Source: Ilumatobacteraceae bacterium (GTDB taxonomy: Bacteria; Actinomycetota; Acidimicrobiia; Acidimicrobiales; Ilumatobacteraceae). Taken from it: a stretch of 40,026 nt of DNA. The notes beneath the pieces were generated by a model that had not been told where the DNA came from, did no database searches, and was given only the letters and a program-made list of their open reading frames with translations. Below are positions 1 to 40,026 of this stretch, in pieces. Within the stretch, counting starts at the first letter, position 1; each line of letters starts with the position of its first letter. The stretch lies in NCBI GenBank assembly GCA_016463775.1, contig JAEMQQ010000011.1:1-40026 (forward strand), written 5' to 3'. The position numbers and the translations under genes were made by a program.

Positions 1-1073
1 GTGACCGTTCCTTCCACGACTGCGTAGATCAGGTTGCCCTGGGGTGCGATGATGTCGACACCTTCATGGGCGCGACTACCGCGGGCTTCCCCCCAGGTGT
101 TGGTGAATGAACAGCGACCCTGTACCGGGAACACCTTGATCGACGGAATACCGAGCGACTCCAGTGATGGAATCAAGCCGAGGGCCTGTGCAGTGGGGAA
201 GTCGACGGCCTGTGACTGGTGCATACCGCGACCGGCCTGGAAGTTGCCGAGGGCGATCGAGGTTGCCACGCCGAACACACCGTCGGCGCCACCCTTCACT
301 TCGACACCGTTGTTGACCAGGGTTTGTTGCACGAGTCGCACGGCTTCGCTGCGTTGTCCGCGCGAGGGCAGGGCATTGACGTCGAGCTGAGTAGCCGACT
401 GCACGGCTGTCGGCACGGGTGCAACCGCGACGATTGGTGCAACGATTGGTGCTACGACTGGTGCAACGACTGGCTTCGTGACCGACTTGGTAGCTGGCGC
501 GACGACGATCACCGGTGGCGCGACATCGAGCAGGCCCAACGAAAAAGCAGTGGCGTGATCGAGCGTCTTGGTGACGGGCAGACCCTTGCGGCTTTGGTAG
601 GTGGCGAGCGCAATGGTGGTGGCTGCACCGTAGGTTGCATCGGCGCCACCCTTGACGGTGACACCGTTGTTGATCAATGCCTGTTGCACCGACCACACGG
701 CGTCACCCGTGCTACCTGGTTGTGGCAGCGTCTCTGGTGTCAGACGGGCAACGGTGAGGAGGCCCAGAAAGCGGGCAGTTGAATCATCAACGCTGCCGGT
801 GACCTTCAGACCGACGGCTTTTTGCACGTTGCGCAGCGTTGCCTTGGTGCGAGCCGAGAACACTCCGTCGACCCCACCCTTGAGGGTGAAGCCCCGCACG
901 ATCATGGCTTGCTGTAATCGAACGACATCGTCGCCCTGTTCGTTGAACACTGGGTAGCCGGAAGTCGATGCGGTGCTGGTGACCTGGGCGGTGCTCGCGG
1001 CCTGGGCGGGCGAGCCGATGCCCTGGGCGCTGAGGCTGACGATGATGCTGGCGGCGAGTGCGGTGAGAACCAT
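1..1073 (-). CDS. Secreted peptidoglycan-binding M23-type peptidase, 3' end cut by window edge
   Basis: About 357 codons are visible; the gene runs off the left edge, so the C-terminus is missing. The start is an ATG preceded by AAGGAG about 8 nt upstream. Residues 1-25 form a signal peptide ending in a PAQA cleavage site. Three peptidoglycan-binding repeats follow (each with a 'LQQAMIVRGF/VQQALINNGV' helix and a 'GGVDGVFSARTKATL'-like core). The second and third are joined by a V-A-P-rich linker coded by a 12-bp tandem repeat. The last visible part contains HEGVDI, matching the metal-binding H-x-x-x-D of M23/LytM peptidases, and an 'APQGNLIYAV' strand. The second zinc ligands lie beyond the edge, so activity cannot be judged. 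The likely role is binding and cutting peptidoglycan outside the membrane. The upstream TetR gene is in tandem but 160 nt away, so the two need not be co-transcribed. Confidence 0.85.
   Translation of the reverse strand, partial: MVLTALAASIIVSLSAQGIGSPAQAASTAQVTSTASTSGYPVFNEQGDDVVRLQQAMIVRGFTLKGGVDGVFSARTKATLRNVQKAVGLKVTGSVDDSTARFLGLLTVARLTPETLPQPGSTGDAVWSVQQALINNGVTVKGGADATYGAATTIALATYQSRKGLPVTKTLDHATAFSLGLLDVAPPVIVVAPATKSVTKPVVAPVVAPIVAPIVAVAPVPTAVQSATQLDVNALPSRGQRSEAVRLVQQTLVNNGVEVKGGADGVFGVATSIALGNFQAGRGMHQSQAVDFPTAQALGLIPSLESLGIPSIKVFPVQGRCSFTNTWGEARGSRAHEGVDIIAPQGNLIYAVVEGTV
432..473 (-). repeat. 12-bp tandem repeat coding a VAP-rich linker
   Basis: Three and a half copies of a 12-bp unit (plus-strand form GATTGGTGCAAC with one or two substitutions per copy) lie inside the M23 peptidase gene. 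Because 12 is a multiple of three, copy-number change would keep the frame and only lengthen or shorten the V-A-P-V/I linker between the second and third peptidoglycan-binding repeats. Confidence 0.8.
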
Positions 1074-1233
1074 TGGTTGTGCTCCTTGGTGAGATCCGCA
1101 CACAGGAACGGCACCAGGCACCCCAACTTGAGGAAAATCTCACTTAAACGGCTAGTATGACCACGCTGAGTGGCTAGCGACTGCCCGCAGTGGGGCGCCG
1201 GCAACGCTGGGTGACCAAGTGGACTGCGAGTGG

Positions 1234-2304
1234 TTAGTCGAGTACTTCGTACCGCCGGGCGGCGATCAGCCAACCCAGCGCCGTGCGCTCATAGCGGTCG
1301 TGCAGGGTGGCGATACGGGACCCGAGCGCGCCGTTGCGGCGCTGGAATCGCTCGGTGACGGTGATGCGGCCTGTTGCGGTGCCCGACGGTTCGTCCGCCA
1401 AAAATACCACCAACTCTGGGCTTTGCAGAGTCCAGCGGTCGCTGACGAAGTGCTTGGCGAACACATCGACGAGTTGCTCGGTGCCTTTGGCGCTTGCACC
1501 ATCGGGCATCACGATTTCTGCCGTTGGTGTCAACTGAGCGAGCCAGGTCACCCCGTCGCCCCGCAATTGTGCATCCGCCACGAGGCTGATCAACTGACGC
1601 AGTGCGGCGTCGGTGATGGCGGTGGGTGGTGAGCCAATCGCGGGGGTGGCGTTGGGTATCGGGGTGCGCACCGAAGTTGTTCGTGTACTGCGTTTGCCGT
1701 CACGAATGTCGTCAGGCGAGAGGCCTGTTTCAAAAGCCGCCATGGTGCGCAACGTGCGCATCAGTTCCTTGCGTTTCACCACACCTTCGTGGGCCGCAAA
1801 CTGCACTGCCAGGCCGTCGATGAGAGCGGTGATTCGCATCGCAGAAATGCGGGGTTGGTCACAGTTGAATTCGCCCGTTTCGTTGCCACGCCGCAGAACA
1901 CGCTCGAGGAACCCGATCGATTGCTCGTCCAACTGCTGACTGATGCTCTTCATGAGCGGGTTGCGCAGCGCCTCACCCCAGGCATCAATCCACAGCATCC
2001 ACTCGACGTCGTCGCTGCCTTCTGGCACGTAGCTTTCAATGAGCCGCCAGAGTTGTGCCGTTGCCGACTGTCCGAGCTCGATATCGCGCTCCATTTCCGA
2101 CAGATCTTTGCGTGCGTAGTACTCGAACGCTGCCGCGAGCAGCACTTCTTTGCTGTCGAAGTGATAGTGAATGAGGCTGTTGGATACGTTCAGGCGTTTG
2201 GCCACATCGGCAATCCGCGTGCCGGCAAAGCCACGTTGAATGACCACTGCGCAGGTGGCTTCGAGGATCTCCACCCGACGTGCTTCAACGGCATATTTCT
2301 TCAC
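1234..2304 (-). CDS. TetR-family regulator fused to a SnoaL-like C-terminal domain
   Basis: 356 aa, starting at GTG, where TetR regulators usually have about 200. Residues 8-56 are a TetR DNA-binding domain; the helix-turn-helix region reads 'TRIADVAKRLNVSNSLIHYHF'-like (about 29-49). Residues 80-195 look like a BetI-type TetR ligand-binding domain. A Ser/Thr/Pro-rich linker (about 200-229) leads to a 125-residue domain resembling SnoaL/NTF2-like folds, with 'TAEIVMPDG', 'FAKHFVSDRW' and a final 'WLIAARRYEVLD' strand. The fusion suggests a second ligand pocket or an enzymatic domain, but the ligand is unknown. It is divergent from ctaA. A TAATGT box 6 nt before the GTG and a GTGA-N6-TCAC repeat over it suggest autoregulation. 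The TetR assignment is firm; the SnoaL assignment is by fold-like pattern only. Confidence 0.85.
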   Translation of the reverse strand: MKKYAVEARRVEILEATCAVVIQRGFAGTRIADVAKRLNVSNSLIHYHFDSKEVLLAAAFEYYARKDLSEMERDIELGQSATAQLWRLIESYVPEGSDDVEWMLWIDAWGEALRNPLMKSISQQLDEQSIGFLERVLRRGNETGEFNCDQPRISAMRITALIDGLAVQFAAHEGVVKRKELMRTLRTMAAFETGLSPDDIRDGKRSTRTTSVRTPIPNATPAIGSPPTAITDAALRQLISLVADAQLRGDGVTWLAQLTPTAEIVMPDGASAKGTEQLVDVFAKHFVSDRWTLQSPELVVFLADEPSGTATGRITVTERFQRRNGALGSRIATLHDRYERTALGWLIAARRYEVLD

Positions 2305-2307
2305 GAG

Positions 2308-2321
2308 GTGACATTACTCAC
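2308..2321. promoter_or_regulatory. Candidate TetR operator over its own -10 box
   Basis: GTGA-CATTAC-TCAC is an inverted repeat with a 6-nt centre. It covers TAATGT (minus strand, 2311-2316), a TANNNT -10-like box ending 6 nt before the regulator's GTG start. The position suits autorepression of a leaderless transcript. Only four bases per arm are symmetrical, so chance is possible. Confidence 0.35.
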
Positions 2322-2366
2322 GGAAACGGCGGTGTCCACATTGCTGAGGTTGCGCGGGGCGTTGCG

Positions 2367-2372
2367 TAGCGT
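2367..2372 (+). promoter_or_regulatory. -10-like box TAGCGT before ctaA
   Basis: TAGCGT fits the actinobacterial TANNNT -10 pattern and ends 8 nt before the ctaA ATG. There is no Shine-Dalgarno sequence, so a leaderless mRNA is likely. No convincing -35 box is seen. Confidence 0.45.
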
Positions 2373-2380
2373 TTGACAAT

Positions 2381-3331
2381 ATGCACGTCGCCACACCAAG
2401 CGCTGAGCGTCGCGGCCTTTCTGCATCGTCGTATCGGGTGATTGCTTGGCTGGCATTCGCTTCGTTGTACATCATCATCGTGACCGGGGCCCTCGTGCGA
2501 CTGACGGGCTCGGGGTTGGGCTGCGTCGATTGGCCGGCCTGCAACGAGCAGCAGTTCGTCGATGTTTCGACACCGCACGCCGCCATCGAACAGGTCAATC
2601 GATTGTTCACCGGGGTCGTTGCAGCGAGCGTCATCGCCGCCATGCTTGCCGCCTTTGCGGTTCGCCCCCGCGATCGACGGATGATTCGTCTGGCATTCCT
2701 CATGGTCGTCGGCGTGGTCGGCCAGGTAGTGCTCGGTGGAGTCGTCGTGCTGACCGGCTTGCATCCGCTTTCGAACATGGCGCACTTCTTGCTGTCGATC
2801 GTGCTCATGACCTGGGCGTACTGGCTTGTGGCGCCAACTTTGGCGCGCGACCGGCACACCGTTGCACGCAACCCTTGGCGAAACCTGCTGGCCGTGCGTA
2901 GCTGGTCGTTGCAACGAAGCAATCGTCTCGTCACCCTCGGTCGGGTCGTCATCCTGCTGACGGCTGTTGCGATCGTGACCGGAACCGTCGTGACCGGCGC
3001 CGGACCGCATGCCGGCGACGAGTCGTCGCCGCGATTCGATTATGCAATCAGGGCAGTCGCCAAGGTGCACGGGGCATCAGTCATTGCCACCGTGGCGGTC
3101 ACCCTGTGTCTCGGGCTGGCGATACGACAAGCAGGTGCGGGTCGCAAGTTGCAAAATACCTTCGAGGGTTTTTTGTTCCTGGCGGTGCTGCAGGGTGGGC
3201 TCGGCTACCTGCAGTACTTCACCGGTGTGCCGGTGCTGCTCGTAGCGATGCACATAACGCTCAGCGTTGCCGTGTGGCTCGGAGCACTGCACCTGTGGCG
3301 GGCAATCCCACGCCATCCGATGCCCGCTTGA
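2381..3331 (+). CDS. ctaA: Heme A synthase
   Basis: 316 aa integral membrane protein of the CtaA/COX15 family, which converts heme O to heme A for aa3-type cytochrome oxidase. About eight membrane segments are visible. The signature GALVRLTGSGLGCVDWPAC carries a cysteine pair (C48, C54) in the first extracytoplasmic loop. Heme-ligand-type histidines are at H135 (NMAHFLLS), H230 (KVHGAS) and H291 (MHITLS). The first motif, usually E-x-x-H-R, reads E70-Q-V-N73-R; from memory actinobacterial CtaA proteins have a similar E-x-x-N-R, so this is probably lineage-typical. It is divergent from the TetR gene and separated by 35 nt from the transporter operon downstream. No heme O synthase or oxidase subunits lie in the window. 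Confidence 0.93.
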   Translation: MHVATPSAERRGLSASSYRVIAWLAFASLYIIIVTGALVRLTGSGLGCVDWPACNEQQFVDVSTPHAAIEQVNRLFTGVVAASVIAAMLAAFAVRPRDRRMIRLAFLMVVGVVGQVVLGGVVVLTGLHPLSNMAHFLLSIVLMTWAYWLVAPTLARDRHTVARNPWRNLLAVRSWSLQRSNRLVTLGRVVILLTAVAIVTGTVVTGAGPHAGDESSPRFDYAIRAVAKVHGASVIATVAVTLCLGLAIRQAGAGRKLQNTFEGFLFLAVLQGGLGYLQYFTGVPVLLVAMHITLSVAVWLGALHLWRAIPRHPMPA

Positions 3332-3366
3332 CTACGAAACGACTGGCCCTGTGGCACACTAGATAA

Positions 3367-4713
3367 ATGCCAACAAACAGTCGGTGGGCGCGCGCCATCG
3401 CCACCATCGGTCTGGCCGTTGGGCTCGGGGTTACGGCCGGCAGTGGGCAGGCACAGGCACAAGTTTCCGACGATCTCGGGGTGATCGGAACCCTGCAATA
3501 TACCGACGCGACCGGCACCAAGGTCTTCGTGGCGGGTGTGGAGCTTTCCATCGCCGATGTCGGGGGTGCCACATCCGACAAGGACGGGTTTTTCCGTATT
3601 TCAGTTCCTGTTCCGGGTGAGTATTCGATTACCTTGAACACGGCAACATTGCCGGTGGGTGTCACCCTCAAAGACCCCGAGCGGGCGAACCTGGTGGCCT
3701 TGGTGAGCGAAAACGCCGATCAGCGTGTGATTTTTCCGTTGATCACCGCCGACAGTGTCGTCAGCGTGAGCGAGAGCAATTTTTCGGTGCGTCGAATCAG
3801 TCAGTTGACGCTCGAAGGGCTCAAACTCGGGCTGTATCTCGCCATGGCTGCCATCGGGCTCTCGTTGATTTTCGGCACGACAGGTTTGGTGAATTTCGCC
3901 CACGCGGAACTCATCACCTGGGGAACGTTGATGGCCTACTTTTTTAACATCTACGGGTTGGTCGGAACCTTCGGCTTTTTCTCGGTATTGCCGCCACCGT
4001 TCGGCGGGGGAGTCAACTTCATCGTGGCGACCTTGCTGGCCACGATCATGGGCGGTGTGCTCGGCTTCGTGCTCAATCGGGTGATTTTTCGGCCAGCGCG
4101 GGCATCGGGTGTTTCGCTGCTGGCCCAGATGGTGATGACGATCGGTCTGTCGATTTTGTTGAGGTACCTCTTCGTGTATTTCTTCGGCAGTCGCTACCGC
4201 GTCTACAACGAATATGCTTCGCAACGCGCCAACGAGTTCTTGGGTATCGAACTCACCAGCCGTGACGCGGCGGCAATGGTGGTCTCGGTCATCATCCTCA
4301 TTGCTGTTGGCATTGGGCTTAATCTCACCCGTACCGGGCGGGCCATGCGCGCCGTTTCGGATAACCGTGACCTGGCCGAATCGTCGGGAATCAACGTTGA
4401 ACGGGTCATTTCCCAGGTATGGATTTTCGGCGGGGCACTGGCTGCACTGTCGGGTACGTTTTTTGGCTTCGACACGGTCAAGTGGGACATCGGCGCGCGT
4501 ATTCTGCTGCTCGTGTTTGCCGCGGTCACGCTCGGCGGCCTGGGCACCTCGTTCGGGGCCTTGGTGGGTGCCCTCATCGTGGGGGTCGCGATCAATTGGT
4601 CGACACTCGTGATTGATACCGAATTGAAGAACATGACCGCCCTCATCGTGTTGATTTTGGCCCTGTTGCTTCGCCCGCAAGGCATCCTCGGCAAGAAACA
4701 AAGGATTGGCTGA
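3367..4713 (+). CDS. livH: Branched-chain amino-acid-type ABC permease LivH with secreted N-terminal domain
   Basis: 448 aa, about 150 longer than ordinary LivH. Residues 1-32 are a signal peptide (AQAQA region). Residues 33-145 form a predicted extracytoplasmic beta-sandwich-like domain with 'TSDKDGFFRISVP', a pattern seen in carboxypeptidase-regulatory-like and SpaA-type domains. From about residue 150 the usual LivH membrane domain follows: 'GLYLAMAAIGLSLIFGTTGL', the 'NFAHAELITWG' motif, the cytoplasmic 'TRTGRAMRAVSDNRDLAESS' coupling loop, and 'RPQGILG' at the end. It would form the translocation path with LivM, powered by LivG and LivF. The ATG has no clear Shine-Dalgarno sequence. The stop lies 2 nt before livM. 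The fused domain could help receptor docking or sense something outside; this is inference. Confidence 0.9.
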   Translation: MPTNSRWARAIATIGLAVGLGVTAGSGQAQAQVSDDLGVIGTLQYTDATGTKVFVAGVELSIADVGGATSDKDGFFRISVPVPGEYSITLNTATLPVGVTLKDPERANLVALVSENADQRVIFPLITADSVVSVSESNFSVRRISQLTLEGLKLGLYLAMAAIGLSLIFGTTGLVNFAHAELITWGTLMAYFFNIYGLVGTFGFFSVLPPPFGGGVNFIVATLLATIMGGVLGFVLNRVIFRPARASGVSLLAQMVMTIGLSILLRYLFVYFFGSRYRVYNEYASQRANEFLGIELTSRDAAAMVVSVIILIAVGIGLNLTRTGRAMRAVSDNRDLAESSGINVERVISQVWIFGGALAALSGTFFGFDTVKWDIGARILLLVFAAVTLGGLGTSFGALVGALIVGVAINWSTLVIDTELKNMTALIVLILALLLRPQGILGKKQRIG

Positions 4714-4715
4714 GC

Positions 4716-5720
4716 ATGGACTGGGGTTTCATCCTCGAACGGTCGTTCTCGGCGATGATCGGGCCGGAGGTCGTGGTGTATGCGCTGGCTGCCGTCGGGC
4801 TCAATGTGCATTTCGGCTACACCGGGTTGATGAACTTCGGGCAGGTCGGTTTCATGGCGGCAGGGGCGTACGGCGTCGGTGTCTCGGTGTTCTGGCTGGG
4901 CTGGAACTTCTGGGTCGGCATCGTCTTTGCCTTCGTGTACGCCGGCGTCCTTGCCTTGCTGCTCGGTCTGCCGACCCTGCGACTACGCGCCGACTATTTG
5001 TCGTTGGTCACCATTGCGGCATCCGAGACGATTCGCCTACTGGCCCGTTCACGCGTTATGCAGCCGATCACCGGTGGTGTCGAGGGTGTCAACCAATTCG
5101 CCGGGCCGTTCTATGACTTGAGCCCCTTTGAACTCGGCAAGTTCTATTCGTTCGGCCCGTTCAAGTACCTCGGGCGTGACGTCTGGGTGCTGCTCGTCGG
5201 TTGGACGTTGCTGATCATGATCACCCTCATGGTTCGCCAAGTCATGCGTTCGCCATGGGGTCGCACCTTGCGCGCGATTCGCGAAGACGAGGATGCCGCG
5301 CGGGCTCTCGGCAAGAACGTCTACTTCTACAAAATGCAGTCGCTCATGTTCGGTGGAATGATTGGGGCAGTGGCTGGTGTGTTGCAGGTAATCCAAAAAT
5401 CCTCGGTGCAGGCCGACACCTTCAACCCGGTGATCACGTTCACGATTTGGACCATCTTGATCATCGGTGGCCCGGGCCGGGTCTGGTCGCCGATCGTAGG
5501 TGCGTCGATTTACTGGACCTTGATCGTGTTCGTAGAAAATACGCTGCGTCAGTTGCCGCCCGGATTGCGCGCCACCTTGGAAGATTCCATCCAGCTCTCT
5601 GACTTCAACATCGCGATGTTGCGCTTCATCTTGGTGGGTGGCGGCCTGCTGCTGCTGGCCCGCTTCCGGCCCCAGGGCATCTTTGGTTCGCGCGAGGAGA
5701 TGGCCCTTGACCGTCGCTGA
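4716..5720 (+). CDS. livM: Branched-chain amino-acid-type ABC permease LivM
   Basis: 334 aa inner-membrane permease, the partner of LivH. It shows the LivM features 'NVHFGYTGLMNFGQVGFMAAGAY' near the N-terminus, 'LRLRADYLSLVTIAASE', the cytoplasmic 'SPWGRTLRAIREDEDAARAL' coupling loop and 'RPQGIFGSREE' at the C-terminus. Length is typical. AAGGA lies 10 nt before the ATG, and the start is 2 nt after the livH stop. The 3' end overlaps livG by 14 nt, so translation is probably coupled. Substrate cannot be fixed from sequence: members of this family also carry urea, amides or other small polar compounds. Confidence 0.92.
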   Translation: MDWGFILERSFSAMIGPEVVVYALAAVGLNVHFGYTGLMNFGQVGFMAAGAYGVGVSVFWLGWNFWVGIVFAFVYAGVLALLLGLPTLRLRADYLSLVTIAASETIRLLARSRVMQPITGGVEGVNQFAGPFYDLSPFELGKFYSFGPFKYLGRDVWVLLVGWTLLIMITLMVRQVMRSPWGRTLRAIREDEDAARALGKNVYFYKMQSLMFGGMIGAVAGVLQVIQKSSVQADTFNPVITFTIWTILIIGGPGRVWSPIVGASIYWTLIVFVENTLRQLPPGLRATLEDSIQLSDFNIAMLRFILVGGGLLLLARFRPQGIFGSREEMALDRR

Positions 5721-6510
5721 CCAGCCGATTCTCACCGCCTATGGGGTCGTCAAGACGTTCGGTGGTCTGCGTGCCGTTGATGTCGACAAGCTCGAGATTC
5801 AGCGCAACAAAATCACGGCCCTGATCGGGCCCAATGGTGCGGGCAAGACGACGTTCTTCAATCTGCTCACCGGTTTTGATCAGGTCGACTCGGGTGAAAT
5901 CACCTTCGACGGTGCCGTCATCACCGGCACGGCACCACATCGACTGGCAGCCAAGGGAATGGTGCGAACGTTCCAGCTCACCAAGGCACTCGCCAAGTTG
6001 TCGACGATCGAGAACATGAAACTGGGGGCGCTTGATCAGCGCGGTGAAAAGTTCTGGGCGGCGCTATTCCCTTCTTCATGGACCAAACAAGAGCAAGCGA
6101 TCGAAGCACGGGCGGATGCGATTTTGCAACGTTTCAACCTCACCGGGATGCGTGATGAATACGCAGGCACGATGTCGGGTGGTCAGCGCAAATTGCTGGA
6201 GATGGCCCGGGCGCTCATGACCGACCCGCGCCTGGTGATGCTCGACGAACCGATGGCTGGGGTCAACCCGGCGTTGGCCCAGAGCCTGCTTGAACTCATC
6301 AAGTTGCTGCCCGGCGAGGGCCGCACGGTGATCTTCGTGGAGCACAACATGGATGTGGTGCAGGAAATTGCCGACTGGGTGATCGTGATGGCCGAAGGCC
6401 GAATCATCGCGCAGGGAACGCCGACGGAAGTGAAATCGAACAAGACCGTGATCGACGCCTATCTGGGCGCCCATCACGGCGAAGATCTCTCCCAGGTGGA
6501 CCTGGCATGA
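5707..6510 (+). CDS. livG: ABC transporter ATP-binding protein LivG
   Basis: 267 aa from a TTG start, chosen because GAGGAG lies 7 nt upstream and the protein then begins 'MTVADQPILTAYGVVKTFGGL', like other LivG proteins; a longer reading from 5638 only adds livM sequence in another frame. It has Walker A GPNGAGKTT, signature MSGGQRK, Walker B LVMLDEPMAG and the switch histidine in FVEHNMDV. It hydrolyses ATP to drive LivHM. It overlaps livM by 14 nt at its start and livF by 4 nt (ATGA) at its end. Confidence 0.93.
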   Translation: MTVADQPILTAYGVVKTFGGLRAVDVDKLEIQRNKITALIGPNGAGKTTFFNLLTGFDQVDSGEITFDGAVITGTAPHRLAAKGMVRTFQLTKALAKLSTIENMKLGALDQRGEKFWAALFPSSWTKQEQAIEARADAILQRFNLTGMRDEYAGTMSGGQRKLLEMARALMTDPRLVMLDEPMAGVNPALAQSLLELIKLLPGEGRTVIFVEHNMDVVQEIADWVIVMAEGRIIAQGTPTEVKSNKTVIDAYLGAHHGEDLSQVDLA

Positions 6511-7247
6511 CAACCAATTCTTCAACGGGCGAGATCCTGCTCGAGGCCAAGGAGTTGACCGCCGGCTACACACCCGGGGTGCCGATTCTCAACAACTGCT
6601 CGCTGACGCTTGCCCGCGGGGAGATTGTCGGCATCATCGGCCCGAACGGGGCCGGCAAGAGCACCCTGCTCAAGTCGCTCTTCGGGCTGTTGTCGGTGCA
6701 GTCGGGCTCGATCACCCATCGTGGGGAATCCATCGTCGGTCTACAAGCCCACGAACTCGTCGAGCGGGGCATCGGGTACGTACCGCAACGCGACAACGTG
6801 TTTCCTTCGCTCACCATCATGGAAAATCTGGAGATGGGCATGTATCTCAAGCCGAAACAATTTCGGGAGCGGGCTGAATTCGTCCAAAACATGTTTCCGC
6901 GACTGGCTGAGCGCCGTACGCAGCGGGCGGGCTCGTTGTCTGGTGGCGAACGTCAGATGCTGGCGATGGGTAGGGCGCTCATGATGAACCCCGAAATCAT
7001 TCTGCTCGACGAGCCGTCAGCGGGTTTATCGCCGGTGTTGCAAGACCAGGTGTTCGTGCGCACCCGCGAAATCAACAAAGCGGGTGTGTCGGTCGTGATG
7101 GTCGAGCAGAACGCCCGACGTTGTTTGCAGATCTGCAATCGCGGTTATGTGCTTGACCAAGGCACCAATGCCTACACCGACACGGGGGACAAGCTGCTGC
7201 ACGACCCGAAGGTGATTGCTCTGTACCTCGGCACACTCGCGTCGTAG
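6507..7247 (+). CDS. livF: ABC transporter ATP-binding protein LivF
   Basis: 246 aa, second ATPase of the transporter. It has Walker A GPNGAGKST, the Q-loop region 'GIGYVPQRDNVFPSLT' typical of LivF, signature LSGGERQ, Walker B IILLDEPSAG and switch histidine replaced by Gln in 'VVMVEQNARR', as is normal for LivF. It starts inside the livG stop (ATGA). It is the last gene of livHMGF and is followed by a strong bidirectional terminator. Confidence 0.93.
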   Translation: MTTNSSTGEILLEAKELTAGYTPGVPILNNCSLTLARGEIVGIIGPNGAGKSTLLKSLFGLLSVQSGSITHRGESIVGLQAHELVERGIGYVPQRDNVFPSLTIMENLEMGMYLKPKQFRERAEFVQNMFPRLAERRTQRAGSLSGGERQMLAMGRALMMNPEIILLDEPSAGLSPVLQDQVFVRTREINKAGVSVVMVEQNARRCLQICNRGYVLDQGTNAYTDTGDKLLHDPKVIALYLGTLAS

Positions 7248-7268
7248 CGCAGCGATACAAAAGAAAAA

Positions 7269-7292
7269 CCCCGCCCGGTTTCCCGGGCGGGG
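7269..7292. terminator. Bidirectional terminator between livF and the receptor gene
   Basis: A perfect 10-bp GC stem (CCCCGCCCGG / CCGGGCGGGG) with a 4-nt loop. It is flanked by CTTTCTTT on the plus side and by an A-rich tract (AAAAGAAAAA) that gives a T tract on the minus side, so it can end both convergent transcripts. Confidence 0.92.
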
Positions 7293-7314
7293 CTTTCTTT
7301 ACTCTTAGACGAAC

Positions 7315-8580
7315 TCAGCTTGCGAAGACGTACTTGTCAAGCGTGTTGTCTGCACCGGCCGCACCGTAAGTGATGATGCGGAACGAGGCAGCTGCTGGCT
7401 CACCGGCTTCGACGAACTCGTACGGTCCACCAAGACCATCAAAGTCGATGTCGGTGCCTGCCTGAACGAGCGGGAGGCACGTTGCAAAGTCAGTGCACTT
7501 CTCGCCGTCTTTGGTGACGCCGTTGATCTGCGCGCCGATCGAGATGCCGTCGGCACAACCGGCGATTTCAGCAGCAAGTGCCGAGATCACGATTGCGTCG
7601 TAGGACTCTGCGCCGTAGTCGTACACGCCATCAACGCCTGCGGCGTCGAGACGAGCGACGAAGTCGCCGATCGTGGTGAGGTCAACCGATGGGGTGGTGC
7701 CCTTCATGCCGGCCAGGATGGAGACATCCGAGACCAACTTGTCGAGACCGGCAATGTTGCCGTCCACTCCGTACACCTTCTTGGCCGTTGGGCCAACGCC
7801 ACGCTCGTGCATGGTGTTAAGGATTGGGCCAGTCTCAGCGAAACCGACGATCACGATTGCGTCTGGGTTAGCAGCCACAACTTTGTCGACTTCTGCATCA
7901 AAGGCTTCAGTTCCTTCGGCGTATTCGATGAACTCTGGAACGGTTCCACCGGCAGCTTCAAAGTTTGTCTTGAAGGCTTCGGCAAGACCGACACCGTAGG
8001 CATCGTTGCGATAGAGCACGGCTGCGGATGCAGAACCTTCCTCAATGACGAGGTTGGCCAACACGCGACCCTGCAGCAAGTCCGAAGGAGCCGTACGGAA
8101 GTACAGGCCCTTGTCTTCGTACGTGGTGAGGGTTGGCGATGTGTTGGCAGGTGAAAACTGCACGACACCAGCCGAGGTGATCTTGTCGATCACGGTCAGC
8201 GAAACGCCAGACGATGCTGCACCGAGGATCACCTGGGCGCCGGCTGCAAGCAGACGGTCGACTTCGGTGTTGGCGGTGTCAGTGGTTGCGTCGCCTGAGT
8301 CACCCTGGTTGATTTCAACTGGGTTACCAAGCACGCCACCGGCTGCGTTGATGTCTTCCACTGCGAAGTTCGATGCCGCAATTTCTGGCGGCGCGAGGAA
8401 CGCGAGTGAACCGGTCACCGGAAGGATTGTTCCGATGTTGAGGGTGTTCACTGCACAGTCCGTCTCGACGGCCTCTTCAGTTACTTCCTCTGCCGCTTCG
8501 TCGTCGCCACCGCAGGCTGCGAGCACGAATGCTCCCGCTGCAAGCAGCGCGCCGAAACGACGCATGTTGCTTTTCTTCAT
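7315..8580 (-). CDS. ABC transporter substrate-binding lipoprotein (LivJ/LivK type)
   Basis: 421 aa. Residues 1-23 are a lipoprotein signal with lipobox VLAAC (C23), followed by an acidic GGDDEAAEEVTEE linker. The mature part is a type I periplasmic-binding fold: 'IGTILPVTGSLAFLAPPEIAAS', 'AGAQVILGAASSGVSL', 'TPSVDLTTIGDFVARLDAAG', 'DGVYDYGAESYDAIVISALA'. It should capture the substrate outside the membrane and pass it to LivHMGF. It is unusual in lying on the opposite strand, convergent with livF, with its own promoter region. GGGGGAG about 6 nt before the ATG is the ribosome-binding site. The substrate is not predictable. Confidence 0.9.
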   Translation of the reverse strand: MKKSNMRRFGALLAAGAFVLAACGGDDEAAEEVTEEAVETDCAVNTLNIGTILPVTGSLAFLAPPEIAASNFAVEDINAAGGVLGNPVEINQGDSGDATTDTANTEVDRLLAAGAQVILGAASSGVSLTVIDKITSAGVVQFSPANTSPTLTTYEDKGLYFRTAPSDLLQGRVLANLVIEEGSASAAVLYRNDAYGVGLAEAFKTNFEAAGGTVPEFIEYAEGTEAFDAEVDKVVAANPDAIVIVGFAETGPILNTMHERGVGPTAKKVYGVDGNIAGLDKLVSDVSILAGMKGTTPSVDLTTIGDFVARLDAAGVDGVYDYGAESYDAIVISALAAEIAGCADGISIGAQINGVTKDGEKCTDFATCLPLVQAGTDIDFDGLGGPYEFVEAGEPAAASFRIITYGAAGADNTLDKYVFAS

Positions 8581-8599
8581 TGTTCTCCCCCTAGGAGTT

Positions 8600-8625
8600 G
8601 GACGGCATCTGACCGTCCGTATATA
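8600..8625 (-). promoter_or_regulatory. Promoter/operator region of the receptor gene
   Basis: TATATA (8620-8625) is a possible -10 box on the minus strand; no good -35 is seen. Just downstream is an exact inverted repeat GGACGG-N7-CCGTCC (8600-8618) near the expected start of transcription. It could be a regulator site or a leader hairpin. Its place before the ribosome-binding site would allow separate control of the receptor. Confidence 0.4.
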
Positions 8626-8656
8626 GGTTCGGTCAGGCTACAAGCGATGATGCGGC

Positions 8657-9580
8657 TTAATGCCCCGCAGCCGCCTTACTGAGGCGGTCACGCAGGGCGT
8701 ATCCGAGACCCTCGGCAGGCGGCAAAAGCACATGAACAGTCGATACATCGGCGTCATCAAAGGCCCGCAAACTGGCATAGAGCCCATGCGCGGCCTGCAC
8801 CGGATCACTCGCACAGTCCAGGACGGGAAACCCGTCAGTGGGCACCTCGGATGCCAGTTCGTGGAGCACCAGACATGCCGCAGGGGCGTAGTGACGCTCG
8901 AGCATGCCCGATGCGCGCGACGGTCCGGTTGCATGATCAGCCAGCGTGACTGCCGCCGTTGCCAAAATACGCCGCACTTCATCGTGGGTGATGGCGCCTG
9001 GTCGCAGAATTTGTGGTCGAGCAAGCGTGCAGTCGACGATCGTCGACTCGACACCAATATCGCAAGGCCCACCATCGAGCACCAGCGCCACGTCGTGACC
9101 CAGATCGCGGGCCACATGGTGGGCGAGGGTGGGTGACACCAGCCCGAATCGGTTGGCGGACGGCGCCGCCAACGGTGAGCCGAGTTCGGAGATGACTGCG
9201 CGGGCAACGAGATGTGCAGGAACGCGCACCGCCACGGTGTCGCGACCACCGGTGGCAATCCGGCTGACAGTCTTCGCCGCGCGAACGATGACGGTGAGCG
9301 GGCCCGGCCAACACTGTTCAACGAGTGCCCGACATGCGTCGCTGACATCTCCCGCGAGTGCATCGAGTTGTTGGGTTTCGGCGATGTGCACGATGAGCGG
9401 ATGATCGTGCGGACGACCCTTGACGGCGAAGATCTTCTGGAGTGCAGCCCCATTGCTGAGGTCGCCGGCCAACCCGTACACCGTCTCGGTGGGCAAACCG
9501 ATCACATCTCCGCGCCGCAACGCCTCGACTGCGAGGGTGATGCCGGCCTGGTCGGCACGAATCACGCCTGTCATTGCCAC
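8657..9580 (-). CDS. Threonylcarbamoyl-AMP synthase, Sua5/TsaC type
   Basis: 307 aa. It makes L-threonylcarbamoyladenylate from threonine, bicarbonate and ATP for t6A37 tRNA modification. Residues about 5-195 are a YrdC domain with 'VIGLPTETVYGLAGD', the phosphate-binding 'KGRPHDHPLIVHI' and 'SANRFGLVSPT'. The rest is a Sua5-type C-terminal domain including 'SGMLERHYAP', so this is the long Sua5 form rather than the short TsaC. The open frame begins at GTG, but an ATG two codons in (9574) is an equally good start; neither has a clear ribosome-binding site. It starts 7 nt after the hydrolase stop, suggesting an operon. Confidence 0.92.
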   Translation of the reverse strand: MAMTGVIRADQAGITLAVEALRRGDVIGLPTETVYGLAGDLSNGAALQKIFAVKGRPHDHPLIVHIAETQQLDALAGDVSDACRALVEQCWPGPLTVIVRAAKTVSRIATGGRDTVAVRVPAHLVARAVISELGSPLAAPSANRFGLVSPTLAHHVARDLGHDVALVLDGGPCDIGVESTIVDCTLARPQILRPGAITHDEVRRILATAAVTLADHATGPSRASGMLERHYAPAACLVLHELASEVPTDGFPVLDCASDPVQAAHGLYASLRAFDDADVSTVHVLLPPAEGLGYALRDRLSKAAAGH

Positions 9581-9587
9581 GTCGTGG

Positions 9588-10301
9588 TCATGGTGTCAAA
9601 AACGCCAGCAGATGATCGATGAATTCAAACGCCTCCGGTGTGCGGAAGTGGTCGATGCCCTTCAGCGATTCGAGGCGGGCATGCGGAAACGAAGCGACCA
9701 ACGCGTCAGCCGGACCGGAGAAGTCTTTGTCGCCGAGGATGATGAGCATCTCGTTGTGGATCGCGCCAAGTTGCTCTTTGGTGACGGGTGTCTCGCGCGG
9801 GCGACGCAACACGGCGGCCAACGCCTGCGGATCGTTGTGGTCTTCGTTGCCGATCTTGCCGAAGAGACGCGCCACAACATCGCCGGGCTCGGCACGACCC
9901 TCAAGACCGGACAAGATGCGTTCTGATCGTGCGGGGTCGTGCGCAAAGAACACGCCGTCGCCAATTCCCGACAACACCACCTTGCCAAACGTGGCTGGTG
10001 ACTGCACCAACGCCCGCAACAAGGTGATCGCCCCGAGTGAAAAACCCACGGCGTCAACCCGAGCAGTGGCGGTCGTCGGTGTCGTTGCTGCAATGTGCGT
10101 TAACAAATGTTCCGCCAGGTGCGTGTACGCGAGGGGATCATGCGACTTGACGCTCGTGCCATGACCAGGCAGGTCGTAGGCCACGACCGGGCGACCTGCT
10201 TCTTGCAGCAGATCGACCACACCGGAACGCTGCCACGTGCGCTCGTACGACCCAGCCCATCCGTGTACCAAAATGAGCGGGAGTGGCGCGGCGCGGTTCA
10301 T
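9588..10301 (-). CDS. Alpha/beta hydrolase of unknown substrate
   Basis: 237 aa alpha/beta-hydrolase fold. It has the oxyanion motif HGWAGS (13-18), 'AYDLPGHGTS', nucleophile elbow GFSLG (86-90, Ser88) and a C-terminal histidine in GIDHF (His218), with an aspartate candidate in 'ILGDKDFSGP'. Size and motifs match esterase/lactonase/MhpC-like enzymes, and the substrate cannot be told. It is the first gene of a likely two-gene unit with the Sua5 gene, and is divergent from guaB1 across 80 nt. Confidence 0.85.
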   Translation of the reverse strand: MNRAAPLPLILVHGWAGSYERTWQRSGVVDLLQEAGRPVVAYDLPGHGTSVKSHDPLAYTHLAEHLLTHIAATTPTTATARVDAVGFSLGAITLLRALVQSPATFGKVVLSGIGDGVFFAHDPARSERILSGLEGRAEPGDVVARLFGKIGNEDHNDPQALAAVLRRPRETPVTKEQLGAIHNEMLIILGDKDFSGPADALVASFPHARLESLKGIDHFRTPEAFEFIDHLLAFLTP

Positions 10302-10345
10302 GTTGCTGTGGCATGCGCACTTTGGTGCGTAGCGCCTAACAGTAG

Positions 10346-11820
<1,475 letters not shown>

Positions 11821-11821
<1 letters not shown>

Positions 11822-12474
11822 TGTTGCCCGTCGTCGTTGCCATCGATGGTCCAGCCGGGGCTGGGAAGTCGACGATTGCCAAGGCACTGGCCCGGGCACT
11901 GAACATGAGTTACCTCGATACCGGAGCCATGTATCGCGGGGTGACGTGGGCGGTGTTGCGACGTGGTCTGCAAGCCACCGATGTGGAGGCGGTGGCACGC
12001 GTGGCGCGTGAAGTGGCATTCGTGCAGACGGCCGACTCGTTGCACGTCGACGGCATCGATGCAACGAGTGCGATCCGCACGCCGGAAGTCGACGCAGCGG
12101 TCAGCCATGTGGCGGTCAATTCGGCCGTGCGTGGGGAAATGCGTGAACGTCAACGCCAATGGATCGTCGAGCACGGTGGCGGCGTCGTGGAAGGTCGAGA
12201 CATCGGCTCGGTCGTATTTCCTGACGCGGCCCTCAAGGTGTACCTCGTTGCCTCACCGTTGGTGCGTGCCCAACGACGGGTGGCCCAACACGGGGGAGAC
12301 GTCGCTGAAATCACGCGGGCGATCGCCGAACGTGATCAACGCGACTCGAATCGTGACGACAGCCCGCTACGCCAGACCCCTGATGCTGTCGTGGTCGACA
12401 CCAGCGAGCGGACCATCGACGAGGTCGTGGCCGACATCCGACAGTTGCTCACGGCGCGGCGCAAATCGTCATGA
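11821..12474 (+). CDS. cmk: Cytidylate kinase
   Basis: 217 aa from the ATG that shares a base with the guaB1 stop. It phosphorylates CMP/dCMP with ATP. P-loop DGPAGAGKST at residues 9-18, 'YLDTGAMYRGVTWAVLRRG' substrate region, 'GRDIGSVVFPDAALKVYLVAS' and 'RDQRDSNRDDSPLRQTPDAVVVDTS' lid/CMP-binding motifs are all present. A longer open frame from 11710 only adds guaB1 sequence in another frame. It lies between guaB1 and plsC in a tight unit. Confidence 0.95.
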
Positions 12475-12491
12475 CGAAATACACGTCATGA
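12471..12491 (+). CDS. Six-codon relay ORF (MTKYTS) between cmk and plsC
   Basis: The cmk stop (TGA 12472-12474) overlaps an ATG at 12471 as ATGA. That ATG opens a six-codon frame, MTKYTS, whose TGA (12489-12491) in turn overlaps the plsC ATG (12488) as ATGA. The first nine bases, ATGACGAAA, are repeated exactly at the plsC start, inside a 13-bp direct repeat CGTCATGACGAAA. No Shine-Dalgarno sequence precedes plsC, so ribosomes leaving cmk could be passed on by reinitiation. It may equally be a by-product of a small duplication. Confidence 0.35.
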   Translation: MTKYTS

Positions 12492-13168
12492 CGAAACACG
12501 CGACGCGACTCGTCGGTCAGTCGCTGGCGACCCGAGTTCTGTATGTAGTCGTGCGCGACCTACTGCTGATTCTCTGCAAAATTTGGTTCCGCTATTCGAT
12601 CAGCGGCAAGGAACATCTACCCAAGACTGGCGCCTACATCATCGCGCCTGTGCACCGCTCGAATGTCGACTCGCCGCTCGCGTCATTTCTGACCCGCCGC
12701 CGCGCGCGGTTCATGGGCAAGGACTCGCTGTGGAAGTTCAAAACACTCGGCAAGTTTTTTTCGTTGCTCGGTGGTTTTCCGGTCACGCGTGGAGCAGCCG
12801 ACCTCGAGGCGTTGAAGCGTTGTGTGGCGGTGCTCGACGGGGGAGAACCACTCGTGATGTTTCCCGAGGGCACGCGACAGCAGGGCAACACCCTGCACCC
12901 ACTGTTCGATGGCCCGGCGTACGTGGCGTTGAAGCGCGGGGTTCCGATCATTCCGGTGGGCATCGGGGGATCAGAACAGGTGATGCGCAAGGGTTCCAAG
13001 ATGATCTGGCCCCGAAAATGTCATCTCACGATCGGGGCGCCGATCGTGGTCGAGCGAGCAAGTACGGGTCGTGTCGATCGCGAGAAGATGGCGGCGATCA
13101 CCGCCGAGCTCACCATTCGCCTGCAGGCTGCCTTCGACGACGCCCGCCGCCGCGTTGGTGCCGCCTAG
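12488..13168 (+). CDS. plsC: 1-acyl-sn-glycerol-3-phosphate acyltransferase family protein
   Basis: 226 aa. It likely transfers an acyl group to lysophosphatidic acid at the cytoplasmic membrane face. The HX4D motif is HRSNVD (His56, Asp61); 'GGFPVTRG', FPEGTR (125-130) and 'VPIIPVGIGG' are the other family blocks. A hydrophobic stretch near residues 13-33 anchors it. The start is the second copy of the duplicated ATGACGAAA; the longer open frame upstream is cmk in another frame. Its stop TAG overlaps the stop of the convergent M18 gene in CTAG. Confidence 0.92.
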   Translation: MTKHATRLVGQSLATRVLYVVVRDLLLILCKIWFRYSISGKEHLPKTGAYIIAPVHRSNVDSPLASFLTRRRARFMGKDSLWKFKTLGKFFSLLGGFPVTRGAADLEALKRCVAVLDGGEPLVMFPEGTRQQGNTLHPLFDGPAYVALKRGVPIIPVGIGGSEQVMRKGSKMIWPRKCHLTIGAPIVVERASTGRVDREKMAAITAELTIRLQAAFDDARRRVGAA

Positions 13169-14430
13169 CCGCGCAGAAATGCGCCGACGATGTTCGGTAA
13201 ATCGAGCGCGTCCTGCACCCCACACACTTCGCGCGCCGAATGCATCGACAGTTGCGGAACACCGACATCCACGGTGTCGATGCCGAGTCGAGTTGCCGTG
13301 ATCGGACCAATGGTCGAACCGCACGGCAGGTTGTTGCGCGACATGAATACCTGATGCGTCGTGCGCGCAGTTTTGCAGGCGGCCAGGAAGGCGACACTCG
13401 ACGCCGCCGAGGTGGCGTATCGCTGATTGGCGTTGCTCTTCAGTGCCACACCCCGGTTGACGAGCGGTGCGTGGTGGGGGTCATGGCGTTCCGGATAGTT
13501 CGGATGCACCGCGTGCGCGTTGTCGCACGACAAACATGCCGAGGCCGGCAGCATTGCCAGGTACTCACCCCGTGATTTGCCGAGGGCGTACGCCACCCGT
13601 TCCAGAACGTGTTCGAGGAGTGGCCCGGCAGCACCCGTCGTGCTTTCGCTGCCCACTTCTTCATGGTCGAACAGCGCCGCCACGGCGACACCCGAGTTAC
13701 CGGCCACAGCACTCATTGCCTGCACCGCTGCCCAACACGACAACTGATTGTCGAGTCGTCCGCTGGCGAGCAACGAACCATCGACGCCGATAACTCGCGC
13801 CGGTTCATGGTCGACGAGTTGGGCGTGCACGGCGAGCACATCACGGCGTGCGACACCGGCGAGGGTTGCGGCCAAATCAGCAATCGTCATGTCGGTCGTG
13901 CCGGTGTGCCACACGGGGCGCAGATGGGCATGTTTGTCGAGCACGACACCGCTTTCGTTGACACCACGGTCGAGGTGAATGGCGAGTTGCGGGAGGCGGG
14001 CGATCGCCTGCGTCGAACGAAACAAACGTCGTGAGCCATCGCGATGCACCACATGACCAGCGACAGCAAGATCGCGGTCAAGCCACGAGTTCAACAGTGG
14101 TGAGCCGTAGATCTCCACGGCGAGGGTTCCGAAGTTGCTGGCTGTACCTTCCGGATTCAATTTGAGGTGCAGGCCGGGCGAGTCGGTGTGGGCTCCGACG
14201 ATACGAAAATGGTCGTTCGCGCGCGGGGATGTAACGAAAGCGATGATCGCCCCATCGCGGGTGACGAAACCCTTCGTGGCGCGACCCACAAAGCTCGGAA
14301 ACTCGCTGGTCGCATCGAACCACACGAAGCCGGCCGCCAGCAGTCGCTCTACGGCGGTCGCGACCACATGATGCGACGTCGGTGAACCGTCGAGAAATGC
14401 GGTCAGGCTGTCGAGCGGTCGCTCAGCCAC
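13165..14430 (-). CDS. M18-family aminopeptidase
   Basis: 421 aa from GTG 14430, which overlaps the stop of the upstream small gene (GTGGCTGA); the frame is open to an ATG at 14502, but the family normally begins near 'PLDSLTAFLDGSPTSHHVV'. M18 enzymes are cocatalytic metallopeptidases that remove acidic N-terminal residues. Metal-ligand motifs are visible: GAHTDSPGL (His and Asp), FDHEEVGS (Glu-Glu), 'LSCDNAHAVHPNY' (Asp), and the C-terminal 'LSMHSAREVCG' histidine. The enzyme is cytoplasmic, with no signal peptide. It shares an operon with the membrane protein upstream and is convergent with plsC. Confidence 0.9.
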   Translation of the reverse strand: MAERPLDSLTAFLDGSPTSHHVVATAVERLLAAGFVWFDATSEFPSFVGRATKGFVTRDGAIIAFVTSPRANDHFRIVGAHTDSPGLHLKLNPEGTASNFGTLAVEIYGSPLLNSWLDRDLAVAGHVVHRDGSRRLFRSTQAIARLPQLAIHLDRGVNESGVVLDKHAHLRPVWHTGTTDMTIADLAATLAGVARRDVLAVHAQLVDHEPARVIGVDGSLLASGRLDNQLSCWAAVQAMSAVAGNSGVAVAALFDHEEVGSESTTGAAGPLLEHVLERVAYALGKSRGEYLAMLPASACLSCDNAHAVHPNYPERHDPHHAPLVNRGVALKSNANQRYATSAASSVAFLAACKTARTTHQVFMSRNNLPCGSTIGPITATRLGIDTVDVGVPQLSMHSAREVCGVQDALDLPNIVGAFLRG

Positions 14431-14722
14431 CGGGGATGTTGAACGGGATTTCGACCGTGACGTCACGCCCGAAGAAACTACAGGTGATATCGCTGGTATC
14501 ACCCTGTTCGACGCGGGCCTGAATCTTGGCGATGCACGCTGAAAGTGAATCGCGCTGGGTGAAACCGAGCCAGATCACACCGGCAAAGACGGCGACGAGG
14601 AGCAACTTGGAGACCACCGACGACACGAACTTGAGCACCACCAAGATGCCCAGCACCCCGACGACCATCGCTATGAGCGACGCATCACGTGCCGACTGGG
14701 CGTTGAACGATGAGATATCCAC
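14423..14722 (-). CDS. Small membrane protein of unknown function
   Basis: 99 aa from GTG 14722. Two hydrophobic segments are visible ('SLIAMVVGVLGILVVLKFV' and 'LLLVAVFAGVIWLGFT'), followed by an extracytoplasmic or cytoplasmic tail with two cysteines (SACIAK, ITCSFFG) and a hydrophobic end FNIPGG. I do not recognise the family. A longer open frame to 14962 would overlap the divergent DUF3151-like gene entirely and is unlikely. It overlaps the start of the M18 gene, which implies co-translation. Confidence 0.65.
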   Translation of the reverse strand: MDISSFNAQSARDASLIAMVVGVLGILVVLKFVSSVVSKLLLVAVFAGVIWLGFTQRDSLSACIAKIQARVEQGDTSDITCSFFGRDVTVEIPFNIPGG

Positions 14723-14753
14723 TGTGTCGGAAAGTCTGCCAGCCCGGCATTCA

Positions 14754-14759
14754 TAGACT
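14754..14759 (+). promoter_or_regulatory. -10-like box TAGACT before the DUF3151-like gene
   Basis: TAGACT matches TANNNT and ends 6 nt before the ATG, with no Shine-Dalgarno sequence; this predicts a leaderless transcript. Confidence 0.45.
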
Positions 14760-14765
14760 GCGCAT

Positions 14766-15197
14766 ATGAGTGACCTGCCAGTCTCGATGTCGCGCAGTGG
14801 GCCGCCCGAGACGGTGATGCCGACGATTGCCGTTGCGATCACGCACGCACTCGCGCAAGCCAATGCGGTGGCGCCAGAGCAACGTCGGGCGGCAGTCTCG
14901 CGGGTGGTCGCCGACCATCCGACGTGTTTGCAAGCCTGGGCGGCGCTCGGTAAAGCCAGCACGCCTGGTGTGGATGCCTACATGGCATTTCGCATCGGCT
15001 ATCACCGTGGGCTTGACCAGTTGCGGGGCAGTGGTTGGCGAGGTTCGGGTTTCGTGCGCTGGGCCCACGAGTCGAATCACGGCTTTTTGGAATGTCTCGA
15101 GGGTTTGGCATTCAATGCTGGCGTCATCGGTGAAACATCAGAGGCGATTCGCTGTGGGCAATTCCTCACGCAACTCGACCCCCGGGGTCGCGCCTAG
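14766..15197 (+). CDS. DUF3151-like protein
   Basis: 143 aa, cytoplasmic. The pattern 'HPTCLQAWAALGKA', 'AYMAFRIGYHRGLDQLRGSGWRGSGFVRWAHESNHGFLECLEGLA' and 'CGQFLTQLDP' matches my memory of the actinobacterial DUF3151 family, which has no known function. Length is typical. It begins a plus-strand run (MobA-like, rhodanese, RNase D). The start is set by a TANNNT box 6 nt upstream. Confidence 0.7.
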   Translation: MSDLPVSMSRSGPPETVMPTIAVAITHALAQANAVAPEQRRAAVSRVVADHPTCLQAWAALGKASTPGVDAYMAFRIGYHRGLDQLRGSGWRGSGFVRWAHESNHGFLECLEGLAFNAGVIGETSEAIRCGQFLTQLDPRGRA

Positions 15198-15208
15198 CAA
15201 CATCAGCC

Positions 15209-15817
15209 ATGAACATTCGTGCGGTGCTCGGCGCCGTGCTCGTCGGTGGTGAAAGCAAACGATTCGGCTACGACAAAGCTGCAGCACTATTCCGCGGTCA
15301 GACCCTCCTCGATCACCAGCTCGCGACGTTGCACGACGCGACGGTGACGCAACTGGCCTATGTCGGGGGAACATCGCGGACAGCGGTGGCGCACGGTGCT
15401 GTGCATGTGCCTGATGCAGTAAACGGGTGGCCGGCGGTCGGGCCCGAGCGTTCGGCATTGCTTGGGGTTCTCAGCGCATTGATGCATGCCGAGTCGGCTG
15501 GTTGTGATGGTGCAGTGATCATCGCCTGTGATGTGCCGCTCCTGACGCCGGCCACCATCAGCAGTTTGTGCGACGCACTCGACAGCGCCGAGATTGCGGT
15601 TGCATCTGCAGAACGCAGCCACTGGACGATCATCGCGGCGCGCACGAGCACCAGACCATTGCTCGAGCATCAGTACGAAACAGGAGTGCGCGCACTGCAC
15701 GAGGCACTCGCACATTGCAGGGTGCAACTCGTGCCGGTCGCAGAACACGAGTTGGTCAATGCCAACGATCAGAAAACGCTGCAAGCCATCGCTGAGTCGC
15801 CATCGGCGCATGGGTAG
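15209..15817 (+). CDS. MobA-like molybdenum cofactor guanylyltransferase
   Basis: 202 aa nucleotidyltransferase. The N-terminal 'GAVLVGGESKRFGYDKA' corresponds to LAGGxSxRMGxDKA, with Val and Phe replacing Ala and Met. 'ACDVPLLTP' is the metal-binding Asp motif and 'LVNANDQKTLQ' the usual C-terminal N-x-N-x-x-x-L. The 'GPERSALLGVLSALMHAE' segment replaces the common GPLAGLLAAL. MobA adds GMP to molybdopterin; this divergent member could use another nucleotide or substrate. No other molybdenum cofactor gene is nearby. The stop overlaps the -10-like box of the rhodanese gene. Confidence 0.72.
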   Translation: MNIRAVLGAVLVGGESKRFGYDKAAALFRGQTLLDHQLATLHDATVTQLAYVGGTSRTAVAHGAVHVPDAVNGWPAVGPERSALLGVLSALMHAESAGCDGAVIIACDVPLLTPATISSLCDALDSAEIAVASAERSHWTIIAARTSTRPLLEHQYETGVRALHEALAHCRVQLVPVAEHELVNANDQKTLQAIAESPSAHG

Positions 15818-15820
15818 GCT
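15815..15820 (+). promoter_or_regulatory. -10-like box TAGGCT before the rhodanese gene
   Basis: TAGGCT, whose first three bases are the stop codon of the MobA-like gene, ends 8 nt before the rhodanese ATG. No Shine-Dalgarno sequence is present, so a separate leaderless transcript is possible. Confidence 0.4.
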
Positions 15821-15828
15821 CAGCCGCT

Positions 15829-16152
15829 ATGTCGGTACGGGAAATCTCGGCGAACGAGCTCGACACCATCCTCGCGCGTGGTGGGGTCGTCATCGACGTG
15901 CGTGAACCCGACGAATTTCAGGAAGGCCATGTCAAGGGTGCGATTTCGATTCCGCTCGGCACGGTGCCCGAGGCCCTCGAGGCATTCCGTAAACCAACGC
16001 CGGTGTACGTGATTTGTGCCAGCGGAGGGCGCAGCATGCGGGCCTGCGAATTTCTGCATGATGCAGGGGTCACGAATGTGGTCAATGTTGCCGGTGGCAC
16101 GCTCGGTTTTGCGGCCCTCGGCAGCGAACTTGAAATTGGTAACGAAACGTGA
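15829..16152 (+). CDS. Single-domain rhodanese-like protein
   Basis: 107 aa, one rhodanese domain. 'VIDVREPDEFQEGHVKGAISIPLG' is the CH2A-like region and the active loop is C63-ASGGRS, a six-residue loop fitting sulfurtransferases. It should carry a persulfide on C63. The donor and acceptor are unknown. It ends 16 nt before the RNase D start. Confidence 0.9.
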   Translation: MSVREISANELDTILARGGVVIDVREPDEFQEGHVKGAISIPLGTVPEALEAFRKPTPVYVICASGGRSMRACEFLHDAGVTNVVNVAGGTLGFAALGSELEIGNET

Positions 16153-16168
16153 CGGCCAAGGTGCTTGT

Positions 16169-17329
16169 TTGAGCGTCACTGAACACTTCGTCAGCGATGA
16201 TGCAGCCCTGGCCGACGTGGTGCGCGAAGCCCTATCTGCACCGCTGTATTCGCTGGACACCGAATTCCACCGTGAACGCACGTATTTCCCCCGGCTGGCA
16301 CTCGTGCAACTGCAGTGGGGCACGACGAATGTCTTGATCGACCCCCTTGCGGTTGACCCGCGCGGATTGGCCGATCTGTTGCGGGGTCCGGGTCTCGCAA
16401 TCTTGCATGCTTCGCAACAAGATCTGGAAGTCATGCGCTATGCGGTGGGCGAAGTTCCACGTCGCATGTTCGACACCCAACTTGCCGCCGGGTTCATCGG
16501 CTACTCAACACCGTCGTTGGCCTCTTTGGTGCAGTCGATGTTGAAGGTGATGCTCTCCAAGGGTGACCGTATGACCGACTGGATGCGCCGACCACTCACG
16601 GCCAGTCAATGTTCGTATGCGCGCAGCGACGTGGCATACCTCGAGCAACTGTTCGAACGCATCAGTGCGCGGCTGACTGAACTCGGTCGCGCCGAATGGG
16701 TCGCCGATGCATGCGAAGAGTTGCGCCAACGTCCGTGGGGAGAAAGCAACCCCGATGAAGCCTGGTTGCGAATCAAGGATGCACGGGCGTTGAAGGGCGA
16801 AGCGCGGGGTGTGGCCCAGGCCCTGGCCGCATGGCGGGAGCGCCGCGCAATGTCGACCAATGTGCCGTTACGCCGTGTGATGAGCGACATGGCACTTATC
16901 GGGATTGCGCAGGCAGCGCCGAAGTCGACCGAAGATTTGTCGCACGCCCGTGGCGTCGACGAGCGGTATCTCAACGGGTCGATCGCCCGCGAAGTTTTGG
17001 CGGCGGTGAAAGAGGGTCGGGAGCGCATCGTGGAGATCGAGTCGAATGGCCACGAGCCACTCGAAAAACGGCTCCGCCCGGCTGTCACGCTCGTGACCGC
17101 CTGGATCGGCGAACTGGCCCGCACCCACGACATCGACCCGACACTTGTTGCGACGAACCGCGACATCGTGGCGCTGTTGGCGGGTGCAGAATCGCGATTG
17201 GCGCACGGCTGGCGGCGTGATTTGGTCGGTCGCGATATAGAACGACTGCTCGCCGGTGAGACCGGCCTGTCTTTTGACGGTGACGGCAGGCTCAGGCTTA
17301 TCCCTGCCAAAGACTCAAACAGCGAGTAA
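16169..17329 (+). CDS. rnd: Ribonuclease D
   Basis: 386 aa from TTG 16169, preceded by AAGGTG 5 nt upstream; earlier codons in the frame lie within the rhodanese gene. A DEDD 3'-5' exonuclease with ExoI 'SLDTEFHRERTY' (D30, E32), ExoII 'LHASQQDLEVM' and ExoIII 'YARSDVAYLEQL' (Tyr and Asp). An HRDC domain follows ('ALAAWRERRAMSTNVPLRRVMSD...') and a second helical C-terminal part. It would trim 3' ends of stable RNAs. Confidence 0.92.
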   Translation: MSVTEHFVSDDAALADVVREALSAPLYSLDTEFHRERTYFPRLALVQLQWGTTNVLIDPLAVDPRGLADLLRGPGLAILHASQQDLEVMRYAVGEVPRRMFDTQLAAGFIGYSTPSLASLVQSMLKVMLSKGDRMTDWMRRPLTASQCSYARSDVAYLEQLFERISARLTELGRAEWVADACEELRQRPWGESNPDEAWLRIKDARALKGEARGVAQALAAWRERRAMSTNVPLRRVMSDMALIGIAQAAPKSTEDLSHARGVDERYLNGSIAREVLAAVKEGRERIVEIESNGHEPLEKRLRPAVTLVTAWIGELARTHDIDPTLVATNRDIVALLAGAESRLAHGWRRDLVGRDIERLLAGETGLSFDGDGRLRLIPAKDSNSE

Positions 17330-17338
17330 ACTCTTACC

Positions 17339-17399
17339 TAATGTCCATCGCCTAGGCGGATGACCCTCGTGGCTCCGCTAGTACAAACGGAGCCTTACA
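17339..17399 (+). promoter_or_regulatory. Structured leader with alternative hairpins hiding the ribosome-binding site
   Basis: Between the RNase D stop and the next start lie: TAATGT (17339-17344), a possible -10; hairpin A, CTAGGCGGA (17352-17360) pairing with TCCGCTAG (17374-17381), 8 bp with one bulged G; and hairpin B, GGCTCCG (17371-17377) pairing exactly with CGGAGCC (17388-17394). The arms share 17374-17377, so A and B cannot form together. B contains GGAG (17389-17392), the ribosome-binding site 7 nt before the GTG at 17400; A would free it. No U tract follows B, so it is not a terminator. ATG TCC ATC GCC TAG (17341-17355) could be a tiny upstream frame. Pairings are seen; the switching is inference. 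Confidence 0.5.
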
Positions 17400-17597
17400 G
17401 TGAAAAAAGGTCGTCATCGTCGGTTCGAAGAGGCGCGCAAATTGAAGCAATCCGGCCCCAGCGCCGCTGACCTCGGGTTTTCGGCCGAAAAGGTGGCCAA
17501 GGCTGAGCAGGATGAATTTGCCGAAATTGCCGAGCGCTATGGCGTGGTGTTCAACGATGATGGCGAAATTGCCGACGACGAAGGGTCGTCCAACTGA
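17400..17597 (+). CDS. Small charged protein of unknown function upstream of typA
   Basis: 65 aa from GTG. A basic start (KKGRHRRFEEARKLKQ) is followed by a short 'SAADLGFSAEKVAKAEQDEFAEIAERYGV' helical part and an acidic tail (DDGEIADDEGSS). No membrane segment or known motif is seen, and I do not recognise the family. The basic head might bind RNA or ribosomes, which would suit the TypA neighbour, but this is speculation. The start has GGAG at 7 nt, held within a 7-bp hairpin. Its TGA overlaps the apparent CTG start of typA, so both are probably translated together. Confidence 0.7.
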   Translation: MKKGRHRRFEEARKLKQSGPSAADLGFSAEKVAKAEQDEFAEIAERYGVVFNDDGEIADDEGSSN

Positions 17598-19426
17598 GCG
17601 ATCTCTTTCGCAACGTCGCGATTGTCGCGCACGTTGACCATGGCAAGACCACGTTGGTCGACGAATTGCTGCGGCAGACCGGAACCTTTGCTGCGCACCA
17701 ACATCTCGTAGAGCGCGTCATGGACTCCAACGACCAGGAACGCGAACGTGGTATCACGATCCTCGCCAAGGCCGCATCGATCGAGTGGCGGGGTGTCAAG
17801 ATCAACCTGGTCGACACGCCAGGTCACGCCGACTTCGGTGGTGAAGTAGAGCGTGCATTGGCGCTCGTTGATGGTGTGTTGTTGCTCGTCGATGCCGCCG
17901 AGGGCCCACTGCCGCAAACCCGCTACGTGTTATCCAAGGCACTTGCGGCCGACCTGCCCGTCGTGCTCGTGATCAACAAGGTGGATCGCAGCGATGCCCG
18001 CCCCGAGGAAGTGCTGCTCGATGTCGAACATCTTTTCTTGGATCTTGCGCATGCCGACCACCATTTGAACTTCCCGGTCATTTCTGCCGTCGCCCGCGAA
18101 GGCCGCGCGATGAAGGGTGTCGGAATGCCTGGTGCCGATGCCGACCTGGTGCCGCTCCTCGATGCCATCCTCGACACGATTCCCGCCCCGCAGGGCGACG
18201 CGGCTGCACCGTTGCAGGCCCTCGTCACCAACCTCGATGCGAGTGATTACCTCGGTCGCTTGGCGATCGGGCGTGTGCACGCCGGCACCCTGCGCAAAGG
18301 TGACACGATTGCCCTGCTCGGCAAGCCCGAGGGCGACACCCAGCCGATGGTGAAGCGCAAGATCTCGCATCTCTCGCAGTTCACCGGCATCAGTCGCACC
18401 GAAGTTTCCACGATCGTCGCCGGCGATTTGTTCATCGTCGCCGGCATCGACGACGTGAACGTCGGCGACACGCTGGCCAACGTTGAAGCCGCCGTCGCGC
18501 TACCTCGTCTCGAAGTGGACGAGCCGGTCTTGCGGATGAGTTTCGCCGTCAACTCTTCGCCGTTCTCTGGCCGCGAGGGCACGTACGTAACGAGCCGACA
18601 CCTGCGTGACCGTCTGTACCGCGAGATTCTTGGCAACGTCTCGATTCGTCTGTACGACACCGAGTCACCCGACATTATCGAAGTCGCGGGTCGTGGCGAG
18701 TTGCAACTTGCGGTGTTGATCGAAAACATGCGCCGCGAGGGCTACGAAATGCAGGTAAGCCGCCCGCAAGTCATCACCAAAGAGGTCAACGGCAAGACGC
18801 ACGAGCCATATGAACGCGGCACGGTCGACGTGCCCGATGAATTCGTCGGTGCGGTCACCCAGGCAATCGCCCCGCGTCGCGGTCGCATCGTCGACATGCG
18901 AACCGGTGATTCCGGTCGCACGATCATGCATTTTTCTGCACCATCACGCGGGCTCATCGGGTTCCGCTCGCTGTTGCTCACCGTTACCCGCGGCACCGCA
19001 CTCATTCACCAGAGTTTCGCCGGTTTCGAACCTTGGGCGGGCGACGTGCCGCATCGTCTCGGTGGGGCGATGATCGCCGACCGCATTGGACCAGTCACCG
19101 CCTATGCGCTCGACAACCTGCAGATGCGCGGAACGTTGTTCGTCGAGCCAGGCAACGAGGTCTACGAGGGCATGGTGGTGGGCGAGTGCGCCCGTGGCGA
19201 AGAGATGGTCGTGAACGCGGTTCGGGCGAAGGAAAAGAACAACATCCGCACGCACAGCCATGACGACGGCGTCAAGTTGGCCGCCCCGGTCATCCACTCG
19301 CTGGAGACAGCGATCGAGTGGATTGGCGACGACGAACTCGTGGAAGTGACACCCAAGTCGGTGCGTATCCGCAAGCGTTGGCTGAGCATCGAAGATCGCC
19401 GACGGTCGAACAAAAAAGGCGGTTGA
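17594..19426 (+). CDS. typA: Ribosome-associated GTPase TypA/BipA, apparent CTG start
   Basis: 610 aa. The frame is closed by TGA at 17558-17560, and before the P-loop it contains no ATG, GTG or TTG. The only reasonable initiator is CTG 17594, with GAAGGG about 8 nt upstream; the first ATG (before the typical start of the GTP site has passed) would delete the P-loop. From CTG the protein begins MSDLFRNVAIVAHVDHGKTT, aligning with known BipA N-termini. G motifs: AHVDHGKT, DTPGHADFGGEVERAL and NKVDRSD. Domains II, III, V and the BipA C-terminal domain ('NNIRTHSHDDGVKL...') follow. TypA aids 50S assembly and stress or cold adaptation. Confidence 0.93.
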   Translation: MSDLFRNVAIVAHVDHGKTTLVDELLRQTGTFAAHQHLVERVMDSNDQERERGITILAKAASIEWRGVKINLVDTPGHADFGGEVERALALVDGVLLLVDAAEGPLPQTRYVLSKALAADLPVVLVINKVDRSDARPEEVLLDVEHLFLDLAHADHHLNFPVISAVAREGRAMKGVGMPGADADLVPLLDAILDTIPAPQGDAAAPLQALVTNLDASDYLGRLAIGRVHAGTLRKGDTIALLGKPEGDTQPMVKRKISHLSQFTGISRTEVSTIVAGDLFIVAGIDDVNVGDTLANVEAAVALPRLEVDEPVLRMSFAVNSSPFSGREGTYVTSRHLRDRLYREILGNVSIRLYDTESPDIIEVAGRGELQLAVLIENMRREGYEMQVSRPQVITKEVNGKTHEPYERGTVDVPDEFVGAVTQAIAPRRGRIVDMRTGDSGRTIMHFSAPSRGLIGFRSLLLTVTRGTALIHQSFAGFEPWAGDVPHRLGGAMIADRIGPVTAYALDNLQMRGTLFVEPGNEVYEGMVVGECARGEEMVVNAVRAKEKNNIRTHSHDDGVKLAAPVIHSLETAIEWIGDDELVEVTPKSVRIRKRWLSIEDRRRSNKKGG

Positions 19427-19435
19427 ACCGGCGCC

Positions 19436-19642
19436 ATGTCGGAGCTTGACGACATCATCAGCCGGCTGCGTTCGGTTTCAGAAGATTTGGCCGATCGGGC
19501 AATCAGCGCGCTCAGCGAAACCCTGCGGGCGGGCGGCACGAAGCGCCCCGACAGCGAACGTGCATTGACGCAAGCGCGCCGTGCCGTTGAAAAAGCGATT
19601 GGTTTGCTCGAACGACTGCCGTCTTCGACTGACGATGCCTGA
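19436..19642 (+). CDS. Small helical protein of unknown function
   Basis: 68 aa, rich in Leu, Arg, Asp and Glu and probably all helical ('MSELDDIISRLRSVSEDLADRAI', 'ALTQARRAVEKAIGLLERL'). It has no membrane segment and no motif I recognise. It starts 9 nt after the typA stop and ends 4 nt before the convergent transaldolase stop; codon use matches the neighbours. It may be the last gene of the typA unit. Confidence 0.65.
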   Translation: MSELDDIISRLRSVSEDLADRAISALSETLRAGGTKRPDSERALTQARRAVEKAIGLLERLPSSTDDA

Positions 19643-19646
19643 GCGA

Positions 19647-20759
19647 TTAGGACTGCGCGCGTATCGCCGCAGATTTTGCGGTGAGGACACCGAGTAGTTC
19701 ATCGAAACTCTTCTGGAAAGATGCGACACCCTCGTGTTCGAGGTGGTCCGCAACATCACGATGGTCGACCCCCGCCTCGGCAATGTCGTGCCACGAGCGT
19801 CGTGCCTTGTCGATATCAACATCAATTGTGCGCGCAACCCGACCGTGGTCATCAAAGGCCTCGAGCGTGGCGTCGGGCAACGTGTTGACGGTGTTCGGCC
19901 CGATGAGTTCATCGACATACAAGGTGTCGCGATAGGCGGGGTTCTTCGTCGATGTCGACGCCCACAGCGGGCGCTGCATCCGGGCCCCGGCGGTCGCCAA
20001 ACGTGCCCAGCGTGCACCAGCAAACGTTTCGCTGCATAATGCGTAGGCCATTTGCGCCTGAGCAATCGCTGCCTGCCCGCGCAGTTCACCGGCGCGCGCG
20101 GTGCCAACGTCGTCGAGTCGACGATCAATCTCGGTGTCGACACGCGAGATGAAGAAGCTCCCGACGCTCGCGATCGAGGACAGGTCGTGGAAACCCGCGG
20201 CCAGACGATCTTCGAGACCCGCAACGTAGGCTTCGAGCACATCTGCGTAGCGCTCGAGGCTGAAGATGAGTGTCACGTTCACGCTGCGGCCCTCGGCGAT
20301 CATCGTGCGGATAGCCGGCAAGCCTTCGGTCGTGGCCGGAATTTTGATCATCACGTTGTCGCGGGCGATGCGGGTGTGCAAGGCTCGCGCAGCGAGCAAC
20401 GTTGTAGCACCGTCGTGGGCCAGCCCCGGGTCGACCTCGACGCTGACGAAGCCATCCACACCACCCGACTCGGCGTAGGTCGGTGCGAACACGTCGAGTG
20501 CGGCGTCGATGTCGCGCAAAACGAGTTCCCAATACGCGTCCAACGGTGCGATATCGGCGCGCGACAGCAACTCGAATTGGGTGTCATAGTCAGTAGAACC
20601 CTGAATGGCCTTTTGAAAGATCGTCGGGTTGCTGGTGAGCCCGCGTACGCCACGATCACGCAGCGCGGCGAGTTGCCCGCTCGTGATCCAACCGCGTCGC
20701 AGATTGTCGAGCCATGGGCTTTGCCCACATTCATCGTGCAGTCGACGCAACAAATTCAT
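19647..20759 (-). CDS. tal: Transaldolase
   Basis: 370 aa, the longer actinobacterial/cyanobacterial type. It moves a dihydroxyacetone unit from sedoheptulose-7-phosphate to glyceraldehyde-3-phosphate in the pentose phosphate pathway. 'RGLTSNPTIFQKAI' near residue 39 and the Schiff-base lysine K139 in 'RDNVMIKIPAT' are present, as is 'SVASFFISRVDTEIDRRL'-like sequence. It begins 2 nt after the transketolase stop, so the two are co-expressed. The stop nearly meets the convergent small gene, with no room for a terminator. Confidence 0.94.
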   Translation of the reverse strand: MNLLRRLHDECGQSPWLDNLRRGWITSGQLAALRDRGVRGLTSNPTIFQKAIQGSTDYDTQFELLSRADIAPLDAYWELVLRDIDAALDVFAPTYAESGGVDGFVSVEVDPGLAHDGATTLLAARALHTRIARDNVMIKIPATTEGLPAIRTMIAEGRSVNVTLIFSLERYADVLEAYVAGLEDRLAAGFHDLSSIASVGSFFISRVDTEIDRRLDDVGTARAGELRGQAAIAQAQMAYALCSETFAGARWARLATAGARMQRPLWASTSTKNPAYRDTLYVDELIGPNTVNTLPDATLEAFDDHGRVARTIDVDIDKARRSWHDIAEAGVDHRDVADHLEHEGVASFQKSFDELLGVLTAKSAAIRAQS

Positions 20760-20761
20760 CG

Positions 20762-22714
20762 TTACGCCCCGAGTGCGTCGAGCAGGTCGCGGGCGCGGGC
20801 CACGACGTTGTCGAGGGAAATTCCGAGCCGCTCTAACGCCACATTGCCGGGGGCGCTCGCGCCGAACCGGTCGATACCGATCGCATCATCGGCAAACGTG
20901 CTCCAGCCGTAGGTGCTCCCGGCCTCAACCGCCAGTACGGGCACCCCGATCGGCAACACATGCGATCGATACGTCGGGTCTTGGCCGGCAAAAAGCTCGG
21001 GGCACGGCATCGACACCACTCGCACCGCGATGCCTTGTTCACCGAGGGTGTTTGCTGCAGCAACCGCCAGTGCCACTTCGGTGCCGGTGGCGACGATGGT
21101 CAGTCGTGGCGAACCGTCGGTGTCACGCACGATTCCCGCACCACGTTCGATTGCATGCCCGTCAGTGATGATGGGGGTGTTCTGGCGTGAAAGCACGAGT
21201 GCGGTCGGCCCCGTGCGATCGCATGCCTGGCGCCACGCGTGTGCTGTTTCGTTGGCGTCGGCTGGTCGCACCACGTGCAAACCCGGGATGACTCGCAACG
21301 AGGCAAGTTGCTCAACCGGCTGATGTGTCGGCCCGTCTTCACCGACCCCCACCGAGTCGTGCGAAAAGATGAAGATCACCCGCGCCTGTGACAACGCCGC
21401 CAAACGCAGCGCCGGACGCATGTAATCGGCAAAGACAAAAAAGGTTCCGACCACCGGCGTGATACCCCCGTGCATCGCCAAGCCGACGGCGATCGCACCC
21501 ATCGCATGTTCACGAATGCCGAAATAAATCTGACTGCCTTCTGGGTGGTCGGGTGACATGGCTGTCGCACCGGTGAGTTTTGCACCAGTGTTGCCGGTGA
21601 GGTCGGCGCTGCCGATGAGCAGCCCCGGCACATCGTTACGCGAGGCATCGATCGACTTTTGTACCGCGACCCGCGTGGCGATGCTGACGGCAGGGTCAAA
21701 AGTTGGCGGTGCTGAGGCCCAGTCGGTACTCGGCACTCGGTGCCAGAGCGCGGCCCATTCCGCCCCTGCCTGCGCCGTTGCTGCGCTATTGGCAACACTC
21801 ACCTCGGCACCACGAGTGCGCGCATGTGTACGCAACGCATCGACGACCTGCGCGTCAACCCAGAACGGTTGATCGGGGATACCCATCACTTTTTTTGTCG
21901 CCGTGACGTGCGCAGCCCCGAACGGGTTGCCGTGTGCTTCGGGTGCATCGGTGAAATCGGGGGAGGGCGTGCCGATGTGCGAACGCAAGATGAGCAACGT
22001 CGGCGAACCCGTGTGCGCTTTCGCAGCACTGAGGGCCTGCTCGAGAGCGTCGAGGTCGTCGGCGATCTCACCGAGCACGACGACGTTCCAGCCGTACGAA
22101 GCGAAGCGTTGTTCGACATCGTCGCTGCACGTCAACGAGGTGGCACCGTCGATGGTCACCTTGTTGTCATCGAAGATGCAAATCAACCGTTCGAGTTTCT
22201 GGTGCCCGGCAAATGATGCTGCTTCGTGGCTGATGCCCTCCATGAAGCATCCGTCGCCGGCGATCACAAACACATGATGATCGTGCACGCCGGCACCGAA
22301 GCGCGCCCGCAGGTGGCGCTCAGCGACCGCCATGCCAACGGCATTCGCAAAACCCTGACCAAGTGGACCAGTCGTCACCTCGACCCCTGCGGTGTGCCCG
22401 ACCTCGGGATGTCCGGGGGTCGGTGAACCCCACTGCCGAAACGAACGCAGGTCGTCGAGTTCCAATCCATAGCCGTTGAGGTACAACATTGCGTATTGCA
22501 GGATTGAGGCGTGTCCGTTGGACAAAATGAAACGATCACGACTCGACCACTGCGGATGTGCAGGGTCGTGCTTCATGATGCGGCTGTACAACACATGGGC
22601 CAGTGGCGCCAGTGCCATCGCCGTGCCTTGATGCCCGCTCTTGGCTGCTAGCGGTGCATCCATGGCGAGGCCCCGCACCATCGCCACTGCGAGTCGGTCA
22701 TGCTCGCTAGACAA
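20762..22714 (-). CDS. tkt: Transketolase
   Basis: 650 aa from TTG 22714, giving 'MSSEHDRLAVAMVRGLAMDA' as in the family. The frame stays open to ATG 22807, but that would overlap the upstream gene by 43 nt and add 31 residues of unrelated composition. Thiamine diphosphate motif 'GDGCFMEGISHEAASFAGH...DDNK', 'GQGFANAVGMAVAE', and central-domain 'SVGVGEDGPTHQPVEQLASLR' are clear. It transfers two-carbon units in the pentose phosphate pathway. A TATCGT box about 19 nt before the TTG may give it its own promoter. It is followed directly by tal. Confidence 0.94.
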   Translation of the reverse strand: MSSEHDRLAVAMVRGLAMDAPLAAKSGHQGTAMALAPLAHVLYSRIMKHDPAHPQWSSRDRFILSNGHASILQYAMLYLNGYGLELDDLRSFRQWGSPTPGHPEVGHTAGVEVTTGPLGQGFANAVGMAVAERHLRARFGAGVHDHHVFVIAGDGCFMEGISHEAASFAGHQKLERLICIFDDNKVTIDGATSLTCSDDVEQRFASYGWNVVVLGEIADDLDALEQALSAAKAHTGSPTLLILRSHIGTPSPDFTDAPEAHGNPFGAAHVTATKKVMGIPDQPFWVDAQVVDALRTHARTRGAEVSVANSAATAQAGAEWAALWHRVPSTDWASAPPTFDPAVSIATRVAVQKSIDASRNDVPGLLIGSADLTGNTGAKLTGATAMSPDHPEGSQIYFGIREHAMGAIAVGLAMHGGITPVVGTFFVFADYMRPALRLAALSQARVIFIFSHDSVGVGEDGPTHQPVEQLASLRVIPGLHVVRPADANETAHAWRQACDRTGPTALVLSRQNTPIITDGHAIERGAGIVRDTDGSPRLTIVATGTEVALAVAAANTLGEQGIAVRVVSMPCPELFAGQDPTYRSHVLPIGVPVLAVEAGSTYGWSTFADDAIGIDRFGASAPGNVALERLGISLDNVVARARDLLDALGA

Positions 22715-22764
22715 ACGACCCGCCACGGGAGCGACGATAGTTCGCTCTCGGACCAAACGGTGAA

Positions 22765-23169
22765 CTACGCGACCGGCGCCAGGACGGTGAGGGGCACCGT
22801 CAACCATGGCCCTTGGCCGATGCGGCAGTGGGCAAGGATCTGCCCGTATTCCTCGATCGGCAATTCGGCGCGCACGAGTCGGTAGGTGAACTTGCTTGGT
22901 TCAACCGAAAACGGGCTGACATTCTGGGCGAGTGGTGGCGTGGTCTCGGGGGCGACACCTGGCTTGTGAAATACCACCTGCAGCACGCCGTCGCCTTGTT
23001 CGCCGGCCGGGCAATAGATGAGCACCACCAGATGCGGCGACAACGTGCAGGGCGGTACCTGGGGCGCCATCTGCGAGAAATAGACACCCGTCAAATCGAG
23101 CCGTGTGGATGGCCCCGCCACTTGGCGCATCGCAAAGTCATCGACGAAGAGTGCAGCAACGATGTGCAT
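22765..23169 (-). CDS. Small protein of unknown function
   Basis: 134 aa, soluble, beta-rich in appearance ('MHIVAALFVDDFAMRQVAGPSTRLDLTGVYFSQM', 'HLVVLIYCPAGEQGDGVLQVVFHKPG', final 'PWLTVPLTVLAPVA'). The layout (strand, 'LDLTGVYF', immunoglobulin-like strands) recalls small actinobacterial DUF proteins such as the DUF6941 group, but I cannot confirm this. The start is supported by a TAGTGT box 9 nt upstream. The plus-strand acyl-CoA synthetase frame is also open across it, but that enzyme clearly begins later, so this minus-strand gene is favoured. Confidence 0.6.
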   Translation of the reverse strand: MHIVAALFVDDFAMRQVAGPSTRLDLTGVYFSQMAPQVPPCTLSPHLVVLIYCPAGEQGDGVLQVVFHKPGVAPETTPPLAQNVSPFSVEPSKFTYRLVRAELPIEEYGQILAHCRIGQGPWLTVPLTVLAPVA

Positions 23170-23178
23170 GAGCGTCGA

Positions 23179-23188
23179 ACACTACCGT
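23179..23188. promoter_or_regulatory. Overlapping divergent -10-like boxes
   Basis: TAGTGT on the minus strand (23179-23184) ends 9 nt before the ATG of the small gene; TACCGT on the plus strand (23183-23188) ends 8 nt before GTG 23197 of the acyl-CoA synthetase. They share two base pairs in a 27-bp gap, so the two promoters probably exclude each other. Confidence 0.45.
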
Positions 23189-23196
23189 TGGAAGCC

Positions 23197-25350
23197 GTGG
23201 CCACCCAACGAACGCTGAGTGAACACGAATCCAAACAGGTGCTTTCGGCATTCGGGGCAACGTTCGCGAAAGAAGCAATCGTGAACGATGCGCGCAAGGC
23301 GCTCGTTGCTGCCGAGCGGATCGGGTATCCGGTCGTGTTGAAGCTCGTCGGTGAGCGTTTGGCCCACAAGAGCGAACGTGGTTTGGTGCGTCTCGGGCTC
23401 AACAACGGTGTGGCTGTCGAACAGGCTGCCAACGATTTACTCGGGCAACGTCGAGACGACGATGGCGACGTTGCACTGCTCGTCGCACGGCAGGTCACGG
23501 GTTCGCGTGAATTGTTGGTCGGCATGGTGCGTGACCCACTGTTTGGTGCGGTGATCGTGGTTGGCGCGGGTGGCGTCAATGCCGAAGCGTTCGGTGACGT
23601 TCAGATGCGTGTCGCGCCGCTGACTGCCGATGACCTCGACGACATGCTCGATTCGCTCGCGACGCGCGAGTTGTTCGGTGCCTTCCGTGGGCAGCAGCCG
23701 CTCCAGCGCGGGGCGCTGTGGCGCATCGTCGACGCTGTCGTACAGGCTGCGTTGCAGCGCAGCGATATCGCCTCTATCGATATCAACCCGGTGATCGTCA
23801 CGCCAACAGGCGAGCCGATCGCCGTCGATGCCTTAATTGAACTGGGTGCCGATAGTTCATCCGGCAACGTCACCGAATTTCCCCGTCACAACGATGCCGG
23901 GTTTGAAGCCCTGTTCAATCCACGTGGTGTTGTGGTGCTCGGTGCGTCGACACATCCGGGAAAGTTCGGGTTCGTCTCGCTGCACAACTTGTTGGCCGGC
24001 GGCTATCGCGGCCGGGTGGCGGCCACCAATCTGTCGGGCGAGGTCGTGCTCGGTGTGCAAACCGTCGGGTCAGTGACTGAGCTTGCCCACGGTGAATTCG
24101 ACCTGGCATTTTTCTGCACACCGGCGAGCGTGAACGAGCGGTTGTTGCACGACTGCGCCGAGCGGGGCATTCGGGCAGCGTTCGTCACCTCGGCCGGATA
24201 CGGCGAGTCTGACGCGGCGGGTCAGGCCGCGGAAAGACGGCTGGTAGCCGCTGCTCGTGAGGCGAACGTGTTGCTGGCCGGCCCGAATGGCCAAGGCGTG
24301 GTGAGCACACCCAGTGCGTTGTGTGCCCAGATTGTCGCTCCATATCCGCCGGCCGGATCGATATCGATTGCCAGCCAAAGCGGCAACTTCGTTTCGAGTT
24401 TCATGAACCTTGCGCGCGCCAGTGGGGTGGGTGTGGCCCGGGCGGTGTCGGCCGGCAACGCTGCTGCCGTCGATGTGGCTGATTACATCGAATGGCTGTC
24501 GCGCGATACCGCAACGGCAACGGTGTTGAGTTACATCGAAGGGGTCACCGATGGTCGCCGTTTGCGTACGGCGCTCGAGTTGGCAGTCGCCCGCAAGCCC
24601 GTAGTGCTGGTGAAGGGTGGTGCGTCTGCGGCAGGCGCGCGCGCAGCATCGAGCCACACGGGTGCCATGGCGTCGGACGACAATGTGTTCGGCGGCCTCT
24701 GTCGCCAACTCGGCATTGTGCGGGCGCTTGACGTGGACGAGGCCTTCGATGCTGCCGCATTTTTTGCCACCTCGTCGTTGCCGCGTGGCAATCGGGTGGC
24801 GATTCTCACCACGGCGGGGGGTTGGGGTGTCGTCACCGCTGACGCGCTCAGCCGCGATGCAACGTTGCAGCTGGCCGAACTGCCAGACGATGTCATGGGT
24901 CAACTCGACGAGTTGTTGGTCGCCCGCTGGTCGCGCAACAATCCCGTCGACTGCGCAGGTGGTGAAACGCGCGACACGATTCCCGCCGTGCTGGCCGTGC
25001 TCGCCAACTCCGCTGCAGTTGACGCCGTCGTGTACCTCGGCATCGGCATTCAGGCGAACCAGGCACGACTGATGCGGGAAGGGGCCTTCCATCCCGACCA
25101 CGGTCTTGCCCGCATCGTCGACTACCACGAGCGACAAGACGAACGCTTCGCCACAGCCGCTCATGATTTGGCGCTGGCGACAGGCAAGCCGATCTTGGTG
25201 GCAACCGAATTGGCCGTCGCTGATCCGAACAACGCCGGGCCACGCACCGTGCGTGCGCTGGGTGGAATGTGTTACGCGAGTGGGCCGCGCGCGGTGCGGG
25301 CCCTTGGTCATGCATACCGATACGCCCACCATCGAGGTGTGACAAGGTGA
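23197..25350 (+). CDS. NDP-forming acyl-CoA synthetase, ATP-grasp domain first
   Basis: 717 aa from GTG 23197 (TTG 23188 is possible). Residues about 5-215 are an ATP-grasp domain ('LSEHESKQVLSAFGATFAKE', 'IGYPVVLKLVGERLAHKSERG', 'DINPVIVTPTGEP'). A CoA-binding Rossmann domain follows ('FNPRGVVVLGASTHPGKFG', about 243 on), then succinyl-CoA-ligase-like domains with 'GPNGQGVVSTPSAL', 'ISIASQSGNF' and the phosphohistidine motif 'SSHTGAMASDD'. It should link acyl-CoA hydrolysis to NTP formation, or make acyl-CoA from an acid and ATP. Many homologues have the CoA-binding domain first, so this is the beta-alpha order. It overlaps the next gene by GTGA. Confidence 0.88.
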   Translation: MATQRTLSEHESKQVLSAFGATFAKEAIVNDARKALVAAERIGYPVVLKLVGERLAHKSERGLVRLGLNNGVAVEQAANDLLGQRRDDDGDVALLVARQVTGSRELLVGMVRDPLFGAVIVVGAGGVNAEAFGDVQMRVAPLTADDLDDMLDSLATRELFGAFRGQQPLQRGALWRIVDAVVQAALQRSDIASIDINPVIVTPTGEPIAVDALIELGADSSSGNVTEFPRHNDAGFEALFNPRGVVVLGASTHPGKFGFVSLHNLLAGGYRGRVAATNLSGEVVLGVQTVGSVTELAHGEFDLAFFCTPASVNERLLHDCAERGIRAAFVTSAGYGESDAAGQAAERRLVAAAREANVLLAGPNGQGVVSTPSALCAQIVAPYPPAGSISIASQSGNFVSSFMNLARASGVGVARAVSAGNAAAVDVADYIEWLSRDTATATVLSYIEGVTDGRRLRTALELAVARKPVVLVKGGASAAGARAASSHTGAMASDDNVFGGLCRQLGIVRALDVDEAFDAAAFFATSSLPRGNRVAILTTAGGWGVVTADALSRDATLQLAELPDDVMGQLDELLVARWSRNNPVDCAGGETRDTIPAVLAVLANSAAVDAVVYLGIGIQANQARLMREGAFHPDHGLARIVDYHERQDERFATAAHDLALATGKPILVATELAVADPNNAGPRTVRALGGMCYASGPRAVRALGHAYRYAHHRGVTR

Positions 25351-26822
25351 ATTCGGCTCTCGAGCGCTTGTTCGACCAACTTCGACGATACGACCGACAC
25401 GTTGTGGCAGCCGACGGGCAACGGGCTGCAGCGAGCCTCATCGTCGTGGCGGCAGTGGTGTTCGTGCCGATGTTTTCCGCCTGGCAAGTAACACGTGCGG
25501 CCGGTGGCGCAGCAGCACCGCTTTCGGTTGCAGCGCCCGTCGGACCAGCACCGAGCGAGCCGATATTTTCGGTGCGTCGAATCGCGCGAACGACCGCCAT
25601 CGAGGCCCAGGTGGCAATTGCACGAAACCGTTTGTCGGTGCTGTCGGCGAAACTTCCACCTGACGCCTGCCTTGTGGTGCGCACCGAATCCCGCGACGTC
25701 GTAAAAACCCGCGCGCAACGTCCGTTGATTCCCGCCAGCAACATGAAATTGTTGGTGGCTGCCACCGCGCTCGACGTGTTGGGTGCCGATCACCGATTCG
25801 AAACCAGGTTGCTCGGCAACCGCACCGGAGCAGCGATCATCGGCAACCTTTGGCTAATTGGTGGTGGTGATCCGGTGCTTACAACGCGTGCCTACCCGGC
25901 CACCCAGATCTACCCTCCGGCGGCACCGACCTATCTCGACGCGCTCGCCGACGAGATACTTGCCAGCGGTATCACCACCATCACCGGTGCCGTCGTCGGG
26001 GACGAGTCTCGCTACGACGACGAGCGGTACGTGCCCACGTGGGGCGACGGGATACGCGCGATCGAGGCCGGCCCGCTCGGTGCGCTGATGGTTGACGATG
26101 GCGTCTTGGTGGGTGAGCCGTTCAAACCTGCCAACCCGGCGATCAGCGCCGCCACCGCATTCACGCGTTTGCTGCGCGCCCGAGGAATCAACGTCATTGG
26201 GTCACCTCGCAGTGCAATCGCCCCGGTTGCCACTACGGAGATTGCCCGCTTGACTTCGGCACCACTCTCCGCAATTCTCTTCGACTTGCTCGGCAATAGC
26301 GACAACAACGTCGCCGAATTGTTGTTGAAAGAAATCGGTTTGGTGCGTCAACAAACTCCGTCGCGGGTTGCTGGTTTGCGGGTGGTTGCCGACGTGCTCG
26401 AAGCTCGCGGCATTGCAGTCGATGGCTTGGTGTTGGCCGACGGTTCGGGTTTGGGTGATAACAACCGCGTGACGTGCCAAACGTTGGTCAGCCTCCTCGA
26501 CACATACGGGGTCGATAGCCCGCTCGGTGACGGGTTGGCGCTGGCCGGCGCCACTGGCACGTTGCGTGACGCTTTCACGACCGGGCCCGCGTCACAACAG
26601 GTGCGCGCGAAAACTGGTACGTTGCGCCAGGCAAAAGCGTTGAGCGGTTTTTTCCCCGTCGCAGACCTTCGTGGTGGGGGCGTGGTCACGTTTGCTCTCC
26701 TGCTGAACGGGGCAGGAGTGTCCAATCAGTCGGAGTATCGACCGCTGTGGAACGAGTTGATGGAAGCACTCTCGGCGTTCAGCGACCAACCCACCGAGCT
26801 GAGTTTGTTGCCCCGCTCGTAG
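25347..26822 (+). CDS. dacB: D-alanyl-D-alanine carboxypeptidase, PBP4 type
   Basis: 491 aa from GTG 25347 (GAGGTG 7-8 nt upstream; overlaps the previous stop). A cytoplasmic head of about 30 residues and a hydrophobic segment (about 29-47) make it membrane-anchored. The S13 peptidase/PBP4 active site is complete: SxxK S131-N-M-K134, SxN in 'LGNSDNNVAELLLKEIG', and KTG in 'RAKTGTLRQAKALSG'. It trims D-Ala from, or cleaves cross-links in, peptidoglycan outside the cell. It is coupled to an acyl-CoA synthetase with no obvious functional link. Confidence 0.93.
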   Translation: MNSALERLFDQLRRYDRHVVAADGQRAAASLIVVAAVVFVPMFSAWQVTRAAGGAAAPLSVAAPVGPAPSEPIFSVRRIARTTAIEAQVAIARNRLSVLSAKLPPDACLVVRTESRDVVKTRAQRPLIPASNMKLLVAATALDVLGADHRFETRLLGNRTGAAIIGNLWLIGGGDPVLTTRAYPATQIYPPAAPTYLDALADEILASGITTITGAVVGDESRYDDERYVPTWGDGIRAIEAGPLGALMVDDGVLVGEPFKPANPAISAATAFTRLLRARGINVIGSPRSAIAPVATTEIARLTSAPLSAILFDLLGNSDNNVAELLLKEIGLVRQQTPSRVAGLRVVADVLEARGIAVDGLVLADGSGLGDNNRVTCQTLVSLLDTYGVDSPLGDGLALAGATGTLRDAFTTGPASQQVRAKTGTLRQAKALSGFFPVADLRGGGVVTFALLLNGAGVSNQSEYRPLWNELMEALSAFSDQPTELSLLPRS

Positions 26823-26877
26823 TACTGGGCGCCGATTGGTTGTTCGGCGATAGCGACCTCGCCGATAGACATGAGGT

Positions 26878-27195
26878 ATGCAATTCGACCCTGTCGAGAC
26901 CCTCGAGTTGGTGCGCGACTATGCCAAACAAGAGACCGTCGGCCCCCTGAAAGGTGCCGGACGGTGGCTGGGTTTCGGACTCCTCGCCGCTTTCTTCATG
27001 TCGGTGGGCATCATCATCGTGCTGGTGGGTGTGCTGCGACTCTCACAAGACCTCATCTTGCACACGTGGTGGCCCGAGCAAGCAGATGGTTTGTCGTTCA
27101 TCCCGTATCTTGTAACGCTCGCCGTTGGTTTGGCGCTCTCCGGCTATTCCTGGTCACGGGTCGGTGTCTTCGAACTCAATCGAGGTTCCCGTTGA
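26878..27195 (+). CDS. Small membrane protein, holin-superfamily-like
   Basis: 105 aa. Two strong membrane segments (about 30-53 'LGFGLLAAFFMSVGIIIVLVGV' and 76-94 'IPYLVTLAVGLALSGYSW') with a short amphipathic start. The layout resembles the small putative holin-superfamily proteins common in actinobacteria (Phage_holin_3_6-like); these are chromosomal and not evidence of a prophage. It overlaps the next gene by TTGA. Confidence 0.65.
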   Translation: MQFDPVETLELVRDYAKQETVGPLKGAGRWLGFGLLAAFFMSVGIIIVLVGVLRLSQDLILHTWWPEQADGLSFIPYLVTLAVGLALSGYSWSRVGVFELNRGSR

Positions 27196-27398
27196 ACGAC
27201 CGCAAAAAAATCACCCGAGGCGACTTGGAGCAGCGGTTTAAGACCCTGCAGGACGACGTCACCGAAATAACCGAAACCAAGAAGGCGTCGATCACCGTGC
27301 TTGCGGTCGTCGGTATCGCCGCTGGTTTGTTGATTGCGTATCTCTTTGGCCGTCGAGGCGGTCGCCGCCGTCGAGGTGTCATCGAGATTCGTCGCTAG
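27192..27398 (+). CDS. Small single-span membrane protein with basic tail
   Basis: 68 aa from TTG 27192, which overlaps the previous stop. A charged N-terminal helix ('RGDLEQRFKTLQDDVTEITETKKA', possible coiled coil) leads to one membrane segment ('ITVLAVVGIAAGLLIAYLFG') and a run of arginines (GRRGGRRRRG), placing the tail in the cytoplasm. No family recognised. A longer open frame from 26871 is the previous gene in another frame. Confidence 0.7.
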   Translation: MNDRKKITRGDLEQRFKTLQDDVTEITETKKASITVLAVVGIAAGLLIAYLFGRRGGRRRRGVIEIRR

Positions 27399-27401
27399 GC
27401 A

Positions 27402-27548
27402 ATGCCGAGTCTGCGTCCTGTATCACGGCTCGCTGGTCGCGTGGTCGGCACCACGGTGGTGGCACGCACCATCAAGCGCTACCCGGCGGTTGGCGTCGGG
27501 CTGTTCGTATGGCGTTGGTGGCGGCGTCGTCAGAAACGGCACAAGTAA
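27402..27548 (+). CDS. 48-residue basic protein just upstream of trmI
   Basis: ATG 27402 to TAA 27548: 48 aa, very basic, with a short hydrophobic stretch (about 28-37, 'YPAVGVGLFVW') followed by 'RWWRRRQKRHK'. It starts 3 nt after the previous stop and its TAA shares a base with the trmI ATG (TAATG), so it fills exactly the space between two genes. This tiling is the main evidence for translation. A membrane-surface or RNA-binding peptide is possible. Confidence 0.55.
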   Translation: MPSLRPVSRLAGRVVGTTVVARTIKRYPAVGVGLFVWRWWRRRQKRHK

Positions 27549-28348
27549 TGTCTGCATCATTCGCCAGCGGTGATCGGGTGCTGTTGATCGACACGAAAGA
27601 ACGTCGTTACCTCGTGACGCTCGAGGAAACCGGCGAATTCCACAGCCACGCCGGGTTCGTGGCGCACTCGCACATCATTGGTGCACCCGAGGGTTGCTCG
27701 GTGGAATCCACCAAGGGTGCGCGCTACGTGGTGTTGCGTCCGACACTCGAAGATTTCGTCATCGAGATGCCGCGCGGTGCCCAGGTGATTTATCCGAAAG
27801 ATCTCGCACCGATTGCAATGTTGGCCGACATCGCACCCGGGCATCTCGTGTTCGAGTCGGGGGTGGGCTCCGGTGCCTTGTCGATGACCATGCTGCGCAC
27901 GGGTGCACGGGTGATTGGCTACGAATTACGCGAGGATTTCGCCCAGCGGGCCAAGAAGAACGTCGAATCATTCCTCGGTGACGAACCGTCGGCACGATTT
28001 CATGTGATGATTCGCGATTCGTATGCCGGAATTGACCTGCCCAACGGCGGGCGTTTCGATCGGGCCGTGCTCGACCTGCCAGAGCCATGGCAAGTGTTGC
28101 CACACCTGCCATCAGTGATGCATGCTGGTGGCGTCGTGGTGGCGTACACGCCGAGCATCACCCAGGCGGTCAAGGTTCGCGAAGTGCTGAACCAGCAGCG
28201 CGGGCAATGGGTGGCGATGCGCACGCTCGAAGTGCTGCACCGTACCTGGCACATCGAAGGCGAATCGGTGCGGCCCGACCATCGCATGGTGGCCCACACG
28301 GGTTTTCTTACAACGGCACGTTTGCTCGTCGCTGACTCAGCGCGCTGA
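27548..28348 (+). CDS. trmI: tRNA (adenine-58-N1)-methyltransferase
   Basis: 266 aa from the ATG in TAATG. TrmI makes m1A58 in the T-loop of tRNA using S-adenosylmethionine. The N-terminal small beta domain ('SFASGDRVLLIDTKERRYLVTLEETGEFHSH') and 'GCSVESTKGARYVVLRPTLEDFVIEMPRGAQVIYPKD' are typical, then the SAM site 'VFESGVGSGALSMTMLR', 'RFDRAVLDLPEPWQVL' (D-L-P-x-P catalytic area) and 'GVVVAYTPSITQ'. In mycobacteria the orthologue also lies just upstream of mpa, as here. Confidence 0.93.
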   Translation: MSASFASGDRVLLIDTKERRYLVTLEETGEFHSHAGFVAHSHIIGAPEGCSVESTKGARYVVLRPTLEDFVIEMPRGAQVIYPKDLAPIAMLADIAPGHLVFESGVGSGALSMTMLRTGARVIGYELREDFAQRAKKNVESFLGDEPSARFHVMIRDSYAGIDLPNGGRFDRAVLDLPEPWQVLPHLPSVMHAGGVVVAYTPSITQAVKVREVLNQQRGQWVAMRTLEVLHRTWHIEGESVRPDHRMVAHTGFLTTARLLVADSAR

Positions 28349-28359
28349 GAAGAACCGCT

Positions 28360-28605
28360 TTACGGTTCGATGAAGATGCATTCGCCGGGGCACTCCTCGG
28401 CGGATTCGATGACGGCATCAAGATGTTTGTCGTTGAACTCCGCCACACCGGCTGAACCTTGGGCGTTGCCCTTGGCAGTGGCAAAAATCTTGTCGCCTTC
28501 TTTTACATAGGCCAGACCGTCGTCAAGCAGGGCGAACACGTCAGGGGCGATCTCTTCGCATAGGCCGTCACCGGTGCAGAGATCTTGGTCAATCCATACC
28601 TTCAT
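28360..28605 (-). CDS. Ferredoxin with one iron-sulfur cluster
   Basis: 81 aa. C10-TGDGL-C16 and C72 (followed by Pro) are the three cluster cysteines of single-cluster [3Fe-4S]/[4Fe-4S] ferredoxins; an Asp (D13) stands where a fourth cysteine would be, as in CxxDxxC ferredoxins. A further C76 follows. The middle has a longer loop than usual ('GDKIFATAKGNAQGSAGVAEF'). Such proteins give electrons to cytochromes P450 or other oxidoreductases; none is nearby. The start is supported by a TATCGT box 8 nt upstream, divergent from arc. Confidence 0.88.
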   Translation of the reverse strand: MKVWIDQDLCTGDGLCEEIAPDVFALLDDGLAYVKEGDKIFATAKGNAQGSAGVAEFNDKHLDAVIESAEECPGECIFIEP

Positions 28606-28613
28606 GGCTGTTC

Positions 28614-28638
28614 ACGATACACGGATGCCCGCTAGGTT
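28614..28638. promoter_or_regulatory. Divergent promoter region, ferredoxin and arc
   Basis: In the 39-bp gap, TATCGT (minus strand, 28614-28619) ends 8 nt before the ferredoxin ATG and TAGGTT (plus strand, 28633-28638) ends 6 nt before the arc ATG. Neither start has a Shine-Dalgarno sequence, so both messages are predicted to be leaderless. Confidence 0.45.
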
Positions 28639-28644
28639 CAGGAC

Positions 28645-30291
28645 ATGGCTGACGACACAGGTGCACGACTTCGTGCAATTGAGGAGCGGTTGCTCGACGC
28701 CAAGGGTCAGTTGGCGACCGCCAAGGCCCAGAACGAGAAGTTGTCCTATGCGCTCCGAGAAGCACGCGATCACGTCGCTTCGCTACGCGAAGAAGTCGAA
28801 AAATTGACCCAACCCCCGTCGGCATACGGGATTGTCCTCGGCGCCAACGACGATGGCACGGTTGATGTGCTCACCAACTCGCGCAAAATGCGGGTGTCGC
28901 TGCACCCCGGCATCGACGTGACCACCCTCGAACGGGGCAGTGAGGTCGTGTTGAATGAGTCACTCAACGTGGTGCTCACCCGTGGGGCCGAAACGACAGG
29001 TGAGGTGGTGTCGCTGAAAGAGGTCCTCGAAGACGGCATCCGCGCCATCGTGACTGGTCGTGGTGACGACGATCGTGTGTGTGAACTGGTCGATGCGCTC
29101 CGTGGCACCCACCTACGCGCGGGAGACCTCCTGCGACTCGACGTGCGCAGTGGTCTGCTGTTGGAGCGTCTCGCCCAACCCGAGGTCGAGCATCTGTTGC
29201 TCGAAGAGGTTCCCGACATCTCGTACGACGACATCGGGGGTCTTGATTCCCAGATTGAGGCAATCGCCGACGCGGTGGAGCTGCCGTTCCTGCACGGTGA
29301 TTTGTTCGCCGAACACCAGTTACCCGCCCCGAAAGGCATCCTGCTTTACGGCCCACCGGGTTGCGGCAAGACACTCATCGCCAAAGCGGTCGCCAACTCG
29401 TTGGCAAAGAAGGTCGCTGCCCGCACGGGCGCCGACAAAGGTCGCAGTTATTTCATCAACATCAAGGGCCCCGAGTTGTTGAACAAATATGTCGGTGAGA
29501 CCGAGCGGCAAATCCGGATGGTGTTCCAACGCGCCCGCGAAAAGAGCGAGGAGGGTTGGCCAGTCATCGTGTTCTTCGACGAAATGGACTCCATGTTCCG
29601 CACGCGCGGCACGGGCATTTCATCCGACATGGAGTCGACGATCGTTCCCCAGTTGCTCGCCGAGATTGACGGAGTCGAGGGTCTGCGCAACGTCATCGTG
29701 ATCGGGGCGACCAACCGCGAAGATCTCATCGACCCGGCAATCCTGCGACCAGGGCGGCTCGACGTGAAGATTCGTATCGAGCGTCCGGGGGCGGTGGCGG
29801 CGCAGCAAATCTTCAGTCGTTATCTCACGCTCGAGGTGCCGATTGCAGCAAGTGAGGTTGCCAAACATGGCGACCTCAAACAAGCGATCAGCAAGATGAT
29901 CGACGCCACGGTGGCGGAAATGTACGCCAGCGACGAAAAGAATCGCTTTTTGGAGGTCACTTATCAGAACGGTGATCGTGAAACGCTGTTCTTCCGTGAT
30001 TTCGCCTCCGGCGCAATGATCGAAAACATCGTGCGGCGTGCCAAGAAATTGGCAATCAAGCGTCTCTTGGCTGGGGGAGAACGCGGCGTCGACCTGCAGG
30101 ACCTCATCTCTTCCATCCGTCAGGAGTTCCGCGAGCACGAAGACCTGCCGAACACGACCAACCCCGACGATTGGGCGAAGGTGTCGGGTCGCAAGGGTGA
30201 GCGAATCGTCTTCATTCGCACGCTCACCCACGATGACGACACCGTCGGTGGCAAGGCGATCGAACGTACGGCAACCGGCCAGTATCTCTAA
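28645..30291 (+). CDS. arc: Proteasome-associated AAA ATPase ARC/Mpa
   Basis: 548 aa. Residues about 5-50 form a coiled coil that binds Pup; about 55-190 hold two OB-fold domains; the AAA module has Walker A GPPGCGKT, Walker B '[12 protein letters not shown]', and '[19 protein letters not shown]' (sensor 1 and arginine finger region). It ends in ...QYL, the C-terminal motif that docks into the proteasome alpha ring and opens the gate. The hexamer unfolds pupylated proteins and threads them into PrcBA. The dop start is 2 nt downstream. Confidence 0.96.
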
Positions 30292-30293
30292 CG

Positions 30294-31790
30294 ATGGCGA
30301 TTCCGAAGGTTTCTGGCATCGAGACTGAGTACGGCATCGTCGTGCGCAATGCCGACCTCAACGCTGTGACCGCAAGTTCAATGCTGATCAACGCTTTCCT
30401 CGGTCGCACCGAAACGCGCACCGCGTGGGATTTTTTCGACGAACAACCAGGCAACGATGCCCGCGGGCTGCTGCTCGGCGAAATTCTGGCGCCCGATATT
30501 GAAACCCACCTCGTCAACACGGTGCTCACCAACGGTGCGCGTTATTACGTCGACCATGCGCACCCTGAATGTTCGACACCCGAATGTCGCACGACGACCG
30601 AAACCGTGCTATACGACCGCGCCGCGGAGGAAATCATGCGTCGAAGCATGCAACGCGCCAAGGCCCTTTTGCCCAACGACGGTGAAATCGTCGTGTACAA
30701 GAACAACAGTGACGGCAAAGGCAACAGTTACGGCTGTCATGAAAACTTCCTCGTCGATCGGGCCGTGCCCTTCGGGCGGCTCGTCTCGCAGATCACCCCG
30801 CATTTCGTGACCCGGCAGGTGTTCACGGGTGCCGGCAAGGTCGGCTGCGAAGCGCCCGGGTCGGTGCCCGGCGATATTGCGTACCAGCTCAGTCAGCGAG
30901 CCGATTTCTTCGAAGAAGAGGTCGGCCTGGAAACCACGTTGAAGCGCCCCATCGTGAATACCCGCGATGAGCCACACTGCGACCCGGCAAAGTACCGCCG
31001 CCTGCATGTGATTGTTGGTGATGCAAACATGAGCGAGGTGGCGACATTTCTGAAGGTCGGCACGACGGCGATCGTGCTGTCGATGATCGAGGACGATGCA
31101 TTGGGCAACGATCTCGTGTTGGCGCACCCGGTCACGGCAATCCGCCAGGTCAGCAACGATCCGTCGTTGCGCACCACGATCGCCCTCGCCAACGGCAAGC
31201 GCCTCACCGCTCTTGAGTTGCAGTGGGAATTGCTCGACCAGGCCCGCTCGTGGGCCGATCGACACGGGCTCGATTCGGTCACCGTCGATGACGGCAAACG
31301 CATTCTCGAAGAGTGGGAAAACGTGCTGATTGGTCTGGAGCGCGATCCGGTGTCGGTCGCGAACGTGGTCGATTGGGTCGCCAAAAAGCGCCTGGTCGAT
31401 GGGTATGCCGAGCGGCACTTGCTGCAACCGACCGATGTGCGCTTGAAGGCAATCGATCTGCAGTACTCCGACCTGCGTGCAGACCGCTCGCTGGCATCGC
31501 GTTGCGGATTGCGCACCTTGGTTGACCACGATGCGGCGGTACGGGCCATCGAGCAACCACCCGAAACGACCCGTGCGTATTTCCGGGGCACGTGTCTGGC
31601 CCGCTTCGCCGACGACATCGTTGCCGCCAACTGGGATTCGATCGTGTTCGACGTCGGTCGGGATCCGCTGCGACGCGTGCCGATGATGGAACCCCTGCGT
31701 GGCACCAAGGCCCTGACCGGCGATCTTCTGGCGTCGTGTGCGAATGCCGCCGAGCTCATTGGGCGGCTCAGCGAGACCGCGCCAACCTGA
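30294..31790 (+). CDS. dop: Pup deamidase/depupylase Dop
   Basis: 498 aa of the carboxylate-amine ligase fold shared with PafA. It converts the C-terminal Gln of Pup to Glu and removes Pup from substrates. 'VSGIETEYGIVVRNAD' carries the metal-binding glutamate; a Dop-type loop is seen in 'TRTAWDFFDEQPGNDARG' (about 41-58), absent from the PafA in this window; '[17 protein letters not shown]' and 'HVIVGDANMSEVATFLKVG' are shared active-site blocks. It lies between arc and pup. Confidence 0.95.
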   Translation: MAIPKVSGIETEYGIVVRNADLNAVTASSMLINAFLGRTETRTAWDFFDEQPGNDARGLLLGEILAPDIETHLVNTVLTNGARYYVDHAHPECSTPECRTTTETVLYDRAAEEIMRRSMQRAKALLPNDGEIVVYKNNSDGKGNSYGCHENFLVDRAVPFGRLVSQITPHFVTRQVFTGAGKVGCEAPGSVPGDIAYQLSQRADFFEEEVGLETTLKRPIVNTRDEPHCDPAKYRRLHVIVGDANMSEVATFLKVGTTAIVLSMIEDDALGNDLVLAHPVTAIRQVSNDPSLRTTIALANGKRLTALELQWELLDQARSWADRHGLDSVTVDDGKRILEEWENVLIGLERDPVSVANVVDWVAKKRLVDGYAERHLLQPTDVRLKAIDLQYSDLRADRSLASRCGLRTLVDHDAAVRAIEQPPETTRAYFRGTCLARFADDIVAANWDSIVFDVGRDPLRRVPMMEPLRGTKALTGDLLASCANAAELIGRLSETAPT

Positions 31791-31808
31791 CCGACGTGGC
31801 TGGGCGGG

Positions 31809-31836
31809 TTGCGTAGCGCGAGCGTCTTGCTATGGT
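31809..31836 (+). promoter_or_regulatory. Candidate promoter of pup
   Basis: TTGCGT (31809-31814) and TATGGT (31831-31836) are separated by 16 bp and TATGGT ends 6 nt before the pup ATG. This is the best paired -35/-10 in the window and suggests that pup-prcB-prcA-pafA can be transcribed apart from arc-dop, as a leaderless mRNA. Confidence 0.5.
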
Positions 31837-31842
31837 GCTCCT

Positions 31843-32043
31843 ATGGCTGAACGTACCAAGAAGCAACGCCCGACGACACCCCGCGAACAGACATCGACGA
31901 CCGAGACCGAAGCCGCACCGGCTGCAGAGAACGCCGACCGGTTGAAAGCCGAGCTCGATGGGTTGCTCGACGAGATCGATGAAGTACTCGAAACCAACGC
32001 GGAAGACTTCGTGAAGAGCTACGTGCAAAAGGGTGGGCAGTAA
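31843..32043 (+). CDS. pup: Prokaryotic ubiquitin-like protein Pup
   Basis: 66 aa from the ATG after TATGGT. The N-terminal half is disordered and polar; 'NADRLKAELDGLLDEIDEVLE' is the helix that binds the ARC coiled coil; the tail 'DFVKSYVQKGGQ' ends in GGQ, so Dop must deamidate it to GGE before PafA can ligate it to lysines. An open frame upstream to 31738 is dop in another frame. Confidence 0.97.
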   Translation: MAERTKKQRPTTPREQTSTTETEAAPAAENADRLKAELDGLLDEIDEVLETNAEDFVKSYVQKGGQ

Positions 32044-32060
32044 GCCCGACTGGTTGCACC

Positions 32061-32852
32061 ATGACAATGCCTCGTTTTACCGCCGGCGACGATCCGGGCG
32101 CCAGTTTTCCGGAACTCCTGCGCAAGGTTGGTCTCGACGCGTTTCCCCGGGGAGGCTTGTCGACGAGTGACCTAGCAGCGCTACCGCACGCCACCACGTG
32201 CCTTGCGCTCACATACGACGGGGGAGTCGTCATGGCGGGTGACCGCCGCGCCACCGCCGGAATGTCGATCAGCCATCGCACGATGGACAAAGTGGTGCAA
32301 GCCGACGAGTTGAGCGGTGTCGCCATCGCCGGTACGGCGGGCCCGGCCATGGAAATGATCAAACTCTTCCAACTGCAACTCGAGTACTACGAAAAAGTCG
32401 AGGGTCAGTCGCTGTCACTGGAGGGCAAAGCCAACCAACTGTCGATGATGGTGCGCTCGAACCTGCCTGCTGCCATGCAGGGCTTCGTCGTCGTACCGAT
32501 CTTCGCGGGCTTTGACCCGCTCATTGGTCGGGGACGACTCTGGGATTACGACCCGACGGGTGGTCGTTACGAAGAACATGACTTCGTCGCGACTGGTTCA
32601 GGCTCAATGCTGGCAGGCACCGTGCTGCGCGTGGGCTGGCGACAAAATCTCAGTCGAGATGCAGCAATCGACCTCGCATCTCGCGCACTGTGGGAGGCCT
32701 CCGACGCCGATGCTGCAACCGGCGGCCCGGATGTGCTGCGTGGCATCTATCCGATCGTGGCCTCCATCGATGCGACGGGCTGGAACCGTGTCGCCGATGA
32801 TTCGCTGGTGAAGACCTACGAGACGATCATGGGCGAGGTACGCAAGCGATGA
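32061..32852 (+). CDS. prcB: 20S proteasome beta subunit
   Basis: 263 aa with a propeptide of about 44 residues; autocleavage before T45 in 'LPHATTCLALTYDGGVVMAGDRRAT' exposes the catalytic threonine. 'SGVAIAGTAGPAMEMIKLFQLQLEYYE' and 'FDPLIGRGRLWDYDPTGGRYEEHDFVATGSGSMLA' are typical beta-subunit blocks. A second ATG two codons in (32067) could also start. It overlaps prcA by ATGA and supplies the peptidase sites of the core particle. Confidence 0.96.
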   Translation: MTMPRFTAGDDPGASFPELLRKVGLDAFPRGGLSTSDLAALPHATTCLALTYDGGVVMAGDRRATAGMSISHRTMDKVVQADELSGVAIAGTAGPAMEMIKLFQLQLEYYEKVEGQSLSLEGKANQLSMMVRSNLPAAMQGFVVVPIFAGFDPLIGRGRLWDYDPTGGRYEEHDFVATGSGSMLAGTVLRVGWRQNLSRDAAIDLASRALWEASDADAATGGPDVLRGIYPIVASIDATGWNRVADDSLVKTYETIMGEVRKR

Positions 32853-33529
32853 GCATGCCGTTCTACGTCTCACCCGAGCAGATGATGAAGGATCGTGCCG
32901 ATTACGCACGCAAAGGCATCGCCCGTGGTCGTGCGCTCGTCGCAATGCAAACGCCATCGTGCATCGTGATCGTCGCCGAGAACCCGTCGACCACGTTGCG
33001 CAAAGTGAGCGAGATTTACGACCGTATCGCGTTCGCCGGGGTCGGTAAGTACAACGAATTCGACCAGCTGCGGGTGGCCGGTGTGCGTGCCGCAGAATTG
33101 CGGGGATACCAGTACTCACGCAACGACGTCGATGCGCGCAGCCTGTCCAATCAGTACGCCCAAGTGCTCGGTGACGTGTTCTCCACAATGGGGCCTAAAC
33201 CACTCGAGGTAGAACTGCTCGTCGTTGAGGTTGGCGATACGCCCGCCAACGACCGTCTCTTCCATGTGTTGTATGACGGCACGCTGCTTGACGAAAAGAA
33301 TTACTGCGTTCTCGGGGGCGACGCCGAAGGTATCGGCAAGCGTCTCGCGGCGTCGTACCGGGATGACTTCGACCTCGCGTCCGCGATCAAGGTGGCGGTG
33401 GCGGCCCTCACCGGCACCGACCGCACGCTGGCGGCAGCCGACCTCGAGGTCGCGACACTCGCCCGCACCGGCAAGCGCCGCGCCTTCACGCGTGTACTCG
33501 ACGATGCGGTCGCCAACGCCCTGCGCTAA
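32849..33529 (+). CDS. prcA: 20S proteasome alpha subunit
   Basis: 226 aa. '[31 protein letters not shown]' is the N-terminal gate helix region of bacterial alpha subunits; '[24 protein letters not shown]' follows. It lacks a catalytic Thr and propeptide, forming the outer rings on which ARC docks. It overlaps prcB (ATGA, GAGG in prcB) and shares a base with pafA (TAATG), keeping the subunit supply linked. Confidence 0.96.
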
Positions 33530-34902
33530 TGGCTACCTCCGAACTGCAACGGCGTATCTACGGCATTGAAACCGAGTACGGCGTCACCTGCACCCTGCGC
33601 GGGCAACGCCGACTGAGCCCGGACGAGGTGGCGCGCTACCTGTTTCGCAAGGTGGTGTCATGGGGTCGGTCGAGCAACGTGTTCTTGGAGAATGGCGCGC
33701 GGCTATACCTCGACGTTGGTTCCCACCCCGAGTACGCGACCCCCGAGTGCGATTCCATTTTGGAGTGCATCACGCACGACCGTGCCGGTGAACGGGTTCT
33801 GGAAGGGCTCGTAGCCGGCGCCGAGCAGCGGCTGCGTGACGAGGGTATTCGCGGCACGATTTATCTGTTCAAGAACAACACCGATTCGGCGGGTAACAGC
33901 TACGGCTGCCACGAGAACTACCTCACGAGACGCACCGACGATCTTTCGTACTACGCCGAAACGCTGATCCCGTTCTTCGTATCACGCCAGATCTATGCGG
34001 GCGCCGGACACATCCTGCAGACTGCACGCGGACCGGTGTTTTCCATCTCGCAACGCGCCGAGCACATCTGGGAGGGCGTCAGTAGTGCCACCACCCGCAG
34101 CCGACCGATCATCAATACGCGCGATGAGCCCCACGCCGACTCCGAGCGGTTCCGCCGACTGCATGTGATCGTCGGTGATTCCAACATGAGCGAGTACACC
34201 AACTTCCTGAAGATTGGTGCGGCTGCGTGTGTGCTGCGAATGATCGAGGATCCGGTCATCATGTTGCGCGATTTGACTCTGGAAAACCCGATTCGGGCGA
34301 TTCGCGATATTAGCCACGATGTGACCTGTCGGCGCAAGGTACGTCTGGCCAGCGGCCGGGAGTTGTCGGCACTGGACATTCAGCGTGAACTGCTCGATCG
34401 GGCACTGCGGTACGCCGACCAACGGGGTTTCACCCCCGAAGAACAGCGGGCTCTCGACATGTGGGAGCACTGCATTGTCGCCATCGAAAACGACCCGCTG
34501 AAACTCGACCGGGAAATTGACTGGGTGATCAAGTACCGAATCATCGAAGAGTTTCGTAACCGCCACAAAGTTGCCCTCGATGACCCCCGCGTGCAGATGC
34601 TCGACCTGCAATACCACGACATCGACCGACAGCGTGGAGTGTTTTTCAAGATGCAGTCACGGGGCATGGTGGAACGGCTCTGTGATGACGATGCAATCGA
34701 GCAGGCCAAGGATGTCGCACCGCAAACGACCCGGGCCCGTCTGCGCGGCGAGTTCATCAAACGTGCCAAGGAACGCAAACGCGACTTCACGGTCGATTGG
34801 GTGCACCTCAAGTTGAATGACCAGGCGCAGCGCACGGTGCTGTGCAAGGACCCGTTCAAGAGTCACGACGATCGTGTCGACAAACTCATCGCCTCACTGT
34901 AA
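33529..34902 (+). CDS. pafA: Pup-protein ligase PafA
   Basis: 457 aa. It uses ATP to join the C-terminal Glu of deamidated Pup to substrate lysines. '[20 protein letters not shown]' near the start, '[17 protein letters not shown]', '[34 protein letters not shown]' and '[19 protein letters not shown]' mark the glutamine-synthetase-like active site, and the Dop loop is absent. In mycobacteria pafB and pafC follow; here the next gene is signal peptidase I. Confidence 0.96.
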
Positions 34903-34920
34903 ATCGCACTGCGCCACAAC

Positions 34921-34926
34921 TAGCGT
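34921..34926 (+). promoter_or_regulatory. -10-like box TAGCGT before the signal peptidase gene
   Basis: TAGCGT ends 7 nt before ATG 34934 in the 31-nt gap after pafA; no Shine-Dalgarno sequence is present. This suggests a separate leaderless start. Confidence 0.4.
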
Positions 34927-34933
34927 GGCGGTG

Positions 34934-35527
34934 ATGACCGATGAGCCGAAGAGCGTTGCGAAACGACAAGCCGGCTGGCGCCAGATTCGTGAGTGGCTTG
35001 GCGTGATCGTCTCTGCAGTGATCATCGCTTTGGTGCTGCGCACGCTGGTCGTGCAACAGTTCTATATCGCTGGGCCGTCGATGGAAACAACTCTCTTCGG
35101 CGATGATCGCGTGTTGGTCAACAAATTGTCGTACCGGTTCGGCACACCATCACGGGGTGACGTCATCGTCTTTGATCGCATCACCAGCAACGGTGACACG
35201 GTGCAACACGACGATTTGATCAAGCGGGTAATCGGCCTGCCGGGGGAAACACTTGAAATTGTCGAATGTGCCGTGTTGATCGACGGAGTCAAAATCGATG
35301 AACCATGGCTGTCCGCTGATCTGCGGGACGAATCGGTGGATTCTGATGTTCGCTGCGGCACCAGCAATGTCGAGGCGACGGTGCTCGGTGACAACGAGTT
35401 GTTTTTGATCGGTGACAACCGAACGATGTCATTCGACAGTCGAATGTTCGGTGCAGTCAATATTGACCTGATCGTTGGGCGCGCAGTCGTGGTGATCTGG
35501 CCGCCCAGCAATATCTCGATGCCCTAA
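34934..35527 (+). CDS. lepB: Signal peptidase I
   Basis: 197 aa, one N-terminal membrane span (about 20-38) and an outside catalytic domain. Catalytic S49 is in 'FYIAGPSMETTL' and K97 in 'LIKRVIGLPGE'; 'GDNRTMSFDSRMFG' is box E. It removes signal peptides from Sec and Tat substrates. The open frame before the ATG is pafA in another frame. Its stop overlaps that of glpQ (CTAA). It stands where pafBC might be expected and near tatB/tatC. Confidence 0.94.
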   Translation: MTDEPKSVAKRQAGWRQIREWLGVIVSAVIIALVLRTLVVQQFYIAGPSMETTLFGDDRVLVNKLSYRFGTPSRGDVIVFDRITSNGDTVQHDDLIKRVIGLPGETLEIVECAVLIDGVKIDEPWLSADLRDESVDSDVRCGTSNVEATVLGDNELFLIGDNRTMSFDSRMFGAVNIDLIVGRAVVVIWPPSNISMP

Positions 35528-36249
35528 AGAGGTGCCTCGTTGCGCGCGACGTCAACCATTCGGTCGACCCAGTCGCTGTACAGACCGTCGATACCCATGC
35601 GCACCGTCGTGGTGAGTTGATGTTCGAACTGCACATCCCAGGCAAACGCGAGGCGCTCGAAACGGTGGGCGAGTGTGACGAGCCCGCCATTCCAGTCGCT
35701 GTGGTGCATGTTGAGGGCAGTGACACCCAAGTCTTTGAGTTGGGCCAGGCGCCGCTCGGGGCCATCTTTCAGGGTGGCGAACCGCGATGAGTCGACAAGC
35801 AGCATGTCGTGAAATTGCGGTGCGACCTCGCACAACACGGCGAAGTTTTCGCAACAGATATACGAACGACGCAGCAACTCAGGCGAGATCTCTACGATCG
35901 TGCGTTGCACCGTCGCGTAGGCGGTCGGGTTCTTCACGTCCAACGACAGCGCCATGTTGTGCGTCACCGCCAGCTCGGCAAGTTCGGCCAACGTCGGGAT
36001 GTGGTCGGGTAACGCAGTGCTGGCCACGTCGGCGATCGACTGTTGTCGCCAACGTCGGCCGACGACGCCATCGTGGTCGAGCACGGCAACACCATCGTTG
36101 GTGAGCCAAACATCGGACTCCAGCCCCGTGGCCCCGAGTTTCACGGCGAGCCGAAACGCCGCCATGGTGTTCTCGCGCTCATGGGCACGTGCGCCGCGAT
36201 GTGCAAAGAGCCAGGGTGGTTGCAGCATCGACGGAAGACGTTGTTGCAC
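35524..36249 (-). CDS. Glycerophosphodiester phosphodiesterase family protein
   Basis: 241 aa from GTG 36249, supported by TAGTGT 6 nt upstream; ATG at residue 8 is an alternative. The GDPD motif 'FAHRGARAHERENTMAAFRLAVKLGATGLESDVWLTNDGVAVLDHD' contains the catalytic histidines and metal-binding Glu/Asp; 'MALSLDVKN' (normally a Glu in 'EIK') has Asp instead of Glu. There is no signal peptide, so it likely acts inside the cell on deacylated phospholipids such as glycerophosphocholine. It is convergent with lepB and divergent from tatB. Confidence 0.9.
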   Translation of the reverse strand: MQQRLPSMLQPPWLFAHRGARAHERENTMAAFRLAVKLGATGLESDVWLTNDGVAVLDHDGVVGRRWRQQSIADVASTALPDHIPTLAELAELAVTHNMALSLDVKNPTAYATVQRTIVEISPELLRRSYICCENFAVLCEVAPQFHDMLLVDSSRFATLKDGPERRLAQLKDLGVTALNMHHSDWNGGLVTLAHRFERLAFAWDVQFEHQLTTTVRMGIDGLYSDWVDRMVDVARNEAPL

Positions 36250-36255
36250 GGCGCA

Positions 36256-36289
36256 ACACTACGACGCCCACAATCGTGTCTCGTAGGCT
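36256..36289. promoter_or_regulatory. Divergent promoter region, glpQ-like gene and tatB
   Basis: The 46-bp gap has TAGTGT on the minus strand (36256-36261) and TAGGCT on the plus strand (36284-36289), each ending exactly 6 nt before a GTG start. Both genes lack a Shine-Dalgarno sequence. Confidence 0.5.
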
Positions 36290-36295
36290 TGGCAC

Positions 36296-36637
36296 GTGTT
36301 CAACCTCTCGGGTACCGAATTGGTCTTCATCGCCGTCCTCGGCTTGATCGTGCTCGGGCCAGAAAAACTGCCGAGCGCCATGCGTCGCGCCGGCAAGATC
36401 TACCGGGAGATCCGCAACATCTCGGGCAACGTGCAACGTGAGGTGCAAAAAGTGATGGATGCACCGATGCGTGAGGTTCGCAAACTGGTCGAAGAGCCAT
36501 CCGACGACAAGCGCCCGGCGGCGGCCGCCGCGTCTGCATTTACGGCGGCGACCGCACCAGCCGCACCACCTGAGCCAGCCGCACCGAACACCGCACCAAA
36601 CAGCCCGCCAATCACTGACACAACGACTGGCGCGTGA
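36296..36637 (+). CDS. tatB: Sec-independent translocase protein TatB (TatA/B family)
   Basis: 113 aa. One membrane segment with 'GTELVFIAVLGLIVLGPEKLP', the G-P hinge and then an amphipathic helix and an Ala/Pro-rich tail. The Glu in the membrane segment (GTELVF) favours TatB over TatA, whose equivalent residue is usually polar uncharged; TatA is not in this window. It would form the substrate-receptor complex with TatC. It ends 1 nt before the tatC start. Confidence 0.85.
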   Translation: MFNLSGTELVFIAVLGLIVLGPEKLPSAMRRAGKIYREIRNISGNVQREVQKVMDAPMREVRKLVEEPSDDKRPAAAAASAFTAATAPAAPPEPAAPNTAPNSPPITDTTTGA

Positions 36638-36638
36638 T

Positions 36639-37406
36639 ATGGGTTCGCGTCGTGGTGTCAATGACATGTCGATCTTTGAGCATCTGGCCGAGTTGCGCAC
36701 GCGTCTTTTGATCAGCGTGCTTGCCATCGCAGTCGGGGCAACAGGCCTCCTGTTGGCCTACGAACCAGTCCTGCGGTTCTTGACCAAGCCGTATCGAGAT
36801 TTGTGTGCCGCCGATGCATCACTCAACTGTGACGGTTCGTTGTATGCGTTGGGTCCGATCGACGGCTTTTCGGCACGCATGCGTATCGCCCTGTGGGGTG
36901 GGGTAGTCGTTGCGTTGCCGGTGTTGCTCTGGAACATCTGGCGCTTCGTCGTACCCGCACTCACGAAGCGCGAAAAACGCTATTCGTATTTTTTCATTGC
37001 GTCATCGGTGGTGTTGTTTGCCGTCGGTGCATTCCTTGCCTACTGGACCCTCGATCGCGCCCTTGAATTTTTGATTGGTTGGTCGGGTGCCGATGTCACG
37101 CAGAACTACCAGATCAACAAGTACGTCAACCTGGTGGTGCTCATGATGTTGTCGTTCGGGGTCGGGTTTTTGTCGCCCGTGCTGTTGGTATTCCTGCAAC
37201 TGGTCGAAGTGGTCACGCCGCGCACGCTGATTACCCAGTGGCGCTACGCAATCGTCATCATTTTTATCGTCGCCGCCGTCATCACACCGAGCGGTGACCC
37301 GATCACATTGATGGCACTTGGTGTGCCACTCAGTGTGCTGTATCTCATCGCCGTGGGCATCGGTGCTCTGCTCTTGTGGCGGCGCCGCAAAACGGCCGTC
37401 GCGTGA
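36639..37406 (+). CDS. tatC: Sec-independent translocase protein TatC
   Basis: 255 aa (or starting at ATG 36663 to give MSIFEHLAELRTRL, the usual N-terminus). Six membrane segments; 'FEHLAELRTRLL' is the cytoplasmic twin-arginine-recognition region, 'FTKPYRDLCA'-like loop, 'RIALWGGVVVALPVLLWNIWRFVVPALTKREKRY' and 'VVAAVITPSGDPITLMALGVPLSVLYLIAV' are typical. It recognises folded proteins with RR signal peptides. It is coupled to helY by GTGA. Confidence 0.94.
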   Translation: MGSRRGVNDMSIFEHLAELRTRLLISVLAIAVGATGLLLAYEPVLRFLTKPYRDLCAADASLNCDGSLYALGPIDGFSARMRIALWGGVVVALPVLLWNIWRFVVPALTKREKRYSYFFIASSVVLFAVGAFLAYWTLDRALEFLIGWSGADVTQNYQINKYVNLVVLMMLSFGVGFLSPVLLVFLQLVEVVTPRTLITQWRYAIVIIFIVAAVITPSGDPITLMALGVPLSVLYLIAVGIGALLLWRRRKTAVA

Positions 37407-40015
37407 GCGACCCAGCCCGTCAACAACGCCTGGCGCGCTACAACTTTGCGCCAGACCCGTTTCAGATTCAGGCCTTCGACGCGCTTGATGCCGGAGAATC
37501 GGTTCTCGTTGCAGCCCCGACGGGTTCGGGTAAGACCGTCATCGCCGAATACGGCCTCGCGATGGCGCTCGATGCTGGTCGACGTGGTTTTTACACCGCC
37601 CCGATCAAGGCTCTCTCCAACCAGAAGTACCACGACCTGTGTGCGTTCTATGGCAACGATCGCGTCGGCCTCCTCACGGGTGACAACGCAATCAACGTCG
37701 ATGCGCCGCTGCTCGTGATGACCACGGAGGTGTTGCGCAACATGATCTACGGGCGCGCCAAGGCACTCGACACGCTCGGGGTGGTGGTGCTCGACGAGGT
37801 GCACTTCTTGCAGGACGAATATCGCGGACCTGTCTGGGAAGAAGTCATCATTCATCTCGAGCCCGAGGTGCGTCTCGTGGCGCTCTCGGCCACCGTCTCC
37901 AACGCCGAAGAGATTGCCGACTGGCTGTCGACCGTGCGCGGCCCGACACGGGTGGTCATCGAGGGGCGTCGACCGGTTGAGTTGCTCAACATGTACGCCT
38001 ACGGCGACAAGGCCAAGGACGAAGTCGTGCTCGTTGACACGCTGGTCGACGGTGCCCCGAACCCGAAGGTGTTGCGCCTCGAGTCGGGCGAACCAACCGT
38101 GCAACGTCGTCGCCAGGGTGGCCGCGGCGTGCGCAGTCGTATCTTTCCACCGTCACGCATCGACATGCTGGAAGTGCTGCGCGACAACGACCTGCTGCCG
38201 GCGATCTATTTCATTTTCAGCCGTAACCAATGTGACGAATCGGCAAGTGCGTGTTACAAAGCCGGGGTACGACTCACGACCGATCTTGAACGCGACGAGA
38301 TTCGTGAGATCGTCGACGCGCGTGTCACTGGTTTGAGCGACGACGACCTGGCTGCCCTCGGTTTCACCACGTTCAGCGCCCAAGTCGAGTCGGGAATCGC
38401 CGCCCACCACGCCGGCATGGTGCCCACTTTCAAAGAGATCGTCGAGGCGCTCTTCATGCGTGGCCTCGTCAAGGTGGTGTTCGCCACCGAGACATTGGCG
38501 GTGGGCATCAACATGCCGGCGCGCGCCGTGGTGATCGACAAAATGTCGAAGTTCACCGGTGAGCACCACGAAATTCTCAAGGCCTCCACCTACACGCAAC
38601 TCACGGGGCGGGCGGGGCGTCGTGGTATCGACACCCTCGGTCAGGCAATCGTGGTGTGGAACCAATTCGTCACCTTCGACCAGGTGGCTGCCGTAGCGAT
38701 GAGCAAAACGTTTCGCCTGAGCTCGGCGTTTCGCACCACCTACAACATGGCGGTCAACTTGGTGCGAACGCACTCGCCCGAAGAAACCCACCACCTGCTG
38801 AATTTGTCGTTGGCGCAGTATCAGGCCAACAAAGGAGTCGTCGAGGTGCAGGCCCGCATTGCCAAACGCCAGAAGGAGCGCGACCGTCTGCGGGCCCAGG
38901 CGCGCAGCGAATTCGGGGACATCGACGAATATCGCAAGATGTTCAGCCACGAACCGGGGGAGCGGGACCGCACCGAAATTGAGATGAGCCTTATGGGGCT
39001 GCACGCCGGAGACGTGGTGTGGTTTGACGACCACCTCGGGCTCGTGCTCAGCACTTCGGTGCGGGCCAAGGGCATCAAAGTGAAAGCCTTGTTCGGCAAT
39101 CGGGCGCTGCGGGCGCTGACTGCCGACGAACTGGTTCGTCCGGTGCGCACCGCAACACGACTACCAATCGACGGCACCGCCGCCACCGGCAACCAGGGCC
39201 AGAGTGTCGACCAGGACGACCCCCGCGTGCTGCGCGAATTGGCCCACCGTCTGACGCGGCTCAAGATCGATAAGCCGTCGGCGACATCATCGGCGAATGC
39301 CCGCAAGGCACATCCGTGTGCGCAAGACCCCGATCTCAAATTCAAGGTGAACGCGGCCAAATCAGCCGATCGCATCGAGCGCGATCTGCAACAACTGGTG
39401 TCGCGCGCCGACAAGGCATCCGAGGTCGTCAGCCGACGATTTGACGACGTCGTGAACCTGCTCGAACGGTGGGAGTACGTGCACGAATGGAAACTTACCG
39501 AGCGCGGCAAGATGCTGTCGCGCGTCTTTCATGAATCCGATTTGCTCGTCGCCGAGACGATCGCCACCAAGTTGATTGACGGTCTTGACCCCACATCGTT
39601 AGCGGCACTCTGCTCGTCTTTCGTCTATGAATACCGTAGCCCCGACCCGGCCCCCGAGCCCACGTTTCCCTCGAACCAACTGCGCTCGCGCTTCCGACAA
39701 ATGGAGTCGCTGAGCAAACGATTGCAGCGTGACGAAACAGCCGCAGGGTTGACACCCCACCGCGCACCCGACGCCGGTTACATCGACATCGTTGCCCGCT
39801 GGGCGGGCGGTGCCGAACTCGCCGAACTGCTTGGTGACGACACGACACCCGGAGATTTCGTGCGCACGATGAAACAACTCATCGATCTGCTGCGCCAAGT
39901 GGCCCAGCATGCCCCCGACGAAGCAACGCGCAGCGTTGCCGACAATGCCATCGATCGCGTGCTACGCGGCGTGGTGTTGAGCGCCAGCACGATGCCCATC
40001 GGCGGAGTGTCGTGA
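37403..40015 (+). CDS. helY: Ski2/Mtr4-like DEVH-box RNA helicase, HelY type
   Basis: 870 aa from GTG 37403, which overlaps the tatC stop. SF2 helicase motifs: Q-type 'FQIQAFDALDAGESVLVAAPTGSGKT' (motif I), 'APIKALSNQKY' (Ia), 'TTEVLRNMIY', DEVHF (II), 'LSATVSN' (III), 'FATETLAVGINMPA' (V) and 'QLTGRAGRRG' (VI). A long C-terminal region with a DSHCT-like end matches the Ski2/HelY family. In mycobacteria helY also follows tatA-tatC. A role in RNA turnover is inferred from the family. Confidence 0.93.
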   Translation: MSDPARQQRLARYNFAPDPFQIQAFDALDAGESVLVAAPTGSGKTVIAEYGLAMALDAGRRGFYTAPIKALSNQKYHDLCAFYGNDRVGLLTGDNAINVDAPLLVMTTEVLRNMIYGRAKALDTLGVVVLDEVHFLQDEYRGPVWEEVIIHLEPEVRLVALSATVSNAEEIADWLSTVRGPTRVVIEGRRPVELLNMYAYGDKAKDEVVLVDTLVDGAPNPKVLRLESGEPTVQRRRQGGRGVRSRIFPPSRIDMLEVLRDNDLLPAIYFIFSRNQCDESASACYKAGVRLTTDLERDEIREIVDARVTGLSDDDLAALGFTTFSAQVESGIAAHHAGMVPTFKEIVEALFMRGLVKVVFATETLAVGINMPARAVVIDKMSKFTGEHHEILKASTYTQLTGRAGRRGIDTLGQAIVVWNQFVTFDQVAAVAMSKTFRLSSAFRTTYNMAVNLVRTHSPEETHHLLNLSLAQYQANKGVVEVQARIAKRQKERDRLRAQARSEFGDIDEYRKMFSHEPGERDRTEIEMSLMGLHAGDVVWFDDHLGLVLSTSVRAKGIKVKALFGNRALRALTADELVRPVRTATRLPIDGTAATGNQGQSVDQDDPRVLRELAHRLTRLKIDKPSATSSANARKAHPCAQDPDLKFKVNAAKSADRIERDLQQLVSRADKASEVVSRRFDDVVNLLERWEYVHEWKLTERGKMLSRVFHESDLLVAETIATKLIDGLDPTSLAALCSSFVYEYRSPDPAPEPTFPSNQLRSRFRQMESLSKRLQRDETAAGLTPHRAPDAGYIDIVARWAGGAELAELLGDDTTPGDFVRTMKQLIDLLRQVAQHAPDEATRSVADNAIDRVLRGVVLSASTMPIGGVS

Positions 40016-40026
40016 ACAGTGTCGTG
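40012..40026 (+). CDS. Start of next gene, cut by window edge
   Basis: GTG 40012 overlaps the helY stop (GTGA) like several other pairs here and opens a frame of five visible codons (MNSVV). That is too little to identify it. Confidence 0.3.

Follow-up and report, generated by a model that had tools for sequence, protein, structure and literature searches.

What regulates the small gene that lies between rnd and typA in the genome examined here, a freshwater-type member of the Ilumatobacteraceae, a family of freshwater and marine actinobacteria? The window, by which we mean the whole stretch of 40,026 nucleotides that was analysed, carries a short leader in front of this gene. The initial annotation had described two mutually exclusive hairpins in the leader and a tiny reading frame at the foot of one of them, and had proposed a switch in front of a small gene/typA operon. 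We compared the leader with its relatives across the family and beyond, and the comparison points to the tiny reading frame as its central element.

Layout of the leader

Direct reading of the sequence confirmed the pairings of both hairpins, the bases that they share, the position of the Shine-Dalgarno (SD) sequence, and the tiny frame, hereafter the uORF. The features of the locus are as follows:

ends at 17329: stop codon of rnd, overlapped by the -10-like hexamer
17327 to 17332, forward strand: -10-like hexamer TAAACT; TANNNT is kept upstream of the uORF ATG in relatives
17341 to 17355, forward strand: four-codon uORF, ATG TCC ATC GCC TAG (M-S-I-A-stop), probably leaderless
17352 to 17381, forward strand: hairpin A, in which 17352-17360 (CTAGGCGGA) pairs with 17374-17381 (TCCGCTAG), with one bulged G
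17371 to 17394, forward strand: hairpin B, in which GGCTCCG (17371-17377) pairs exactly with CGGAGCC (17388-17394), burying the SD
17389 to 17392, forward strand: SD of the small gene, GGAG, 7 nt upstream of the GTG at 17400
17400 to 17597, forward strand: small gene, 65 aa, N-terminus MKKGRHRRFEEAR, no known family
17594 to 19426, forward strand: typA (BipA), with Pfam GTP_EFTU and BipA_C; probable start CTG at 17594-17596

The 5' arm of hairpin A includes the stop codon of the uORF, and bases 17374-17377 are common to both hairpins. That hairpin B buries the SD, as had been claimed, is borne out by the location of the GGAG within its 3' arm. A simple scan found no intrinsic terminator and no sigma-70 consensus promoter at the leader. 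A terminator-like hairpin with a T-rich tail was seen at 17252-17266, inside the end of rnd; 0.7 such occurrences would be expected by chance.

Conservation of a four-codon reading frame

The leaders compared were those of the small gene at 110 loci of the family, spread over 23 genera, at 20 loci in other families of the order, and at 80 named loci. An arrangement consisting of TANNNT, 8 nt, ATG, three codons, and a stop was observed in 77 of the 110 family loci, representing 16 of the 23 sampled genera, and in none of the 20 leaders from outside Ilumatobacteraceae. With the named loci included, the uORF occurs in 30 distinct versions encoding 27 peptides (among them MSIA, MSTL, MSVL, MLFL, MFIH, and MSNH) and ends in TAG, TAA, or TGA. 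No signature of an amino-acid-responsive attenuator was found, in that no residue after the methionine is common to all 30 distinct uORFs. On a small-gene tree built on about 200 nt, codons 2, 3, and 4 changed 11, 21, and 15 times, respectively. The fifth codon, in aligned rows opening with ATG or TTG, changed only to TAA or TGA, apart from one change to CAG, seen in a single pair of related loci (L234, L235), where a TGA stands directly behind it; the raw count of nine codon-5 changes also takes in rows with non-homologous frames. Column entropy was 0-0.2 bit over the ATG, 0-0.6 over the stop, and 0.35-1.6 at internal positions. As judged from these alignments, the uORF is the most conserved part of the leader, and throughout the family its start, length, and stop bear a signature of selection that its peptide lacks.

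The arrangement is also close to unique. A search for TANNNTN8ATGN9TAG returned one match in the whole genome of the window, namely this leader, and a tighter pattern applied to 115 genomes returned 40 matches, 35 of them at this leader (a hand count, with one match placed by sequence alone). Within 440 kb from two family genomes, the sole mini-uORFs of this layout before genes were the two copies of this locus.

Since the four-codon form is absent from 7 of the 23 sampled genera (g2, g3, g12, g13, g16, g22, and g25) and even genera that have it include a few loci with a decayed start (CTG, ATA, or CCG), the uORF is dispensable. Other forms were seen among these leaders. In genus g12 (L124, L168) all that is left of the uORF, at an unchanged position, is ATG TAA. 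An alternative leader with no four-codon uORF was seen in genus g25 and in named relatives of that genus (L026, L029, L030, L035, L190-L192, and L199-L207); it has (G)TTGT near the expected 5' end, followed by a GGCAC-type hairpin, and in L029 and L030 a 15-codon TTG frame ends overlapping the start of the small gene.

A spacing signature of probable leaderless initiation

The distance from TANNNT to the ATG is exactly 8 nt in 76 of the 77 uORF loci and 9 nt in the other. For comparison, the occurrence of TANNNT upstream of candidate gene starts in the 440 kb from two family genomes peaks at 6-8 nt, with 37 cases in the peak versus 0-3 at each other distance. In these genomes a spacing of 6-8 nt is the signature by which leaderless genes are recognized, and the spacing at the uORF matches it. 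With the -10 element 8 nt upstream of the AUG, the mRNA most likely begins at the AUG or within a nucleotide or two of it; the mini reading frame would then probably stand right at the 5' terminus of the transcript. Given the -10 element and its spacing from the uORF, a transcript start downstream of 17371 appears unlikely.

Access to the Shine-Dalgarno sequence

In nearly all family loci the GGAG starts 10-12 nt upstream of the start codon. In most genera the stop codon of the uORF lies 15-19 nt upstream of the small-gene start codon, and the SD, as GGGAG, is able to pair with CUCUC in uORF codons 3-4. The SD was more paired than in shuffled leaders among the 16 uORF genera (Wilcoxon p = 8e-5, in a test that treats related genera as independent and in which the genus of the window gives the strongest values); in the other families its pairing was not above that of shuffles (p 0.45). 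Several genera pair the SD with CUCUC only weakly, the unpaired probability being 0.3-0.5. When the uORF was covered, predicted SD accessibility in the short-leader genera went up to 0.56-0.78. The genus of the window (g1) and genera g4 and g6 have longer leaders, which place 40-49 nt between the uORF stop and the start codon, a distance that is far for direct reinitiation. A separate start-codon hairpin (GCCCU with AGGG, codons 4-6) was considered and rejected, its pairing not being above that of shuffled spacers (p 0.14 for the family, p 0.88 for other families).

We favor the reading, with a probability of about 0.62, that the mini-uORF of this leader is leaderless and that ribosomes, by way of it, govern how accessible the SD of the small gene is. 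The leader would have its own promoter, with the mRNA starting at or near the uORF AUG. Ribosomes (70S) would load at this 5' AUG in the leaderless manner, read the four codons, and terminate beside the SD, thereby setting access to it. In short leaders, a ribosome on the uORF would break the lock formed by GGGAG and CUCUC, and termination so near to the start codon would place the ribosome for a handover. The simplest reading of the short leaders is a helper role by unlocking and handover; ribosomes on the uORF and on the SD probably cannot fit together, however, so that competition between them is possible.

Some of the same observations could be met if the AUG were a mere mark for ribosome binding at the 5' end, stabilizing the mRNA or recruiting ribosomes, with the reading of codons irrelevant. 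In Escherichia coli, 40% of ptrB expression is restored when the start is followed at once by a stop (PMC4965119), and minigenes can protect mRNA (PMC8708949); the ATG TAA of genus g12 would be in keeping with such a mark. The retention of a stop at codon 5 through interchange of TAG, TAA, and TGA, however, together with the TGA that follows at once where TAG became CAG, speaks against a mere mark, and we consider the binding-mark explanation unlikely.

Stability and conservation of the hairpins

The initial annotation had interpreted hairpins A and B as a translational switch, and had raised temperature, a ligand, or the ribosome as what it might sense. As a single sequence, the leader of the window folds unexceptionally when compared with shuffles (z -1.3), and its SD is more buried than in 98% of them. 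At 37 °C, the predicted energies of A and B were -7.7 and -12.7 kcal/mol, placing B ahead by 5; at 4 °C, they were -12.9 and -20.5 kcal/mol. Hairpin B was also more stable than A at 15 and 25 °C, with the gap wider at lower temperature. Since B beats A at every temperature computed between 4 and 37 °C, the two never cross over, and an equilibrium or temperature switch was not supported: B always wins and A can form only transiently. A two-state switch or RNA thermometer was rejected, the fold energies being neither comparable nor crossing with temperature. No Rfam family, riboswitches and RNA thermometers included, matched the window at the gathering threshold or the leader at E<=1.

In stepwise folding, the prediction was A only while the nascent RNA measured ~38-50 nt from the AUG, a span of ~12 nt, and B from ~53 nt onward. 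When the first 24 nt were covered, as by a ribosome at the uORF stop, A was lost from the prediction and B remained intact. The earlier suggestion that a ribosome on the tiny frame could favor B thus gains backing from the model, with the ribosome predicted to cover the 5' arm of A and to leave B in place.

Hairpin A is genuine, as strong covariation shows in the sister genera g4 and g6. There its homologue lies directly 3' of the uORF stop, with 96% of cells paired and four pairs changed on both sides, and its covariation score was matched by 0 of 500 shuffles. Within the genus of the window, variation is too sparse for a covariation signal: A varies by one-sided or breaking changes only, some members having lost pairs of its outer CTAG helix, and B is invariant in 10 distinct leaders. 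Genera g4 and g6 have a weaker stem over the SD that is compatible with A, and the two hairpins coexist in g4 and in most of g6, mostly without competing. The 3' arm of A is the arm that buries the SD only in the genus of the window and, by inspection, in a single odd locus of g6; in most genera with the uORF, the stretch from stop to SD holds neither hairpin. Mutual exclusivity of A and B is essentially confined to the genus of the window: of what had been flagged, the conservation of A holds up in the sister genera and the exclusivity is mostly not kept in g4 and g6. The flagged hairpins are a lineage-specific addition and could form at most in passing while the RNA is being transcribed.

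A switch between A and B, chosen by temperature, ligand, or ribosome and controlling the small gene and typA as an operon, is in our assessment quite improbable. Its geometry is exact, the predicted order of nascent folding provides for both states, and coverage of 24 nt by a ribosome abolishes A and leaves B. The energetic lead of B from 4 to 37 °C, the coexistence of the two hairpins in g4 and most of g6, the lack of an Rfam match to window or leader, and the broken CTAG helix of A all speak against it. Under the preferred reading, in which the uORF governs access to the SD, the genus of the window and its two sisters would have added hairpins to the stretch that separates the uORF from the SD, with A immediately 3' of the stop and B, or a B-like stem, across the SD. 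With A only transient and prevented from forming by a ribosome at the stop, the uORF in the genus of the window may be a brake, not a helper; its geometry favors the role of brake.

That AUGUC...UAG is instead a non-coding signal (an initially transcribed region or a protein site) that resembles an ORF would account for the near-constant T at position 4 and predominant C at position 12, for the long identical stretches shared among leaders of related genera, and for locus L081, where ATG became ATA and the stop is still present, but it is very doubtful given that the stop, where it changes, is nearly always replaced by another stop, that the nine internal positions vary over 30 distinct versions, and that the motif is found nowhere else in the genome.

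The small gene, its neighbors, and the start of typA

The small gene was present in 172 of 200 family genomes and in all 27 genera; among 119 genomes sampled across the phylum, it turned up only in the class Acidimicrobiia. Named carriers include Desertimonas flava and Ilumatobacter assemblies, relatives on which the placement of the window in the family rests. Four further records that carry it (L184, L204, L205, and L242) are titled Bifidobacterium breve or Myxococcales, titles that look wrong. The N-terminus of the small protein, MKKGRHRRFEEAR, is invariant in the aligned set and its tail is acidic; the protein had no Pfam or NCBIfam match and no convincing PDB match. Several genera have no typA downstream of the small gene and a different neighbor upstream of it, and the leader is still there. 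Because the neighbors change while the leader stays, the leader belongs to the small gene and not to typA, which the initial annotation had taken as a target.

In the genus of the window, typA may be linked to the leader by its overlap with the small gene. There a CTG overlaps the stop of the small gene as CTGA in every readable locus (10 of 11 loci plus six named copies, some of them from the same genomes). In all of these loci typA has no in-frame ATG, GTG, or TTG upstream of the P-loop; in the window, the first canonical start, at 17654, is past the P-loop lysine. The 5' end of typA was compared over 17594-17660 and in relatives L015-L023, L025-L043, L174, and L175. None of the 12 g4 loci that were read has a canonical start; 11 of the 12 offer nothing but ATT or ATC, preceded by CCC or CCA, at the homologous N-terminus, with ATC in two loci, and L043 reads CTG ATT. 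In all other genera examined a canonical start is present. The simplest reading of these sequences is a CUG start for typA in g1 and an AUU or AUC start in g4. A frameshift fusion with the small gene is a rival for g1, but one that fits poorly with the stops in g4.

A more speculative extension, which we hold to be improbable, is that the uORF acts as a sensor of leaderless initiation that sets the level of the small protein and, through the CTGA overlap in this genus, of the ribosomal GTPase TypA from its non-canonical start. If so, a single operon would sense the state of the initiation machinery twice in succession.

Relation to known systems

We found no earlier description of this leader in the literature (open papers). 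Its closest counterparts combine an AUG at the 5' end with a gene led by an SD. A 5'-terminal AUG on SD-led mRNAs can control 30S binding at the SD; in E. coli ptrB, most 30S binding at the SD-led start disappears when this AUG is lost (PMC4965119). As the leader described here probably does, ptrB, rcnR, and others have an AUG at the 5' end, together with a short leader and an SD-led gene downstream. The E. coli cases differ in that their uORFs are of 5-26 aa and occur gene by gene in one species, and that of ptrB overlaps its gene (PMC4965119), whereas here a fixed four-codon frame precedes one gene family-wide.

Among actinobacteria, leaderless uORFs are found upstream of genes in mycobacteria (PMC4633059; reviewed in PMC9031893) and resemble this one in standing before a gene, with a proposed role in cis by ribosome delivery (PMC4633059). 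The polycysteine attenuators of mycobacteria (Canestrari et al. 2020, as presented in PMC9031893 and PMC9094748) belong to the same comparison. Relative to the mycobacterial uORFs and attenuators as portrayed in those accounts, the frame here has four codons only, no conserved amino acid to be sensed, and no end in an RTGA overlap. Leader minigenes of two or six codons at axe-txe, ler, and esp (PMC8708949) are likewise tiny ORFs with an effect in cis on the gene that follows; those of axe-txe and esp are described as using their own ribosome-binding site, whereas no SD precedes the uORF here, which we infer to be leaderless. Finally, in a synthetic leaderless bicistronic design for Corynebacterium glutamicum, translation of a leaderless fore-cistron supports an SD-led second cistron (PMC10367133). 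That design was engineered; the leader of the Ilumatobacteraceae looks like its counterpart in nature, on a very short scale.

Gene finders do not see leaderless uORFs as short as this. In this family, short leaders, hairpin leaders, decayed starts, and losses together constitute a natural series of variants, and the leader offers a test case for the effect of leaderless initiation at the 5' end on an SD-led gene a few nucleotides away.
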